Shown here piece after piece: positions 1 through 64,000 of a DNA stretch of 64,000 bases. Below the pieces are notes generated by a model that saw nothing but the letters and a program-made list of their open reading frames with translations, did no database searches and was not told where the DNA came from. The position numbers and the translations under genes are program-made. This stretch comes from Fodinibius saliphilus (GTDB lineage Bacteria; Bacteroidota; Rhodothermia; Balneolales; Balneolaceae), in the NCBI RefSeq assembly GCF_005869845.1, contig NZ_VAWF01000001.1, forward strand, positions 806,001-870,000. The letters are read 5' to 3'. Every line of letters starts with the position of its first letter. Position 1 is the first letter of the stretch.

Positions 1-1055
1 TTAGCAATAATAAGAGCTATTGCATTATCTTTCGACGTTCGCAGAACCGGTATATTTGTTTCAACATCTACTTCTCCAAAAGGCAGTCTCGGTACTGTTA
101 CCAGTTGATCTTGTTGATTGAAATCTGAAGATCTCCAAACAATCTCAGCATCTTCTTTATGAATAAAATGTTCTGAAATACCATACATCACACGAAACCA
201 TTCATCATCTTTCGTGCTGGCTATTTTAACTTGACTCCCTTCTCCCAGGTCAGCCACGATATTATTCGTAGTTGTGTTGTCAGTACTGTTTCGTAATGAA
301 GTAATGCGCGACACAACCTGAGCATATGGCTCAAGAATATCATAAACAGGATATTTGTACTCATATAACGAATCTTTAAACTGGATCGAAATACTCACGT
401 TCCCCGGATCTGGTCCTGCTATATTTTGATCATTTAATAATTCTGACAGTGGTATCTGAAGCTGTCCATCTGTTAAAGCTCTGATCTCTTCATTTCGAAT
501 TGTCGAGTCTTGATACTGAACAGAAACATATGCAGTAGCATCCTCAGTCTGTTTTATTGCAACAGTATCTATCCGCACGATATTTCCGGACTTCTTTAAA
601 AAGCGTTCTTCTCCTGTAGTGCGAGGAGTTCCTACCGCTTTCATATTTAAAAAACCCGCGGCAACCATAGTTGTCCCTACCGCATTGAGGGTCCACATTC
701 TGGCTTTGGATCTGGTTTTATTGACTGCGTTAGAATTAGCTGCGATAAAGGCAAGAGCGGCTCCACTTAATCCCACCGCGATGAAACCTGGCCGCAACTT
801 GTACTTTTGAATATTTCGTTGAGCTAGTACCCGCTGTGTATAGCGATATTTAGTGCGAGCCATGAGGTCCAAGCTAAGCATAGATTCGCTGGGACTCACT
901 TCTCCCCTTTGCATCAGAAAGTATTTTTGACTTATAGTTTCAGGATCAGATTCATCTATTGCTTGTTGATCCTTGACTGTCCATCTAGCGCTGGTACATG
1001 CTGAAAAAATGCACCCCAGTATTGCTATAAATAATATGTTAGTAAATAGTTTCAC
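1..1055 (-). CDS. Lipoprotein with SH3 domain, probable caspase-like (C14) peptidase; C-terminus outside window
   Basis: Reading leftward from a GTG at 1055, the frame stays open for 351 codons and runs off the window edge. No ATG lies between the start and the preceding in-frame stop, so GTG is the only good start. A signal peptide ends in a lipobox (IFSAC), predicting an outer- or inner-membrane lipoprotein. A hydrophobic stretch (GFIAVGLSGAALAFIAA) lies near residue 95. Around residues 260-310 is a bacterial SH3-like segment (VADLGEGSQVKIAS, then EWFRVMYG). The last visible residues, VDVETNIPVL followed by NAIALIIAN, match the entry to the caspase-like fold (usually NAFAVIIGN), so a C14 peptidase domain probably follows. 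It begins 7 bp after the stop of the barrel gene, implying co-transcription. Lipoprotein and SH3 are seen; the peptidase is inferred from its first strand only. Confidence 0.7.
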   Translation of the reverse strand, partial: MKLFTNILFIAILGCIFSACTSARWTVKDQQAIDESDPETISQKYFLMQRGEVSPSESMLSLDLMARTKYRYTQRVLAQRNIQKYKLRPGFIAVGLSGAALAFIAANSNAVNKTRSKARMWTLNAVGTTMVAAGFLNMKAVGTPRTTGEERFLKKSGNIVRIDTVAIKQTEDATAYVSVQYQDSTIRNEEIRALTDGQLQIPLSELLNDQNIAGPDPGNVSISIQFKDSLYEYKYPVYDILEPYAQVVSRITSLRNSTDNTTTNNIVADLGEGSQVKIASTKDDEWFRVMYGISEHFIHKEDAEIVWRSSDFNQQDQLVTVPRLPFGEVDVETNIPVLRTSKDNAIALIIA

Positions 1056-1062
1056 AAAAATT

Positions 1063-2301
1063 TTAAAGTGATATTACAGCTCCTATACCAACAACGCTGC
1101 GAAATTTAAAAGATTTTCCTATTCCCGGATTCGATAACCAAAGTGGGATGTCATATCGGATCATCAAACCCCGTGGCTTCCCAAGATAATCAGGAATATT
1201 GAGTGTAAACATAAAACCTAACCCTGCATCAGAAAGCAATCTGTCTTCCTCGAAATCAGTAAATCCCAATGAAGTACCGACATCAAAAAAAGCATATGAC
1301 CGTAAATCAAGAAAATTACCCACAATCGAAATATTATCGATCGCTTTGTCAAGTGGGTTTGGATAATCGAGTTCTAAATTTAACGTTGAAAAAGAGGTTA
1401 ATAAAGGAGCACTCCCTCTATTCAGTTGATCGATATTCTGTTGCAGATATCCCCGCAAATTACCTGCGCCTGTAACTTGAATATTTCCACTTTCTAACCA
1501 TGAAGGAGGTATTGTGCCACGGGCTCGAGTTAATCCTTTATCCATCCATCCCACTGCCGTTTTAAGGCCGGGCATAAACAAATATTCTGGAGTAGTCGCT
1601 TCTGAGGCAAACCCGGAATATAGCTTACTAAATAATGTGAAAGAGGACGACAGATGAACTTTTTGTTCAAAAGAAGCCTCTCCCCTTAAAAAGGAATCTA
1701 TATTACCACCTAAATTGGCATCCGCTCCAATAGATATAATATATCTCCCAAGACTATTGTCGGCAGTCATCACAAAATCAATTGTCGTTAAGTAGAGCCA
1801 GTCAGTTTGCCACAGTTGAGGATACAATAAATAATCGGTATCAAACCGGTGCTCAGCTCTGAACCCTGCCGAAAGCTCTTTATAATTATCCTCATTAAAA
1901 CCGTTTTGCCACCGTTTATTAAATGTTAACCCATGCCTCTGCAAACCAGTCCTAAACTGACTGGCTACTTGTATATTCGCTTCACTGCCAAAATCCGAAA
2001 TAGCACGAATCGGTTCAGTAAATGAAATATAATATGATACCGGATTTTCTGGCAGTTTCGTACCTACCCAAAAACCAAGATTCAATCTATGCGGCCCATC
2101 ACCAAAACTACCCGCTTGCTGACCACGAAGCCTCCCACCTATTCTGATACCATCAATACTATTATACCAGAGATCTGGTGCCGGTAATAGTTCATATGAA
2201 GACTGTGCTTTGCTTTTTTGCGGGGAGCCGCAAATGCTAAGAACAGCAAATATTATAGAAAAAAGGGTCGCGCTGAACGCTCGGATATTCAAATTAACCA
2301 C
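1063..2301 (-). CDS. Omp85/surface-antigen-like outer-membrane beta-barrel protein
   Basis: 412 residues with a signal peptide (about 1-32, ending KAQ) followed by alternating hydrophobic/polar strands throughout and a C-terminus in GIGAVISL, as expected for an outer-membrane barrel. The motif GAGNLRGYLQQ (about residue 280) resembles the conserved RGY/RGF loop of the Omp85 bacterial surface antigen domain, and DAGLGFMFTL with LMIRYDIPLW fits the last barrel strands. No POTRA domains are present, so this is a barrel-only member rather than a full BamA. The start overlaps the Nudix gene by 13 bp and its stop is followed at once by the SH3 lipoprotein gene, giving a translationally coupled set. 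Cargo or role is unknown. Confidence 0.75.
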   Translation of the reverse strand: MVNLNIRAFSATLFSIIFAVLSICGSPQKSKAQSSYELLPAPDLWYNSIDGIRIGGRLRGQQAGSFGDGPHRLNLGFWVGTKLPENPVSYYISFTEPIRAISDFGSEANIQVASQFRTGLQRHGLTFNKRWQNGFNEDNYKELSAGFRAEHRFDTDYLLYPQLWQTDWLYLTTIDFVMTADNSLGRYIISIGADANLGGNIDSFLRGEASFEQKVHLSSSFTLFSKLYSGFASEATTPEYLFMPGLKTAVGWMDKGLTRARGTIPPSWLESGNIQVTGAGNLRGYLQQNIDQLNRGSAPLLTSFSTLNLELDYPNPLDKAIDNISIVGNFLDLRSYAFFDVGTSLGFTDFEEDRLLSDAGLGFMFTLNIPDYLGKPRGLMIRYDIPLWLSNPGIGKSFKFRSVVGIGAVISL

Positions 2302-2732
2302 TCGTCAATAATTTCATTGTTGGTAATAATTGTAGCAATAAGTTTCATCAAACGTGCTTGCTCAGGCCAGCTAATATAGGATTCAATTTCAACTTCTGAA
2401 ATCCAAATATAATCGACATGTTCATGGTTGAGCTCAATCTCTTTGTTTGGATCCACTTCTGCGGCAAAAGCAGGTATCTGTCGAATGGCATCAGAATGGT
2501 GGTCGTAAAATTGGTTTAAAGAAGGAACTGTCCAAAATCGTTCCGGCTTTAGACCGGTTTCCTCTTTTAACTCCCTACGAGCTGCCTCCACATGGCTTTC
2601 TCCTTTGTTGACCTTTCCCCCTACCATCCGCCATTGCTCTGCATATATAACGTCAGCTGCACGTTTCAGAACCAATAGCTTTATAGTCCCATTATCCCTG
2701 ATGTAAGGATATAGGTCAACCAATTTGCTCAT
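2289..2732 (-). CDS. Nudix hydrolase
   Basis: 147 residues with a complete Nudix box: G39, E45, R53-E54, E57-E58 and G60 fit the pattern Gx5Ex7REUxEExGU, the magnesium-binding catalytic helix that hydrolyses nucleoside diphosphate-linked compounds. The N-terminal strand (YIRDNGTIKLLVLKRA) and WRMVGGKV fit small housekeeping Nudix enzymes of the dATP/dihydroneopterin-triphosphate pyrophosphatase type, but substrate cannot be read from sequence. It lies 2 bp downstream of the UDP-xylose synthase gene and overlaps the following barrel gene by 13 bp, so it is part of one transcription unit. Confidence 0.9.
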   Translation of the reverse strand: MSKLVDLYPYIRDNGTIKLLVLKRAADVIYAEQWRMVGGKVNKGESHVEAARRELKEETGLKPERFWTVPSLNQFYDHHSDAIRQIPAFAAEVDPNKEIELNHEHVDYIWISEVEIESYISWPEQARLMKLIATIITNNEIIDEWLI

Positions 2733-2734
2733 AA

Positions 2735-3694
2735 TTATTGGGATACTTCCTTTAAGGCCTTCTTTTTAAAGTAATCAAATGTTTTTTTGAGTCCTTCCTT
2801 ACGGTCATACTGGGGCTCCCAATCTAACACTTCTTTTGCACGGCTGATATCTGGCTGACGAACCTGCGGATCATCTTTGGGAAGTTCTTCAAACGTAATT
2901 TCACTTTCTGAACCGGTTAATTCGATGATTTCTTTGGCGAACTCCAATATTGTTATCTCATCAGGATTTCCAATATTTATAGGATGTATATGGTCAGTTT
3001 GTGATAATCTCCATACCCCCTCTACCAAATCATCTACATACATAAATGAGCGAGTTTGTGATCCGTCACCATAAACCGTTAACGGATTCCCCCGCAGAGC
3101 CTGCCTCATAAATGTGGGTAATGCACGGCCATCATGAATTCGCATTCGGCTGCCATAGGTATTAAATATTCTTACAATTCGAGTGTCGACACCGTGAAAT
3201 CTGTGATAAGCCATTGTCATTGCTTCAGCAAAACGTTTGGCCTCATCATAAACCCCTCTGAACCCAATAGGGTTTACATTACCCCAATAGGTTTCACTTT
3301 GGGGGTGGGTTAGCGGATCGCCATACACCTCACTGGTAGAAGCCAATAGGAAACGCGCATCTTTGGCTTTTGCTAATCCCAAAGCTTTATGCGTACCCAA
3401 AGATCCAACTTTTAATGTTTGAATGGGCATCTCCAGATAATCAATTGGAGAAGCCGGAGATGCAAAATGCAAAATGAAGTCAAGATCTCCGCCTACATGG
3501 ATATAATTGGTAACATCATGATTGATAAATGTAAAGTTATCATTCCCAATAAGATGAGAGATATTGTCTGCACTTCCTGTACTAAGATTATCCATACAGA
3601 TAACCTCAAATCCTTCCTCAACAAACCGATCACAGAGATGAGATCCCAAAAATCCAGCTCCTCCGGTAATGAGGACACGTTTTTTGTTTTGCAC
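2735..3694 (-). CDS. UDP-glucuronate decarboxylase (UDP-xylose synthase), extended SDR family
   Basis: Converts UDP-glucuronate to UDP-xylose using bound NAD. The 319 residues show the Rossmann motif GGAGFLG (G11-G14-G17), the acidic cofactor-binding residue after the second strand (CMDNLSTG), and the catalytic Y149-xxx-K153 pair in VYDEAKR. Family signatures specific to UXS are [33 protein letters not shown] and GDGSQTRSF. Length is normal for the soluble bacterial enzyme. It is downstream of ugd, whose product is its substrate; the two enzymes thus form a UDP-glucose to UDP-xylose route. The 128 bp between them leaves room for a promoter. Confidence 0.93.
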
Positions 3695-3822
3695 TTCTTT
3701 TATGATAGAGTTAGAAGTTTAATGTAACTACTACTGCATTGCAGTTATCTAAGGTCCTTATTGTTAAACCATTTATCAATAGGTTTACTTATTACATATC
3801 AATAAAAGAACTAACTGTCTTG

Positions 3823-5175
3823 CTATTCTGCAGGTTCTGGCTTTGGGGTATTGATTTCTGGCCGCCCTACGCTTATATAGGTGATACCGGCCTTACGGGC
3901 CCGGTTCAGGTCGTAGAGGTTCCGGCCGTCGAAGATTACCGGCTGTTTCATCTCATCGGCAAAATTGTCGACCGTAGGGCGACGGAACTCATTCCACTCG
4001 GTGCATATGACCAAGGCATTGATGTCGTCCAGGGCTTCCTTCTGGTTATGGACGAAGGTGGTATGGTCCAGCACCTCTCCTGTTGTCGCCTGCTTGAAGG
4101 TGCCGATGGCTTCCGGGTCGTAGGCAATGAGCGTTGCACCTCGGCTGACCAACTCTTCGGCGATATACAGCGCCGGGGCCTCGCGGATATCGTCGGTCTC
4201 GGGCTTAAAGGAAAGCCCCCACATCCCAAAAGTCTTGCCGCTGAAGTCATCAGTGCCAAAATAGTCTTCCATCTTACGGACGATGGAGGTTTTCTGGCGG
4301 TTATTCACCTTCATCACCGAATCCACAATTTTAAAGTCGTAGCCATGCTCCCCGGCCGTATGGTGGATCGCCTGCACATCTTTGGGGAAGCAGCTGCCCC
4401 CGTAGCCGATGCCCGCAAACAGAAAACGCTTGCCAATGCGCGAGTCGGTGCCGATGCCACGGCGTACGTTGTCGACATTGGCGCCCACGCGCTCGCAGAT
4501 ATTGGCGATCTCGTTCATAAAGGTAATCTTAGTGGCCAGCATGGCGTTGGCCGCATACTTGGTCAGCTCCGAGCTGCGCGGGTCCATCGTGATAATAGGG
4601 TTGCCCGAGCGGACAAACGGTTCATAGAGGGTCGTCATTATTTCAGCGGCCCGCTCACTGCTCGCCCCGATCACTACACGTTCGGGTTTCATAAAATCGT
4701 CCACGGCGGCGCCTTCGCGCAGGAACTCCGGGTTGGAGACCACATCAAAGAGGGCCTCGGAAGCCTGCTCGGCAATGGCCCGGCGCACGCGGTCGGCGGT
4801 GCCTACCGGCACGGTCGACTTGTTCACAATCACGGTATAATCCTCCAGCAGTGGGCCAAGCTGTCCGGCCACGCTCATCACGGCCGACAGGTCGGCCTGC
4901 CCGTCGCCACCCGGCGGGGTCGGCAGGCACAAGAACACGATATCAGCCTCGGCGACGGCCTGCTCCATCTCCGTGGTAAAGTGGAGGCGTCCCTCACGGA
5001 TGCTGCGGGCAAAGATCGGCTCCAGGCCCGGCTCATAAATGGGGACTTCGCCCTCGCGAAGCCGGGCCACTTTTTCTTCATCAATATCTACACATGTTAC
5101 ATCATTACCGGAATCGGCGAAACAGGTGCCGCTGACCAGCCCTACGTATCCGGTGCCTATTACTGCTAAATTCAT
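3823..5175 (-). CDS. ugd: UDP-glucose 6-dehydrogenase
   Basis: Oxidises UDP-glucose to UDP-glucuronate with two NAD. The 450 residues contain the dinucleotide motif GTGYVG (residues 7-12), a substrate-binding helix region (VNKSTVPVGT, SNPEFLREG), and the catalytic cysteine C262 in GYGGSCFPKD; the C-terminal domain has GLSFKPETDDIREAP. Length is normal. It starts 3 bp after the greA stop and lies upstream of UDP-xylose synthase. The gene is clearly richer in G and C than both neighbours, with many GCC/CGC/CGG codons, and the change falls near the gene boundaries; acquisition by gene replacement is one explanation. The long open frame on the opposite strand here is a by-product of that composition. 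Confidence 0.96.
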   Translation of the reverse strand: MNLAVIGTGYVGLVSGTCFADSGNDVTCVDIDEEKVARLREGEVPIYEPGLEPIFARSIREGRLHFTTEMEQAVAEADIVFLCLPTPPGGDGQADLSAVMSVAGQLGPLLEDYTVIVNKSTVPVGTADRVRRAIAEQASEALFDVVSNPEFLREGAAVDDFMKPERVVIGASSERAAEIMTTLYEPFVRSGNPIITMDPRSSELTKYAANAMLATKITFMNEIANICERVGANVDNVRRGIGTDSRIGKRFLFAGIGYGGSCFPKDVQAIHHTAGEHGYDFKIVDSVMKVNNRQKTSIVRKMEDYFGTDDFSGKTFGMWGLSFKPETDDIREAPALYIAEELVSRGATLIAYDPEAIGTFKQATTGEVLDHTTFVHNQKEALDDINALVICTEWNEFRRPTVDNFADEMKQPVIFDGRNLYDLNRARKAGITYISVGRPEINTPKPEPAE

Positions 5176-5178
5176 TTA

Positions 5179-5649
5179 TTATCGTTCAATATTTTTAATT
5201 TCTAATTTAAGCTTTCCAGCCGGAACCTCTACTTCCACGACATCATCAATCTCAGATCCGAGAATGGCCTGGCCAATCGGGGAATCAACAGAAATTTTAT
5301 TCTCTTTGAAATTTGCCTCATCTTTAGATACGAGAGTATACTTCACCTCTTTATCAACCGTGTGGTTGTGAATAGTTACCGTTGAAAGTAAATATGCTTT
5401 GTCTGTCTTGATATCCTCTTCATCAAGAATGCGTGCATTAGCTAGTGCATTTTCTAGTTCCGCGATTCGTTTTTCTAGCATACCCTGCGCCTCTTTGGCC
5501 GCGTCATACTCCGCATTTTCACTAAGGTCTCCTTTTGCACGTGCCTCAGCAATTTCTTCAGCAATTTCTCTTCGTCCACGCCCTTTAAGATCTTCAAGCT
5601 CTTCTTCTAACTCTTCAAATCCTTCACGTGATAAATAATTCTTGTCCAC
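5179..5649 (-). CDS. greA: Transcription elongation factor GreA
   Basis: Rescues backtracked RNA polymerase by stimulating transcript cleavage. The N-terminal coiled coil (about residues 10-75) carries the tip signature GDLSENAEYDAAKE with the acidic residues that enter the polymerase secondary channel; the C-terminal globular domain has SPIGQAILG and a GKLKLEI strand. I place the start at the GTG at 5649 (MDKNYLSREGFEEL after initiation), giving 156 residues, the usual GreA length. An upstream TTG at 5688 would add 13 atypical residues and lies in the U-tract of a terminator-like hairpin, so it is unlikely. ugd follows after 3 bp. Confidence 0.95.
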   Translation of the reverse strand: MDKNYLSREGFEELEEELEDLKGRGRREIAEEIAEARAKGDLSENAEYDAAKEAQGMLEKRIAELENALANARILDEEDIKTDKAYLLSTVTIHNHTVDKEVKYTLVSKDEANFKENKISVDSPIGQAILGSEIDDVVEVEVPAGKLKLEIKNIER

Positions 5650-5686
5650 GACGATCAATTTTAATTCGAAATATATTTTAAGCCAC

Positions 5687-5717
5687 AAAAAATAAATGCC
5701 AGCTAGAAGCTGACATT
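5687..5717 (-). promoter_or_regulatory. Terminator-like hairpin in the greA leader (possible attenuator)
   Basis: On the minus strand a 10-bp stem (AAUGUCAGCU / AGCUGGCAUU, one G-U pair, 3-nt loop) is followed directly by UAUUUUUUG. This is the shape of an intrinsic terminator reading toward greA, about 40 nt before its start. No minus-strand gene lies upstream for it to terminate (the next gene is on the plus strand), so it sits in the greA 5' leader. The plus-strand complement has a mismatch in the stem and no U-run, which supports the minus orientation. Confidence 0.55.
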
Positions 5718-5933
5718 CTATTCATTACAAGCTCCATAAAATACCATGATTAACACTCTTATACCAAATATAAATTTAAGCCTTAAAAGCAATTACTCCC
5801 AATATACACCCTGCTATAAGTAAATTATTGAACATCCCTCTCTGCAATAATTCGTTTAGCTTTCTTTTCCATCTCTAAAGGTATTACCAATTACCAGCTG
5901 AACTTTCTATTTTAATGTCGCAATACTTCCGAT

Positions 5934-6485
5934 ATGAATTTCTATGTCACTACTATGGATAAACTAAGTACCAAAGAGATACTTGAACAGAATTTGGATC
6001 GTGAAACACCTGGCGAGCTTTCACAACTCAAAATATTGCTCCATGATGTTCGAAGTATGCATAACGTAGGTGCTGCTTTTCGCAGTGCTGATGCCTTTGG
6101 TATTGACAGGCTCTTACTTTCTGGCTTTAGCCCCACTCCCCCCCGACCAGAGATCTCGAAGACAGCTATTGGTGCGGAGAAACATGTAGATTGGAATTAT
6201 ATCGAAGATTTGCCTCATCAGATAGAAAAGTTAAAAGCTGAAGGATATCTTTTTTTAGGCCTTGAACAAACAACCGTAAGTACTTTGCTACCTGATTATG
6301 AAGTTCCAAAGGATCAAAAAATCTGTTTGGTTTTTGGCAATGAGGTCACGGGAGTTGATGAAGATATACTGAATTTTATTGATGATTTTGTGGAAATACC
6401 GCAATATGGTCACAAGCATTCCCTTAACGTTTCTGTTACTGTTGGGGTTGCTTTATATGGAATTCTTCAAAAGTATTGGTCTTAG
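5934..6485 (+). CDS. SpoU/TrmH-family RNA 2'-O-methyltransferase
   Basis: 183 residues with the three SPOUT motifs: motif 1 in MHNVGAAFRSADAFG, motif 2 in CLVFGNEVTGV, and motif 3 in IPQYGHKHSLNVSVTVGVALY, which form the knotted AdoMet-binding fold and include the catalytic arginine (R in AFRSAD). It methylates the 2'-hydroxyl of a ribose in tRNA or rRNA; the short length without an N-terminal substrate-binding domain resembles TrmL/TrmH-like enzymes, but the target nucleotide is not determinable. The ATG at 5941 is out of frame; an in-frame ATG at 5955 (MDKLSTKEI) is an alternative start. Confidence 0.9.
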   Translation: MNFYVTTMDKLSTKEILEQNLDRETPGELSQLKILLHDVRSMHNVGAAFRSADAFGIDRLLLSGFSPTPPRPEISKTAIGAEKHVDWNYIEDLPHQIEKLKAEGYLFLGLEQTTVSTLLPDYEVPKDQKICLVFGNEVTGVDEDILNFIDDFVEIPQYGHKHSLNVSVTVGVALYGILQKYWS

Positions 6486-6500
6486 TCTGGAACTCACTCC

Positions 6501-6635
6501 TACCCCGTACTGTCACTCCGAGGAGTATCAAGCCAAACTATAAGCACAGGCCTACCAAGACTCGATTGCCATACCGCGGATTTGATACTCCTAACTGCGT
6601 TCGGAGTGACGACGTAGTGGGAAAGACAGCAGCAG
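6501..6635. repeat. Imperfect palindromic intergenic element
   Basis: Between two convergent genes, the arm at 6512-6530 (GTCACTCCGAGGAGTATCA) is the reverse complement of 6583-6610, which reads TGATACTCC, a 9-nt insertion, then TCGGAGTGAC. Similarity continues outward (CCCCGTACT against ACGTAGTGGG). Such elements are common as dispersed intergenic repeats in this group; copy number cannot be seen from one window. It could also act as a transcription boundary for the two converging genes. Confidence 0.6.
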
Positions 6636-6657
6636 ATAATACACTAATACGGGCATT

Positions 6658-7842
6658 TTACTGAAATGCTGGCCTGCCCGGCGGACCAGGTAACCCAGTA
6701 TCTTTATCACCACCTGTCAGTAATAGTGCTCCAGCTGTTACAGCGGCTGAAGTACCTAGCCCTAAAATGATTAATCGCTTATTTCTTCTGAGAAAACCCG
6801 GCTTCTTCTTTTCCTGACGATCTTCCATCCCCTTAAACGCAGTAAGTTCTTGTTGACTATAATTAAAGTTACCGAGCCGGGGCACTTCCAACTCTGCCAC
6901 GGGAGAAAGATCTACTTCTAAGTACCCGGTATCAAATGGTGTATCCTGCCATCTACGTACCGGAACCCGGACTCCATCCCTAAAGTCAAACACCATTGCC
7001 ACATATCCTTTGTCGAAATAACCTTTCGACTCCCATTCCTGAAAAAAGTTTGCTACAAAAACATCATCAAACGGGGGTAATTCATACACATTGATATTAT
7101 CATAATGAACTTCAGGCCTAACCTGATGCCTATCAACATTACCGGAAACCAATGTTTCATGTAAAGTAACTGCATATTGGTAGTAGGGACCGAACTCCTT
7201 ATTATGATAATAGCGTGCTACCTTTCCTACAACCACATAAGCATCATCCGTCAAAAGTTTAGTCACCTTGGTATTATCCCCCTTTTGTAGTGCATTTTGA
7301 AAGGTTTTAAGTTGCTTTAACACTCTTTGCCTTGCTTTAGGTGTGGCCTTAACCTTTCGATCAAAAGCTAACTGGTAGTTCTTAACTGCTGATAACAACT
7401 CTACACCTATCAATTGGGCATCACTATCAAATCGCAATGCTAAAATCTGGTGTTCCAGGGTATCAGTTTTAGCAGTCTTTACAAACATATCTCGGATTTC
7501 GTAAGTCCCGTCGGGGAGCGAAAGCATATGGATGGTATCTGCCAGCCTAACTTTAGTAATCCCCATTTTATCAATCGCCTGATTTAACAAGCCAATAGCG
7601 GGATGATCGCCATCCAAAGACAAATCTCTCCAACTTTTAGGATGATTGATTCCATCCCTGATATCGGTAATATGTTCAGCAATGGAATGAGCTGCACTAT
7701 TAGCAGGATCGGCCTTGAACTCAAAATCAAACTCTTGGCCTAAACAAGAATGAGGCAGTAAAGACCAGCAAAATGCGATGAATCCGATTATAAAGATTGA
7801 TTTATATAACTTCATCAGTTGTTTCCTAATATTAATTTTCAT
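6658..7842 (-). CDS. Secreted or membrane-anchored protein of unknown function, partner gene of the giant surface protein
   Basis: 394 residues, family not recognised. A signal peptide (about residues 1-35, ending CLGQ) precedes a soluble region of about 310 residues, and a single hydrophobic helix (LIILGLGTSAAVTAGALLL) follows a basic stretch (RRNKR) near residue 355; the protein ends in a short glycine/proline tail (GLPGPPGRP). The middle contains LLTDDAYVVVGKVARYYHNK, suggesting a small alpha/beta fold but not enough to name one. An in-frame ATG at 7815 could be the true start. It begins 10 bp after the giant surface-protein gene on the same strand, so the two are probably co-expressed and the product may assist or accompany that protein at the cell surface. 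Confidence 0.7.
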   Translation of the reverse strand: MKINIRKQLMKLYKSIFIIGFIAFCWSLLPHSCLGQEFDFEFKADPANSAAHSIAEHITDIRDGINHPKSWRDLSLDGDHPAIGLLNQAIDKMGITKVRLADTIHMLSLPDGTYEIRDMFVKTAKTDTLEHQILALRFDSDAQLIGVELLSAVKNYQLAFDRKVKATPKARQRVLKQLKTFQNALQKGDNTKVTKLLTDDAYVVVGKVARYYHNKEFGPYYQYAVTLHETLVSGNVDRHQVRPEVHYDNINVYELPPFDDVFVANFFQEWESKGYFDKGYVAMVFDFRDGVRVPVRRWQDTPFDTGYLEVDLSPVAELEVPRLGNFNYSQQELTAFKGMEDRQEKKKPGFLRRNKRLIILGLGTSAAVTAGALLLTGGDKDTGLPGPPGRPAFQ

Positions 7843-7852
7843 TATTCATTCC

Positions 7853-10800
7853 CTATTTAATCAAGACCATCTTTCTGGTATGTACTTTTCGGTCCACAAT
7901 TAATCGATAAAAATAGGTACCGCTGGCTAAACGCCGTCCGTCAAAATTAACTTGGTGCCATCCTTCTTTTAGGCTTTCCTTAACCAAAGTCTTTACTCTT
8001 CTTCCCAGTACATCAAATACCTCAAGGGTTACGTCACTCTGTTTTTTAATGCCGAACCGAATTGTTGTAGCCGGGTTAAAGGGATTCGGGTAGTTTTGAT
8101 TCAACGTAATTTTCTGAGGTATCATGCTGTCTTTTACTTTCTCAAGTTCAGCATTCCTTCCGATATATACTTCAAACTGTTTTCTTCCTTCAGCAGACAT
8201 AAACGGATACGATTCTCCGTTTTCGAGTATTTCGGCTCTGCCTTTTTGAGGTTCTGCCACCATTACTGCGATATTATTATCAAGACCCGATATCTTAGGG
8301 GTCCATTTAATGATCTCTTTTCTCTCAGCTTTAATTTCTATCGTATAATGCTTGCGATCCTGATCCAGAACATCCCCAACAGTATGCAGTAATTTTTTTC
8401 GGTTAGCTTCCTTCTTATTTACAATTCCAGCGCCAAATTTACTGAGCTTCAACGGGGGCATATATTTTGTATACCCGTCTTGTTTACTCTGTTGCGCATC
8501 ATATACCAGATGCACATTAGCAGGACGTTCTACCCCCTTCATTTTAACCTCGAATGTAATTTTTGCCGGTCTTGAAGAGAGTTTTTTGCTTTCTGTTTTA
8601 TCTTCCTGTTCTCTTTTACTAATACTGGTATAAGGAATCTCTAACTCAACTTCATCTCCTTCATCATTATACACATAGTAAGCGAAAAACGGTTTTAACT
8701 TGTCGCTCTCATAAAAACTGCCATCATACCCAAAAATGGAGAAGTTTGTTTGGTTAAATTTTTGAACATCTTCCCAATTAACCGCTCGGGTAAAGGGATT
8801 ACTAATTATACACCAGCCCGGCTGCAGTGTAATGCTGTAGGTATCTTTCTTCGAAATGGGAACAGGTTTTATTTCTCCCCCAACCGTAAGGGCCTTTTTA
8901 CTAAGCACCCAATACCCTTTTCCTTCCTGAAAGGTTAGCGGATTATTCTTCGAATGTTCAACAAGATAATCTTCTTGTTCTCCATTATCGGAAAATACCT
9001 TCCAGTCTTTACCGTATTCGCCTTTAAAAAGATCCTCTACCGGAACATCATCATCACCGGGTAATCCAACCAACCGGTAATCATTAGACTCGAAACTTCG
9101 GCTATTACCACCGGAAGAAGACTCATCACCAAAAGTAATCTGATGTTCAGGTACATTCTCATCTTCAGAGGCATGAGTTTTAAACATATATATTGAACTA
9201 TAAGGACTGGTACTGCCATTACTTTCTACACGTACATGCCAATAATATGGAGTATTAGTAGCAAGCCCTTCCAGACTTAATGTGGTCGATTCTACAACTG
9301 TATCCGTTACGATATCTTGTAACTGGTCTTCTGTAGCAATTTTTACGCGAAATGAAGTCTTTTCATATCCGCTTTGCCAAGACAGTTCCGGGGCAATACT
9401 AATATCTTTCTCTTGATCAGCCGGGAACGTTAATACCGGAGCTTGGGCAACGGTCATAAAGCTTCTACTGTTCGACCAATTTCCATTTCCGGCACTGTTC
9501 CAGGCCCTTACTCGCCAATAATATGTTGAAAAGTCTGAAAGCTGACCATCTAAAATATACTTTTCAGTGTTGATATTTTTCTTTGAAACTACGACGTCTG
9601 AAAATTCTGAATCATTCGATATCTGTATTTCATAAGAACTGGCGCCACTCACAGTCTCCCAACTAAGTGTTCCATCGAGAGGAAAACTTCCATGTTGATC
9701 TCCCGGAGATTTAAGTGTTACCTTGGCCGGAATAGCGGGTAGTGTTACGAACTGAAAGGTTGAAGACCATTCTCCTTCTCCCCCTGTATTTTTACCGCGA
9801 ACCCGCCAATAATACGTCGTTTTCCGGTCTAATTGGCTGGTAACACCTATTTCTGTTTTTGTGATATTATTTTGGTCTATGATGATTTCACCCTGTCCAA
9901 AAGCACTACCCGTAGCCAGTTGGAACTGATAGTCAGCAGTACGGGCTGCGCTATTCCAGGTCAACGTGGGTTGTAAAGCTATATCCTTGCTTTGATCTGC
10001 CGGACTATCCAAAACAACCTTTGCAGGAACTTTAGGAACAGTTGTGAAACTATTTACCGCCGACCAATCTCCATGAACCCCCAAATTTATACCTCGAACA
10101 CGCCAGAAAAAGGTGGTATTGCGTGCCAAATCAGCAGAAGGCTCAAATTTTGTATCTCCCGAAACGTCAGTATTTATGACAATATCTGCGCTCGCAAAAG
10201 AGCTGGTAGTAGCAATTTGGATTTCATACTTCTGCGAAATCAACTCTTTTTGCCATTCAAACAGCGGTCGCACCTTCACATCCGTTAGTGCATCAGCCGG
10301 ATTTGATAACACAATTTTACCCGGTACTTCTGCCGAGACCTCCAAATTGAAGGTAGTGCTTACTGTTTTGCCTGATTGGTCTTCAGCTGTTACCGTTACG
10401 GTATTAGAACCAACATCAACTGCCGTAGCACTACCATTGATAAGGTTTTTAGCAGCATCGAAAGTAAGTCCATCGGGCAAGCCGGCAACCGATAGTGTTA
10501 AAGCATCACCGGCATCTACATCATCAAACGCATCGGCAGGTATAGTAAAATTGAAGGATTTGTTTTGCACGGTACTCTGATCAGCGATACCCGCATCAAC
10601 AACCGGCGCATCATTTACATTTTGTACTGTCAGATCATATGCAGGCAAGTTTGCTGATCCTCCATTGCCATCTGAAACTGTAATGATAATATCCTTATAA
10701 ACGCCCACATCATCGTTAAGCGGGGTTCCAGAGAGACTTCCGGTTTGTTGGTCGAAGGAAAGCCAGCCTGGCTTATTCTGGATCGTAAATGTAAGATTGT

Positions 10801-13800
10801 CTCCTTCCTGATCACTGGCTGAAGGAGTAAAGCTGTAAGCAACATCTTCATTAATAGTCTTGGCTGGCGTACCGCTAATAACCGGTTCGTTATTAACAGC
10901 AGTGACACTAAGCGTAAACGATGTAGACTGAGACAGTGCCCCATCGGAAACAGCGAGTGTAACAGTTGTACTGCCGTTCTGGTAGGCAGCAGGACTTAGG
11001 GTAACCGTGCGATTTCCATCACTACCGCCGAGCGTTATATTGGCATCCGGCAAAAGTGTTTGGTTGGAAGAAGAAGCAGTAATGGTCAGTTCCCCAAAAG
11101 TATTGTCAACATCCGATATGGTAAATGAAAGGGCATTTGTAGAACTACCTTCATTAATTGTTTGATCGCTAATAGCAGTTATGGCGGGCGATTCATTAAC
11201 ATCTTTCACCGTAATTGTTATCGCCTGAGTTACAGTCACGATTCCATCATTTGCCTCTGCAGTTACTTCATAGCTATTGTCCGTATTATCGTCAATCGGA
11301 GTTTCATAATTGGGCACGTTCTTAAAAGTTATTTCACCATTCTTCGCATCGATGGAGAACAGCCCGGCGTCGGTTCCCGAGAGAGTATAACTGATATTTT
11401 GATCTGCCCCATTGCCCTCGCCGTCAGTAGCTTCAACATCGACGACCGTACCGGTATTATTCTCATCAAAATTGATCGTACTATTAGACGTTATGCTTGG
11501 TGGGGTATTATCAGTAATGGTTATACGAGTATCGGTACCATCATCCGTTACCACCAATAAGAAGCCTTCAATACCGGACGCATCAACAAAAATATCATCC
11601 GCATTTCCAAACCCATCTTGGTTCAAATCAATTTCAAGCTGATCCTTTTTAGTACGGACAGTCGCCGGGTACCCAAAACCTGTTTCCCCTTCTAAGACAA
11701 CGGTATTTCCATCAGCTGCATCGGTAATAGTATCGCCGTTCAGCTCTTGAGCCGTTCCATGGACCTCATCAGCACCATCTCCAAAAGTGATGGTATCACT
11801 GCCTTCACCGGGATTGATAATATCATCACCGGTACCACCTGCGAACTGTTCAGCGGCATTGTTTCCATTGAATGTATCATTCCCTGCTCCCCCATCTACA
11901 ACCCCGGTAATTGTTCCTGATTCTGCCGTAAAGGTGTCATTACCGTCGCCAAGCTCTACCGCCGTACCGTTACCGCCGGTAAGGTCTCCTCGATTTACAA
12001 CAGTATGATCTGTACTGCCCAGCTGTAGCGCTACATTATTAGTACTTTCAAGCGTTCCGCCAGATTTATTGGTCAGCGTACCGTTTATAGCACCAACAAT
12101 TCGAAGTGCATTACCCGAAACAGCTGTTATTGTGCCGGAGTTCGTAACATTTCCATTAATATCGCTTGCGAAGTATCCGCCATAGGTATCACCTGTAATT
12201 GTACCACTGTTCGAAAAGATGCCGTTAATTGAGGCCCGGATATCAATACCCGTTGCTGCCCCGGTAATCGTCCCGGTATTGGTAACATCCCCGTCAATGG
12301 TGGAGGTCTGATCTATAATTATAGCCTGGTTGGTTGCAGCCCCAAAGTCATTCTTGATAAGCCCGTTATTTTCAAAGCCATTGGTCAGCGTTGTATTTTT
12401 CAAGTAAAAAGCCGAAACCGGGTCTACTGAACTACCCTGCCCCTGCTCCAGATCACCGTTATTGATTATTTTTTCAAATGAGCTGCCGTCAGAACTGAAG
12501 ATATACGCTCCGTTGGTACCGGTACGCGTAACGCCTGATGCAATTTCCACTACCGCATTAACCTGCTGAGACTTGCCGGAAACGAAAATCTGTTCCGTAG
12601 ATGTTTGCGGTTCTTTAATTCGGATGGTGTCGAGGCTACTGGATTCTACCTGTGCCAACCCTATCGCCTCATATACATCTAACCCACCGCCGTCGGAACG
12701 CTCTTCGGCTTCTGATTTACTGTCAAAGGAGTCCTGTGAATCTCCGTCGACCACAAAGGTTTCTGCAAGATCATTCAAGTTCACCGTGACTGACTGCGTA
12801 ACCGACTGATTGAAAGTATCCGTAGCTTCAACCGTTAATGAGAATGTTTGGGAGCCCTCATAATCCAGATCAGAAGCATCATCAACCGTTAGTTTCCCGT
12901 CAATGTCGATGGCAAAAGCGGAACTCCCATCTCCGTTATAATCCTGGTTACCTGAACTAATAGCATAACTCATATTGGCATCTGCAGCTCCGCCATCTCC
13001 ATCTTTGGCATCACTGTCAGTAATAGCTGTTCCGGATGCCGTATGTTCATCAATGGTTTTTGTAACATTGCCGGAAGTCATAATTGGGGGATTCCCGGCC
13101 AGATTTACAGATACCGTAGAGGTAATACTCGAAAGTCCGTCATTATCGGTGAGCGTAACACTTACTTCTCGGCTAAACACGGATACAGGACTTGCGGTAT
13201 TTTTATACTGTATTGCCCGTAACAATTCTTGTACCCTGGTTAATGTGGCATTCGTGTTTAAGTGGACTATAAGATCATTGCCGTTAGCAATATTATTTGC
13301 CAACGTCCCAACCACAGTGCCCCCTACACTTACGTTACTTCCGGCGGTAGTTCCTGATAATGATATAGTTCCACCGGTATCAATCTGCAGCAGATCCTCA
13401 GCAGCATCAGCATTTCCAGATACGGTTACAGTCACGTTCCCGCCGTTTAAGCTGGCCGGACTATCAGCATCAGAGAGGGTAACATTCCCGCCGTCATCAA
13501 GGGTTACTGCCGAGCCACCGACCTCAAAATCTACGGTATCCCCGTCTAAATTACCTACAACCGGCGGGTTGCCTATAACCATTGAAAAGTCAGCTGTTAC
13601 ATCCTCATCCCCACTGTTACTTGTACCATCAGCGTCATTAAGTGTCAGTGTAAAAGTCTGAGCTCCGGAACCTGCAGCTACTGACCAGTGCAGGTTTTGA
13701 ATCAGTGTTTGTACCCGGGCATTTGTGGAACCGGAATTTAAATCAATTTGCAGTGTATTACCGCCTTGTCCATCGTTTATGGCATGAACAGTTCCAATCG

Positions 13801-16800
13801 ATGTTGCTCCCACTAAAATGGTTTCACCTGCAGCTATGGTTGCATCACCTCCAGATATTGCATTGGTCCCATCAACAGAAAAGTCACCGTTTGCCGTATT
13901 ATTAGCCCCTTTATCCGTGATGATCAGAAATCCACCGTTATAATTCTGGGAATCAATATTGGATACCGTGGCATCCTCTCCATCATCTATATGAACAGCA
14001 TTGCCGCCTGCCTGTACCCCCGTATTATTACCGTCAAGATTGGCTAAAACCGGAGCATCATTAACTGCTGTTAAACTTACGGTAGAACTAAGTGAAAGCG
14101 CCGCTGTGTCATCACCCCCGTTGGCCGTTCCTCCGCTGTCAATAATCTCTGTAATCGTAACTACACGGCTTGATCCTGTTGTGGGATCATCTGAAGCATT
14201 CCGATAAGCCAAGTTATCCACCAGGGTTTGTAGCTGACTTGCACTCAGCGCAGCTCCATTAAAGCTTACTGTAGCGGTGGAGGCACTCACACTTACACTT
14301 GTGCTTAGCGAGTTAGTAGCCGTAGTAACCGAATTGCCATCAGTTAAAGAGATATCACTGCCATCGAATCGCAGAATCTCATCAGTCCCGTCAGCTATAT
14401 TAGATACCGTAAGAGTAAATTCGGTAAGTGTCTGCCCCGATTCAATCGCAGAAGCAGTAATACTGTTAAAAAGATTAGTTCCCGGGGTTCCTGCTCCTTC
14501 TATAAAGGTTGGATCTGTGCCCGTAGCAGTGAGGGTTGGCTCATCATTAATTCCATCTATATCAAGGTTCACCGTTCCCAGGGAAATATCACCGGAGATC
14601 CCGTCATCAGCTTCTACACTGATGGTAGCCGCATCATCACCAAATGCATCTGTATCACCGGTGTATTTGATGTTCGTACTGGTGCCCAGATACGTATTAA
14701 TATCTCCGGGAGCACCGGCCAACGTAATTTTAGTGGCACTCACCTTAGTTTCGGTTACCCCGGATCCTACCCCCGATCCATCGACAGGACTGCTAAAAGT
14801 ACCCGCTGAGGCGGTCAAGGTAATCGTCAGATTATCCCCCTCCACATCTGCGAAGGTCGCAGTAGACAGATCAACATTGCTTTCGGTGTCCTCAGTAACC
14901 GTTACATCACTAGGCAACCCGGTCAATGTAGGAGGATCATTGACCGCAGTAATATCAATATTCACACTTCCAAAGGTCACATCACCCGATCCGTTTCCAT
15001 CGTTAGCCTCTACACTGATAGTGGCAGCATCATTGCCATTCACATCACTGTCACCGGTATATTTCAAATTCGTATCAGTATCCAGGTAGGTGTTAATATC
15101 TGCTGGAGTACCGGCCAACGTAATAGTTGTGGAATTAACCAGGTTTTCCGTAATACCTGCCCCATCGACCGGAGAACTAAATGTCCCTGCCGAAGCAGTT
15201 AAGGTAACGGTGATATTATCCCCGTCCACATCACTAAACGAAGCGAGCGATAAGTCCACATTGCTTTCGGTGTCTTCGGTTACGGTAATATCTGATGGGA
15301 GACCACTAAGGGTTGGGTTATCATTCACACCGGTGATATCAATATTGACTGTACCAAGGCTTACATCCCCCGAGCCGTTGCCGTCATTAGCTTCCACAGT
15401 AATCGTGGCAGCATTGTCTCCGCTCACATTGGAGGCCCCGGTGTATTTAATATTCGTATTAGTATCTAAATAGGTATTGAGATCGCCCGGAGATCCGGCC
15501 AAAGTTATTTCTGTAGAACTTACCAATGTTTCAGTTACCCCGGATCCTACCCCCGAACCATCGGCAGGGGTGCTGAAAGTACCCGCTGAGGCAGTCAAGG
15601 TAATCGTCAGATTATCCCCCTCCACATCTGCGAAGGTCGCAGTAGACAGATCAACATTGCTTTCGGTATCCTCGGTAATGCTGACGTCCGAGGTGAGCCC
15701 TGTAAGAGTAGGACTGTCATTCACGGCCGTGATATCTAGGTTGAGGCTACCAAAAGATACATCGCCCGAACCATTCCCGTCATTAGCTTCCACGCTGATG
15801 GTGGCAGCATTGTCTCCGTTTACATCTGCATTACCGGTGTACTTAATATTTGTGTTGGTGTCTAAATAGGTATTGATATCCCCGACAGCACCTGCTAAGG
15901 TAATCTCGGTAGCACTCAGCTTGGTTTCCGTCACCCCGCTTCCAACTCCTGATCCATCGGCCGGGCTACTAAAAGTGCCTGCTGAAGCCGTCAGCGTAAT
16001 GGTAATATTATCCCCGTCTACATCCCCAAATACTGATGAAGACAGATCTACATTACTTTCGGTATCTTCGGTAACCGTGACATCTGAAGGGAGTCCCGCT
16101 AACGTTGGATTATCATTAACATTGGTAATATCCAGGTTCACTGTGCCCAGATTAACATCCCCCGATCCGTTGCCATCGTTAGCCTCCACGGTAATAGTGG
16201 CCGCATCATTACCACTGACATTGCTGGCCCCGGTGTATTTGATGTTCGTATTGGTATCCAGGTAGGTATTGATGTCCCCGGGAGCTCCTGCCAAAGTAAT
16301 TTCAGTGGCACTAACTAACGTTTCCGTCACACCTGCTCCTACGCCCGACCCATCGGCGGGAGTGCTAAAGGTACCGGCCGAAGCCGTGAACGTAACGGTA
16401 ATATTATCTCCGTCTGCATCCCCGAATATCGCCGAAGACAGATCTACATCGCTTTCAGTGTCTTCAGTAACTGTAACATCTGAAGGGAGTCCCGTTAATG
16501 TGGGATCATCATTTACTGTAGCTGTCAACTGTGTACTGTTGGCCGTGGTTAATCCGCCGGAAGAAGCCTGTAAATTAAAATTCTCATCACTTCCTCCCGA
16601 AGCAGTATAGGTAAGCTGTAAATCTGAAAACGTGGCTTCCCCGGAAGAGGGCGATATCGAGACCGTAGCACTGCTTCCGTCAGTATCCCCGGTAGCACTC
16701 ATTACTGCTGAACCGGCTCCATTGACTTCTGCCAGCGTAATATCCGTGCTGTAACCGGTATCAACAACATCATTGGCATCCACGGCCTGTACTACCGGAT

Positions 16801-18607
16801 CTGTCGTTAAATCAGTAGAACTACCGCTTTGAACGGTAGTGGGTGCAGGCTGGGTATTAAAAACCAGTTTGGTAGCCACTACATCCGAAGATACGGCATT
16901 GGCATCGACTGTTGATAGATCACTACCCGAACCATCTTCATCGTTGGCGGTGAGAGTAAAGGATTCTTGGTCGGCCGTGGCCGTATAGGCCACATCGGTA
17001 AAGGTGGCTACTCCGCTGGTAGCAGTAATATCAATATCCCCGGATAAAGAACCCGCACTGGCTTCTGTCAAGGTTACTGTTTCAGCAAAATCAACATCGG
17101 TGTTTCCAAAGGCATCTTGGGCAGTAACCAAGGGTTGGGTACCCAGGGCCGAACCGGAAGTGGAACTGGCCGGTTGGGTCGTAAAAGCCAGTTGGCTGGC
17201 TGTAATATCGATGGTGCTGCCGGAGCCGTTAGTCACAGCTGAGGTAGTTCCCATGCTGGTGCCCCCGGAACCGGTAGTCACGTCGGTATCCCCATCAACC
17301 GACAAAATAATGGTTCGGTCTTCAGTAAGGCTGCTGTTGTCGTTGTAGTAGGCGTTAATGGTGTAAGTTTCACTCCCCCCATCGGCAATAGAAATGCTAA
17401 GGCCGGTAAAGGTAATTTGATCGGCCCCGGCGTCGTAGGTGCCGGTTACATTGGAAGCGTCATTACCATTAAGCCGCCAGGTGACATCGGCTCGCTCGGC
17501 ATCGGTAGAGGTTCCGGATACATTTACGGTTATCTCTGATACCGTCATAGCCAAGCCGTCGGCGCTACCCCCGTCAGAGAGGATAAAGTCAAAAATATCA
17601 ATCGCTTCGCCCGAGGTGTCCAGCGTGCTGGCAATACCTACGGGTTCGGAAACACCAGAACCGGCCGTCAGGTTTCCATCGGCGTCATCAGTAACTGGAT
17701 CGGTACGGTCATAGTAATACAAGGCACCATCGCCAGATGCAAAAGGGTCCGGAATCACCAGGTCTCCCAACGCTCGGTTAGAACCTAACCCAAATGGGTA
17801 GTCACTGCCTGAATATGTAAGATCATTGTACACCACCGAGGGGGTTCCAGTTCCATTAGTATATTGGACCACATCGTAATGGTCGTTTGTACCATCATAG
17901 GCTGTCGCGAAAAGGTCACCATTGCCATCTGCAGCCAGACCTACATAGTAGTCTCCCTGGTCCACAATTGAAGAAGAATAACCAGGAGCCGTTAATTTGA
18001 TGATTTTTCCATTAGCCCCATCTAAGTTAAAGTCTGTTAGTACGTATATATTATCGTTCGTATCTATCGTCAACCCTCTAGAGTAGGGTGAATTTAAACC
18101 CAAACCGTTATAAATAACACTTGTACTGTATGAATTTGAGACATCGTATTTGACGACTTCATATGTTGAAGAGCCATCATATTGCGCTACAAAAATGTCA
18201 TCATTGGAATCTATACCCAAAGCGGAATAATAGTCTCCTGAAGCAATTACCGTGGAGGAATAACCATTAGATGCATCTAACGTAATAATTTGCCCATTAG
18301 TAGGCCCTCCATCAAAACCATCAAGGAAATATACATCACCGTTAGAAGCAATTTCAATATCAGTGGGGTATGAATTATACGAGAGTCCATTATATAGCAC
18401 CGTAGAACTAGAGTAGCCGGGAGCATCATATTTCACCACATCATAATGATCATTGGCAGAATCATATTGAAGGGCATAGATATTAGCATCAGCATCAAGG
18501 GTAGCTCCAGTAGTAAATTTGCCGGTACTTATGGTGGTTTGGGCAAATGCAGCCTGTATTAATACAGTGGAAATTACGAGCGTTAAAAGTGTAGCTATTC
18601 TTTTCAT
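7853..18607 (-). CDS. Giant (3,584-residue) multi-repeat surface protein with type IX secretion sorting domain
   Basis: Signal peptide (1-22, ending AFAQ). Residues about 25-280 hold repeats with VVKYD and GYSSS motifs resembling a beta-propeller. About 280-460 is a beta-rich segment and 465-700 has two Ig-like (Big_1-type) repeats. About 700-1350 contains five tandem 131-residue repeats (PSDVTVTEDTES start). About 1353-1840 has three longer Ig-like repeats. A cadherin-like domain follows, then an adhesin-like beta-helix region (NSGTITG motifs, about 2030-2200) with calcium-binding glycine-rich turns (GGAGNDTF, GGTGDDII). About 2370-2760 holds cadherin and putative-Ig domains, 2760-3150 four FN3-like domains (YYWRVRG), then a segment with QPGWCIISNPF. 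The T9SS type A sorting domain (NYPNPFNP; ASGTYFYRL; KMVLIK) ends it. An exported adhesin or matrix protein is the likely role. Confidence 0.93.
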   Translation of the reverse strand: MKRIATLLTLVISTVLIQAAFAQTTISTGKFTTGATLDADANIYALQYDSANDHYDVVKYDAPGYSSSTVLYNGLSYNSYPTDIEIASNGDVYFLDGFDGGPTNGQIITLDASNGYSSTVIASGDYYSALGIDSNDDIFVAQYDGSSTYEVVKYDVSNSYSTSVIYNGLGLNSPYSRGLTIDTNDNIYVLTDFNLDGANGKIIKLTAPGYSSSIVDQGDYYVGLAADGNGDLFATAYDGTNDHYDVVQYTNGTGTPSVVYNDLTYSGSDYPFGLGSNRALGDLVIPDPFASGDGALYYYDRTDPVTDDADGNLTAGSGVSEPVGIASTLDTSGEAIDIFDFILSDGGSADGLAMTVSEITVNVSGTSTDAERADVTWRLNGNDASNVTGTYDAGADQITFTGLSISIADGGSETYTINAYYNDNSSLTEDRTIILSVDGDTDVTTGSGGTSMGTTSAVTNGSGSTIDITASQLAFTTQPASSTSGSALGTQPLVTAQDAFGNTDVDFAETVTLTEASAGSLSGDIDITATSGVATFTDVAYTATADQESFTLTANDEDGSGSDLSTVDANAVSSDVVATKLVFNTQPAPTTVQSGSSTDLTTDPVVQAVDANDVVDTGYSTDITLAEVNGAGSAVMSATGDTDGSSATVSISPSSGEATFSDLQLTYTASGGSDENFNLQASSGGLTTANSTQLTATVNDDPTLTGLPSDVTVTEDTESDVDLSSAIFGDADGDNITVTFTASAGTFSTPADGSGVGAGVTETLVSATEITLAGAPGDINTYLDTNTNIKYTGASNVSGNDAATITVEANDGNGSGDVNLGTVNLDITNVNDNPTLAGLPSDVTVTEDTESNVDLSSSVFGDVDGDNITITLTASAGTFSSPADGSGVGSGVTETKLSATEITLAGAVGDINTYLDTNTNIKYTGNADVNGDNAATISVEANDGNGSGDVSFGSLNLDITAVNDSPTLTGLTSDVSITEDTESNVDLSTATFADVEGDNLTITLTASAGTFSTPADGSGVGSGVTETLVSSTEITLAGSPGDLNTYLDTNTNIKYTGASNVSGDNAATITVEANDGNGSGDVSLGTVNIDITGVNDNPTLSGLPSDITVTEDTESNVDLSLASFSDVDGDNITVTLTASAGTFSSPVDGAGITENLVNSTTITLAGTPADINTYLDTDTNLKYTGDSDVNGNDAATISVEANDGNGSGDVTFGSVNIDITAVNDPPTLTGLPSDVTVTEDTESNVDLSTATFADVEGDNLTITLTASAGTFSSPVDGSGVGSGVTETKVSATKITLAGAPGDINTYLGTSTNIKYTGDTDAFGDDAATISVEADDGISGDISLGTVNLDIDGINDEPTLTATGTDPTFIEGAGTPGTNLFNSITASAIESGQTLTEFTLTVSNIADGTDEILRFDGSDISLTDGNSVTTATNSLSTSVSVSASTATVSFNGAALSASQLQTLVDNLAYRNASDDPTTGSSRVVTITEIIDSGGTANGGDDTAALSLSSTVSLTAVNDAPVLANLDGNNTGVQAGGNAVHIDDGEDATVSNIDSQNYNGGFLIITDKGANNTANGDFSVDGTNAISGGDATIAAGETILVGATSIGTVHAINDGQGGNTLQIDLNSGSTNARVQTLIQNLHWSVAAGSGAQTFTLTLNDADGTSNSGDEDVTADFSMVIGNPPVVGNLDGDTVDFEVGGSAVTLDDGGNVTLSDADSPASLNGGNVTVTVSGNADAAEDLLQIDTGGTISLSGTTAGSNVSVGGTVVGTLANNIANGNDLIVHLNTNATLTRVQELLRAIQYKNTASPVSVFSREVSVTLTDNDGLSSITSTVSVNLAGNPPIMTSGNVTKTIDEHTASGTAITDSDAKDGDGGAADANMSYAISSGNQDYNGDGSSAFAIDIDGKLTVDDASDLDYEGSQTFSLTVEATDTFNQSVTQSVTVNLNDLAETFVVDGDSQDSFDSKSEAEERSDGGGLDVYEAIGLAQVESSSLDTIRIKEPQTSTEQIFVSGKSQQVNAVVEIASGVTRTGTNGAYIFSSDGSSFEKIINNGDLEQGQGSSVDPVSAFYLKNTTLTNGFENNGLIKNDFGAATNQAIIIDQTSTIDGDVTNTGTITGAATGIDIRASINGIFSNSGTITGDTYGGYFASDINGNVTNSGTITAVSGNALRIVGAINGTLTNKSGGTLESTNNVALQLGSTDHTVVNRGDLTGGNGTAVELGDGNDTFTAESGTITGVVDGGAGNDTFNGNNAAEQFAGGTGDDIINPGEGSDTITFGDGADEVHGTAQELNGDTITDAADGNTVVLEGETGFGYPATVRTKKDQLEIDLNQDGFGNADDIFVDASGIEGFLLVVTDDGTDTRITITDNTPPSITSNSTINFDENNTGTVVDVEATDGEGNGADQNISYTLSGTDAGLFSIDAKNGEITFKNVPNYETPIDDNTDNSYEVTAEANDGIVTVTQAITITVKDVNESPAITAISDQTINEGSSTNALSFTISDVDNTFGELTITASSSNQTLLPDANITLGGSDGNRTVTLSPAAYQNGSTTVTLAVSDGALSQSTSFTLSVTAVNNEPVISGTPAKTINEDVAYSFTPSASDQEGDNLTFTIQNKPGWLSFDQQTGSLSGTPLNDDVGVYKDIIITVSDGNGGSANLPAYDLTVQNVNDAPVVDAGIADQSTVQNKSFNFTIPADAFDDVDAGDALTLSVAGLPDGLTFDAAKNLINGSATAVDVGSNTVTVTAEDQSGKTVSTTFNLEVSAEVPGKIVLSNPADALTDVKVRPLFEWQKELISQKYEIQIATTSSFASADIVINTDVSGDTKFEPSADLARNTTFFWRVRGINLGVHGDWSAVNSFTTVPKVPAKVVLDSPADQSKDIALQPTLTWNSAARTADYQFQLATGSAFGQGEIIIDQNNITKTEIGVTSQLDRKTTYYWRVRGKNTGGEGEWSSTFQFVTLPAIPAKVTLKSPGDQHGSFPLDGTLSWETVSGASSYEIQISNDSEFSDVVVSKKNINTEKYILDGQLSDFSTYYWRVRAWNSAGNGNWSNSRSFMTVAQAPVLTFPADQEKDISIAPELSWQSGYEKTSFRVKIATEDQLQDIVTDTVVESTTLSLEGLATNTPYYWHVRVESNGSTSPYSSIYMFKTHASEDENVPEHQITFGDESSSGGNSRSFESNDYRLVGLPGDDDVPVEDLFKGEYGKDWKVFSDNGEQEDYLVEHSKNNPLTFQEGKGYWVLSKKALTVGGEIKPVPISKKDTYSITLQPGWCIISNPFTRAVNWEDVQKFNQTNFSIFGYDGSFYESDKLKPFFAYYVYNDEGDEVELEIPYTSISKREQEDKTESKKLSSRPAKITFEVKMKGVERPANVHLVYDAQQSKQDGYTKYMPPLKLSKFGAGIVNKKEANRKKLLHTVGDVLDQDRKHYTIEIKAERKEIIKWTPKISGLDNNIAVMVAEPQKGRAEILENGESYPFMSAEGRKQFEVYIGRNAELEKVKDSMIPQKITLNQNYPNPFNPATTIRFGIKKQSDVTLEVFDVLGRRVKTLVKESLKEGWHQVNFDGRRLASGTYFYRLIVDRKVHTRKMVLIK
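14545..16510 (-). repeat. Five tandem ~393-bp repeats coding cadherin-like domains
   Basis: Within the giant protein gene, five copies of about 131 codons follow one another. Each begins PTLTGLPSD or a variant, continues VTEDTESNVDLS, has TASAGTFS and INTYLDTNTNIKYTG, and ends VEANDGNGSGDV. The first and third copies from the left share a 74-nt identical run (14814-14887 equals 15594-15667, an offset of exactly 780 bp), while the copy between them differs at many positions. Confidence 0.9.
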
Positions 18608-18792
18608 GATGGCTTGATATTATTAAGAGCTGTAGCTCATATGGTTCTGCCTACTTATACAAAGCTATTAGGCCTGACCATTAAAAGTATGCGATATTAT
18701 TTTTTGCAGATTAGGATTTTATACCAACGTATTTTTGAAAAATTACTGAGACTCATTTGCACCGCAAAAGGCAGTACTTCTTTTTTTGTTGT

Positions 18793-20007
18793 CTAAACAC
18801 AAAACAAGGGGTTAAACCACCCTGATGGTACTGCTTTACGAATATCATCAAAAATATGATGGTTATATGCGAGTCGTTTTCCCTTGGCAATAATATTTTT
18901 GTTAATAGATCCTGAAGATGAATTCATCTTGGTAATATTGACTTCTGGCAGTGCAAAACCAGAGTCTGGATAAAAATCTCGCTCTCCACGCGGACCTACG
19001 ATATGTTCTTCTTGCAAGAGGTTTTGGACTTTCCCCCAGTCCCTTTTCTTCATTGAGGGGTAAACTTCTCTGAACATCATTCCCGCTTCGTAGCCAAGTA
19101 ACGCAAAAATATTTACCGGCTGACCCGTTGTCTGCTGGAATTCCCTTTTAAAAACTTCATTTTCTTTGGTATTTATTGCCGGATCATATAATGAGGAGGA
19201 GTAGCATTGGATTTCAAGATCTTTAACATCCTGTAACCACTCCTCATACATCATATGTTCCGCGACAACCAAGGGGACCTCTCCATTTAAGCCTTCTTCA
19301 ACCCATCGAATCAAAAATTCATTGCCCCCTTCCCCTGAAAATATTGCATGCACGAAAGGAGGAGCTTGATCCTTTATCTTTTTAAATAACGCATTCATAT
19401 CTAAATCATGGGGATTTTCTTCATCAAACGGAAGTACCGAGAGTAGCAATTCACCCCCGCCGCCCATACTAAATCCTTTTTGAAAGGCACTATGTAAGTG
19501 GTATCCCGATTCCAGCAGCGGCATGACCATCATTCCGCCCTCTCCGTATTCAGAGCGGGCCCATTGACCTAGAGCAAACTCTGACTGCCATAACTGATTA
19601 GAAGAAAAAAACGTATTGGGGCTCAGGTAATCGAAATAGGGAATATACTCCCCCGAATCGAAGAAAAAGCCCAGCTTGTCACGACTTTCCAGCATGGGTA
19701 CGATCTCCGGCAGCACCGCATAACTGATTAGTCCGGATAACATATCCACTTGGTCAAAATTAATCAGTTTCCGTACGGCATCTTTCGTTTTTTGCACGCT
19801 ACCGGTATCGGTATAGTGCGGCACAAATTTTATTTTATCCTGCTTTAACGGGTCCTCTCCCATCCCCAAGAATAAACCGGCCAGTATATGTTGGGAATAG
19901 TTGGGATATAGACTTGAATAAGGATTGAGGAACCCAATTTTGATCTGCTGCTGAAACATACCTAGGTAGTTTTTTAAATCTGTATTCAAAAGTTCTGGGA
20001 ATATCAT
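18793..20007 (-). CDS. Periplasmic-binding-protein-fold (ligand-binding type 1) protein without a signal peptide
   Basis: 404 residues resembling the branched-chain amino acid/amide ABC binding-protein family: an N-terminal strand KIGFLNPYSS, a long ligand loop, VDMLSGLISYAVLPEIVPM near residues 85-105, and a later FALLGYEAGMMF helix. Unlike transport binding proteins there is no N-terminal signal peptide or lipobox; the start reads MIFPELLNTDL and an in-frame ATG nearer MFQQQIKIG is possible. No ABC transporter genes lie nearby. It sits 33 bp downstream of the tail-collar gene on the same strand, so it may act in the cytoplasm together with that product. The fold assignment is fairly secure; the role is unknown. 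Confidence 0.75.
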   Translation of the reverse strand: MIFPELLNTDLKNYLGMFQQQIKIGFLNPYSSLYPNYSQHILAGLFLGMGEDPLKQDKIKFVPHYTDTGSVQKTKDAVRKLINFDQVDMLSGLISYAVLPEIVPMLESRDKLGFFFDSGEYIPYFDYLSPNTFFSSNQLWQSEFALGQWARSEYGEGGMMVMPLLESGYHLHSAFQKGFSMGGGGELLLSVLPFDEENPHDLDMNALFKKIKDQAPPFVHAIFSGEGGNEFLIRWVEEGLNGEVPLVVAEHMMYEEWLQDVKDLEIQCYSSSLYDPAINTKENEVFKREFQQTTGQPVNIFALLGYEAGMMFREVYPSMKKRDWGKVQNLLQEEHIVGPRGERDFYPDSGFALPEVNITKMNSSSGSINKNIIAKGKRLAYNHHIFDDIRKAVPSGWFNPLFCV

Positions 20008-20040
20008 ATCCCCAGAACTGTAATGGTTATATCAGTATTA

Positions 20041-20643
20041 TTAGCTTCTGGAAGGAAATATACCCTGCATACAGAAGATGTAGTTAATAGCCGTTACCGG
20101 TTGAAGGATAGAGAACGACTGCCCCCCTCCCGTGTTGGTATTAGTGATGTTACCGGTGACAGCACCTCCGTGTAATGTTGTATCAGCCTTTGAAGAATCA
20201 ATATATGTGTTAGTAGGATCATTGGCACCGGGCCCACCTGAAGGAATCACACTTTTAGCTAACACTTTATTCGGCCCAGGTACATTGGTGTCCCCTTCTG
20301 TTTCACTGCTTGCTGCAACCGAAGCACTTAAGTTTTGTGTAACAGCGTTATGTGTATGACTAGGCATCTCCAATACCGTTAGCGTCATATCTTCTGTTCC
20401 TTGGCGTGTACCCTGAGGATAGTGTTTTGTGCCCGGACTTTGCCCATAACCAATGGGGGCTCGTCCTCGCAAATCAGGCAGCGCAAATGTTGTACGACCA
20501 TCACCGCCATAGATTGTTCCTATTAATGAGAAAACAGCAGTGTATTCAGATATAGCTATTAGCTGACCTCCACATATTGCCCAACCTCTTGGAGCCCACT
20601 TTGGTCCCCAACCAATAATTGAAGAAATTAAAAAATCTATCAT
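20041..20643 (-). CDS. Phage tail-collar domain protein (microcystin-dependent-protein family)
   Basis: 200 residues. The N-terminal collar domain is clear: WAPRGWAICGGQLIAIS, then FSLIGTIYGGDGRTTFALPDLRGRAPIG (residues about 15-70), followed by a glycine/threonine-rich low-complexity stretch and the family C-terminus INYIFCMQGIFPSR. In phages the domain is part of short tail fibres; in bacteria such stand-alone genes are widespread and mostly uncharacterised. No other phage structural genes (portal, terminase, sheath) are nearby, so this is not a prophage. It lies between an unknown 125-residue gene and a cytoplasmic binding-protein-like gene, all on one strand. Confidence 0.9.
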   Translation of the reverse strand: MIDFLISSIIGWGPKWAPRGWAICGGQLIAISEYTAVFSLIGTIYGGDGRTTFALPDLRGRAPIGYGQSPGTKHYPQGTRQGTEDMTLTVLEMPSHTHNAVTQNLSASVAASSETEGDTNVPGPNKVLAKSVIPSGGPGANDPTNTYIDSSKADTTLHGGAVTGNITNTNTGGGQSFSILQPVTAINYIFCMQGIFPSRS

Positions 20644-20807
20644 AATATTTGTTGATTAATAGTTTGAATTCTTTTTTGAAAAAATATTTGACAACCTTGT
20701 TCTCACCACGGATAGACAAGGATACCCCCTTTAGCGCTTCTAAAGGAGATTGCTTTGATACACACGTGATGATAAGCTGGAAGTTTGAGCTTTAGCAAGG
20801 GGTTCTG

Positions 20808-21185
20808 TTAATGGCCTTCAGACTTTTCTCCCTCAAGTACGAGGCCAGGCAGACGAACCTTTAACGCCTTCCCATTTACAGCTTTGACATTGACATTACC
20901 GTACTCATTAAACGTAATATTAAACTCCCCGTCACCTTCGTACCGGGCGTATATTTCGTCTCCCTGATATTCAAAAAGCACTCCCCAGGTCTCCTTCAGT
21001 GACGGATAGCCGGGAAGCTTTTTTTTCGCCAGGTCCAGAATGTTAAAAACCGTATTTCCTTTCCCCTCTATGGTATGCTGGCCTGATATCTTGCCTGTTG
21101 AGTGGGTGCCCCCTTTAGCAGAAATCGTTGTTGAGTCAAACTCAATATCTGCCACATAATTATTGGTAATATTTAGTATATACAT
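20808..21185 (-). CDS. Small protein of unknown function upstream of the tail-collar gene
   Basis: 125 residues, not recognised. It starts MYILNITNNYVADIEFDS, has no signal peptide, and appears to be mostly beta-strand with alternating hydrophobic positions (IYARYEGDGEFNITFNEYG, NVNVKAVNG). Residues 30-50 are glycine/threonine-rich. The frame has normal codon use and a sensible size. It lies 164 bp upstream of the tail-collar gene on the same strand; the gap contains a short stem-loop (20728-20746). A structural or accessory role with the collar and binding-protein-like products is possible but unproven. Confidence 0.6.
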   Translation of the reverse strand: MYILNITNNYVADIEFDSTTISAKGGTHSTGKISGQHTIEGKGNTVFNILDLAKKKLPGYPSLKETWGVLFEYQGDEIYARYEGDGEFNITFNEYGNVNVKAVNGKALKVRLPGLVLEGEKSEGH

Positions 21186-21734
21186 GTGTTTTATGTTTGG
21201 TTAAACAAATAGGTAATAACTGAATTCTCAATAATTGCTGTTAAGTAGGATTATTATCGCTTCCTGTTGTTGGCATAAAAGTCTGTGTTTCGTAAAGATT
21301 CATCAACGCATGATCATGTAGTTTTCACTACAAGTCCCTGTTACTCAGTATCTTGATTGTTAGAAAATGAGTATTTCTGTCCCAAATGGTTGTTATGAAT
21401 AAAAGCAGTTAATGGGTTTAGCATGCACTCAATCAGCTTTTAACGGATTATTTATGGGAATCCGACGTTTTATATTCTCAGATAAAAGTGAAAAAATACA
21501 CACCTTACGAAATAGAAATGGCTATAGAAACTCGATGAAAACAAGCCAAACAAAAACCAACGGACCAATCCTGACTACAAAACTCTGTCTGTTAGCAATG
21601 TACTATTTTTTTTGATAGTTCATCATTAAATATCATTTAAAATATTTTCTCCAATCCGTCCTGTTCCGCAACACCGAGAATCCAAATCTCACAATCCCAT
21701 ATCCCACAGCCTCAACACTCACAGTCTCACAATC
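21186..21734. other. 549-bp intergenic region without a convincing gene
   Basis: No supported gene or RNA. Open frames here are short and lack recognisable features. The right end (21680-21730) is pyrimidine-rich on the plus strand with a repeated CTCACAATC word (two copies about 40 bp apart), a type of low-complexity intergenic sequence. The left end is upstream of the 125-residue gene and presumably holds its promoter. Confidence 0.5.
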
Positions 21735-22322
21735 TTAAAAATCTCTATACCCATCATATCGATAATATTTAGGACGACTATCCAATCGAACATGCAGCCA
21801 GCACACCCCGCCCCCAGCTGTATTCAACCAAATAGGCTCGTCTGAAATTTCTTCTTCTGTAACCTCCCCTACTATTTTCCAAAAATTGTGTTGTTGATCC
21901 ATTGGAGCCTGTTCGGTAAAAACTCCGATATGAGAATAATTGAGATTCTCCCCTATTGGTTCAGGAGCAATCAACTTGGCATCACCGCCCAAATTATCGA
22001 AAACCGTGATCCCCTCGCGGGCATAGGTCTCATTAAAATAAGAACGGAACGGTCCCGGGTTCGGGGGCAAGTCAATGCTCTGGCTGTTCGTAATAACGAA
22101 CTCAAATAGGTGTCCAATGGTATTTCTAGTTACAGCCGGAGTTTCCCAATGATAAGCTCGAAAGGGAACTTCTGATAAAAGCTTGATAAAGAAGATGCGG
22201 AAAGTCTCCGATTGGCGTAACAAGCTCAAAAAACCTCTATACCTCAAAGGCTTTTGCCTCTTAAAAAGTACATATCTTATTGAATCTTTCTTCTCAAGCT
22301 CGGTCTGTCGGGCTCGATACAT
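21735..22322 (-). CDS. DUF6940 family protein
   Basis: 195 residues of a conserved family of unknown function that I recognise as DUF6940. Signature segments are SETFRIFFIKLL, the aromatic YHWETPAVT, FEFVITNS, the middle VFDNLGGDAKLIAPEP, SHIGVF, and the very conserved C-terminus TAGGGVCWLHVRLDSRPKYY. No signal peptide or membrane segment, so probably cytoplasmic. It stands alone between an empty intergenic region and the divergently oriented metG. The several conserved tryptophans, histidines and acidic residues would fit an enzyme, but no catalytic function is established that I know of. Confidence 0.75.
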   Translation of the reverse strand: MYRARQTELEKKDSIRYVLFKRQKPLRYRGFLSLLRQSETFRIFFIKLLSEVPFRAYHWETPAVTRNTIGHLFEFVITNSQSIDLPPNPGPFRSYFNETYAREGITVFDNLGGDAKLIAPEPIGENLNYSHIGVFTEQAPMDQQHNFWKIVGEVTEEEISDEPIWLNTAGGGVCWLHVRLDSRPKYYRYDGYRDF

Positions 22323-22525
22323 ATAACTACTATAAATACGTTTTATATACGTGAAATATTAATACTACGGATCATAAAACACGTTTTCCAACCCTATTTA
22401 TTATTCTGTATTTACGATACAACACCTTATTGGATTTTATCTCCTGAAAACCCAATCCATTTTGTTATTTTAGGAGCTATACTATTATTTTCGACGTCTG
22501 AAAATTAACCGCGAAATTATTATTC

Positions 22526-24556
22526 ATGTCAAAACGTACTCTTGTTACTTCTGCTCTACCTTATGCTAACGGCCCCATTCATTTAGGTCATCTTGCTGGG
22601 GCCTATTTGCCAGCTGACTTATATGTCCGCTATAAACGCCTTATGGGTGAAGATATCATTCACATCTGCGGTTCAGACGAGCACGGCGTGCCAATTACCA
22701 TAGCAGCAGAGAAGGATGATGTAAGCCCACAGGATATTGTAGATGAGTACCACAACAGAAATAAAAAAATATTTAAAGAGTTTGGTATTGATTTCGACTA
22801 CTATGGACGAACCAGCTCTGAAGTTCACCACGAGACTTCACAGGCTTTCTTCAAAAAACTGTATGAAGATGGCGTTTTTGTCCAAAAAAAGCAGAAACAA
22901 CTTTATGATCCCAAAGCCGAGATGTTTCTTCCGGATCGTTATGTAAAAGGCACCTGTCCAAGTTGTGGGTATAATGAAGCGTACGGAGATCAATGCGAGA
23001 GTTGCGGTAAATCACTCTCACCTACCGACCTTATCAATCCCAAGAGTGCCATTACCGGAGACACCCCCGAAACTAAAGAAACAGAACATTGGTATCTGCC
23101 CCTCGGCGATTTCCAAGAAGATCTCGAAAAATGGATTGAAACTCGTGAAAACTGGAAGCCTAATGTGGCAGGACAAGTAAAGAGCTGGCTCAATGACGGA
23201 CTGGCAGACCGGGCGGTTACCCGTGATCTAACCTGGGGAGTTCCTGTCCCCGTTGAAGGCGGAGAAGGGAAAGTACTTTATGTATGGTTCGATGCCCCTA
23301 TCGGTTATATATCAGCCACTAAAGAATGGGCACAAGAAAAAGGTGACCCCGAACGCTGGAAAACTTATTGGAAAGATGAAGAGACCGACCTCATCCATTT
23401 TATAGGTAAAGATAATATTGTATTTCACTGCATCATGTTCCCCGCTACACTTATGGCACACGGAGACTATATATTGCCTAAAAATGTACCGGCTAATGAA
23501 TTTCTAAACCTGGAAGGCAAAAAACTTTCTACCTCACGTGGCTGGGCAGTTTGGTTAGATGAATATCTCAAAGATTTTGATGCGGATCTGCTCCGTTATG
23601 TATTAGGCACCACCCTACCAGAAACAAAAGATTCCGATTTTTCATGGGAAGATTTCCAGAATAAAGTAAACAGCGAACTAGCTGATATATTGGGTAATTT
23701 CGTTTACCGCACTACCTCATTCACAGAAAACTATTTTGATGGTAAAGTGCCAGAACTTATTAATCCCACCGAAAAGGATATGCAGATCCTTACTCAGATT
23801 AATAAGCAAAAAGATAAGATCACTGAAGCCTATGAATCGTTTAAACTGCGAGAAGCCATTGCCGAAACGATGAACCTGGCGCGTATTGGAAATAAATACT
23901 TTACCGAAATGGAACCATGGCAATCGCGTAAAGATGATATGCAAACCTGCGGAAATACCTTGCACGTGTGTCTTCAGATCACCGCTGCGTTGAGTATTCT
24001 GTTCGATCCCATCCTACCAAACAAAATGAAAGAGCTACGGGAAGAACTCAACATGAATCAGAAGCCAAACCTTAATGACATTTCTGGCAGCATCCTACAA
24101 AGTGGTTCAAATATTAACAAAGGAGCTATTTTATTTGAAAAAATTGAAGACGAAGAAGTAGAAGCACAACTCCAAAAACTCAAAGAACGCACAATGCAAG
24201 ATGAAACCGACTCAAAAGATTACAAACCACTAAAAGAGAATATGCAGTTCGATGATTTTATGAAAATGGATTTGCGAGCTGGCAAGATTGTTGAGGCTTC
24301 AGCTATTGAAAAAGCGGATAAACTGTTAAAACTTACCATTGACCTCGGATTTGAAACACGCACAGTCGTATCGGGCATCTCTAACGATTTTGACGCCGAA
24401 GAAATTATTGGGCAAAAGGTATGTATCGTAGCAAACCTGGCTCCCAAAAAGCTTATGGGGGTTGAAAGCAACGGAATGATACTAATGGGTGAAGAGGAAG
24501 ATGGATCTTTAAAATTTGTAGAAACCGATGCATCACCAGGTAGCCCAATAACCTAA
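22526..24556 (+). CDS. metG: Methionyl-tRNA synthetase with C-terminal tRNA-binding domain
   Basis: 676 residues charging tRNA-Met. The class I signature HIGH appears as PIHLGHLAG (about residue 17) and the KMSKS loop as KKLSTSRG (about 331). The connective peptide carries a four-cysteine zinc knuckle (CPSCG and CESCG, about 143-160), typical of the MetG1 type. An anticodon-binding helical domain follows, and the last 105 residues are an EMAP-II/Trbp111-like tRNA-binding domain (FDDFMKMDLRAGKI, VSGIS, NLAPKKLMGVESNGMIL) that also dimerises the enzyme. The gene is monocistronic, followed by an intrinsic terminator at 24581. Confidence 0.98.
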   Translation: MSKRTLVTSALPYANGPIHLGHLAGAYLPADLYVRYKRLMGEDIIHICGSDEHGVPITIAAEKDDVSPQDIVDEYHNRNKKIFKEFGIDFDYYGRTSSEVHHETSQAFFKKLYEDGVFVQKKQKQLYDPKAEMFLPDRYVKGTCPSCGYNEAYGDQCESCGKSLSPTDLINPKSAITGDTPETKETEHWYLPLGDFQEDLEKWIETRENWKPNVAGQVKSWLNDGLADRAVTRDLTWGVPVPVEGGEGKVLYVWFDAPIGYISATKEWAQEKGDPERWKTYWKDEETDLIHFIGKDNIVFHCIMFPATLMAHGDYILPKNVPANEFLNLEGKKLSTSRGWAVWLDEYLKDFDADLLRYVLGTTLPETKDSDFSWEDFQNKVNSELADILGNFVYRTTSFTENYFDGKVPELINPTEKDMQILTQINKQKDKITEAYESFKLREAIAETMNLARIGNKYFTEMEPWQSRKDDMQTCGNTLHVCLQITAALSILFDPILPNKMKELREELNMNQKPNLNDISGSILQSGSNINKGAILFEKIEDEEVEAQLQKLKERTMQDETDSKDYKPLKENMQFDDFMKMDLRAGKIVEASAIEKADKLLKLTIDLGFETRTVVSGISNDFDAEEIIGQKVCIVANLAPKKLMGVESNGMILMGEEEDGSLKFVETDASPGSPIT

Positions 24557-24580
24557 CAGTATCGGTATATCATACTCTGA

Positions 24581-24618
24581 AGGGGCAAAAGCTAATACTG
24601 CAGTTTTTGCCCCTTTTT
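24581..24618 (+). terminator. Intrinsic terminator after metG
   Basis: AGGGGCAAAA (24581-24590) pairs with TTTTTGCCCCT (24604-24614) across a loop of about 13 nt and is followed by a T-run. It is 25 bp beyond the metG stop. Confidence 0.85.
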
Positions 24619-24765
24619 ATACCACAACGATATTATAGGTTCCAAGGATATTAGTAAATTTTCAAAAATTTGATTTGTAAGTGATCTTCTTGCATTACAT
24701 TTTAAGGCAAAATTATTTACAACTAGTGTGCAGTACTTGCTAATAAAAATTAACGGTGAATAACT

Positions 24766-26142
24766 TTGGCTCAGACAGATACATCATCTCGGGGTAACTG
24801 GAATTCGAAAGTAGGGTTTATACTGGCAGCAGCAGGGTCTGCTGTTGGTCTTGGTAATATTTGGCGATTCCCAACAGAGGTGGCCTCTAATGGCGGGGGA
24901 GCTTTTCTTCTTATCTATCTAATCTGCTGTTTTGCTATTGGGTTTCCCGTGATGGTGGCAGAATTGAGCATTGGCCGTAATACAGACCGTAATCCTGTTG
25001 GAGCCTTCAAGGCATTAAGCTCCAACAAGTTTTATCCCCTTATCGGTTTCTGGGGGGTCCTCTGTGGAGTTATGATACTCTCCTTCTACACCGTTGTTGC
25101 CGGTTGGACCTTCAGTTATGTTTTTGAAGAGATCTTCTTTTTTATGGGGCTCGATAGTTGGGCTAATTATTTTGCTGAAGTTTCAAATGGAGTAAAAAAT
25201 GGCATCTTTTCCACCATATTTATGGGTGCCACAGTATCTATCATCTTGGGTGGTGTAAGTGATGGTATTGAACGGGCAACTAAATTTATGATGCCGGTGC
25301 TTATCGGTATTCTAATGATTATGATAGGATACGTTTCCTTTCAACCAGGGGCTGCCACCGGTTTTGCTCAATACTTAAAGCCCGATTTTTCTCAAATTTC
25401 TGCCCCGCTTATTTTTAGTGCCATGGGGCAAGCCTTCTTTTCCCTCTCTTTGGGGATGGGAGCTCTTATCACCTATGGTTCCTACCTAAGTAAAAAAGAA
25501 AATATCCCAGAGGCAGCCGCTTATGTAACCTTGGCCGACGTTGGCATCGCCTTCTTAGCCGGATTGCTCATTATGCCGGCTATGTATATGGCCGATTCCT
25601 TTGGAGTTAGTATTTTCAGTGAATCAGGCGAACTTCTGGCCAGCACAGACCTCATTTTTCAGGTATTACCTGCCCTCTTCCATAGTTTAAGTACTACAGC
25701 AGGTGCTATCTTTGGTGTAAGCTTTTTCTTATTGCTTTCAATGGCGGCTTTAACTTCTACTATTTCGTTACTTGAAGTACCTACCTCCTATGTTATTGAT
25801 GAGTACAATATTAAACGCAAAAAAGCTGCTACGATGATTGGAGGTGGAATATTAATCATCTCACTTATCATCTCATTTGATGTCTCATTAATAGGTACAA
25901 TCGACTTCATCTTTAGTACCGTTGGCCTGCCACTCGGTGGTTTCCTTATCTGTTACTTCCTTGGTTATGTATGGACCGTTGAAAATGCCCTTGAAGAACT
26001 TGAACACGGCTACCCAGCTCTTGACAGCTCAATTTTTAAGGCAATATGGCCAATTTTTATTAAGTTTCTAGCACCGCTCGCAATTTTATATAACCTATTA
26101 GAAGCAATAGGGCTTATATCGTACATAGAACAACTATTTTAG
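24766..26142 (+). CDS. Sodium:neurotransmitter symporter (NSS/SNF) family transporter
   Basis: 458 residues with 11-12 hydrophobic helices and the family N-terminus: GFILAAAGSAVGLGNIWRFP (TM1, with the unwound substrate/sodium-binding region), then GGGAFLLIYL and PVMVAELSIGR. These symporters, of which LeuT and MhsT are the models, import amino acids using the sodium gradient in the inner membrane. The length matches the shorter bacterial MhsT type. Translation appears to start at TTG (24766); no in-frame ATG or GTG precedes the conserved region. Substrate is not determinable. The gene stands alone, 68 bp before efp. Confidence 0.93.
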   Translation: MAQTDTSSRGNWNSKVGFILAAAGSAVGLGNIWRFPTEVASNGGGAFLLIYLICCFAIGFPVMVAELSIGRNTDRNPVGAFKALSSNKFYPLIGFWGVLCGVMILSFYTVVAGWTFSYVFEEIFFFMGLDSWANYFAEVSNGVKNGIFSTIFMGATVSIILGGVSDGIERATKFMMPVLIGILMIMIGYVSFQPGAATGFAQYLKPDFSQISAPLIFSAMGQAFFSLSLGMGALITYGSYLSKKENIPEAAAYVTLADVGIAFLAGLLIMPAMYMADSFGVSIFSESGELLASTDLIFQVLPALFHSLSTTAGAIFGVSFFLLLSMAALTSTISLLEVPTSYVIDEYNIKRKKAATMIGGGILIISLIISFDVSLIGTIDFIFSTVGLPLGGFLICYFLGYVWTVENALEELEHGYPALDSSIFKAIWPIFIKFLAPLAILYNLLEAIGLISYIEQLF

Positions 26143-26210
26143 TGCTTGTTATCCTTCATGCGACGTGGTATTTTTGTGCCACTAAATTTGAAGAATGATA
26201 AAACAGATTT

Positions 26211-26780
26211 ATGGCAAAAGTTTCGACCTCAAATTTCCGAACAGGAATGGTTATAAAAATCGATAATGAATTGTATTCCATTGTCGATTATCAACATGTA
26301 AAGCCGGGTAAGGGTGGCGCATTCCTTCGCACAAAGTTAAAAGGAGTCGTCAGCGACAAAAATATCGAAAAGAAGTTTCGATCCGGTGAAGATGTTGAAG
26401 AAGTACGAGTAGAACACCAACCCTACCAGTTTTTATACAGGGATGGAAATCTCTATTACTTTATGCATCAGGAAACTTATAGACAGATTCCTGTTGAAGA
26501 AGAAAATATCAACAAAGCAGAATTTATTGCAGAAGGACAAGTTTGCACCCTGGTGGTAGATGTAGATAATGAAAAGGTTCTCTACGCTCATCCTCCAGAT
26601 CAATTAGTAGCAAAGGTAGCAGATACTCGTCCAGGTTTGAAAGGGGATACTGCTCAAGGTGGTAGTAAGCCGGCAACTCTGGAATCCGGTGCTACCATTC
26701 AAGTACCACTATTTATTGATGAAGGCGAAGAAATCAAAGTAGATACTCGCACTTCCGAATATATTGAACGTGTAACGTAA
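26211..26780 (+). CDS. efp: Translation elongation factor P
   Basis: 189 residues in three beta-barrel domains (KOW-like, OB, C-terminal OB). EF-P relieves ribosome stalling at proline runs. The loop HVKPGKGGAF places lysine K34 at the tip that reaches the peptidyl-transferase centre; this lysine-type tip is compatible with beta-lysylation, though no modification gene (epmA/epmB) is in the window. The C-terminus has the signature GGSKPATLESG, VPLFIDEGEEIKVDTRT and EYIERV. It begins the conserved efp-accB-accC order, 14 bp before accB. Confidence 0.97.
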   Translation: MAKVSTSNFRTGMVIKIDNELYSIVDYQHVKPGKGGAFLRTKLKGVVSDKNIEKKFRSGEDVEEVRVEHQPYQFLYRDGNLYYFMHQETYRQIPVEEENINKAEFIAEGQVCTLVVDVDNEKVLYAHPPDQLVAKVADTRPGLKGDTAQGGSKPATLESGATIQVPLFIDEGEEIKVDTRTSEYIERVT

Positions 26781-26794
26781 ACTAATTTTATACC

Positions 26795-27289
26795 ATGGAT
26801 TTAAAAGTCATTGAAAATCTACTTGACCTCATTGCTGAAAGTGAAGTCAATGAAGTGTCAATTGAAGAAGGAGATTTTAAAATTAAGGTTAAAAAGAAAC
26901 CTGATGTTAAAGAAACATCAGCACCGCAGATGCCGGTACAATACCAGATGCCTGCTCAACCACAACAGGCTCAGGCTCAACCCCAGCCGGCTCAACAACA
27001 GCCGCAACAGGCAGAACAGGCTTCCTCAGCTGAAGAGTCAGGTGGTGGCGTTTCCGGTGAAGAGGTTACTTCTCCCATTGTAGGGACTTTCTATCGTGCT
27101 CCTTCTCCCGATGATGATCCTTTTGTATCGGTGGGCGACAATGTTGAGAAAGGCGAAACGCTCTGTATTGTTGAAGCAATGAAGATTATGAATGAAATTG
27201 AATCTGAACATTCCGGTGAAGTGAAAAAGATCCTCGTAGAGGATGGCGAACCGGTTGAATACGACCAACCTTTATTTATCATCGGATAA
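26795..27289 (+). CDS. accB: Biotin carboxyl carrier protein of acetyl-CoA carboxylase
   Basis: 164 residues. The N-terminal 35 residues form the holocarboxylase-associating helix/strand region, residues about 40-85 are a flexible proline/glutamine-rich linker, and 88-164 form the biotinyl domain. K130 in [10 protein letters not shown] is the biotin attachment lysine. The protein carries carboxybiotin between the biotin carboxylase and the carboxyltransferase to make malonyl-CoA. It lies directly between efp and accC with short gaps, so they are one operon. Confidence 0.97.
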
Positions 27290-27308
27290 ATCAGAAAAAA
27301 TATAATTC

Positions 27309-28655
27309 ATGTTTAACAAAATTCTTATCGCCAATCGCGGCGAAATTGCGCTTAGAATTATTCGTACATGTAAGGAAATGGGAATCAACACGGTTGCCGT
27401 GTACTCCACAGCTGATGAAGACAGCCTCCCAGTTAAATTTGCTGATGAGGCCGTATGTATCGGTCCTCCTCCAAGTTCTGAAAGCTATCTTAAAATTCCC
27501 CGGTTGTTGGCAGCTGCTGAAATAACCAATGCCGAAGCTATTCACCCGGGCTATGGGTTCCTTTCAGAGAAAGCAGAATTTTCCCGTATCTGCGCAGAAC
27601 ACGATATTAAATTTATTGGTCCGTCGGCCGACAGTATTGCTCGCATGGGTAATAAAACGATGGCCAAAGAAACCATGATCGAAAGTGGCGTACCAGTGGT
27701 ACCCGGCAGTGATGGCGTGGTTGAAACCTACGAAGACGCCCAAAAAGTTTGTGAAGATATCGGCTATCCTGTTATCGTAAAAGCTTCTTCCGGCGGTGGC
27801 GGTCGCGGTATGCGTATCGTCCATGAGCCAGAAAACCTGCAAAAGTCTTTTAGTATGTGTAAGACAGAAGCAGAATCGGCTTTTGATGACCCAGATGTCT
27901 ATATCGAGAAGTTTGTAGAGGATCCACACCACGTGGAGATACAGGTACTTGGAGATCAGCATGGAAATATTATTCATTTGGGAGAACGAGACTGTTCTCT
28001 GCAACGTCGCCATCAAAAGATATTAGAAGAAGCGCCCTCCCCTCTCATGACACCAGAACTTCGTGAAAAGATGGGACAAGCTGCTATTAATGCTTCAAAA
28101 GCGGTAGATTATGAAGGGGCTGGAACAGTAGAATTTCTCGTCGATAAAGACAGAAACTTCTACTTTATGGAGATGAATACTCGTATTCAGGTTGAACACC
28201 CGGTTACCGAAGAAGTTACCAATTATGATCTGGTAGCAGAACAGATTAAAGCTGCTGCTGGAAAAGAATTGGAGCAGAAGGAACTGAAAATGCGGGGCCA
28301 TGCTATTGAATGTCGTATTAACGCAGAAGATCCGGAACACAATTTCCGACCTTCAGCAGGAAAAATTGAGGTCTTTCATACCCCTGGTGGACATAGCGTA
28401 CGGGTTGATACGCATGCATATGCAGGATATCGTATCCCGCCTCATTACGACTCAATGATTGCCAAACTTATTGTTAGTGCGCCTACACGTGAAGATGCTA
28501 TAAAACGCATGAAGCGATCACTTGAAGAATTTATTGTAGAGGGCATTAAAACAACTATCCCCTATCACATTCAACTTATGGATGACGAAAATTTCAAGAA
28601 AGGTACATTTAATACAAAGTATCTCTCAGAATTTACATTTAATCCGGAAAAATAG
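27309..28655 (+). CDS. accC: Acetyl-CoA carboxylase biotin carboxylase subunit
   Basis: 448 residues, the standard length. N-terminal domain starts [20 protein letters not shown]; the ATP-grasp domain has the glycine-rich lid [10 protein letters not shown] and the metal/catalytic segment [14 protein letters not shown]; the C-terminal domain contains [13 protein letters not shown]. It uses ATP and bicarbonate to carboxylate biotin on AccB. It follows accB by 19 bp and precedes gcvH by 12 bp. Confidence 0.98.
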
Positions 28656-28667
28656 ATTAACGAAATT

Positions 28668-29048
28668 ATGAGCTATCCCAGCGATCTGAAATATACTAAA
28701 GAACACGAATGGATCCGAGACAATGGCGATGGAACAGCAACTATTGGCGTAACTGACTTTGCCCAAAGTGAGCTCGGTGATATCGTATTTGTTGAAATTG
28801 AACCGGAAGGTTTTGAGTTTGACAAAGATGAAGTTTTCGGGACTGTTGAAGCCGTAAAAACGGTATCTGAGCTATATGCTCCCGTTTCAGGCGAAGTAGC
28901 GGAAGTCAACGAAGAACTTGAAATGGAACCTGAACTCGTTAATGACGATCCCTACGGCGACGGCTGGATGGCTAAAATAAAGGTCGAGGATGCTTCACAG
29001 CTTGATGAGTTAATGTCCGCGGATGAATACAAAGAAATCGTAGCTTAA
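28668..29048 (+). CDS. gcvH: Glycine cleavage system H protein
   Basis: 126 residues with the lipoyl domain; K64 in [12 protein letters not shown] is the lipoylation site, and the N-terminus (KYTKEHEWI) and middle ([17 protein letters not shown]) are characteristic. The H protein shuttles the aminomethyl group of glycine between the P, T and L proteins. No gcvP or gcvT gene is nearby; gcvH instead ends the efp-accB-accC cluster, so two swinging-arm carrier proteins (biotinyl and lipoyl) are encoded together. An intrinsic terminator follows at once. Confidence 0.96.
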
Positions 29049-29058
29049 ATTCACACAT

Positions 29059-29090
29059 GGCATCCGTTAGATCGGATGCCTTTTTCTTTT
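29059..29090 (+). terminator. Intrinsic terminator after gcvH
   Basis: Perfect 8-bp stem GGCATCCG (29059-29066) / CGGATGCC (29073-29080), 6-nt loop, then TTTTTCTTTT. It starts 11 bp after the gcvH stop and shows that guaA must begin downstream of it. Confidence 0.93.
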
Positions 29091-29107
29091 ATACCTCTCT
29101 ATTTTTT

Positions 29108-30658
29108 ATGCAACATCGACCAGAAGATTGGATCCTTATTTTAGACTTTGGCTCTCAATATACCCAACTTATTGCACGCAGAGTCAGAGAGTTTAATGTT
29201 TACTGCGAAATCCATCCTTTCAATAAAGATCTGGATACTTTTTCAGACAATCCCCCAAAAGGTATTATTTTGTCAGGCGGCCCCAGCAGTGTTAATGACG
29301 AAGGAGCTCCGGAACTCAACACCGATATTTTTGAATGGGATGTACCTGTTCTAGGAATCTGTTATGGACTCCAAATATTAGCTCATAATATCATTCCGGG
29401 TAGCGTTGAAAAAGCAGAACGTCGCGAATTTGGACGTTCAGACCTCATCATTGATGACCAAAGTGACTTATTTAAAAACATCCCTCAAGAATCGGTAGTT
29501 TGGATGAGTCACGGCGACCATATACAAGAACTTCCATCGCAATATGAAATTATCGGTCATACCGATAATGCCAATGTAGCTGCAGTAAGACATACCGATA
29601 AGCCTATTTTTGGGGTCCAGTTTCACCCCGAAGTAGTTCATACCGTATATGGAAAGCAGATTCTGGGTAATTTTGTGTCTGACATTTGTGAGCTTGAAGG
29701 CAACTGGACGGCTAAATCATTTATAGAATCCACCATTGAAGAAATTCGTGAAAAAGTAGGTGATGACCGAGTTGTCTGTGGTCTGAGTGGCGGAGTTGAT
29801 TCTACAGTTGTAGCTACACTCGTTTATGAAGCTATTGGCGATCAACTGCAATGTATATTTGTTGATAACGGCCTGCTACGGAAGAACGAATTTCAGAAAG
29901 TATTAGATATTTATGAGGATAAGCTTCATCTTCCGGTGAAAGGAATTGATGCCAGTGAGCAGTTTCTTAAGAATCTGAAAGGCGTTTTTGACCCGGAGAA
30001 AAAGCGTAAGATCATCGGTAATACCTTTATTGATGTATTTGATGATGCCATCTCACATGATGATACCTTTAAATATCTTGCCCAAGGAACACTCTATCCG
30101 GATGTGATAGAAAGTGTTTCTTTCAAAGGTCCTTCTGCTACAATTAAATCGCACCATAATGTAGGTGGGTTACCAGAGGAGATGAACCTTGATCTCGTGG
30201 AGCCGGTTCGAGAACTCTTCAAAGATGAAGTTCGTAATGTAGGTCGTGAATTAGGTATTCCTGATGATTTTATTAAACGCCACCCCTTCCCCGGTCCCGG
30301 TTTGGGAATTCGGGTAATATCTGACGTTGATAAATCAAAGCTTGATATGCTTCGCGAGGCTGATGATATCTTTATTAGCGAGCTACGAAAGCAAGATCTT
30401 TATGATGAAGTTTGGCAGGCCCTGGTAGCTCTGCTTCCAGTTCAAACCGTTGGCGTTATGGGTGATGAACGCACCTATGAATTCACCGCAGCACTACGTG
30501 CTGTAACCAGTGTTGATGGCATGACTGCCGACTGGGCTCACCTCCCGCATCCATTTTTAAGCCACGTTTCAAACAGAATTATCAACGAAGTACCCGGTAT
30601 TAATCGTGTGGTTTATGACGTTAGTTCTAAGCCACCCTCAACTATTGAGTGGGAATAA
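29108..30658 (+). CDS. guaA: GMP synthase (glutamine-hydrolysing)
   Basis: Converts XMP to GMP with ATP and glutamine. The class I amidotransferase domain has the catalytic cysteine in GICYGLQ and the histidine/glutamate in FHPEVVHT; the ATP-pyrophosphatase domain starts [10 protein letters not shown] and the C-terminal dimerisation domain contains [12 protein letters not shown] and [11 protein letters not shown] choose the ATG at 29108 ([15 protein letters not shown]), which gives 516 residues, close to the family norm. An upstream in-frame ATG at 29057 would add 17 residues but overlaps the gcvH terminator, so it cannot be a sensible start. Confidence 0.97.
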
Positions 30659-30729
30659 ACAAGAGAACATTTTTACTTCTTATCAGTTAGTATCAACGAA
30701 TATAATTCGTTAATTCACCTTTACGCTAT

Positions 30730-32499
30730 ATGGAATTTTTATTTAAACTGCAGAATGCTCTCATTAAGAAGACGGTACTGTTACTGATCTCCTCTTTCTT
30801 TCTGTTTGCTGGTACCCTGCAGGCTCAATCCTTCGATAAAGGGCTCAAATTATATCAGCAAGGAAAATATAAAGAAGCAGCATCTGTTTTTACACAGATT
30901 GATACAGATAAAGGACACCTTTTTTCTGGTAAAGCCTATTTCGGGCTGGGCAAATACCTTACAGCTAAGTCATATTTAGAACAACTTGATTCTGATGATA
31001 CAGCTGAACTGTATTTAGAGGCCCAATATAACCTGGCACTCGCCGATTTTCAGCTCGGGCAATATGGTAAAGCATTAAATAGGTTATACCTATTAAAAGA
31101 TCAGGAGCGGAAAACACAGCTAGTTACAGATGCTATTAACTTTTATGACGATATATTGCATTTCTTGACGATGAATCAGCGTAAAAATGCTTTTCAACAG
31201 GCAGATGCTCCACAAATTAAATACGACCTGGTAAATGCTGCCTTTGGTGATGTGGACTATTCGATAGCAAAGATGCTGTACAGTCAATTGGTACAAACTA
31301 AAATAGATACTACTATCCCTGCCATGCAGAAGTTATCGAAAATGATTCGTGACTCTGTAAGCTATGCAGTTGAAAAATCTTATAACAACAGCCCCACTAT
31401 TCCCAAAGGCTTAACATATAATATTGGTGCAGCCCTACCGTCATATGATAATGACTCGGCAGATTTTGAAGTTGCTCGAAGCCTATATTTTGGATTTGTT
31501 TTAGCAGCAGAAACATTTAACCAACAGCACCCCAATAAAAAAGCATTTATCAGATTCCAAAACACTGCTGCCAATAAAGATACCGCGGCATTTGCGATGA
31601 ATAATTTTGGATGGAACTTTAACGCAGATGCCATTCTAGGCCCCCTTTTCTCAGAACCTGCAAAAAAGATGGCCGAATATGCAGAACAATACCAAATTCC
31701 AATGCTTGCCCCCCTGGCTAATTCCGATGAACTAGATGGTGATAATCCCTATGTGTACCAGGCAAACCCAACTCTTGGTTCCCATGGTAAACAGATGGCT
31801 GAATATGCGGTAAATACGCTTAATATGGATACATTAGCTGTAATTGCTGAAAAAAATACCCTTGGGGTAAGTGCGGCTTATGAATTTCGCAATCGTGCAG
31901 AACGATTGGGGGCACGGGTCTCCTACTTTTTTATTGAAGACTTTGCCTCTCAAGGTTTTGAGCTCACGGAATACACAAAATATTTTACCGGTGATTCTGT
32001 CAAAGTTGATACTCTTGGTTACCACGAGCTTGATGGAATATATGCCCCCTTTACCGGCCAAGCTGCCCCTACTCTTGCAGAACTGCTTTGGGTTGACCTT
32101 GAAGGGTTAAGCAGTACTTTGCCCATCCTCGGTTCTCAAGTCTGGGGAGATATAAATGTCCCTAAAGATCAGTTTGATAATAGGAACATTTATTTTACAG
32201 AAAGCTTCTATCTCAATAAAAAAAGTCAAAAGGTAGAACAATTTAGCAAACGTTTTGAAGAACGATTCGATATAGAAGCCAATCGTTTTTCTATGATTGG
32301 TTACGATGCAGCTGGGTTTGTCTTACGCACATTAAACAGAATAGGTAACCCAGCTCTATTGAAAGATGCTTTAAAAAATCAGCCACTCTACGAGGGGTTG
32401 ATTAGTAATATTTCTTTTGAAGGAGATCGAGTTAATCAGCAAGTCAAAATATTCACCGTTTCCAAAACAGGAGTACAACCTGTGCTAAAATATCGCTAA
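30730..32499 (+). CDS. Exported TPR plus periplasmic-binding-protein-fold protein (LpoA-like architecture)
   Basis: 589 residues. A signal peptide ends near residue 33 (GTLQAQS). Residues about 35-165 are tetratricopeptide-like helices (GLKLYQQGKYKEAASVF, AYFGLGKYLTAKSYL, NLALADFQLGQYGKAL). From about 220 a type 1 ligand-binding fold follows (NIGAALPSYDND, DAILGPLFSEPAKKMAEYA, PMLAPLANSDEL, TLAVIAEK). The pairing of TPR with this fold resembles LpoA, the lipoprotein activator of penicillin-binding protein 1A, but it lacks a lipobox and could equally be a sensor or binding protein. It faces mltG, a cell-wall enzyme gene, convergently with 13 bp between. Confidence 0.75.
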   Translation: MEFLFKLQNALIKKTVLLLISSFFLFAGTLQAQSFDKGLKLYQQGKYKEAASVFTQIDTDKGHLFSGKAYFGLGKYLTAKSYLEQLDSDDTAELYLEAQYNLALADFQLGQYGKALNRLYLLKDQERKTQLVTDAINFYDDILHFLTMNQRKNAFQQADAPQIKYDLVNAAFGDVDYSIAKMLYSQLVQTKIDTTIPAMQKLSKMIRDSVSYAVEKSYNNSPTIPKGLTYNIGAALPSYDNDSADFEVARSLYFGFVLAAETFNQQHPNKKAFIRFQNTAANKDTAAFAMNNFGWNFNADAILGPLFSEPAKKMAEYAEQYQIPMLAPLANSDELDGDNPYVYQANPTLGSHGKQMAEYAVNTLNMDTLAVIAEKNTLGVSAAYEFRNRAERLGARVSYFFIEDFASQGFELTEYTKYFTGDSVKVDTLGYHELDGIYAPFTGQAAPTLAELLWVDLEGLSSTLPILGSQVWGDINVPKDQFDNRNIYFTESFYLNKKSQKVEQFSKRFEERFDIEANRFSMIGYDAAGFVLRTLNRIGNPALLKDALKNQPLYEGLISNISFEGDRVNQQVKIFTVSKTGVQPVLKYR

Positions 32500-32512
32500 A
32501 GGTCAATTGAAA

Positions 32513-33580
32513 TCATTCAGAGTTTCTTTTTCGTTGCTCCTTGATACGATACTGTTTCTGAAGCCACTTTCTCCATTCAGCGCTTTTCCGCTTGTGTTCT
32601 TCAAAGGTTTTAGAAAATGAATGTGTGCCATCGGGGCTGGCTACCATATATAAATAGTCATGTTTTTCAGGATAAAGTGCTGCTTCAATGGCCCCTGAAC
32701 TTGGATTGGTTATAGGTCCCGGCGGTAACCCACGATATTGATATGTATTATAGGGATGATCAATCCGATAATCTTCATATAGCAACCTCCGACGCTCTCC
32801 TACAGCATAATTGACGGTAGGATCTGCCTGTAACCGCATGCCTCGTTCCAGCCGATTCCAATAGAGACCACTGATAGTAGCCTGCTCAGCTTTCGACTTA
32901 GCCTCCCATTCAACTATTGAGGCAAGCGTAACAATTTCGTCAACGGTATAATCCAGTTTTTCAAATTTAGATTTATTGGGTTTTATGACCGCTTTGTCAA
33001 ATTCACTTAAAATTCGTTTAAAAAACTTACGAGGAGATGCGGTCCAAAACAAAGAATAGGTATTGGGATATAAACGTCCGATAACCCCCCTTGGGGTTAA
33101 CTTCTGTTTTTCCAATATTGAACTATCTCTAATCACCTTTCTAAATGAAAGGGAATCAAACTGCATATCTTCAGAGACCATAGCAGCAATTTTCCCCACA
33201 CTTTTACCTGGTAAAATAGTAACAGAGACGGGATCTTGAATGCCACGAGCTAATTTTGAGAGAAATGCATCATAGGTATATTTTTTATCAATCAAATAAT
33301 GTCCCTCACGAAATCGCTTCCACCCCAAGAGTTCAGCTGCCCAACGAAGTTCTTCTCTATTTTTTACAATCCCTGCTTTAGAAAGGGAATCACTTAATTC
33401 TGTCAGATCTGTTTTTTCATGAAGATATAGATGATGGGCAGAATCAGAATATATAGCCTGCTCGTTATGTAATCGAGACCACCGAGACTCTGCCACTAAA
33501 AAAGCAGATATAAACAGAACCAAGAGCCCCATAATGAGCTCATCACTGGAAATAGCAGTATTAGAACGGATATTCAACAC
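32513..33580 (-). CDS. mltG: Endolytic murein transglycosylase MltG
   Basis: Cleaves nascent peptidoglycan glycan strands and sets their length. 355 residues: one N-terminal transmembrane helix (about 14-30), a LysM-like region (ILPGKSVGKIA), and the YceG catalytic domain with the key glutamate E224 in LASIVEWEA, followed by the signatures NRLERGMRLQADPTVNYA, HPYNTYQYRGLPPGPI and the late GTHSFSKTFEEH. It is anchored in the inner membrane facing the periplasm. It lies 16 bp after a Bax-inhibitor-1 family gene. Confidence 0.95.
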   Translation of the reverse strand: MLNIRSNTAISSDELIMGLLVLFISAFLVAESRWSRLHNEQAIYSDSAHHLYLHEKTDLTELSDSLSKAGIVKNREELRWAAELLGWKRFREGHYLIDKKYTYDAFLSKLARGIQDPVSVTILPGKSVGKIAAMVSEDMQFDSLSFRKVIRDSSILEKQKLTPRGVIGRLYPNTYSLFWTASPRKFFKRILSEFDKAVIKPNKSKFEKLDYTVDEIVTLASIVEWEAKSKAEQATISGLYWNRLERGMRLQADPTVNYAVGERRRLLYEDYRIDHPYNTYQYRGLPPGPITNPSSGAIEAALYPEKHDYLYMVASPDGTHSFSKTFEEHKRKSAEWRKWLQKQYRIKEQRKRNSE

Positions 33581-33596
33581 AGTTTAAATCAAAAAA

Positions 33597-34316
33597 CTAG
33601 CGTTCCTGTAATTTAGAAAGCAGTCGTAACATTTCTATATATAGCCACACGAGTGTAATCATAAGCCCAAAGGAAGCATACCATTCAAAGTATTTGGGTG
33701 CTTCAGCCTGCACTCCTTTTTCTATCATATCAAAATCGAGCACAAGGTTTAATGCAGCTACTCCTACAATAATCAGGCTAAACCCAATCCCCATTAATCC
33801 ACTACCGTGAATTAGGCTTATATTAATCCCAAAAAAGCTTAGCACAAAGCTCGCAAGATAAACCAAAAAAATACCTCCGGTGGCAGCTACCACCCCCATC
33901 CTGAATCGCTTTGTCACCTGTATAACCCCCGAACGATAGGCCATCAACATAGCTGCAAAAACACCTAACGTCAGCAGTACAGCATTAAAAACAATGCCCC
34001 CATAAGCTTGCGAATACATCACAGAAACCGCACCCAGAAATAGCCCTTCCAACGCTGCATAAATCGGGGCTGTTATTGGCGACCACTCTTTTTTAAAAAT
34101 AGTGACCATGGCCACTATAAAGCCCCCTATAGCTCCGCCCCACATAAATATCGATGTAGGCGTAAACCAGCTAATAGAAGCACCTATTAACAGAATTAGA
34201 AAGAGAATACCTGTCTTATTTACTGTGCCTTCCAGGGTCATTCGTTGTTCGGCAGGTCGAGTTTGTCCTACCTCTTGAAAGGTCTTCTCACTTATTGTTG
34301 GGTTTCCAGAAATCAT
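33597..34316 (-). CDS. Bax inhibitor-1/YccA family membrane protein
   Basis: 239 residues with seven hydrophobic helices after a 25-residue cytoplasmic N-terminus. Matches the bacterial Bax-inhibitor-1-like family: the segment PIYAALEGLFLGAVS, VTKRFRMGVVAATGGI and NLVLDFDMIEKGVQ, and a last helix with FGLMITLVWLYIEMLRLL. Related proteins are pH-dependent calcium leak channels (YetJ type) or protease modulators (YccA type); which applies here is unknown. It is the first gene of a two-gene unit with mltG. Confidence 0.88.
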   Translation of the reverse strand: MISGNPTISEKTFQEVGQTRPAEQRMTLEGTVNKTGILFLILLIGASISWFTPTSIFMWGGAIGGFIVAMVTIFKKEWSPITAPIYAALEGLFLGAVSVMYSQAYGGIVFNAVLLTLGVFAAMLMAYRSGVIQVTKRFRMGVVAATGGIFLVYLASFVLSFFGINISLIHGSGLMGIGFSLIIVGVAALNLVLDFDMIEKGVQAEAPKYFEWYASFGLMITLVWLYIEMLRLLSKLQER

Positions 34317-34488
34317 ACAATATTATTCTTTTTAAAATTTTGAAGATAAATATACCGTCTTCACAGAAGGATTAACAGAATTTTTTATTAAAAAAAATCC
34401 AATTAATCTGTAACAATCTTTTTTTTCGCTCGTAATAAGAATCGGAAGAGCAACAATTTGGATGCTTCTATAGCTCCAAATGCCCTAA

Positions 34489-34526
34489 AGAAAAAGCTCC
34501 CAACTTTGAACGGTTGGGAGCTTTTA
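34489..34526 (-). terminator. Intrinsic terminator downstream of the barrel gene at 34577
   Basis: A 13-bp perfect stem, AAAAGCTCCCAAC (34492-34504) and GTTGGGAGCTTTT (34513-34525), with an 8-nt loop. Read on the minus strand the stem is followed by TTCTTTAGG, so it terminates the barrel gene. It has a weaker T-run in the other direction. Confidence 0.85.
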
Positions 34527-34576
34527 TTATTTATACCCAAAACTGCTTTTTGCCAACAAAAGTTTCCTTTTGATAA

Positions 34577-35983
34577 TTAAAAAGTTGGATTAAAACGGAT
34601 CCATAAAACAGGAGCTTTGCTCGTGTGGTTGAGATCCCAAGCCAACTCAGCACGTACCAAACTCGATCCTATCCCAATACCTCCATTGTGCATCAATTCT
34701 GAGATAGCAAAATCACTAAAACCACTAATTGGACTCTTGGAATCTACAAGCTCCGGGTTGTAATTAATCCATCCGGAATCCAAAAATAAACTCAAATAAA
34801 AATCATCAAAATCGATCCATTCTTTAGAATTAAAGTCCGGTTCCCCAAAATGAATTTCAAAATTACTTAAAACCATTTCATTGCCTGCTCCCATAGATTT
34901 GTAGGGCAACGCACGCATAGTACCAATACCGCCCAGGTATAATTGTTTAAAACGAGGTGCCTTCCCATTTATCCCAGATACTCTTAACCGATGCTTAATA
35001 ATACTTCCTGGTTCAAAGTTGAGATACGATATCAGTTCTCCGGTAAACTTTGTATAATCGAATTCTGATGAACCATAACTGGGATCAGTATATTCACTCA
35101 TTCCATTAAAAGAGAGGGTGAAATGACGTGTTAACAGCAGCTGTTTAGGATTAAATGACGCCGAGACATAAATACTTGATAGGTTAACTCTATCTACCGC
35201 TCCACCGTTCTGCATATCCACCGGTGGGTTGTCTCGGTATCGTCCATCTGCTCCAAAAAGTGCCCATCCCGTTTCTTTATTAATGCTATTATATTGATCA
35301 TCAGCATAAGCAATACCTCCTTCAAAATATTGCCTTGATCGTGCCAATAGGTAGGCACCCCACCCCTGTTGCTTATAATAGTCCAAATAATCGTAGCCTG
35401 CAGCAAAAGAGGTTAGCGATGTTTCATTAAGACCTACTCTCCAGCTGTCATTGGTTGTAGTAGCATTATGGTATTCCCCTCCAATGATAATATACTCTCG
35501 TCTGCCAATCGTTTTTTCAAGCCCCAGTGAGTATTGCCAATCCCGTTGGCCGGTTGAATATCCAAGCATCCCATGCATCCGGATATTAGGAATATCAAGC
35601 CAGTCATCATCATTATACCATTGCATTCGTTCTTCCCGGTATCCCAAAAATAATGAATTAACCCGGTTGAAATGGATCATTGGCAGATGAGGATAAATGG
35701 TGTAAAGAGCATTAGAATTAAAGGGACCTGCTTCAAATACCCCTTGAAAGTCTAATCCTTCTTCATTAAGATCTGCAAATCTTTGCATATGCTTATCATC
35801 TGTATCATCCTCTTCTTTCTCTGTTCTATTAAAGAATTTTTTAATGGGATCATTAAAATAAGGATCATTTTTAAACGGATCGTGACTATTCGTTGAATCA
35901 CTCGTTGATTGGGCTTGAACAAAGCCAAAAAATCCAATAATGAAACCAATGATAATGGTAAACCTACGCATTGCAATCCTCAC
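34577..35983 (-). CDS. Omp85/surface-antigen-like outer-membrane beta-barrel protein
   Basis: 468 residues. Signal peptide 1-25 (ending VQAQ), then a hydrophilic acidic segment (about 28-75, rich in D, N, K, E) and a predicted beta-barrel to the C-terminus (WIRFNPTF, terminal aromatic as in outer-membrane barrels). The segment GGIGTMRALPYKSMG near residue 355 corresponds to the RGY-like loop of Omp85 barrels, and EMVLSNFEIHFG to the strand after it. Like the 1063-2301 barrel it has no POTRA domain, although sequence similarity between the two looks limited. It is transcribed alone and ends at a strong terminator. Confidence 0.72.
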   Translation of the reverse strand: MRIAMRRFTIIIGFIIGFFGFVQAQSTSDSTNSHDPFKNDPYFNDPIKKFFNRTEKEEDDTDDKHMQRFADLNEEGLDFQGVFEAGPFNSNALYTIYPHLPMIHFNRVNSLFLGYREERMQWYNDDDWLDIPNIRMHGMLGYSTGQRDWQYSLGLEKTIGRREYIIIGGEYHNATTTNDSWRVGLNETSLTSFAAGYDYLDYYKQQGWGAYLLARSRQYFEGGIAYADDQYNSINKETGWALFGADGRYRDNPPVDMQNGGAVDRVNLSSIYVSASFNPKQLLLTRHFTLSFNGMSEYTDPSYGSSEFDYTKFTGELISYLNFEPGSIIKHRLRVSGINGKAPRFKQLYLGGIGTMRALPYKSMGAGNEMVLSNFEIHFGEPDFNSKEWIDFDDFYLSLFLDSGWINYNPELVDSKSPISGFSDFAISELMHNGGIGIGSSLVRAELAWDLNHTSKAPVLWIRFNPTF

Positions 35984-36040
35984 GTTTTATTCATTGAAAA
36001 GTCTGTAATTATTACGAGATCAATCAATTAAAAGTTACAG

Positions 36041-38131
36041 CTATTGTTTTGCTTTCATTACTAATACTGTAATATCATCTTCTTGGTCTTTCGTACCGGA
36101 CCACCGATCAATTAGATTGGTAATTTCTGAAAGTATATCAGAAGCCGATGACTCAACTTTTTCATTTATCACATTTTTAACGCGATCTAAACCAAGTTGT
36201 TGGCGATTTTCATTAAATAGTTCCATCAATCCATCAGACATTAGCACCAACGTATCGCCATTTTTAACCTCAATTGTTTTGTTCTTATAAGGATATTTGA
36301 CCTTGCTTCCTAGTGGCATCCCTTTCAACAGAATTTCCTTAATTTCGTTACTTTCACTGCAATACCATAAACAGGGTGGCATACCTGCAGAACAAATATC
36401 GACGTTATGCCCATTGCATTTCATGAGCATTAGTCCCATATACATCATATGCAAATCCATATTTCGAATACCGGATGACATGCGTTGAATAATTCCTAAG
36501 TTATCATGGTCAGTAGCAAGCGTATGAAAATAGCTTTTGGCTGTTGCTACCATGATGCCTGCTTTCATTCCGTGTCCCGTGGCATCTCCCACAGCCACTG
36601 TTAGTGTACCATTGTTAGATATATTAAAATCGTAGTAATCACCTCCTACCTCCTGTGCTGTTTCCATAAATACAGCAATATCCCATTTATCGGTCTGGGG
36701 AATCTGTTTGGGAAGCATTGAAAGCTGAAGGGTTCGCGCTTTTTCTAATTCCTGAGATTTGCGTTCATTTTCTGCTTCAAGTAACTTCCGTTCAAGTTCT
36801 TTCTGCTTATTTATCCGTTCTTGTTCCAAGGATTTTTCAGAAAGACGACGTACTTCTGCCAGTTTATGTTTGAGGCGCTTTTGCGTTTGTGCAAAATCAC
36901 GAGACAAATATATCGACATTGACAAAATCAGCACAGAAGCACCCATTAAGTTCCCCCATATCGGTTCACCATTCAGAATTTCAAGGTTTGACAAGACCGT
37001 ATAAAAAATACCTCCTGCAAATCCGGCAAGACCTCCGCCAATAATTAATACTCCTTTTTTGTATGTAGAAAAAAGTCGAAATAACACCCTGCTTATCTCC
37101 ACTAATGTTACTAAGACAAATAGCTCACGAATAAGACTCACTTCTCCAACATTAAACCATGTAGCACCCGCCAGTATTAATCCTACTCCTAAAAAAGGCC
37201 AGAACTGCCTTGGAGTTTCAGAAGATAACAGGCTATACGAAAATCGTAGTGCATAAATCACCGATAGTAACCATGACATAAGAGAAAAACGGAAAAGAGT
37301 AATTGCCATTAACGGTGACTCTGAAAAATTACTCTCTACGACAGAATAGGTTAAGGCTGCAAGAAAAAAAGTAAACACAGCAAAGTATAAATTCTTTTTT
37401 TCTGAAGGATAAAAAACGAAAAGTAGGAAATGGATTATTGTAAATGCTATTAGTCCCCCGGCAAAAAACAGCTGCCACCATGGAGATCCCGTCGTATCTT
37501 CAACAGTTGAATTAATGGCATGCTGCAAATCACCAAATAAAAAGCGGAAACCTGCAGTACTATTGTACTCTTCAAATGTTGAAGCATCATAATTTGCAAA
37601 GCGTACCGCCAGTACATGATGTGCTGTATCTTGTATAATTAGTGGCCGTGGATTGTTATCTCTTTTGGGTATATTATTTTCTTTAAATGAAGATACCTCA
37701 CCAATCTCATAGAGTAGTTTCCCATCTAGATAAATCTCTGAAGCCCCATTATGCTGCTCCATAATCAGCGCCAATGGATAGTTAACCAATGTACTGTCTA
37801 CCTTGAAATGGAAGCGGAACCATCCAATTCCCTCCCAATTAATAAAACTGAGTTCGGAAGATCCCAAATAAGTACTACTTCTCTGCCAAGTAGTGTCAGT
37901 AATTGATGGTGAGGCCCATTGTTCATTATCACCGGGTTTGAATAGCCAGGTATCAGTGATATAGATTATCTTTTCATTGGGACTTATATCAGATCTGCTG
38001 ATACTAACAATATTATTCCTTAGTTGAGCATCAGATGCTTGTGGAGAGACAATTAGAAACACCGATAGTAATATCAGCCCAAAAGTGTATATGTTTATAT
38101 GTGGATATAATCCCCTCAAAAGAGCGCCCAA
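36041..38131 (-). CDS. 7TM sensor with cytoplasmic SpoIIE-type PP2C phosphatase
   Basis: 696 residues. A signal sequence (about 1-36) is followed by an exported beta-sandwich domain of about 180 residues (ASEIYLDGKLLYEIGEV), then seven hydrophobic helices (about 225-412) as in 7TMR-DISM receptors, a charged coiled coil (about 418-475), and a SpoIIE/PP2C phosphatase domain with metal-binding aspartates in VGGDYYDF (about 495), GDATGHGMKAG and later LMSDGLMELF. Such proteins dephosphorylate anti-sigma-factor antagonists in partner-switching systems in response to an external ligand. No anti-sigma kinase or antagonist gene is adjacent, so its target is elsewhere. It begins 1 bp after the DUF4097 gene stop. 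Confidence 0.92.
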   Translation of the reverse strand: MGALLRGLYPHINIYTFGLILLSVFLIVSPQASDAQLRNNIVSISRSDISPNEKIIYITDTWLFKPGDNEQWASPSITDTTWQRSSTYLGSSELSFINWEGIGWFRFHFKVDSTLVNYPLALIMEQHNGASEIYLDGKLLYEIGEVSSFKENNIPKRDNNPRPLIIQDTAHHVLAVRFANYDASTFEEYNSTAGFRFLFGDLQHAINSTVEDTTGSPWWQLFFAGGLIAFTIIHFLLFVFYPSEKKNLYFAVFTFFLAALTYSVVESNFSESPLMAITLFRFSLMSWLLSVIYALRFSYSLLSSETPRQFWPFLGVGLILAGATWFNVGEVSLIRELFVLVTLVEISRVLFRLFSTYKKGVLIIGGGLAGFAGGIFYTVLSNLEILNGEPIWGNLMGASVLILSMSIYLSRDFAQTQKRLKHKLAEVRRLSEKSLEQERINKQKELERKLLEAENERKSQELEKARTLQLSMLPKQIPQTDKWDIAVFMETAQEVGGDYYDFNISNNGTLTVAVGDATGHGMKAGIMVATAKSYFHTLATDHDNLGIIQRMSSGIRNMDLHMMYMGLMLMKCNGHNVDICSAGMPPCLWYCSESNEIKEILLKGMPLGSKVKYPYKNKTIEVKNGDTLVLMSDGLMELFNENRQQLGLDRVKNVINEKVESSASDILSEITNLIDRWSGTKDQEDDITVLVMKAKQ

Positions 38132-38132
38132 G

Positions 38133-39173
38133 CTATTTTATTTTCAGAGTTACATTTCCTGTTCTGGCTCGAAGATCTATCGGTGGCCCAGATCCTTTAT
38201 ATTCCCCTATAATACTGGCACCCCGTACTCGTCCATCAACCTTTTCAGCTTCAAGAAATCGTACTCTGCTGCCCTGCAATGTTAGCTCATAGCCTGCTCG
38301 GTCCGGCAATTCAACATCTACATCTCCGTCTGATGTTTCTAGTTTAATTCCTTGGCCTACTTGTATAAACTTAGCTCTAATATCACCATGTTCAACACGG
38401 GCAAGCATTGTTCCGGAAATACGCTCAGACCAAATACGTCCCTCTTTGGTCCGCAGGCGAAATTCCCCGCTACTCCGATCTATAGTAATATTTCCATCTT
38501 CTGACTGTGCAAAAATAGTACCCTGACTATCTTTAATTTCAATATTTCCCGCAGAGGTGAATCCTTTGAATTGACCTCTCACGTCTGTAACGCTTATGTG
38601 CCCCCCTCCCGTCTTTACCATCTGTCGCCCATGCATTTTAGCCAAAGAAATATCACCGGAAAGTGTTTTCAATTCAGATGACATCGCTTCTGGCACATAA
38701 ATTTTAAATGAAAAACTGACACTGCCACTAAAAAGTCCGGTATCTCTCTTCTTTCGTTCAACGGAGGCGATAATCTCTTTATCTCGTTTCAACATTGTAA
38801 TTCTGAAATTGTCAAGGTTGTTAGCATTAGACCAGAAAGAGAATCCGCGATCCACGTAAAGCTCTACTTTTACTTTATTGGACAAAGAGGATGGTAAAAC
38901 ATCGATATTTCCATTGGCAGTAAAAGTCTTTAGCACCCCAGCTCCTTGAATGGAAAACTCTTTCGTTAAGTAAGGTTTACCAGTGTGTTCCCATCTATTC
39001 TCTGTGGCAGCAACTGAATCTACTCCCCCACCGGTAAATGAAAAAGCCGACACTGCAAAAAAGAGATAAATGCCGAGCATGCAACCTAGCCGCACTATAA
39101 ATGTAGTAATGATATTCAACACAACTATTCTCCAAAATTTTATATTGAAGTCTCTAAACCTTACGGACACCAT
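38133..39173 (-). CDS. Exported DUF4097 beta-repeat protein (putative adhesin family)
   Basis: 346 residues. An N-terminal hydrophobic export segment (about 18-42) precedes a right-handed beta repeat domain: NGNIDVLP, SGDISLAKM, GGHISVTDV, AGNIEIKDS, DGNITIDRS, GDIRAKF, DGDVDVELP, TGNVTLKIK, each about 20 residues apart. This is the DUF4097 pattern, found in exported bacterial proteins whose function is not settled. It is the first gene of a pair with the 7TM phosphatase and divergent from the ECF sigma gene. In many bacteria DUF4097 genes accompany sigma/anti-sigma loci, which fits its neighbours here. Confidence 0.82.
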   Translation of the reverse strand: MVSVRFRDFNIKFWRIVVLNIITTFIVRLGCMLGIYLFFAVSAFSFTGGGVDSVAATENRWEHTGKPYLTKEFSIQGAGVLKTFTANGNIDVLPSSLSNKVKVELYVDRGFSFWSNANNLDNFRITMLKRDKEIIASVERKKRDTGLFSGSVSFSFKIYVPEAMSSELKTLSGDISLAKMHGRQMVKTGGGHISVTDVRGQFKGFTSAGNIEIKDSQGTIFAQSEDGNITIDRSSGEFRLRTKEGRIWSERISGTMLARVEHGDIRAKFIQVGQGIKLETSDGDVDVELPDRAGYELTLQGSRVRFLEAEKVDGRVRGASIIGEYKGSGPPIDLRARTGNVTLKIK

Positions 39174-39330
39174 AAGTGTATGTTACAACTTAAAATATAA
39201 AGTGTTACTCATTTACGAATGGGGGATATCAACTACAGAAATATTTCTAAAGAGGCAACCCTTTACCTGCAAATATTGTACAGTTTAGTAGAGGTGAGTT
39301 ATATGACTTTAATTTCAATGAATAGCCGCT

Positions 39331-39858
39331 TTGATTAAAGAGATTATAAAAGGATGCCGAAAACGGCGCCGTGAAAGTCAAAAAAAGCTCTACAAGATGT
39401 TCTATGCCTATGGTATGAGCATAACACTGCGGTATGCGGATTCACGGCAACAAGCTACTGAGATACTCAATGATTCCTTTATGAAAGTCTTTGACAATAT
39501 CAATTCATATGATATAGAACGACCATTTAAACCTTGGTTGCGCAGGATCATAGTAAATACATCAATCAATCACTACCATAAACACAAAAAAGAGCATCAA
39601 TTAGTAGAACTGAACATCGAAAAAGATAAGGTGAGCCAGAAACAAGAAATATTAAGCGGTATATCCTACAATGAAATTGTAGACATGGTGCAACAGCTTT
39701 CTCCTGCATATCGAACGGTATTTAACCTGCATGTTATCGAGGGATTTAAACATAAAGAAATTGCCGACCTGTTGGATATTACTGTAGGCACCTCAAAATC
39801 TAACTTGTCTAAAGCAAAGAAGAACCTACAGTCGATTGTTGAAAAAAATTTTAGCTAG
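39331..39858 (+). CDS. ECF-type RNA polymerase sigma factor
   Basis: 175 residues. Sigma region 2 spans about residues 10-80 (KLYKMFYAYGMSITLRY, ATEILNDSFMKVFDNI, FKPWLRRIIVNTSINHYHK, including the DNA-melting region), and region 4 spans 115-170 (LSPAYRTVFNLHVIEGFKHKEIADLL, then TSKSNLSKAKKNL as the -35 recognition helix). No extra domains. Translation appears to begin at TTG (39331). The next gene, 9 bp on, encodes an anti-sigma-like membrane protein, so the pair is likely an autoregulated cell-envelope signalling unit driving the downstream cytochrome/YceI genes. Confidence 0.93.
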   Translation: MIKEIIKGCRKRRRESQKKLYKMFYAYGMSITLRYADSRQQATEILNDSFMKVFDNINSYDIERPFKPWLRRIIVNTSINHYHKHKKEHQLVELNIEKDKVSQKQEILSGISYNEIVDMVQQLSPAYRTVFNLHVIEGFKHKEIADLLDITVGTSKSNLSKAKKNLQSIVEKNFS

Positions 39859-39867
39859 TGCAGTATT

Positions 39868-41106
39868 ATGAATGAACAAAGCAATAATAGTGATCCTTTA
39901 GAGGAATTTTTCAGAAAAAAATCTCAGGAATACGATATTGAATATCGTGAAGAAGACTGGGAAAATATGGAGACGCGCCTCGATAAAGCAGATAAATTTC
40001 GCCGACAACGCCGACAAAAATGGTTGGCGGCAGCTGTTATTGCATTACTATTTGCTGTATTAACCTATATCACATATAACCAACAGCTTACGATCAATAA
40101 ACTAGCTAACCAGCTGGATAGCCAACAACAAATAACAACTGTCCCCCCTTCTGCAAATTCAGCTCCTGAGAAATCTGATGATATTGTATCAAATGATCAA
40201 CCAAACAACCCAAAATCCGAAGATGCCTCCAAAATTAACAAGCCTCCTGCGATAAATGAAAAGGAGCAAGAAAATCTGCACAATAAAGTGGCTCTTGAAG
40301 ATAAGCAGGATACTAAAGAAATGGGCCAGCTGAATCTAGAGAAGCTGGTAACTAACAATTTTACAGACAAAAACATGGAGCTTTCTACAAGATTTAATGA
40401 GATAGCCTCCACTATCCCAACCATCAAAGCCGTTAACAGATCCACTTGGGCAAAAGCACAAGAAGAAACATCAAACCAGATCAGTGCCACAAGCCTACAG
40501 CCCAATCCGCAATTCTCTCGTTTTAGCATCGGTTTTCTATCAGGACCTGATCTAAGTTCGGTGGGTACCTTATCTGACTTTCAAACTCCCGGATACAAAC
40601 TTGGGTTATCAATTGAATACAAAGTTACACGAAATTTTGCCATCTCCGTTGGTGTTCAGAGAACAAAAGTTCAATACCAAGCCAAGGGTGATCAGTATTC
40701 GCCACCACCGGGGTACTGGTCGTATGGAAGAGTACCGGATGAAACAATAGGTAGATGTATACTGCTTGATATCCCAATTACTATAAAATATGATTTTATG
40801 CATTTTAATCATTCAAGGTTATATGCTTCAGCAGGGCTTTCCTCTTACATCATGCTTGATGAAGACTATCAATTCAATTACCAAAGCTATCATCCTGGTC
40901 TAAAAAAACGCTGGCATCAGCGCACCGGAACCTCTCACTGGTTGAGTAATGCCACTCTTTCGGTAGGTTATGAAATTGACATTACACAGGAGTTAAGTTT
41001 AAGAGCTACACCATTCGTTAAACTTCCTCTTAAAAAGGTAGGCTGGGGAAATGTTCATCTCTATTCCTTGGGTAGCTTATTTTCAATTAATTATAACATT
41101 AAATAA
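39868..41106 (+). CDS. Anti-sigma-like cytoplasmic segment, one TM helix and C-terminal outer-membrane barrel domain in one protein
   Basis: 412 residues. The first 50 are hydrophilic and acidic, starting MNEQSNNSDPLEEFFRKKS, then basic (RRQRRQK); a single hydrophobic helix spans about 52-70. A long asparagine/glutamate/lysine-rich linker (about 75-200) follows. The last 210 residues resemble the outer-membrane beta-barrel family (RFSIGFLSGPDLSS, GYKLGLSIEYKVTRNFAISVGVQ, YEIDITQELSLRATPFVKLP). The adjacent sigma factor suggests the N-terminus binds it and the C-terminus reports envelope state. No zinc anti-sigma motif is present. Function is inferred from position and topology. Confidence 0.75.
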   Translation: MNEQSNNSDPLEEFFRKKSQEYDIEYREEDWENMETRLDKADKFRRQRRQKWLAAAVIALLFAVLTYITYNQQLTINKLANQLDSQQQITTVPPSANSAPEKSDDIVSNDQPNNPKSEDASKINKPPAINEKEQENLHNKVALEDKQDTKEMGQLNLEKLVTNNFTDKNMELSTRFNEIASTIPTIKAVNRSTWAKAQEETSNQISATSLQPNPQFSRFSIGFLSGPDLSSVGTLSDFQTPGYKLGLSIEYKVTRNFAISVGVQRTKVQYQAKGDQYSPPPGYWSYGRVPDETIGRCILLDIPITIKYDFMHFNHSRLYASAGLSSYIMLDEDYQFNYQSYHPGLKKRWHQRTGTSHWLSNATLSVGYEIDITQELSLRATPFVKLPLKKVGWGNVHLYSLGSLFSINYNIK

Positions 41107-41189
41107 TCCCAATCTGTTCTAACAGTAATTACGTAGTACAGTACCAGATGGTACTTTAAAACTCAATTAACAAATATAGGCCTAATATC

Positions 41190-41672
41190 ATGTATTATTC
41201 TATCTCTTCATGTAGTAATAAAACAGGTTCCGCAACAATAAATAAGTACTATCTGTCAATAATTGTTTTTTCACTTGGATTTCTTCTACTTTCCTGCAGT
41301 AGCTCTACGAGTTCCCAAGATGATAGCGGTGGTGGTGACCCCCCGCCTGAAGACCCAAATCGGCTTGTCAGCTATTCTCAGGATATCCAACCCATTTTTA
41401 ACGGCAACTGTGCTACTAGTGGGTGTCATGACGCAGGAAGTGTAAGTAGCGGTGTGAACCTAAGCGATTATAATGCAACTATGAATAGTACCGGGAATCA
41501 ATATGAGAAAAAAATCGTAGATCCGGGGAATCCTAATAACAGTCCATTAGTAGATAAAATTGAAGAAAACCCCGATGAAGGAAGCCGCATGCCTGAAAAT
41601 GGAAGTGCTCTGGAACAAGCTGAAATTGACTCCATCAAGGCATGGATCGACGATGGCGCACCCGATAATTAA
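41190..41672 (+). CDS. Lipoprotein with a c-type-cytochrome-like domain
   Basis: 160 residues. The N-terminal export segment has a lipobox at C36 (LLLSC), then a D/G/P-rich linker and a single small domain resembling the planctomycete-type cytochrome C family. The heme-binding site reads C74-ATSG-C79-H80, a CX4CH spacing rather than the standard CX2CH, and SRMPENG offers the usual axial methionine. The start begins SYSQDIQPIFNGNC, a typical entry for this domain. It precedes YceI and DUF5777 genes by short gaps, suggesting a small periplasmic electron-transfer or lipid-like-carrier module under the upstream ECF sigma factor. A short hairpin (41140-41155) lies in the gap before it. Confidence 0.82.
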   Translation: MYYSISSCSNKTGSATINKYYLSIIVFSLGFLLLSCSSSTSSQDDSGGGDPPPEDPNRLVSYSQDIQPIFNGNCATSGCHDAGSVSSGVNLSDYNATMNSTGNQYEKKIVDPGNPNNSPLVDKIEENPDEGSRMPENGSALEQAEIDSIKAWIDDGAPDN

Positions 41673-41681
41673 CTTTTTGTT

Positions 41682-42263
41682 ATGCATATATCCAACCTCC
41701 TTAGTAACAAAGTTAAATATTCATTTGCAGTACTATTGGTACTGTTGTTTATACCAATCAAAAGTATAGGTCAAAGTTACCTAACTAAGTCAGGGCATGT
41801 GGAGTTTGACTCTTCTGTGCCCCTCCATTCTTTTACCGGTATTTCTGATCACCTTGTAGGAAAAATAGATCTACAAAGTTCATTAGTCGATTTTTATGTG
41901 GATATGCACACTGTTGAAACAGGAATCGGCAAGAGGGATCGAGATATGCTAAAAACACTCGATGCTGAAACCCATCCTTTTGCAGAATTCTATGGCAAAC
42001 TGATTTCTGACTTTAATCCTCAAAATAATCAGCCCCAAAATGTAACTGTTCAAGGTGAATTTACCGTACATGGTGTTTCAAATACAATAACTATTGATGG
42101 CACACTTCAAAAAACTAGTGATGGCCTGCGTTTACAAGCTAACTGGACACTTAATATGAAAGACTATAACATCAAGCCACCAGGTATTCTATTTTACCGA
42201 GTGAGCGAGAAAATTGATATACGCATTTCTGCAACTTTACCTCCTAATACAAAAGCCAAATAA
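41682..42263 (+). CDS. YceI family periplasmic protein
   Basis: 193 residues. Signal peptide 1-30 (ending SIGQS) followed by an extended lipocalin-like barrel: GHVEFDSSVPLHSFTG, LVDFYVDMHTVETG, KRDRDMLKTLDAETHPFAEF, VQGEFTVHGVSNTI. YceI proteins bind polyisoprenoid lipids in the periplasm; some are linked with quinone or cytochrome function. It lies 9 bp after the cytochrome gene and 3 bp before the DUF5777 gene, so the three are likely one operon. Confidence 0.9.
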   Translation: MHISNLLSNKVKYSFAVLLVLLFIPIKSIGQSYLTKSGHVEFDSSVPLHSFTGISDHLVGKIDLQSSLVDFYVDMHTVETGIGKRDRDMLKTLDAETHPFAEFYGKLISDFNPQNNQPQNVTVQGEFTVHGVSNTITIDGTLQKTSDGLRLQANWTLNMKDYNIKPPGILFYRVSEKIDIRISATLPPNTKAK

Positions 42264-42266
42264 TAT

Positions 42267-43109
42267 ATGCGATTATTTAATACAATAGTTCTATTGCCAT
42301 TATTTTTACTATTGATATCCGTAAATGGGCAGGCCCAAATGGAACGACAAAGAGCCAATATTACAGAACCGGTTGAAACGTTCTGGACTCCTTCCCTGGT
42401 CTCTCTAACGACAACAGAAACATTAGATGCACGCAATCTCAATTCTACCATTATGCATAGTTTTGGTATTGCTACGACCAGGGCAATACAAAATTTCTTT
42501 GGCCTTGATAATATTCAGAATGTTCGTTTGGGGCTTGACTATGGAATAACTGATCGTTGGTCTGTGGGCATTGGTCGATCCTCCCGCTTCAATGTAGTTG
42601 ATATACGCACCAAATATGCGCTGATACAACAAACTACAGATCATTCGAAACCTCTTAGTATCGCTCTCAAAGGTGATCTAGGAATTGTTACCCAAGAAAA
42701 CAGACAACCCTTAAAAGATGATATTAGTACATTGGCGTCAGCTATTGTTTCTAAGAAATTCAACCAAACTCTTAGTCTGCAATTATCTCCAATGTATGGT
42801 TACTATAGTTCTGTTACAGCCAATAAAGAAAACCATCTTTTTTCAGTGGGAGTAGGATCCCGTATCAATCTTACAGAACGGTATACCCTTATTGCAGAAT
42901 ATTATCCAGTAATTGGTAATCGCAATAGTAATACTAATAACGCCTTTTCATTAGGTCTGAATATTCAAACAGGCGGTCACGTCTTTCAACTATTCTTCAC
43001 CTCCACTCGCTGGCATCTTGAACAATACGTTATAGCTAATAATAGAGATCAATTCTGGGCCGGCGATTTCCGATTTGGGTTCAACGTAAACCGGATATTT
43101 GGACTGTAA
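42267..43109 (+). CDS. DUF5777 family outer-membrane beta-barrel protein
   Basis: 280 residues. Signal peptide 1-24 (ending GQAQ); the rest alternates as a barrel with STIMHSFG, FFGLDNIQNVRLGLDYGITDRWSVGIGRS, RTKYALIQQ and a terminal RFGFNVNRIFGL. It matches the DUF5777 pattern frequently found beside YceI and small cytochrome genes in Bacteroidota-like genomes, as here. Its function is not established. The gene ends 2 bp from the convergent TM2-domain gene; no terminator is visible between. Confidence 0.82.
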   Translation: MRLFNTIVLLPLFLLLISVNGQAQMERQRANITEPVETFWTPSLVSLTTTETLDARNLNSTIMHSFGIATTRAIQNFFGLDNIQNVRLGLDYGITDRWSVGIGRSSRFNVVDIRTKYALIQQTTDHSKPLSIALKGDLGIVTQENRQPLKDDISTLASAIVSKKFNQTLSLQLSPMYGYYSSVTANKENHLFSVGVGSRINLTERYTLIAEYYPVIGNRNSNTNNAFSLGLNIQTGGHVFQLFFTSTRWHLEQYVIANNRDQFWAGDFRFGFNVNRIFGL

Positions 43110-43111
43110 AA

Positions 43112-43456
43112 TTAATCCAAAAGTGTCATCACATCCTGAGCAACTCCCCGATTATATTCAAAAGCCAAACTTTTGTAATTAATGATATCGACAATTGTAC
43201 CGATAGCACATAGTCCACCTGTCAATAGATAAAGTATACCCATCCCCACTTGACCTATAACAAAACGATGAACGCCTGCTATCCCAAAGAAACCAACAAG
43301 AGCAGTAAATAAAATAATCTGCGGCTCTTTTCTGCGGGCCCGATAAACGCGGGCGAATCGTTGTGCTTTCTCATCATTCATCGACGACATAAGTTTAGCA
43401 ATATATGCTCCTTCATCCCCCTCTAATTCTGGCAAAAAATCAATCATTCGGGCCAT
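43112..43456 (-). CDS. TM2 domain protein
   Basis: 114 residues. A 45-residue N-terminal cytoplasmic part, then two hydrophobic helices with the TM2 pattern: FFGIAGVHRFVIGQVGMGILYLLTGG and GTIVDIINY. TM2 proteins are small membrane proteins of undefined function. The start overlaps the DUF2752 gene by 17 bp, and both trail the large Pel-like operon on the same strand. Confidence 0.88.
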   Translation of the reverse strand: MARMIDFLPELEGDEGAYIAKLMSSMNDEKAQRFARVYRARRKEPQIILFTALVGFFGIAGVHRFVIGQVGMGILYLLTGGLCAIGTIVDIINYKSLAFEYNRGVAQDVMTLLD

Positions 43457-43769
43457 AATCTATGTAGTTTCTTTTTTTATTAGTGATTTTGTTATGGATT
43501 AAATATCCAACTCTTCCAACTAAAATAATAATAGCAAATGGGCCTAATATATTTGACTGCATGGCATTACTAATATCTCCGTTAAAAGTATACGCAATAG
43601 AATGCCCCAAGCCGTCGCCTGGACAAAAGGTAATGCCAACCTGTTCAAAAAGACATAGGTCTGGTCCGTTTGCAATTTCAGGATCCATAAGAGCGAGCAA
43701 TATCAATCCGACTGAAAAAGCGGTTATTTCAAAATAATTTCTAAAAAGGTATTTGAGCTGTTCTTTCAT
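43440..43769 (-). CDS. DUF2752-like small membrane protein
   Basis: 109 residues with two or three hydrophobic helices. The central segment CLFEQVGITFCPGDGLGHSIAYTFNGD fits DUF2752, whose members read CP..TG..CPGCG.tRa...l..GD; here the second motif keeps CPG-G but lacks the second cysteine. It overlaps the TM2 gene and lies 43 bp after the deacetylase/porin fusion. Function unknown. Confidence 0.75.
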   Translation of the reverse strand: MKEQLKYLFRNYFEITAFSVGLILLALMDPEIANGPDLCLFEQVGITFCPGDGLGHSIAYTFNGDISNAMQSNILGPFAIIILVGRVGYLIHNKITNKKRNYIDYGPND

Positions 43770-43812
43770 AACGTTTATAAACGTACGCTTTTACCTAAAT
43801 AAAGTTTCAAAT

Positions 43813-46800
43813 TTATTTGCCCAATCTGCGAGGGAAAATATATGAAATGCTAAGGCTCAAACTATTATACCGATAGATTTTACTGGTAGATAAATATCCG
43901 TTGAGTGCCAGATCCCAATATTTATTAATCTGTGCAGTAACACTCCCACTGGCAGCTAAAAAAGCCCCATCTCTATTACTATGTTTTCCCAAAATTTCTA
44001 AACGACTTGAAAATGAAGGATCACTACGCATATTCTGATAACCAAGCTCTACGCCAGCGCCTTTAACTGCAAGGTTATTAGGTGTATAGTATGGAACCCC
44101 GGTCAGGTATCCTATTTTAGCGTCAGCATAAGAAAAATCAACCAGTGGGCGTATTTTTGTCAATCTATTATTATCAAGAACACGATAGTATAGTTTTAAT
44201 AATCCCTCGTAAGAAAAGTTTTTATCAGTATACCATTTTGCAGTGAGTGAAAGAGCTGTTTGAAAACGATTATCGAACCAATGGTCTTCACGATATAATG
44301 TCCCCTCTATTTTGTTGATGTCACCCTGCAACCCAGAATTAGTAAATACCGGCTGTAGTTTAGCCTCAACCGAAGTATAAGTAGAATCTTTAGCAAACCA
44401 GTATCCCAACTGTGCTCCAGGCTTCAAGGAATTGTTTTCCGAATAAATACTTCCCCCTAATATTAATTGGCTGCTTTGGTTATTAAAATTTCTTTTATAC
44501 TTATAATTTACATTATATAAATAATCTATTCTATTACCATTTAATGTATTAGAACTAACATATCGATCATGTATTGATAAGCCGTGCACATATTTTGTCC
44601 GATTTCCCCATTCTCCGAAAATACCTAAGGAGCCTGTATTATTTTCAAAATTATCAGAAGTGAATGAAGCTTCTGAACCCACTATCACTCCTTCACTCTT
44701 ACGATATGTGCTAGTAACTGCCTTTCGCAGGCTATCAGAAAAGAAAGCGGGAAACTTTTTATAGAAAGACTTTTGCTTCTCATATCCCATATAGCCTATT
44801 TCATCACGCACTAACTTCTTACTTTCCTTTTCAGCCTCTCCTGTTTCAAAGAGTGGATAAAGCGTTTCATATCCTAAATCCCTGAACTTTGCATAGATCA
44901 GTTGTTGACCGATATACGTACGCAGCGAATTGTTCTCCGGATTCTTGTCCAGATACTGCTTACTACGATCAATAAATGCATTATATCGCTGCTGCTGCAT
45001 CAACCAACCCAACTTAGTCGTTTCAGCAATCTCTTCTGATTTTTTAGCCCAAAGGCCGGCCCGAGTTAATTGATTTTTTTCTGCATATCGATATGCAATC
45101 TGATCGGCATATGGTATTATTTGCCTTTCGACGAAGGTTGAATCGGGAAAAGACTGCAGTAAATTAATCGTTTGATCTGCATCCCCATAAAATATTGATT
45201 GCTCAATTGCATAACCGTATAACGAATCGGACCGGGGATTTAAATCAATTAGTTCTGAAATATACTTTTTTCGCTTTCCCCAAGTATCTGAGGCTTGCAA
45301 CAGTGATTTAAGTAGTTCAGGATTATCCGGCGTTAAATTATAGGCTCGCTGTAACCATCGATCCCGAAACTCTTGGTTTGGAACACCAAACTGATTGATT
45401 ACCATATCCTTGAATTTTAAAATCGATGAATCATGGTATTTTTTCCAGAGCTTTTCTGTAAATCTATATGCACGATCAGGCATATTTTCCCATCCATAGT
45501 ATTTCAATAGTCGTTCTACATCCTGTGTATACCATTCGCCATTGCTCAGCAGAAGCCGTTCAAGTACAGTAATCGCTAATGGCGTTCTATCAAATTCAAT
45601 AGCCAGCGACAATACCTTTTCTCGCAATTCTCGGCTATTGTGATTGCTGCTATATGCAGCTAACGCCTTTTCGAGCCGCTTATCTGTCCACTGTTGTGTT
45701 CCTTCAACTTCAGATTCCGGAGGATTCATATAATCCTGGTAATCACTTTTCACCTTTGATACAAGCTGCCCCCTTTCTCGCACCTCCTCGCTCTCCAAGA
45801 CCGGCATTTCCAGGGAATCAGAAGTTGTTTTAAACTGATACAAAGCGCCATCCCATAATGGAGACTGCTCAAACGCAATATCTGATGTCGAAAGCGCTTG
45901 TTCTACAACCGGTTGATTCGCTTCGCTTACATAAGTAAACCAATATTTTGATTCATTTTTTGAGTACCGTCTATCCATGGGGACGGTCGAAATTTTAAGT
46001 ACGTTATCCTCATAACTGTACTTACTGTACGTATTGAGCCATCTTTGTGCAATGGGTGCTGCTTCTTTTACAGCTAGAAAACGTGAAACAGGGTATCGTT
46101 CCAAAGTTTCATCCACACGGTTTTTAAAAACCTCATACAAACCAATATCATGTTCGTCATTGCTATGCCAACCTAATCCCCGGGGATTTCTGCTCCTATA
46201 TTTATCTTGAGAGCGCTGGTGAACCTGGAAAACATCATCAGGGTGAACAAAATGATTCCAGATTCCGGTAAAAAGGAAGAGACTATTTTGATTAAAGTTT
46301 GAAGCATTATCGTTCACATACCCACTTGTAATTCGGGGATAATCAAATAACTCTGGAGCATAAGGCTCAGGACCAAATTCACGATCTCCTCCCTCCTCAA
46401 AACTACCCAGATAAATAGAACTTATGTACTTAATACTAGGCATGGTTAAAGAAATTGCTTGTATACCTAATGAATCAATATTGTTTGTAGGTGGTACATA
46501 GGATACGGGAAAACTCCCCAGATTATCTATTCGCCACCGCTTTTTAACAGCCTGCAGAGAGGCTTGCATAAACTGAATATTACTCCAATCCTTCTTCCAA
46601 AGAGAAAAGTGATTGTAGCCGTGCAATCCCAGCTCATGCCGCGAGTCACGAATATCCCGGGCAAGCCAGGCACTAGCATTATATGTTTCCCCATCAAAAG
46701 TTATCTTTCCAGACTTCCATTCTTTAAAATCGAAAGGTGGCACCACCACAGCATTATAATTAAAGGCCATAACTGCTGTATAGTCCATATTATAGGTGTT

Positions 46801-47676
46801 GGCCAGTCTTTTCATATCAGGCCACCAAATTCGAGCAACAAAATCAGCGTGTGTGGTATCATATTCTTCATCCACAGGTTCTAATTTTTCATTATATAGG
46901 GGAGCTGGAAAGTCATCCAAAAATATGGTGCTTACATTAGCAACCCGGTATGGGATACCCTCAAGGGCTTTTAATCCTACGGAAAACAGTAATCCGCGAT
47001 AACTTTTATCGGTCATAACGGTTGTATTGAAATAGATAGAACGCCCCTTTCCTATATCTCTTTGTATGATTGCCGGGTATTCGGAATTTGTGGATGCTGT
47101 TGCTAATACCGACTTGTCATCTACAAAATACTCACCACCAAAGCCATTATGAATAAAAGTTGCCCTATTTTGATATTGCTTACCCTTATAATGGGGAAAG
47201 ACATTTTTCTTAAAGGTAAACCCTTCTGCTGTTTTATTAAGCACCGGATTTTTATTCGGATCTAAACCGGTAAAATACTGGAATCGCTCATCATAAAGGG
47301 GCGATAATATTACCAACTGATTTCCTTCAGCCACAAACTCAAGCAACATTTCCACTTCTTTCTCTTTCATCTGCTCTACCCGATCGGTGGAAAAATATAT
47401 TACCTTAATGGATTTTGGTATTTCCAACTCAGAATCTCCCAGTGTTAAATCATGCGTTTGATATGGGATTTTTGCATACTCCAAAGCCTGTGTGACATTT
47501 TCATTAGAAGAAATGGAAGAAGAATCAAACCGATTTTTAACCACCATGACCAGCGGTTTCGATTCCTCAAAGTTTTGTATAGTAACTTGTCGATCCGAAG
47601 AACACCCTCCACGACACCCACCAAGAGTGGCAATCACCAAAATAACAGCACACAAATAGAGGTAAAGCCTATTCAT
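43813..47676 (-). CDS. PelA-deacetylase/PelB-porin-like fusion lipoprotein (DUF2194 + helical repeats + beta-barrel)
   Basis: 1,287 residues. A signal peptide ends in a lipobox at C21 (LGGC). Residues about 38-245 resemble the glutamine-amidotransferase-like domain found before such deacetylases. About 248-540 is a polysaccharide-deacetylase (DUF2194-type) domain: D254-D255 in IFLDDFPAP, H352-GYN-H356 in LGLHGYNHF, and later H475/H478 in WNHFVHPDD. About 665-980 is alpha-helical with TPR-like spacing (AITVLERLLL, AYNLTPDNPELLKSLL, SKQYLDKNPENNSLRTYI). About 990-1287 alternates as a 14-16-strand barrel ending SLSISYIFPRRLGK. In Pel systems deacetylation (PelA) and export through a TPR-barrel (PelB) are separate proteins; here they appear joined. 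Its start overlaps the upstream gene by 8 bp. Confidence 0.82.
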   Translation of the reverse strand: MNRLYLYLCAVILVIATLGGCRGGCSSDRQVTIQNFEESKPLVMVVKNRFDSSSISSNENVTQALEYAKIPYQTHDLTLGDSELEIPKSIKVIYFSTDRVEQMKEKEVEMLLEFVAEGNQLVILSPLYDERFQYFTGLDPNKNPVLNKTAEGFTFKKNVFPHYKGKQYQNRATFIHNGFGGEYFVDDKSVLATASTNSEYPAIIQRDIGKGRSIYFNTTVMTDKSYRGLLFSVGLKALEGIPYRVANVSTIFLDDFPAPLYNEKLEPVDEEYDTTHADFVARIWWPDMKRLANTYNMDYTAVMAFNYNAVVVPPFDFKEWKSGKITFDGETYNASAWLARDIRDSRHELGLHGYNHFSLWKKDWSNIQFMQASLQAVKKRWRIDNLGSFPVSYVPPTNNIDSLGIQAISLTMPSIKYISSIYLGSFEEGGDREFGPEPYAPELFDYPRITSGYVNDNASNFNQNSLFLFTGIWNHFVHPDDVFQVHQRSQDKYRSRNPRGLGWHSNDEHDIGLYEVFKNRVDETLERYPVSRFLAVKEAAPIAQRWLNTYSKYSYEDNVLKISTVPMDRRYSKNESKYWFTYVSEANQPVVEQALSTSDIAFEQSPLWDGALYQFKTTSDSLEMPVLESEEVRERGQLVSKVKSDYQDYMNPPESEVEGTQQWTDKRLEKALAAYSSNHNSRELREKVLSLAIEFDRTPLAITVLERLLLSNGEWYTQDVERLLKYYGWENMPDRAYRFTEKLWKKYHDSSILKFKDMVINQFGVPNQEFRDRWLQRAYNLTPDNPELLKSLLQASDTWGKRKKYISELIDLNPRSDSLYGYAIEQSIFYGDADQTINLLQSFPDSTFVERQIIPYADQIAYRYAEKNQLTRAGLWAKKSEEIAETTKLGWLMQQQRYNAFIDRSKQYLDKNPENNSLRTYIGQQLIYAKFRDLGYETLYPLFETGEAEKESKKLVRDEIGYMGYEKQKSFYKKFPAFFSDSLRKAVTSTYRKSEGVIVGSEASFTSDNFENNTGSLGIFGEWGNRTKYVHGLSIHDRYVSSNTLNGNRIDYLYNVNYKYKRNFNNQSSQLILGGSIYSENNSLKPGAQLGYWFAKDSTYTSVEAKLQPVFTNSGLQGDINKIEGTLYREDHWFDNRFQTALSLTAKWYTDKNFSYEGLLKLYYRVLDNNRLTKIRPLVDFSYADAKIGYLTGVPYYTPNNLAVKGAGVELGYQNMRSDPSFSSRLEILGKHSNRDGAFLAASGSVTAQINKYWDLALNGYLSTSKIYRYNSLSLSISYIFPRRLGK

Positions 47677-49723
47677 TCAAATATCCTGATTCATTACCCG
47701 GGAAAATATGAAACAAAATGTCGTCAACTTTTGATTCTGTTGGCCGATTTATGATCTCATAAACAGTGGTCGAAGGTCCATCGTAAAATTTTTTAATATT
47801 TCTTTCAGGTAACGCTTTAAAATCTGCTAACCACTGTTCAGCATCACGCATCACCCCTGGAGAATCATACAAAATACCTTGTTGAATATCGCCATATGGG
47901 GCTTTTTCGGTAAATACAAAAATCGATGCAGGAGGAACAACATCAACAGATTCTGATGTCAATTGCTGTTGATAAAGAGAATCAATAGCACCGTATTCAT
48001 CCAAAAAATATTCATAGTCCATATAAAAATGCCTGTTTTGGGCTTGAATACGAAATACTTCTGGCCCCACAGTAGCATATGTATAGGGCAATCGTTCATC
48101 TATAACCTGATAGTAGGCCTCAAAAAAACCATCAGGCATCGTTGAAGGTAGCATTCTGCTTACTCGAATACCGCCCTGCATGTAAATTAATCCACCAATA
48201 ACACCTACTGAAATTACCCACGAGAGTTTAATAACAGTGGCGGATGTAATATCGATCAATCGCTCAGACAACTCAAATAATACTGCTACCAAAAGACTAC
48301 CAAGAACCCCTATCATCAAAGCATAAAATTCATTGAGCTGGGCAGTATCAAGCCAAAATAGTTCAGAAAAATCCAGTAAAGTGGTATACCGCAATGCAAT
48401 TAGGATAAAAACGACTACGAATATTAGCTCATCCCGAATAGTTGAGCCTTTATTCAAAACATAATCAATGAGGTAATAGACCAGCAAACCACCTGCAATA
48501 TATATGTAGTAGAGACTCAACTGTTGAATTGGAAATAATAGTTCCGGGAAATAACTATATGCTTGGATATCATAAAGTTGGGATAATACAAAAGCCTGCA
48601 TATCGGTATCCTTATAAAACCCATAGATTATAAAGGGTAATAACACTACAACGGCCAAACTAAGTAAGTAAGCCGAAAGTCTTAAGAAAGACTTTAGATA
48701 TCTTCGTCTCGGCAGACTTAACAATCCCAAAAACAAAAGCGGAAAAAGGATAACAAAAGCCACAAACAGGTTTGTAAATCCGGTTGCTACAAAGCCTGAA
48801 AGGATATAAAACCAAGGACTTTTGTACGTTGCTCGTAAATTTCTGATGAAAATAGTTAATGTTGGCAGCGCGAAACAGAGGGCTAAATCGATACTGCTGG
48901 CTTCTACCTGTTGGTCCAGGGATATAGGTAAAAATAAGATTGGTACTATAGCATACAGAGACATTCCGACAATTGAAGCAAAAGGATATCGGTTTTTTGT
49001 AATATCACGAGATATCCAATACACAATAATACAGAGAAAAAAGCTGGTTAGTGCTCCTAACAGGTGCAGTATCATTTCAGGGCTAATCTGTGTTAGCATA
49101 CTGAAAATACTTACCAGTGAGTGCATACCTCCTGGTATAGGAGTTTCTGCAAAATACTGCTGTAATCTCAACTTCTTAATACGATCAAGCTGTTCAAACC
49201 ACCCACGGCTAAATGGAGCAGCATGTTGCAAGGCAGGATACATTCTAATGAGTCCCCCCGTTAAGGCAATACCAAAAACAAGAAACCAGTGACTGCCTTC
49301 TTTGGACTCAATAGTAAAAATATTTTTTACCTTCTCTTCAACAGCTTCCCAGTGTGATGTTTCTTCATTTTCAATAATTTTCACTTGTTTAATGAGGGCC
49401 TGTAGTTCCCACTGGCGAAGATATTCTCTCACACTCTGGGCATCACTGCGATATATATTAATAATCAGTGGAATTAGCAGTAAGGTTAATCCCAGACTTA
49501 TAAAGTCGTAGATATGAAGGACAGTAAGGACAAAAACAGTAAATATAATGATACCGCCTAACCCTACCCAAGAATAGATAAGCTTTTCAATATTAGGTAA
49601 ATTTCTTGTATGGGATAAAAAAAGTGGAGCAATGAAACCAAATAACAACACGAAAGTAATAATAATACGTGCCGCCGCAAATAAGGCATCTACCACATAT
49701 GGTAACTGAAAAAAAATGTCCAC
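47669..49723 (-). CDS. Polytopic membrane protein with GT-C-like architecture, Pel-like locus
   Basis: 684 residues. About 13 hydrophobic helices: three near the N-terminus (16-92), a charged cytoplasmic segment (93-145), a central block (145-525) and a soluble C-terminal domain (525-684, containing YMDYEYFLDEYG). A loop after the fourth helix has FSRGWFEQLDRIKKLRLQQYF. The layout resembles GT-C glycosyltransferases or other polymer-handling membrane enzymes, but I find no diagnostic motif. It does not look like PelE or PelD. Position between the hydrolase lipoprotein and the export fusion implies a role in assembling or translocating the polymer. Its stop overlaps the next gene start by 8 bp. 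Confidence 0.7.
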   Translation of the reverse strand: MDIFFQLPYVVDALFAAARIIITFVLLFGFIAPLFLSHTRNLPNIEKLIYSWVGLGGIIIFTVFVLTVLHIYDFISLGLTLLLIPLIINIYRSDAQSVREYLRQWELQALIKQVKIIENEETSHWEAVEEKVKNIFTIESKEGSHWFLVFGIALTGGLIRMYPALQHAAPFSRGWFEQLDRIKKLRLQQYFAETPIPGGMHSLVSIFSMLTQISPEMILHLLGALTSFFLCIIVYWISRDITKNRYPFASIVGMSLYAIVPILFLPISLDQQVEASSIDLALCFALPTLTIFIRNLRATYKSPWFYILSGFVATGFTNLFVAFVILFPLLFLGLLSLPRRRYLKSFLRLSAYLLSLAVVVLLPFIIYGFYKDTDMQAFVLSQLYDIQAYSYFPELLFPIQQLSLYYIYIAGGLLVYYLIDYVLNKGSTIRDELIFVVVFILIALRYTTLLDFSELFWLDTAQLNEFYALMIGVLGSLLVAVLFELSERLIDITSATVIKLSWVISVGVIGGLIYMQGGIRVSRMLPSTMPDGFFEAYYQVIDERLPYTYATVGPEVFRIQAQNRHFYMDYEYFLDEYGAIDSLYQQQLTSESVDVVPPASIFVFTEKAPYGDIQQGILYDSPGVMRDAEQWLADFKALPERNIKKFYDGPSTTVYEIINRPTESKVDDILFHIFPGNESGYLNE

Positions 49724-49752
49724 AGATATCAGCTTTAAAGGATAATCATATA

Positions 49753-50616
49753 TTATTGCTGCTTGCTCGAAATCCCTTTTGAAATATCATTTAGCTCTAT
49801 CGTGCTTATAAAATATGGCATGCCCAAAGTATCTAACCTGTTACGCGCCAATTTTTTAAGACTATAAGTTTTAGCAAAATCAACAATTAAAAACGGCAGA
49901 TCATATTCTTGTTTTAATTTAATTATTCTATCCACTTTTTCCCGATATGATTCGGTTGACCTGAGATGGTAATCTTTTCGCTTAAAGTTGTAATTAGTAG
50001 CTACATCTTCAATTAGTACGGCATCAATATATTTATGAGTTCTATCCAGCATAAACAGCCCAGCATTCTGAACTACTACCGCCTTGGGATAGCGTTCTTT
50101 AATACCTGCAATTATTTCGAGCATATACGGTTGCAAATGGCTACGCTCAGTATAGGGTGCTACATTATCAATAGTGTCCAAAAAAAGTCCATCATAACCT
50201 TTAGTCATAATGTTTGGTAACACTTTATCCAGCAAGATAGATCGGGTCGTAGAATCTGCTAAATTAAGATATGGGCTATCCCAGTTCTCATTAATACCAA
50301 TAAAGCCCTGTTCTTCCATAAGAGGGTAATACCATCGAAACTTGTTAACCTCTCCCAGCGAAATGTAACCTAACAAGGTATTATCAGGAGTATTTAAGGT
50401 ATCAACAGCTGCTTTTGAATAGTTGTCGGGCTCTACAATAAGCAGATCATACTTTGAAGCTACTTTCTCAAGTGAAGATATGCGCTCATAACTTGCGGCG
50501 AATGGTTCTACATCAATCTTTTTTACAGATTCAGTAGTATTACACGCATCAATCAAAAGAGATATCGAACAAAAGATTAAAACAACATACCTTATCATAC
50601 TAGGCATCCTCTCCAA
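49753..50616 (-). CDS. Lipoprotein glycoside hydrolase (endo-alpha-1,4-polygalactosaminidase/PelA hydrolase-like)
   Basis: 287 residues. A signal peptide with a lipobox (LIDAC) anchors a TIM-barrel domain of the GH114/GH166-like group: YDLLIVEPDNYS near the N-terminus, LLGYISLGEVNKFRWYY, GYDGLFLDTIDNV with candidate acidic residues, VVVQNAG, and AVLIEDVATNYNF. The PelA protein of Pseudomonas carries such a domain N-terminal to its deacetylase; here it is a separate gene, with the deacetylase fused instead to the porin. In-frame ATG codons at 50607 and 50598 are alternative starts; the latter (MIRYVVLIF) avoids the 17-bp overlap with the upstream gene. Confidence 0.85.
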   Translation of the reverse strand: MERMPSMIRYVVLIFCSISLLIDACNTTESVKKIDVEPFAASYERISSLEKVASKYDLLIVEPDNYSKAAVDTLNTPDNTLLGYISLGEVNKFRWYYPLMEEQGFIGINENWDSPYLNLADSTTRSILLDKVLPNIMTKGYDGLFLDTIDNVAPYTERSHLQPYMLEIIAGIKERYPKAVVVQNAGLFMLDRTHKYIDAVLIEDVATNYNFKRKDYHLRSTESYREKVDRIIKLKQEYDLPFLIVDFAKTYSLKKLARNRLDTLGMPYFISTIELNDISKGISSKQQ

Positions 50617-52198
50617 GTTTACAAAGCTCTTTCCAATTCAAATCATTAAGCATTTCGACCGCTGTTGGTATCAAGATCATATCAAACTGAACATCTGCTC
50701 TTTCAATAAGCCTTGATGTTAATTCATCTAACCATTCTTTACCATTTTTAGTATCGTTATCTTTACTACTCTCAATAAACTGTGCTACAAACTCAAACAA
50801 GCCAACAACTTTTCCGGTCCAAACAATTTCATCACCCTCAATGCCATTCGGGGTTCCAGAGCCATCAACCCATTCATGGTGGGTACGTATGCCTTGTTTT
50901 ACACTTTCATCTAATGAAAGATTTTTGATCAGTTTATACCCCAGAGTTGGGTGCTCAAGATCAGAGCCAACCGTTCTCTTGTTAGAATTTTGGCGAAGGC
51001 TTAAATATCCTATATCGTGTAGCTTAGCCGTAAGTAATACATTCTCTTTTTCGCCTTCTCCCATTCCAAAATAATCCCCAAAAGCGTTACAAAGAGCCAT
51101 GACCCGATCCGTATGATATGCAGTCTTATCCCTTTTCCGCTCAATCTCTCGTAGCATTTGGTAATACGTTTCAGTAATACGATTGGTAATATGCTTGTTT
51201 TGATCCTGATACCGAAGGAGCTGTTGCAGGGTCTCTAAAATCACCTTATAATTTTCTGACGATTTAAAATCTTCTCCTTCTCCCCCATCAACAGTAAGAA
51301 TCAAAAAAGTACTGGGAGAAAGCGTATTCATTGGTTCAACAACTAACTGACCTTCATCCTCTGTTAGATCCAATTGATCTTTCAAATAAGCAGAAAGGGC
51401 GTCAGCATTTTCTTTATCACCATCGAAATATTGAATATTAGCCACGAAATTATCGGCCATATTTGCTTTTGCGACCACCATTGGCTCGCTAAGATCAACC
51501 AAGGCTGCCGATTTTGCCATTTTAACCCCCGTAAGATGACCTAGTAACACATTGGCATAACCCGACACTTCAAGCCCCTCAGACTCTAAAGACACGAGTT
51601 CTTTTTCTATTCCCTGCCCTGTAACTTCTCTTACATCATCTCGGTCGTCAGACTCGATCAACCAATTAGAAAGAATCCGACCAATAATTGACAGGCGTGG
51701 AATAATACCACTAGGATTTTCAACATACGGACCCGTACAGTACATTCCACAGAATTCATCTTCATTGAACAAAGGAATACGATGACAGTGACCTATAGGA
51801 AAAGAAGCGCCCCCCATCTCCTTCATTTCCTCATCTATGAGCACTCTCTTTTCCAGATTATCAAGGCGCTGTTCAAATTTTGCTACTTTTTCACTACGCT
51901 CACTGCTGCTCAGTTTACTAAGCGAAAATTTACTTTCCAGATTTTCAGTAAAAACAGATCGATACTGAAGTTTTAATTTCCCTTTCTCATCTTTTAGATA
52001 AACAAAATGAACAGGAGCATTGTAGAGTATGTCCATCCACTCGGCAACTTCATGAAATTCGGGGCTTGCACTTCTTGATAAGTATTCAGCAGCCAGAGCC
52101 CAAAACTCCAATTCATCTTCTAGCTCAAAATCTTCGAGTGAAAAAGCTGAACCCAGTCTCTTGGCAATAGTTTGTACGTAACTTTTAACATCTTTCAT
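50600..52198 (-). CDS. GAF-domain protein with degenerate HD-GYP domain
   Basis: 532 residues, soluble. Residues about 30-180 and 205-330 look like two GAF-type sensor domains; 340-520 is an HD-GYP-like domain. Conserved ligands are seen at H362, H394-D395 (AKLHDIGY), H416 (EHPTLGY) and H440-H441, with D445 in THHEWVDGSG. The GYP triplet reads GTP, the usual lysine after HDIG is tyrosine, and the expected aspartate near the end of the site (in VADVYDAL-type segments) is replaced by glutamate in VGLFEFVAQ. Intact HD-GYPs degrade cyclic di-GMP; this one may bind without cleaving. It stands between pelG and the hydrolase, where a c-di-GMP input is expected in Pel loci. Confidence 0.82.
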   Translation of the reverse strand: MKDVKSYVQTIAKRLGSAFSLEDFELEDELEFWALAAEYLSRSASPEFHEVAEWMDILYNAPVHFVYLKDEKGKLKLQYRSVFTENLESKFSLSKLSSSERSEKVAKFEQRLDNLEKRVLIDEEMKEMGGASFPIGHCHRIPLFNEDEFCGMYCTGPYVENPSGIIPRLSIIGRILSNWLIESDDRDDVREVTGQGIEKELVSLESEGLEVSGYANVLLGHLTGVKMAKSAALVDLSEPMVVAKANMADNFVANIQYFDGDKENADALSAYLKDQLDLTEDEGQLVVEPMNTLSPSTFLILTVDGGEGEDFKSSENYKVILETLQQLLRYQDQNKHITNRITETYYQMLREIERKRDKTAYHTDRVMALCNAFGDYFGMGEGEKENVLLTAKLHDIGYLSLRQNSNKRTVGSDLEHPTLGYKLIKNLSLDESVKQGIRTHHEWVDGSGTPNGIEGDEIVWTGKVVGLFEFVAQFIESSKDNDTKNGKEWLDELTSRLIERADVQFDMILIPTAVEMLNDLNWKELCKLGEDA

Positions 52199-52210
52199 AA
52201 TTTAAGAATT

Positions 52211-53839
52211 CTAAAATGCAGAATAGTAGTAGTAATCAAGGTTTTGAAAAAATCTTTTAGCTATTAAACCAGAAATAATCGCAAAGCAGATTGAACCACC
52301 CAGTAGACCAAACACAGCATATTCAAGAGCAATTATTCGGCTACACAAATAACCAACAAAGATATTTACTACTACCGCTGCTAGTATTGAGCACATTGAA
52401 TATTTCGGTTTGTGTAAGGTGAAAAAGAATAAAGTATGCAACAAGCCTATATTTAAAAAAACATAGGATATGCTGGCAATCCAGAACACCTTCGTTGTCA
52501 TGGGGTTAGCAAAGAAATCACGAATTTCAGGGATTTCATTGCCAAAACTTTTTAAACTGATTACGGAGTAATAGGTAAGGGCTATCGAAATTGCACTTAC
52601 TAGTAACAACAAAATTATTTGTCGAAAATAAAACCTCTTGTAGTATTTATTAAATGATTCTAACTCACTGAATTTAGCCTTTTTCTGTAGAGGCACTAAG
52701 AATTTGGAAAATGCCTCAACACTGTACTCCAGCACTGCCACACTGAGAACTAACGTAAGCAGCGCCCAGTCCATCCCTAGCTCATAAGGGGTATTAAACC
52801 AAATTATATAGGGCGGTGGCGGTGGACCGGCAGACCATGCCAGAATTCGATCCAAAAATAAAAAAAGGAAATATCCAAATCCATAAATAAAATAGCGGTA
52901 GTTAATGTAATAACGGACCTCCGGCTCAGCCAAAGACTGCTCAATATTTTCACTGGGGCCAAATCGTATTTTAAGCTTAAAAAAGAGGTAAGCATATCCG
53001 TACAATGTTCCTGTTGTAATTGCCATGGCTAACCATTGGGAAACATATATCCCCATGTTCATAACCTCCATATTAAATAATACGACAAATGTTCCTGCGG
53101 CAATAATTACTAGTATCGGAATCTGTTGTTGTAAAGCATATAAAACACCCGATCCCAATAGTAAAAAACTTATTAGAACCATATATACTAACCCCAAAAC
53201 GATCATAGGCTGTGGATAAAAAGGGATTACCAGGTTAACCATAAAAAAGAGTAGAGCTAAGAGTAATACCGTAGAGACACCCGCACTTACGATCTGTTTG
53301 GCAGCTTTAAATGCCAGGTTAAAATTATTATTACTCTTATGTGTTGTTACCGACCTGCCCATTACCTGGATAAATCCCCCGGTAATTACAAAAGCCGTTA
53401 TAGTTCCAAAAGCTACAACAGTAGCCTGGGCCTCATTAAACTCCAGCCACGCCCATAACGAATATCGGAAAATAATGACGGCTGCAATCTGGCTTAACAT
53501 CGGAAGTGAAAAAAGCAACCCTTTGCCATAGTAAAAGCAAAAAAACTTTACCTGCTCTAAAAAGCCTGTATTTGTAATTTCGGCAATCTGCTCCCCACTA
53601 TTGGCTTCCTCACGCTTCCTGGTCTCTTTCTTCAACTGAACATATAGGTCGTCAGCTAAGTCAAAAATTGAATCATAGCCGAAATCTTTTTTAACATCTA
53701 CTTCCCGAACCCCTAAAGATTCAATAGTTGCTGCCACGGCCCGCCTACTTAAAGGGTTACCAACCAGTTCTCGTACCTCTTCGGTAAGCTCCTCAACGGA
53801 ATCTATTGTTTTACTTTCAATAACAGGAAGTTCAGACAT
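52211..53839 (-). CDS. pelG: Pel exopolysaccharide transporter PelG
   Basis: 542 residues. After about 95 hydrophilic residues come about 12 transmembrane helices. The family landmark is FGYFLFLFLDRILAWSAG, then NTPYELGMDWALLTL, matching the PelG segment with the buried D and the xYD helix. PelG is a MATE/MOP-like inner-membrane protein that moves the nascent polymer to the periplasm with PelD and PelE. The N-terminal part (SVEELTEEVRELVGNP; DSIFDLADDLYVQL) is longer than in well-known PelG proteins of about 456 residues. The gene overlaps pelF by 8 bp. Confidence 0.9.
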   Translation of the reverse strand: MSELPVIESKTIDSVEELTEEVRELVGNPLSRRAVAATIESLGVREVDVKKDFGYDSIFDLADDLYVQLKKETRKREEANSGEQIAEITNTGFLEQVKFFCFYYGKGLLFSLPMLSQIAAVIIFRYSLWAWLEFNEAQATVVAFGTITAFVITGGFIQVMGRSVTTHKSNNNFNLAFKAAKQIVSAGVSTVLLLALLFFMVNLVIPFYPQPMIVLGLVYMVLISFLLLGSGVLYALQQQIPILVIIAAGTFVVLFNMEVMNMGIYVSQWLAMAITTGTLYGYAYLFFKLKIRFGPSENIEQSLAEPEVRYYINYRYFIYGFGYFLFLFLDRILAWSAGPPPPPYIIWFNTPYELGMDWALLTLVLSVAVLEYSVEAFSKFLVPLQKKAKFSELESFNKYYKRFYFRQIILLLLVSAISIALTYYSVISLKSFGNEIPEIRDFFANPMTTKVFWIASISYVFLNIGLLHTLFFFTLHKPKYSMCSILAAVVVNIFVGYLCSRIIALEYAVFGLLGGSICFAIISGLIAKRFFQNLDYYYYSAF

Positions 53840-55403
53840 CTGCCTTCACCTCCTCCATAACTTTTTTTACAGCGGACAATCCTATACCACCCGATTGAGG
53901 AATATGTTTCTGCTCATGAAAAGATTGGTATAAATTTCGATAATTATTCACAGATTTCGTGATAGTATATTTTAACAATACTCGTGAACGAGCCTTCTGT
54001 CCCAACTCAATACGAAGGTCATCATCTTCCAGAAGTTTTATAACTCCATCTGCTAGTTCCCTGGCATTTCTAGGTTTACATAATATACCACACCCTTCTA
54101 CAGCTTCTCTAACACCACCAACATCGGTTGCTACTACAGGGCGAGAGCAACTCATCGACTCCAATACTGTATAGGGGAACCCTTCAGATATTGAGCTGAG
54201 AATTGATAAATCCCCTTCATTAAATATTTTGCTGGGCGTATCATGATATCCACCGAAGGTAAAGTGGTCTTCCAGGTTTAGCTCCTCAACAAGATCTTTA
54301 CACTTTTGCACATAGGCCTTATCTACTTCTAGACTACCATAAATAATATATTGTACGTCCGGGATTTCACGACGAACCAGCTCACAGGATCGAATCATCG
54401 TTTCTATATCTTTCAATGGAAATACATGTGCTACCGCAACCACTGTAGGTTGATCCTGAGTATGTTCTGGTTTAGGCTGAGGACGAAACAGATCAGCATC
54501 TACTCCATTATATATCGGTCTAATACGATCCTCAGTTGCCTCATACTTTTTTTCCCACTTTGCATTAATTGAAGTAACAGGGGCAATTCGGTCGGCAAAA
54601 TAGTAGACAACACGAGTCATAAAAGTTGACATATTTACCAGTAGACGCTGAGAGAAGTAGGACATATCTTCCTGACTCACGTTAATCAGGCGTTCACGAA
54701 TATATACCCCATGGTCCGTCACCACCATGGGGGTTCCATATTCAAATTTTGCCACAATAGAAGAAATTGCTGGAAAACCAGCCAGGGTAGCATGAGTAGC
54801 ACTCACCTTTGGGATATCGACAGCCAACGGCATCATAAAATGATAGATCCATCGCATTCCGAAAGTTACATCAAGCATACTGGGATGCTCAGAATCACTA
54901 TGATCTCCCAAATCTGCAAAATACTGTTCCAGACGCCGTTTAAATGCATCCCACAATAATGGATGACTCAATGTCTTTTTGTAATCAAACCGCTGGAAAA
55001 ACTTCCAGAAACCATATATAAGTTCACCTGCCTGTTCAGCAGATTGGAAAGGATCAAAGATATGATCTAAAAATCTACGGTACATTGGCATAAAAAGCTG
55101 CTCAATGACATCATTTGAAGTATTAGCCTTTTTGAGCAGATGTTCAGAAAAAGGCCGATCCTTATCAAAATGACTAACCGGTTCTTCAACACCCCACAGA
55201 GGAATATGAATAATTGATTTAATATTTGGAGTTTTACGATAACGGGCCTCTACATAGGGATTCCCCGTCAATGCCATAATAATAAAATCAATATCATCTA
55301 CTAACTCTGTACACAAAATATGGGCCCAGGTAGACACACCTCCACCGGAGTAAGGATAGGATCCCTCAGTTTCAAATAATATGGTGGGTTTTGAGTTAAT
55401 CAT
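53832..55403 (-). CDS. pelF: Pel glycosyltransferase PelF (GT4 family)
   Basis: 523 residues, cytoplasmic. The N-terminal DUF3492 domain has FETEGSYPYSGGGVSTWAHIL, the PelF hallmark; the C-terminal GT4 domain has VAVAHVFPLKDIETMIR, IIYGSLEVDKAY and the E-x7-E motif EGFPYTVLE followed by RPVVATDVGGVREAV. In Pseudomonas PelF polymerises the Pel sugars from UDP-GalNAc-type donors. The start overlaps the second PelF-type gene by 8 bp and the stop overlaps pelG by 8 bp, so translation is probably coupled. Confidence 0.93.
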   Translation of the reverse strand: MINSKPTILFETEGSYPYSGGGVSTWAHILCTELVDDIDFIIMALTGNPYVEARYRKTPNIKSIIHIPLWGVEEPVSHFDKDRPFSEHLLKKANTSNDVIEQLFMPMYRRFLDHIFDPFQSAEQAGELIYGFWKFFQRFDYKKTLSHPLLWDAFKRRLEQYFADLGDHSDSEHPSMLDVTFGMRWIYHFMMPLAVDIPKVSATHATLAGFPAISSIVAKFEYGTPMVVTDHGVYIRERLINVSQEDMSYFSQRLLVNMSTFMTRVVYYFADRIAPVTSINAKWEKKYEATEDRIRPIYNGVDADLFRPQPKPEHTQDQPTVVAVAHVFPLKDIETMIRSCELVRREIPDVQYIIYGSLEVDKAYVQKCKDLVEELNLEDHFTFGGYHDTPSKIFNEGDLSILSSISEGFPYTVLESMSCSRPVVATDVGGVREAVEGCGILCKPRNARELADGVIKLLEDDDLRIELGQKARSRVLLKYTITKSVNNYRNLYQSFHEQKHIPQSGGIGLSAVKKVMEEVKADV

Positions 55404-56598
55404 TATATACTGAACATCCTTTTAATAGCTGATCAAATATTGTTCGGTAACGGTTAAAAATATGCTCCCACCTATGATTCTCAGCTACTAAAAGAGACTT
55501 CTCATTGACGATTTTCCGCCAATAAAATGGATTATTCCATGCTGATAAAACACTGTTTAGCAAACCCTTAGTGCTCTCATCTTTATTTTTTATAATACCA
55601 TACCTATTGGTAACGTCCCCAGCTTTCCAACCTATAGGTAATACCTTACGAGCCAAAGCTTCAAATAAAACCAGCGGCTGTGATTCATTATGACTAGTAA
55701 TGCATAAAGCATCCATCTTATCTATATACTCAACCGTAGATTTATTCCATACCAGTCTTAACTCAGGATACTCCTTGCTTTTTTTGTGAACCGCATCAGC
55801 CAGTTTTGGTTCATTAGCATCGCAGCTAAGCATCATAAACTCTATACCATCGACCCCCATTTTTCTAGCGGCATCTGCTAAGGAAAAAAATTTAAGTGGA
55901 TTCTTCATTTCGGCACACCGCCCTATCCATCCTACCGTTAAATCCCCTTGATATTCCTTTTCTTTCTTTATCCAATTCCCCGGAATGCCATTTGGAATAT
56001 ACTGCACATTAGTTGCTCCCATTCTATGTTGCTCTTCCATATTGCATTCGGACACAGAAACGACCTGGTCAGCAACCTTATAGATACCCTCAGCCATTTT
56101 TTTAAACATCTCTGTATATTCATTTTTGAGCTGCTCTCTATCAGGAATTTTATATCCACATTCCAAAGCTACGGCCCCCATGTCTATCTCCTTCCAATAA
56201 AGAGCATGCTCTGTCAATAACAGAGGTTTTCCTGTATCTACAGCCACTTCCTTACCCAACCACCCTGCGAAACCGGTATTCGCAATATGAACCAGATCAC
56301 ATTTACTTACTATCTGTTTAGTCTTTTCTTCTACACTTTTTTTCCATTGTTGGGATTCATCCAGCCAATTCTTTTTTAAACTTGGGGGTGGAATTCGACA
56401 AAAGGAATGCAGGTGCTCTGGAACCTCATACAAAGCTTCCGAAACCGGGGCATTTAAATATTGGTCCGTGGCAACCTGAAGAATATGAAAGCGCTGGTTA
56501 TGACAGGCCTTCATATATTGGTGAACCCATTCACTTACACCACCCCGATACCAAGGGTAAGTGCCTTCTATCACCAATAGAATATCCGTGCTGCCCAT
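55396..56598 (-). CDS. Second PelF-type glycosyltransferase (GT4 family)
   Basis: 400 residues. Its start, VIEGTYPWYRGGVSEWVHQYM, is the same N-terminal signature as PelF, but the protein is about 120 residues shorter. The GT4 half has IPNGIPGNWIKKEKEY, TVGWIGRCAEMKNPLKFF and an E-x7-E motif ESQPLVLFE. It precedes and overlaps pelF, so the locus carries two tandem PelF-like enzymes. A role in adding a second sugar or priming the chain is plausible. It lies 27 bp after the REC-GAF gene. Confidence 0.88.
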   Translation of the reverse strand: MGSTDILLVIEGTYPWYRGGVSEWVHQYMKACHNQRFHILQVATDQYLNAPVSEALYEVPEHLHSFCRIPPPSLKKNWLDESQQWKKSVEEKTKQIVSKCDLVHIANTGFAGWLGKEVAVDTGKPLLLTEHALYWKEIDMGAVALECGYKIPDREQLKNEYTEMFKKMAEGIYKVADQVVSVSECNMEEQHRMGATNVQYIPNGIPGNWIKKEKEYQGDLTVGWIGRCAEMKNPLKFFSLADAARKMGVDGIEFMMLSCDANEPKLADAVHKKSKEYPELRLVWNKSTVEYIDKMDALCITSHNESQPLVLFEALARKVLPIGWKAGDVTNRYGIIKNKDESTKGLLNSVLSAWNNPFYWRKIVNEKSLLVAENHRWEHIFNRYRTIFDQLLKGCSVYND

Positions 56599-56625
56599 GA
56601 GTAAGACCGTTAAATAATGAACTAA

Positions 56626-57555
56626 CTATGATTTAGTATACATACGCCATAAAACTGAACCAGTCTGAACCAATAACCGCGAAAGCATTTGATACTCTTC
56701 TGTAGTAAAAAGCTTATTTCTTTTAAGTATGAATAGCCCAAACAACTCTGCATTATCAGGCACTTTCATATCGTTCATTAGTAATCTCTTTTCATCCGCT
56801 GCAAAAAGAGGTACCGTTATTTCTGAAGATAGGTCATGTTTTTTTGAAAAACTTTGCATAATGCCTTCCCCTTCCCCAAAAACATTATTAGATAAATATG
56901 GCTGACCTTCTTTTTTTAGCTTTATAAAAGTCCCTTCATTAGGCAAGTCTTCTGAAAAGCTATAACCGTTTGTAGAATACTTATTGGAATCACAAATGAG
57001 TTCCGGCACACCATCGGATATTTCACAAAAAGCAACATAATCAAGATTGAATTCTTCAAAGATATCGTCACACAAATCCTTAATAAGAGTCTGAAAATCG
57101 CTGTTACGCGCATCAGACATTATTTTTTTAATAAGCTTGTTCTTTTTATTTACAAGATCACCCACTTCCGGTACTACTACATTAGTGACTAGCTTCAGTT
57201 GTACAGTCTCAAGTAATTCATCGTGGTTGCTGATAATTTCAGATTTATTGATTACATCAGCAGCACCATAAGTTAAAGCCTTTTCCTTTTTCTCTTCTGT
57301 CGGCAAATTACTCATTACCAACACTGGAATTTGTTTCTTAAGAGAATCTTTTTTCAAAACCTGTACAAAATCAAGACCATTTAGTCCCGGCATATATATA
57401 TCAGCAATAACAAGATTTATTGGCTCTTTAGACAAAATATCGATTCCCTCTTGGGCATCATTGGCATGAACTACCTTATAGTCATCCGATAACACCTTAT
57501 CTATGAAAATATGCATCGGCTTATCATCATCAATTACTAATATTTGATAATCCAT
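56626..57555 (-). CDS. Response regulator receiver domain with C-terminal GAF-like domain
   Basis: 309 residues. Residues 1-120 are a receiver domain with acidic D9-D11, phosphoacceptor D52 (LVIADIYMPGLNG) and the conserved lysine K104 (VINKSE). Residues about 150-305 form a GAF-like domain (FNLDYVAFCEISDG, LSSEITVPLFAADEKRLL, FGLFILKR) with no DNA-binding or enzymatic output domain. It is the first gene of the Pel-like cluster, and a histidine kinase is not visible nearby. It likely acts through protein contact, perhaps with the GAF/HD-GYP protein. It is divergent from the TonB receptor gene. Confidence 0.85.
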   Translation of the reverse strand: MDYQILVIDDDKPMHIFIDKVLSDDYKVVHANDAQEGIDILSKEPINLVIADIYMPGLNGLDFVQVLKKDSLKKQIPVLVMSNLPTEEKKEKALTYGAADVINKSEIISNHDELLETVQLKLVTNVVVPEVGDLVNKKNKLIKKIMSDARNSDFQTLIKDLCDDIFEEFNLDYVAFCEISDGVPELICDSNKYSTNGYSFSEDLPNEGTFIKLKKEGQPYLSNNVFGEGEGIMQSFSKKHDLSSEITVPLFAADEKRLLMNDMKVPDNAELFGLFILKRNKLFTTEEYQMLSRLLVQTGSVLWRMYTKS

Positions 57556-57693
57556 TTTAATAATCTTTAAAACCCTTTATAATTTTGCGTAAACAGCTAG
57601 ACTATTCCATATTTAACTTCTTCTGGTTCTATATTTTTTTACATTCTACATCTATTAATACAGGAACCACCAGAAAATCGATCCAACCTTATA

Positions 57694-59769
57694 ATGCTTA
57701 TCGGTCAAATGTCTGTTTTACTAAGTATAGAAAATTTTAATAAACTTTTTACCAAAGCTTTAATTCTATTTTATGCTTTGTTCTTTATTCATGGTAATGC
57801 CCTTAGCCAATCAAACAAGGATAGCTTAAAGGTAGAATTAGATCCAATTACAATTACCGCAATTCAATCTACTGTTAGTACTGAAACGGCTCCTATCTCC
57901 TTTACTACAGCCAGAATCAATGAACAAGAGCTCAATCAATCCGCTCCCCTTTCACTAAGTAGTGTGGGCGCGCAGTTACCCGGGCTGTGGGTAAGTGACC
58001 GCAATAATTATGCACTAGGTGAAAAGCTGACTATTCGAGGTATTGGCTGGCGTGCAGCTTTTGGGGTACGCGGTATACAAGTTGTCCTCAACGGCATTCC
58101 CCTTACAGTAGCAGACGGACAAACAATGATAAATATTATAGATCCTGCCTTTATTAGACGTGCTGAACTCGTTCGGGGTCCTGCCGCTACCTACTGGGGC
58201 AATAGCAGTGGTGGTGTGCTTTACCTTTCTACAAAACCTTCTCATAATAAAGATAATACCCTGAGAATGCGTACCATGGCCGGATCTTATGGCATGCGAA
58301 AGGGTGAAATAGAATACTCAACATCAAACCCTGATCATGATATGTCGCTTTATTCTAGTTATCTCGCATCAGATGGGTTTCGAGATTACAGCGGAGTAAA
58401 GATGTTTCGTTCGGGCATAACCGGAAGAACCAATCTCACTTCAAAAAGTCAGCTCCAGTACCAAGCGGGAGTTATTTATATGCCGGAAGCACAACATCCC
58501 AGCAGCTTAACAAAACAACAGGCCGAAGAAAATCCCACAATGGCTCGATCAATATTCGCTGATTCTGCTAAAGCTGGAAAAACGATAAGTCAGGGGCAAG
58601 CTGGCCTGTCATATACTCTGGATACTACAGCTGGTATATTCAATCTCACTGGATATGGAATCTATAGAGACTTAAGCAATCCACTCCCCTTTGGTATTAT
58701 TACAGTCAATCGCTGGGCTGGTGGTCTTAGGGCTACCTTTGATAAAGATTGGAATAATGCCAATCTCCAGTTTGGTATCGAAACAAAATTTCAGAATGAT
58801 GACCGCACTGAATTTGAAAACACAGGGAATGCCCAGCGAGGGGCCATTACGGTAGACCAGATTGAAAGAGTATGGAATCAAGCCGCCTTTTTAAATGGAA
58901 CCTACACCATTGGTAATATAAATTTTATGGGAGGTATTCGTTTCGATCGCCTGACTTTCGAAGCAGATACAAAAACTAATCAACAAGCAAGTAATAGAAC
59001 ATTTCAATCTTTTAGCCCCAGTTTAGGCATTAGTTTCACCCCGTCACCTCATACTTTTTATACAAATGTAAGTACTTCTTTCGAAGCCCCAACAACTACT
59101 GAATTAGTAAATCGTCCTGGTGGCGGTAATGGGTTTAACCCATCCCTAAAACCAGAACAAACAGTAGGAGTAGAAGTCGGTGTTCGAAAAACTACACCGA
59201 ACAACCCATTATCGTATGATATCGCAGCATATAAGCTGTGGATTTCAGATATGCTTCTACCTTATAAGTTAGACCCGAACGGGCCTACCTTTTATCGCAA
59301 TCAGGGCCAAACATCCCATGCAGGTATTGAAGGGCGTATTTTGATACAGTTTAACACTAACTTAAAATTGAGTTCAACAGCAAACTTGACCAGGGCTATT
59401 TTTAAACAAACTGTAAACCAATCGGTTACCGGAAATGAAGTGCCCGGCATTCCCACGTTCAGACTTAACAACCAACTCAGCTGGAAGTTTGGAACATTCT
59501 CCGGCGAACTGGCATATAACTATAACAGTGGCTATACCGCTAATAATCTTAATACCGCCTATAACGATCGTTACGGGGTGTTCGATATTAAGTTCAGTTA
59601 CCTCTGGTCGATAACAGGCAATAAAGCAAAGGTCCAGCCATTTATAAATATTGAGAACGTATTAGACACACGTTACAATGGTTCTATTGTAGTTAATGCC
59701 TTTGGGGGGCGATATTATGAACCAGCTCCCGGTCGTAGTTGGCGTTTTGGGGTATCCGTATCGTTGTAG
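57694..59769 (+). CDS. TonB-dependent outer-membrane receptor
   Basis: 691 residues. Signal peptide about 1-38 (ending ALSQS), a TonB-box-like segment (DPITITA) near the mature N-terminus, a plug domain (about 60-180: LGEKLTIRGIGWRAAFGVRGIQVVLNGIPL, AELVRGPAATYWGNSSGGVLYLSTK) and a 22-strand-type barrel ending RSWRFGVSVSL. It imports a substrate, most likely an iron complex or similar, powered by TonB. No carboxypeptidase-like N-terminal extension and no SusD partner, so it is not a glycan-uptake SusC. It is divergent from the Pel-like operon. In-frame ATG at 57709 is an alternative start. Confidence 0.94.
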   Translation: MLIGQMSVLLSIENFNKLFTKALILFYALFFIHGNALSQSNKDSLKVELDPITITAIQSTVSTETAPISFTTARINEQELNQSAPLSLSSVGAQLPGLWVSDRNNYALGEKLTIRGIGWRAAFGVRGIQVVLNGIPLTVADGQTMINIIDPAFIRRAELVRGPAATYWGNSSGGVLYLSTKPSHNKDNTLRMRTMAGSYGMRKGEIEYSTSNPDHDMSLYSSYLASDGFRDYSGVKMFRSGITGRTNLTSKSQLQYQAGVIYMPEAQHPSSLTKQQAEENPTMARSIFADSAKAGKTISQGQAGLSYTLDTTAGIFNLTGYGIYRDLSNPLPFGIITVNRWAGGLRATFDKDWNNANLQFGIETKFQNDDRTEFENTGNAQRGAITVDQIERVWNQAAFLNGTYTIGNINFMGGIRFDRLTFEADTKTNQQASNRTFQSFSPSLGISFTPSPHTFYTNVSTSFEAPTTTELVNRPGGGNGFNPSLKPEQTVGVEVGVRKTTPNNPLSYDIAAYKLWISDMLLPYKLDPNGPTFYRNQGQTSHAGIEGRILIQFNTNLKLSSTANLTRAIFKQTVNQSVTGNEVPGIPTFRLNNQLSWKFGTFSGELAYNYNSGYTANNLNTAYNDRYGVFDIKFSYLWSITGNKAKVQPFINIENVLDTRYNGSIVVNAFGGRYYEPAPGRSWRFGVSVSL

Positions 59770-59863
59770 AATCCCCATTCAAGAAATTTTTCAATAATAT
59801 TGTAACAATTAGCGGTCTCGTTCTCTTGTTAAAAAAGGGATAATAAAAAAACAGACGGCTATT

Positions 59864-60451
59864 ATGATAAAGCATTTACTAATAATTGTACTAATCGGAG
59901 GAGGTATATATTATTATTGGACCACCCGTCCCGTTACACATGGTCCTGGCATTGTTGCCCCCAATACACCTGTGCAGGAAACCACTTTTAATAGTAAAAA
60001 AATTAGCTATAAGGATTTTATACTCACCCCAAGAGCTAATTTTAAACTTGAAGCAAGAGTGCTGTCAACTAAAGGCTACTATTTCGACAAATACTCAGAG
60101 CTAACACCTTTCGATGTTGTTTTTGGCTGGGGGCCAATGTCTAACGAAACGAACCTTGAATCTTTGATGGTTCGACAGTCCGATCGTAGTTTTTACTGGG
60201 AAATGGCCCGCCCTCCACTTGAGCAACAAAAAATGTGGCAACACGCTGCCAATATGCATCTTATTGGCTCTACACAAAAAATACGTGATAAAATTTCTTC
60301 ATTACGTCAAGGACAGGTCGTAAAAATGAAAGGGGTTCTTGTAAATGTGAACTCACCAGACGGCTGGAAACTTAAAACCTCCCTTACTCGGAAAGATATA
60401 GGTGAAAATTCCAGTGAAGTTGTTTGGATAAAGAGTCTTACAATCCTTTAA
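59864..60451 (+). CDS. Conserved protein of unknown function with an N-terminal membrane helix
   Basis: 195 residues. One hydrophobic helix (4-20) then a periplasmic domain with FILTPRANFKLEARVLSTKGYY, VVFGWGPMSNETNLESL, the conserved motif AANMHLIGS near residue 130, and GQVVKMKGVLVNVNSPDGWKLKTSLTRKDIG. I recognise this as a recurrent conserved protein in many bacteria, lacking an assigned function. It lies 94 bp after the TonB receptor gene and 38 bp before a small membrane protein gene. Confidence 0.75.
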   Translation: MIKHLLIIVLIGGGIYYYWTTRPVTHGPGIVAPNTPVQETTFNSKKISYKDFILTPRANFKLEARVLSTKGYYFDKYSELTPFDVVFGWGPMSNETNLESLMVRQSDRSFYWEMARPPLEQQKMWQHAANMHLIGSTQKIRDKISSLRQGQVVKMKGVLVNVNSPDGWKLKTSLTRKDIGENSSEVVWIKSLTIL

Positions 60452-60489
60452 TTGGAGAGCACTAGTTTAATCTATCCAAATTAATTTTT

Positions 60490-60816
60490 ATGAGCTGGCT
60501 CAAAGACGTAATCGTTGATATAATTGTAACTGCTACAATTATTACTACCGTTTTGGTAGAACACTCTTTTCTCTTTTGGCTACTTTGGGGATACACAGGT
60601 CTTTTGCTTTTTGTTAAATTGTTTGTTCTTATTGGTGATGATTTCCTTAATATGATGAACAAAGCAAAAACAGAAGCCCCCAAATGGTTCAGTCACTTAT
60701 TATATGCTATTAATACTGGAACCCTAACGTATTTCCAACATTGGTACCTGGCCGGTGGATGGTTGCTAATATGGGGATTATCATTTCTTACTCAACGTAA
60801 AATTGACAATAGCTGA
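60490..60816 (+). CDS. Small membrane protein of unknown function
   Basis: 108 residues with three hydrophobic segments (about 8-24, 26-48, 80-100) and an amphipathic region between (DDFLNMMNKAKTEAPKWFSHLL). No known family recognised. It follows the preceding unknown gene by 38 bp on the same strand, so the two may be co-transcribed. Confidence 0.6.
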   Translation: MSWLKDVIVDIIVTATIITTVLVEHSFLFWLLWGYTGLLLFVKLFVLIGDDFLNMMNKAKTEAPKWFSHLLYAINTGTLTYFQHWYLAGGWLLIWGLSFLTQRKIDNS

Positions 60817-60976
60817 TTATATTAATCAGCATCCACCTACCAGTTACTTTAATATTAGACCTAACGATTTTCAAATAAAATGCCTTATTTAATGGCGGCA
60901 CCCCTGATGGGCTTGCAGAAAGTAAATCGTTATACTATCGATGAGTGTATAATAAACTTCAATAAATATTAAAACT

Positions 60977-62254
60977 ATGAAAACAGTAGAGCATCTTCTT
61001 TTATTAATAACTGTTATTGCGTTTACTGCCTGTAGCAGCCAAACCAGCTCTAATATTGATTTTGCAGATGATAATGGAGGCATCAACCTACCAGACGGCT
61101 TTAAAGCAACTGTAGTAACTGATAGTATTGGTCAGGCAAGACATATAACAGTAGATGAGAATGGAAATATATATGTCGCACTTAGAGAACCCCATAATGG
61201 CAACGGCATTGTTGCTCTGGCTGATGAGAATAATGATGGTATTGCTGATATAACAAAGTACTTTGGAGATTATAGTGGCACTGGTATACATATTTATGAT
61301 GGCTATCTCTATTTTGGATCTAAAACTGAAATCGTTCGTTATAAGCTCCAAGAAAATGAACTTGTTCCCAGCAATAATGCCGAAATAGTCGTTGATGGCT
61401 TCCCCGAACAGCGTCAACATGCTGCTAAATCTATTGCCTTTGATCAAAATGGCAACCTTTATGTTAATATAGGCGGTCCATCAAATGCTTGCCAAGAAGA
61501 GATGCGTACTCCGGGATCACCTGGCATGGCCCCCTGCCCCCAACTGGAAAGCCATGGCGGCATCTGGCAATTCGATGCTAACACTACCGGCCAATCTCTT
61601 CAAGAGGATGGTACACGTTATGCAACCGGTATTCGAAATGCCGTTGCATTAGATTGGAATAAACAGACTGATCATTTATATGTTGTTCAACATGGTAGAG
61701 ACCAATTACATACGTTATGGCCGGATTATTACACCGTAGAACAGAATGCTATTCTGCCTGCGGAAGAGTTTTTTGAAGTTCAAGAAGGCGATAATTTTGG
61801 CTGGCCGTATACCTACTACGATCACCAACGAGGCGAAAAGATGCTTGCCCCGGAATATGGCGGTGATGGTGAGACAGTAGCTGAAAAAGGAAAGTATGAA
61901 GATCCCATTTTAGCCTTTCCAGGCCACTGGGCACCTAACGACCTGCTGTTCTACAAAAAATCACAGTTTCCTCAAAAATACCTCAATGGTGCTTTTATTG
62001 CCTTCCACGGAAGCTGGAACAGGGCGCCTGAACCTCAACAAGGATATAAAATAGTATTCGCTCCTTTTGAAAATGATAAGCCAACCGGTAATTACTGGGA
62101 TTTTGCTGATGGCTTTGCAGGGAAAGACAGCCTCGAATCTCCCGCCAATGCCCAGTATCGTCCTATGGGCTTAGCCATTCATAATGACGGTTCCTTATTA
62201 ATAACAGACTCTCGTAACGGGAAAATATGGCGAATCTTTTATACCGGTGATTAA
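60977..62254 (+). CDS. PQQ-dependent sugar dehydrogenase/sorbosone dehydrogenase-like lipoprotein
   Basis: 425 residues. A lipobox at C19 (FTAC) anchors a six-bladed beta-propeller domain related to soluble glucose/L-sorbosone dehydrogenases: INLPDGFKATVV, ITVDENGNIYVAL, DENNDGIAD, HAAKSIAFDQNGNLYVNIG, the middle ATGIRNAVALDWN, FGWPYTYYDH, GAFIAFHGSWNR. In this family PQQ and calcium sit in the propeller centre; I cannot confirm that every PQQ ligand is present. No PQQ biosynthesis genes are in the window, so the activity may differ or depend on external PQQ. Transcribed alone. Confidence 0.85.
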   Translation: MKTVEHLLLLITVIAFTACSSQTSSNIDFADDNGGINLPDGFKATVVTDSIGQARHITVDENGNIYVALREPHNGNGIVALADENNDGIADITKYFGDYSGTGIHIYDGYLYFGSKTEIVRYKLQENELVPSNNAEIVVDGFPEQRQHAAKSIAFDQNGNLYVNIGGPSNACQEEMRTPGSPGMAPCPQLESHGGIWQFDANTTGQSLQEDGTRYATGIRNAVALDWNKQTDHLYVVQHGRDQLHTLWPDYYTVEQNAILPAEEFFEVQEGDNFGWPYTYYDHQRGEKMLAPEYGGDGETVAEKGKYEDPILAFPGHWAPNDLLFYKKSQFPQKYLNGAFIAFHGSWNRAPEPQQGYKIVFAPFENDKPTGNYWDFADGFAGKDSLESPANAQYRPMGLAIHNDGSLLITDSRNGKIWRIFYTGD

Positions 62255-62324
62255 TCAATCTATTAGTTATCTACTCTAAAATATATTTAAAACCATAACC
62301 AATAGTTTCAGTATCAAATAACCT

Positions 62325-63236
62325 ATGGCTTCATCATCCAAGAAAGTAATTTATGCGGCATTAATCGGAAACGGTTTAATCTCAATTACTAAATTTTTTG
62401 CCGCCTTTTTTACCGGCAGTGCAGCAATGATGTCGGAAGGGATTCACTCCCTTGTTGATACCGGAAACCAAATATTGCTCCTTTTAGGTCTTAAGAAATC
62501 TAAAAAGCCTGCTGATAAAGATTTCCCTTTTGGTCATGGTAAAGAGATCTACTTTTGGAGCTTTGTAGTTGCAATTATGATTTTTGCAGTTGGGGCCGGT
62601 ATCTCAATCTATGAGGGAATTCACAGCCTTATCGATCCCCATCCCGTAAAAAATCCGTTAGTTAATTACGTGGTCTTAGGATTGGCAATGATCTTTGAAG
62701 GTTTTGCTTGGTATTTTGCATGGAAAGAGTTTAATGCTGCTCGTGGTGATCGTGGGTATTATGAAGCCGTTCGTAAAGAAAAAAACCCCACTACCTTTGT
62801 GGTGCTTTTTGAAGATACAGCTGCGATGCTCGGGCTGGTAGTAGCCTTTGTTGGTATTGCACTGGGCCAACTTACCGGACTTCACATATTTGATGGTATT
62901 GCATCTATCATCATCGGACTTATACTTGGTGTAACCGCTGCCTGGTTAGCTTATGAAACGAAGGGCTTATTGATAGGTGAAAGTGCTGACACTGAAATAG
63001 TTGCAGGTATTCGCAAAATTGCATCACAGCACGAAGCAATACTTAATGTTAATGAAGCCCTGACAATGCACATGGGACCTAATTTCATACTTGCAAATAT
63101 TAGTGTGGACTTCAAGGATTCTTTAGCTGTATCCGGGTTAGAAAATGATATTGCTCAAATCACTAAGGAGATCAAAAAAGAATTTCCATTAGTTAAACGC
63201 GTTTTTGTAGAAGCTGAGGACCATACACAACGTTAA
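62325..63236 (+). CDS. Cation diffusion facilitator (CDF) family metal transporter
   Basis: 303 residues. Six membrane helices (about 8-205) with the CDF metal-site pattern in TM2 (SEGIHSLVDTGNQ) and in TM5 (FEDTAAMLGLVVAFVGI), FPFGHGKEIYFWSF as the cytoplasmic loop start, then a C-terminal cytoplasmic domain (MHMGPNFILANISVDF). CDFs exchange zinc, iron or manganese for protons at the inner membrane to relieve metal excess. Ion specificity is not readable from sequence alone. It is 30 bp before the PagL-like gene. Confidence 0.93.
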   Translation: MASSSKKVIYAALIGNGLISITKFFAAFFTGSAAMMSEGIHSLVDTGNQILLLLGLKKSKKPADKDFPFGHGKEIYFWSFVVAIMIFAVGAGISIYEGIHSLIDPHPVKNPLVNYVVLGLAMIFEGFAWYFAWKEFNAARGDRGYYEAVRKEKNPTTFVVLFEDTAAMLGLVVAFVGIALGQLTGLHIFDGIASIIIGLILGVTAAWLAYETKGLLIGESADTEIVAGIRKIASQHEAILNVNEALTMHMGPNFILANISVDFKDSLAVSGLENDIAQITKEIKKEFPLVKRVFVEAEDHTQR

Positions 63237-63265
63237 TATCGATCTGCTTTTAGTTATTACTATAT

Positions 63266-63943
63266 ATGCATTACCGATTCATTATACTCATACTGCTAAT
63301 ATCTCTCATTAGCGGTATACAATTAGTCTTGGCACAAACTGAAGTTCCATCTACTGCTAACAATAAAGAGACCTCGCAAACCAAATTCATAGATCATTTT
63401 GAGTGGATTCGAGGTAATAATAGTAATATTCATGAATTTCATGTAGTCGGTGGCTATTCCTTTCACTCTAGCCGGGGATTTTGGGGGAAAATACCAAAGG
63501 GTAACCTAGGTGTTTTAGGCTTGCGATATAATCGAAAAATTTTAGAATTAAATAATATACATACTATAGAGTATGTTTCTGAACTTAATATTTCTGTCCA
63601 TTATTCATTATCCCCCACTAAGTTTGAATATGGCTCTGGAGAGTTCTCTGGTTTTGGTGGTACCCCTTTAGGATTCCAAATAAATCTTGGCAAACGAAAT
63701 GTTATTCAGCCCTTTTTCAAAACTTCTACTGGCTTTATGTATTTCAAACGACCGTTTCCAGATGAGCGAGGAAGAAAATTTAACTTTACTCTGGAACTTG
63801 GAGGAGGGGTTGAGTATATGATATCCCAGAACTTTTCTTTCACTTTAGGTTATAAGTACCACCATATGTCAAATTTCTTTTTGGGAACTATTAATCCCGG
63901 CATCGACTCCAATATTTTTTACACTGGCATTACTATTTTTTGA
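63266..63943 (+). CDS. PagL-like acyloxyacyl hydrolase (lipid A 3-O-deacylase family)
   Basis: 225 residues. Signal peptide 1-23 (ending LAQ) then a small beta-barrel. The catalytic motif H200-x-S202-N203 in YKYHHMSNF corresponds to the histidine-serine pair of PagL; N210-PGI-D214 follows, with D214 at the spacing where PagL has its catalytic glutamate. These outer-membrane enzymes remove a 3-O-linked acyl chain from lipid A. It ends 7 bp before a probable gene on the opposite strand. Confidence 0.8.
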   Translation: MHYRFIILILLISLISGIQLVLAQTEVPSTANNKETSQTKFIDHFEWIRGNNSNIHEFHVVGGYSFHSSRGFWGKIPKGNLGVLGLRYNRKILELNNIHTIEYVSELNISVHYSLSPTKFEYGSGEFSGFGGTPLGFQINLGKRNVIQPFFKTSTGFMYFKRPFPDERGRKFNFTLELGGGVEYMISQNFSFTLGYKYHHMSNFFLGTINPGIDSNIFYTGITIF

Positions 63944-63950
63944 TTACTCT

Positions 63951-64000
63951 CTACCACTCATCTATTTCTTTAAGCACTTTCTTATTGAAATTAACCATGC
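63951..64000 (-). CDS. C-terminal end of a minus-strand gene, rest outside the window
   Basis: The frame ending at TAG (63951-63953) stays open to the window edge and reads MVNFNKKVLKEIDEW, a lysine-rich tail that would converge with the PagL-like gene. Only 16 codons are visible, so this rests on position and an uninterrupted frame. Confidence 0.35.
   Translation of the reverse strand, partial: MVNFNKKVLKEIDEW

Follow-up and report, generated by a model that had tools for sequence, protein, structure and literature searches.

Fusion of a PelADA-like deacetylase to a predicted helical-repeat outer-membrane porin in pel-type operons of Bacteroidota

In Pseudomonas, Pel modification and export involve two separate chains, PelA and PelB, and the CE21 enzyme PelA carries its hydrolase and deacetylase in one of them. 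The α/β and deacetylase domains of PelA have been modelled touching PelB, at the tetratricopeptide repeats (TPRs) of the porin, and the source also describes a deacetylase-TPR porin partnership for PgaA/PgaB and states that the way in which this PelA-PelB contact coordinates deacetylation with export is unclear (PMC12022489). The PelADA protein of the Gram-positive Bacillus cereus is a stand-alone deacetylase outside CE21, composed of domains named CBM114 and CE26, anchored in the cytoplasmic membrane by an N-terminal transmembrane helix and modelled on PelG (PMC13254593). A periplasmic polysaccharide-acting enzyme joined to an export pore is represented by the BcsZ-BcsC fusion of Zymomonas, in which the enzyme is a cellulose hydrolase and not a Pel-type deacetylase (PMC7112194).

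Here, we describe a gene in Fodinibius saliphilus that combines features of these systems in one chain. Within the 64,000-nucleotide stretch analysed (the window; contig NZ_VAWF01000001.1, positions 806,001 to 870,000), it occupies 43813..47676 on the minus strand, as do all features below, and forms a single intact frame of 1287 codons with zero internal stops, encoding a 1287-aa protein with a PelADA-like deacetylase, a helical repeat and a predicted outer-membrane porin. The first-pass annotation had proposed one 1,287-residue frame in a pel-type operon, with a lipobox, a DUF2194-like deacetylase bearing D-D and HxxxH motifs, TPR-like helices and a terminal β-barrel, and each of these elements was recovered. 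The signal peptide (residues 1-21, 47614..47676; hydrophobic segment 3-21) ends in a lipobox-like LGGC at residues 18-21 (Cys21), and a crude lipobox pattern occurs in 68 of 88 distinct fusions; the N-terminus of the fusions is mostly a lipoprotein-type signal, in contrast to the transmembrane helix of PelADA.

Pfam DUF2194 spans residues 29-564 (E 7.4e-71), for which B. cereus PelADA (9ZAU, CE26/CBM114) is the sole significant solved relative, with homology over residues 59-563 (phmmer E 7e-41; profile E 1.1e-76); an NCBIfam search of the fusion gave zero matches. As in 9ZAU, which also belongs to a pel operon, an α/β domain is followed by a CE domain and then by a β-rich part. The α/β domain (residues ~41-240, 46957..47556), the CBM114 counterpart in the 9ZAU alignment, matches ThuA-like and GATase-like folds at Z 13-16 in the predicted structure. 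The CE26-type domain (residues ~245-548, 46033..46944), assigned from the same alignment, residue conservation and fold, matches polysaccharide deacetylase folds at Z 18 in the predicted structure, and a small β-rich domain (residues ~549-625, 45802..46032) follows in the predicted secondary structure. Among its key residues (D254, D255, H352, H356, R448, H478, D480 and D481), the aspartate pair 254-255 and the HxxxH at 352-356 correspond to the motifs named in the first-pass annotation. When mapped through the 9ZAU alignment with an inferred numbering offset of 25, the catalytic and metal residues given for PelADA (D262, D263, HxxxH, R458, H488 and D491; PMC13254593) fall on D254, D255, H352/H356, R448, H478 and D481, so that the base-activating arginine of CE26 is kept as R448. 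All of the mapped residues are strictly conserved across the 104 aligned fusions, 88 of which are distinct.

On sequence comparison, the fusion enzyme is of the CE26 PelADA type and not of the CE21 PelA type, and the earlier label "PelA-type" needs correcting: homology leads to B. cereus PelADA, and none was detectable to Pseudomonas PelA. A profile search of the PDB with the fusion enzyme returned 9ZAU (1e-76) and recovered no PelA. By fold, the α/β and deacetylase part aligns with PelA 9cgy (chain 279-846) at Z 15.3, with an rmsd of 8.4 over 449 residues, and is outscored there by the deacetylases 3rxz and 3qbu and by human NDST1; Agd3 reaches Z 14.9 over 501 residues. In the structural matches listed for the fusion pieces, 9ZAU does not appear, and Foldseek places human NDST1, which does not belong to a Pel system, at the top.

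The chain was modelled with AlphaFold in two overlapping pieces. After the domains that extend to ~625, a single helix (633-650) and a low-confidence linker (~652-664) lead into predicted helical repeats (~667-995) and 16 strands (~998-1280). These define a TPR-like solenoid (residues ~666-996, 44689..45681) and a 16-strand β-barrel of the PgaA/BcsC/PelB fold (residues 997-1287, 43813..44688), in agreement with the helical superhelix at 665-980 and transmembrane barrel at 990-1287 expected in the first-pass annotation. Barrel and solenoid have a pLDDT of 89, the strand number comes from a manual count, and the placement of domains relative to one another is uncertain (pTM 0.62 and 0.65). In the divergent relative L032, Pfam TPR_19 is matched at 82.7 bits. 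The best VIA match of the barrel is PgaA (4y25, Z 24.5, rmsd 3.1, 272 aligned), ahead of BcsC (Z 22.8-23.5; 6tzk at Z 23.5, rmsd 5.1, 320 aligned) and PelB (9h80, Z 22.6, rmsd 6.2, 314 aligned), so that PelB is level with BcsC and slightly under PgaA; the next family is CymA, at Z 16.2. Foldseek ranks BcsC first, and PgaA is absent among the 50 matches listed. PgaA and PgaB act on a different polymer, PNAG, with different enzymes, and are encoded by separate genes.

For comparison with canonical proteins, PelA, PelB and PelC sequences were taken from four of six annotated proteobacterial loci, the other two, from alphaproteobacteria, having no annotated PelB; the unannotated locus L148 was left out. 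Pfam B-barrel_PelB_C gave no match to the fusion at E 0.1 and 0 matches in 395 genomes, where none of the 14 built-in controls registered; the same search recovers four of four canonical PelB records. In hhalign, the probability was 0.3% for the enzyme against PelA, and 1% for the barrel and 15.8% for the helical part alone against PelB, values at which canonical PelA or PelB identity by sequence was rejected; remote homology is conceivable because each profile is thin, with only four sequences. The label "PelB-type" accordingly stands for the order of TPR solenoid and barrel fold and for the operon context, and falls for the sequence family. Neither half matching canonical PelA or PelB by sequence, and the fold not singling out PelB, were both counted against reading the fusion as a Pel modification and export device.

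The fusion belongs to a run of genes that opens with a response regulator (56626..57555; weak GAF match, below cut-off). There follow a second GT4 glycosyltransferase (55396..56598), PelF-like at 88.6 bits and under the cut-off of 100; the PelF glycosyltransferase itself (53832..55403; NF038011, 169 bits, cut-off 100); a PelG-type transporter (52211..53839; PF16933, 34.9 bits, cut-off 29); a soluble HD-domain protein without transmembrane segments in the PelD position (50600..52198; HD_5, E 1.1e-10); a GH114-type putative endo-galactosaminidase with a signal-like N-terminus (49753..50616; PF03537, 47.5 bits, cut-off 27); and an inner-membrane protein of 684 aa with ~10 transmembrane segments and no known family (47669..49723), which overlaps the fusion start. 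A family search with seven homologues of this last protein gave two sub-threshold, chance-level matches and otherwise nothing; an overlap with the start of the fusion gene is seen for its homologue at 25 of the 26 fetched loci. No PelD or PelE family match was found in the operon, where the HD protein and the 684-aa protein occupy those places. The order common to relatives is pelF-pelG-GH114-membrane protein-fusion, and these four companions occur at every one of the 26 fetched loci (at L050, GH114 is broken into two ORFs) and lie upstream in all 69 named loci with enough flank. A PelC profile that finds both records used to build it and both control records not so used detected PelC in none of the 27 fusion genomes. 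Relative to the two-chain Pseudomonas system, both PelA domains modelled to touch PelB have counterparts in one fused chain, PelC was not found, and the hydrolase is a gene of its own, the GH114 gene, which would correspond in function to the hydrolase domain of PelA.

Among the 395 Bacteroidota genomes sampled, PelF above its curated cut-off (some related GT4 occurs in 394) and full-length DUF2194 pick out one and the same set of 27, in each of which the DUF2194 frame measures 1268-1349 codons; the fusion is no peculiarity of a single genome. A 28th genome above the DUF2194 cut-off, G196, with a match of 30.8 bits limited to positions 59-153 in a 696-codon frame, was left out of this comparison, and sub-cut-off matches occur in 18 further genomes. 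In two Fusobacteriota species, the DUF2194 deacetylase stands alone in pel operons and has an N-terminal hydrophobic segment. The pel-linked outer-membrane-like barrel protein of these species was also considered as a homologue of the fusion barrel and found no support, no relation being seen in a comparison with only two sequences on one side.

That a sequencing or assembly error, or an undetected frameshift, joined two genes has nothing in its favour that we could find, and its probability is negligible. Relatives keep the same single frame at every one of the 26 fetched loci and the complete fusion at 77 of the 80 named ones, the remaining three running off their contigs. Three sequence pairs give dN/dS values of 0.04-0.10 for each of the three parts (dS exceeds 2 in one of these pairs; a fourth pair was saturated). 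Judged by these ratios, purifying selection acts on every part of the chain, and conservation and selection together rule the artefact out. It is also very unlikely that the barrel is only an anchor, tethering or displaying the enzyme at the outer membrane while the polymer leaves elsewhere: OmpG and CymA, neither of which exports exopolysaccharide, do align (Z 14-16), but the three exopolysaccharide exporters lie ~6 Z units above other porins, the order of solenoid and then barrel is shared with BcsC and PelB, and a Pfam-type PelB barrel, the one barrel type covered by that search, is found in 0 of 395 genomes.

A more substantial alternative, though still an unlikely one, keeps the machine and changes its product, the CE26-like domain modifying some amino-sugar polysaccharide other than Pel. 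The polymer could differ because no PelD, PelE or PelC was recognised in the operon; PelG is divergent (34.9 bits against a cut-off of 29), 21 of the 26 fetched loci share the window's kind of second GT4, and the barrel fold lies as near to BcsC as to PelB, and nearer to PgaA. Set against this are a PelF above its equivalog cut-off, the retained catalytic residues of a GalNAc-polymer deacetylase and the constancy of the GH114-type gene in fetched and named loci alike.

We consider it probable that the fusion is a one-chain modification and export device for a Pel-like α-1,4-GalNAc polymer. Judging from their families, PelF would synthesise the polymer, and its passage across the inner membrane would fall to PelG, possibly assisted by the unclassified membrane protein. 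The periplasmic solenoid may then guide the chain while the N-terminal CBM114/CE26-like unit strips acetyl groups at its metal-dependent site, and the deacetylated product would exit through the fusion's own 16-strand barrel, which, together with an N-terminal lipid in most relatives, would hold the protein in the outer membrane. Compared with B. cereus, to whose PelADA the fusion adds a solenoid and an outer-membrane-type barrel, the same enzyme would have been relocated to the outer membrane, filling the roles of a separate deacetylase and PelB and possibly dispensing with PelC. We lean, with less assurance, towards a third Pel machine in Bacteroidota, built on a five-gene core (pelF, pelG, GH114, an unknown protein of 9-13 transmembrane segments and the fusion), in which fusion to the export pore brought a Gram-positive-type CE26 deacetylase to the outer membrane and PelB, PelC and probably PelD and PelE are not needed. 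The first-pass annotation had offered the fusion as Rosetta-stone support for PelA-PelB contact; because neither half can be recognised as PelA or PelB by sequence, what it supports is that Pel-type deacetylation and the pore are coupled, and not literal contact between orthologous PelA and PelB.

No description of the arrangement was found in the open-access literature, within which the earlier suggestion that it is undescribed holds, and the phylum name Bacteroidota is absent from the main texts of the Pel literature checked for it. We conclude that the fusion represents a new and widespread form of Pel machinery, with the inferred function set out above. Surveys built on PelC, PelB or full-length PelA would miss such systems, which pair a Pel-type operon with a different enzyme family. 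An enzyme fixed on its pore in a single chain would offer a stoichiometric, structure-ready version of the PelA-PelB complex. Whereas the best-studied bacteria keep deacetylase and pore as separate partners, the fusion joins both predicted roles in one protein.

The deacetylase, helical and barrel segments lie, as the first-pass annotation had proposed, in one uninterrupted frame of 1287 codons (43813-47676, minus strand). From position 57555 downward, all on the minus strand, the operon encodes a response regulator, a GT4 glycosyltransferase, PelF, PelG, an HD-domain protein, a GH114 protein, a 684-aa membrane protein and the fusion; the genes are closely packed, several adjoining frames share a few bases, and two small membrane proteins are encoded 3' of the fusion on the same strand (43440-43769 and 43112-43456). 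The 684-aa protein (47669-49723; approximately 10 predicted TM helices, with 9-13 predicted in its homologues) matched no Pfam or NCBIfam family and is a candidate to replace PelE or the membrane portion of PelD. The HD-domain protein (50600-52198) contains HHEWVDGSGTPNG, which we take to resemble an HD-GYP motif with GTP where GYP is expected; judged by this sequence, the protein is possibly an enzyme or a sensor of c-di-GMP.

PelF, PelG, the GH114 protein and the membrane protein were each found in all 26 fetched loci and, upstream of the fusion, in every named locus whose upstream flank measured 7.7 kb or more (69 loci; the remaining 11 of 80 had shorter flanks and were left out); the two sets have genomes in common. 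The membrane-protein frame overlaps the fusion start in 25 of the 26 fetched loci, while in the divergent locus L032 other genes intervene. The HD protein is less constant (22/26 fetched and 16/69 named loci), and in locus L050 the GH114 gene consists of two ORFs (104 and 168 aa), possibly through a frameshift. A four-sequence PelC profile, which matched both control records outside its source sequences, found no PelC in the 27 fusion genomes. At locus L043 (genome G364), an extra 220-aa PelG piece, a 284-aa GH114 ORF and two extra pieces of the TM protein lie 5' of an intact operon.

Residues 29-564 of the fusion match Pfam DUF2194 (E 7.4e-71), in agreement with the domain initially proposed. 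The sole significant relative of solved structure is 9ZAU (phmmer 7e-41; profile 1.1e-76), the Bacillus cereus PelADA that founded CE26 and CBM114 and deacetylates alpha-1,4-GalNAc oligomers (PMC13254593, excerpts). In the phmmer alignment, the PelADA base D262 corresponds to D254, the metal ligands D263 and HxxxH to D255 and H352/H356, the arginine R458 to R448, the acid H488 to H478, and D490/D491 to D480/D481; the published numbering was related to the chain index by an offset of 25, deduced from motif positions. All of these residues, including the D-D and HxxxH metal motifs noted initially, are invariant in 104/104 aligned fusions (88 distinct). When a model of residues 30-1010 (pLDDT 88.4, pTM 0.65) was compared by VIA, polysaccharide deacetylases headed the list, with 3rxz at Z 18.3 (228 residues aligned at rmsd 3.2) and 3qbu at Z 18.2; then came human NDST1 (Z 16.4), Pseudomonas thermotolerans PelA 9cgy (Z 15.3; chain 279-846, 449 residues aligned at rmsd 8.4) and Agd3 (Z 14.9, 501 aligned). 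The predicted fold thus points to a deacetylase of this superfamily preceded by an alpha/beta domain and does not single out PelA; the label "PelA-type" is better read as PelADA-type.

The second model, an AlphaFold prediction for residues 560-1287 (pLDDT 89.3, pTM 0.62), likewise contains the anticipated parts, a helical repeat and a barrel of 16 strands as counted from the listed prediction. A profile of this region matched designed TPR and PPR proteins best in the PDB (best E 4.5e-5), and the relative in L032 matched Pfam TPR_19 (82.7 bits) and, weakly, PgaA_barrel (E 0.0064). VIA placed PgaA (24.5), BcsC (23.5, 23.1 and 22.8) and PelB (22.6) at the top, with CymA next (16.2), and Foldseek ranked BcsC first and PelB third. 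The modelled fold thus appears to be that of an exopolysaccharide porin, but "PelB-type" is too narrow, since PgaA, BcsC and PelB all rank highly; it is the operon that points to Pel. The Pfam PelB barrel was matched by all four canonical pel control records, by none of 395 sampled genomes of the phylum and by none of 14 built-in controls.

Among these 395 genomes, 28 passed the DUF2194 cut-off; one partial match (30.8 bits) was set aside, and in the remaining 27 the domain lies in frames of 1268-1349 codons, as delimited by the search tool. The PelF cut-off was passed by the identical 27 genomes, an overlap given without a probability because genome kinship would make one optimistic. A scan of a collection of 84,980 species, one genome each, detected 314 stretches encoding relatives; among the best 80 of 314, the frame is complete (1264-1586 codons) in 77 and interrupted by a contig end in three. 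This set favors fused forms, because the ranking measured resemblance to a query that was itself fused, and 27/27 is the better measure. Its genera include Fodinibius, Balneola, Gracilimonas, Flavobacterium, Maribacter, Salegentibacter, Roseivirga and Sphingobacterium, the nearest named relative found being Fodinibius halophilus (76% identity). Purifying selection acts on all three parts of the fusion; dN/dS was 0.04-0.10 in three sequence pairs (one with dS > 2), and a fourth pair was saturated. A crude lipobox pattern was found in 68 of the 88 distinct fusions and several others have a suitable Cys overlooked by the pattern, whereas none is present in a Balneola group, L032 and locus L084. 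A second pel locus of Fodinibius sediminis (L073, 7989-12749) encodes a 1586-aa fusion with a C-terminal extension and a weak SPOR match (E 0.068).

Split forms were also found. Four proteobacterial plasmid loci encode PelA and PelB in two neighbouring genes, as had been stated for known systems. In Cetobacterium somerae, for which one of two matching records was examined, the DUF2194 protein of the pel operon stands alone (609 aa) and is accompanied by a GH114 protein, a GAF protein, a 292-aa protein read as membrane-plus-helices, PelF, PelG and a 305-aa protein read as outer-membrane-like. Fusobacterium vincentii shares this gene order over the stretch that starts at the GAF position and ends with the outer-membrane-like protein (ORFs outside the Pfam scan). 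The stand-alone fusobacterial DUF2194 proteins start with a hydrophobic segment, as read from sequence; no same-family relation between the fusobacterial barrel-like protein and the fusion barrel was detectable. Fused and split versions of the same functions therefore both occur. In co-culture of F. nucleatum with Porphyromonas, the DUF2194 gene, pelF, pelG and an endo-alpha-1,4-polygalactosaminidase gene were all down (PMC9848294, excerpts). Fusobacteriota PelG (L140, 15735-17852; L141, 16051-18369) is 705-772 aa long, with a long extension C-terminal to the PelG domain that is repetitive in F. vincentii. Alphaproteobacterial pel loci (L144 and L146) have no annotated PelB and carry instead a gene of the polysaccharide export family and a large hypothetical protein, which in L144 (1588-5481) has an RTX repeat and matches that are weak to ThuA-like and deacetylase domains.

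The fusion is real and conserved and, as first supposed, absent from the literature searched: no description of a deacetylase-pore fusion was found in the open-access literature among the matches listed, supplements aside. The main texts of PMC7112194, PMC7112168, PMC12022489 and PMC13254593 contain neither "Bacteroidetes" nor "Bacteroid-", and one homologue survey demanded >85% PelA coverage, so the fusion would drop out of it (PMC12022489, excerpts).

Deacetylation is enhanced by the PelAB interaction, and in an AlphaFold model of PelAB the deacetylase and alpha/beta domains contact the TPRs, the hydrolase making no contact (PMC12022489, excerpts). Both TPR-touching domains have counterparts in the fusion, whereas the hydrolase is a separate gene here. 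As to its biochemical role, we infer that the solenoid would bring polymer to the CE26 cleft and that the deacetylated chain would then enter the barrel. B. cereus PelADA has been modelled on PelG at the cytoplasmic membrane (PMC13254593, excerpts), in comparison with which the fusion would represent a change of place. A BcsZ-BcsC fusion has been reported in Zymomonas (PMC7112194, excerpts), and enzyme-pore fusion per se therefore has precedent. The fusion is a variant within the Pel/exopolysaccharide export machinery rather than a separate kind of system.
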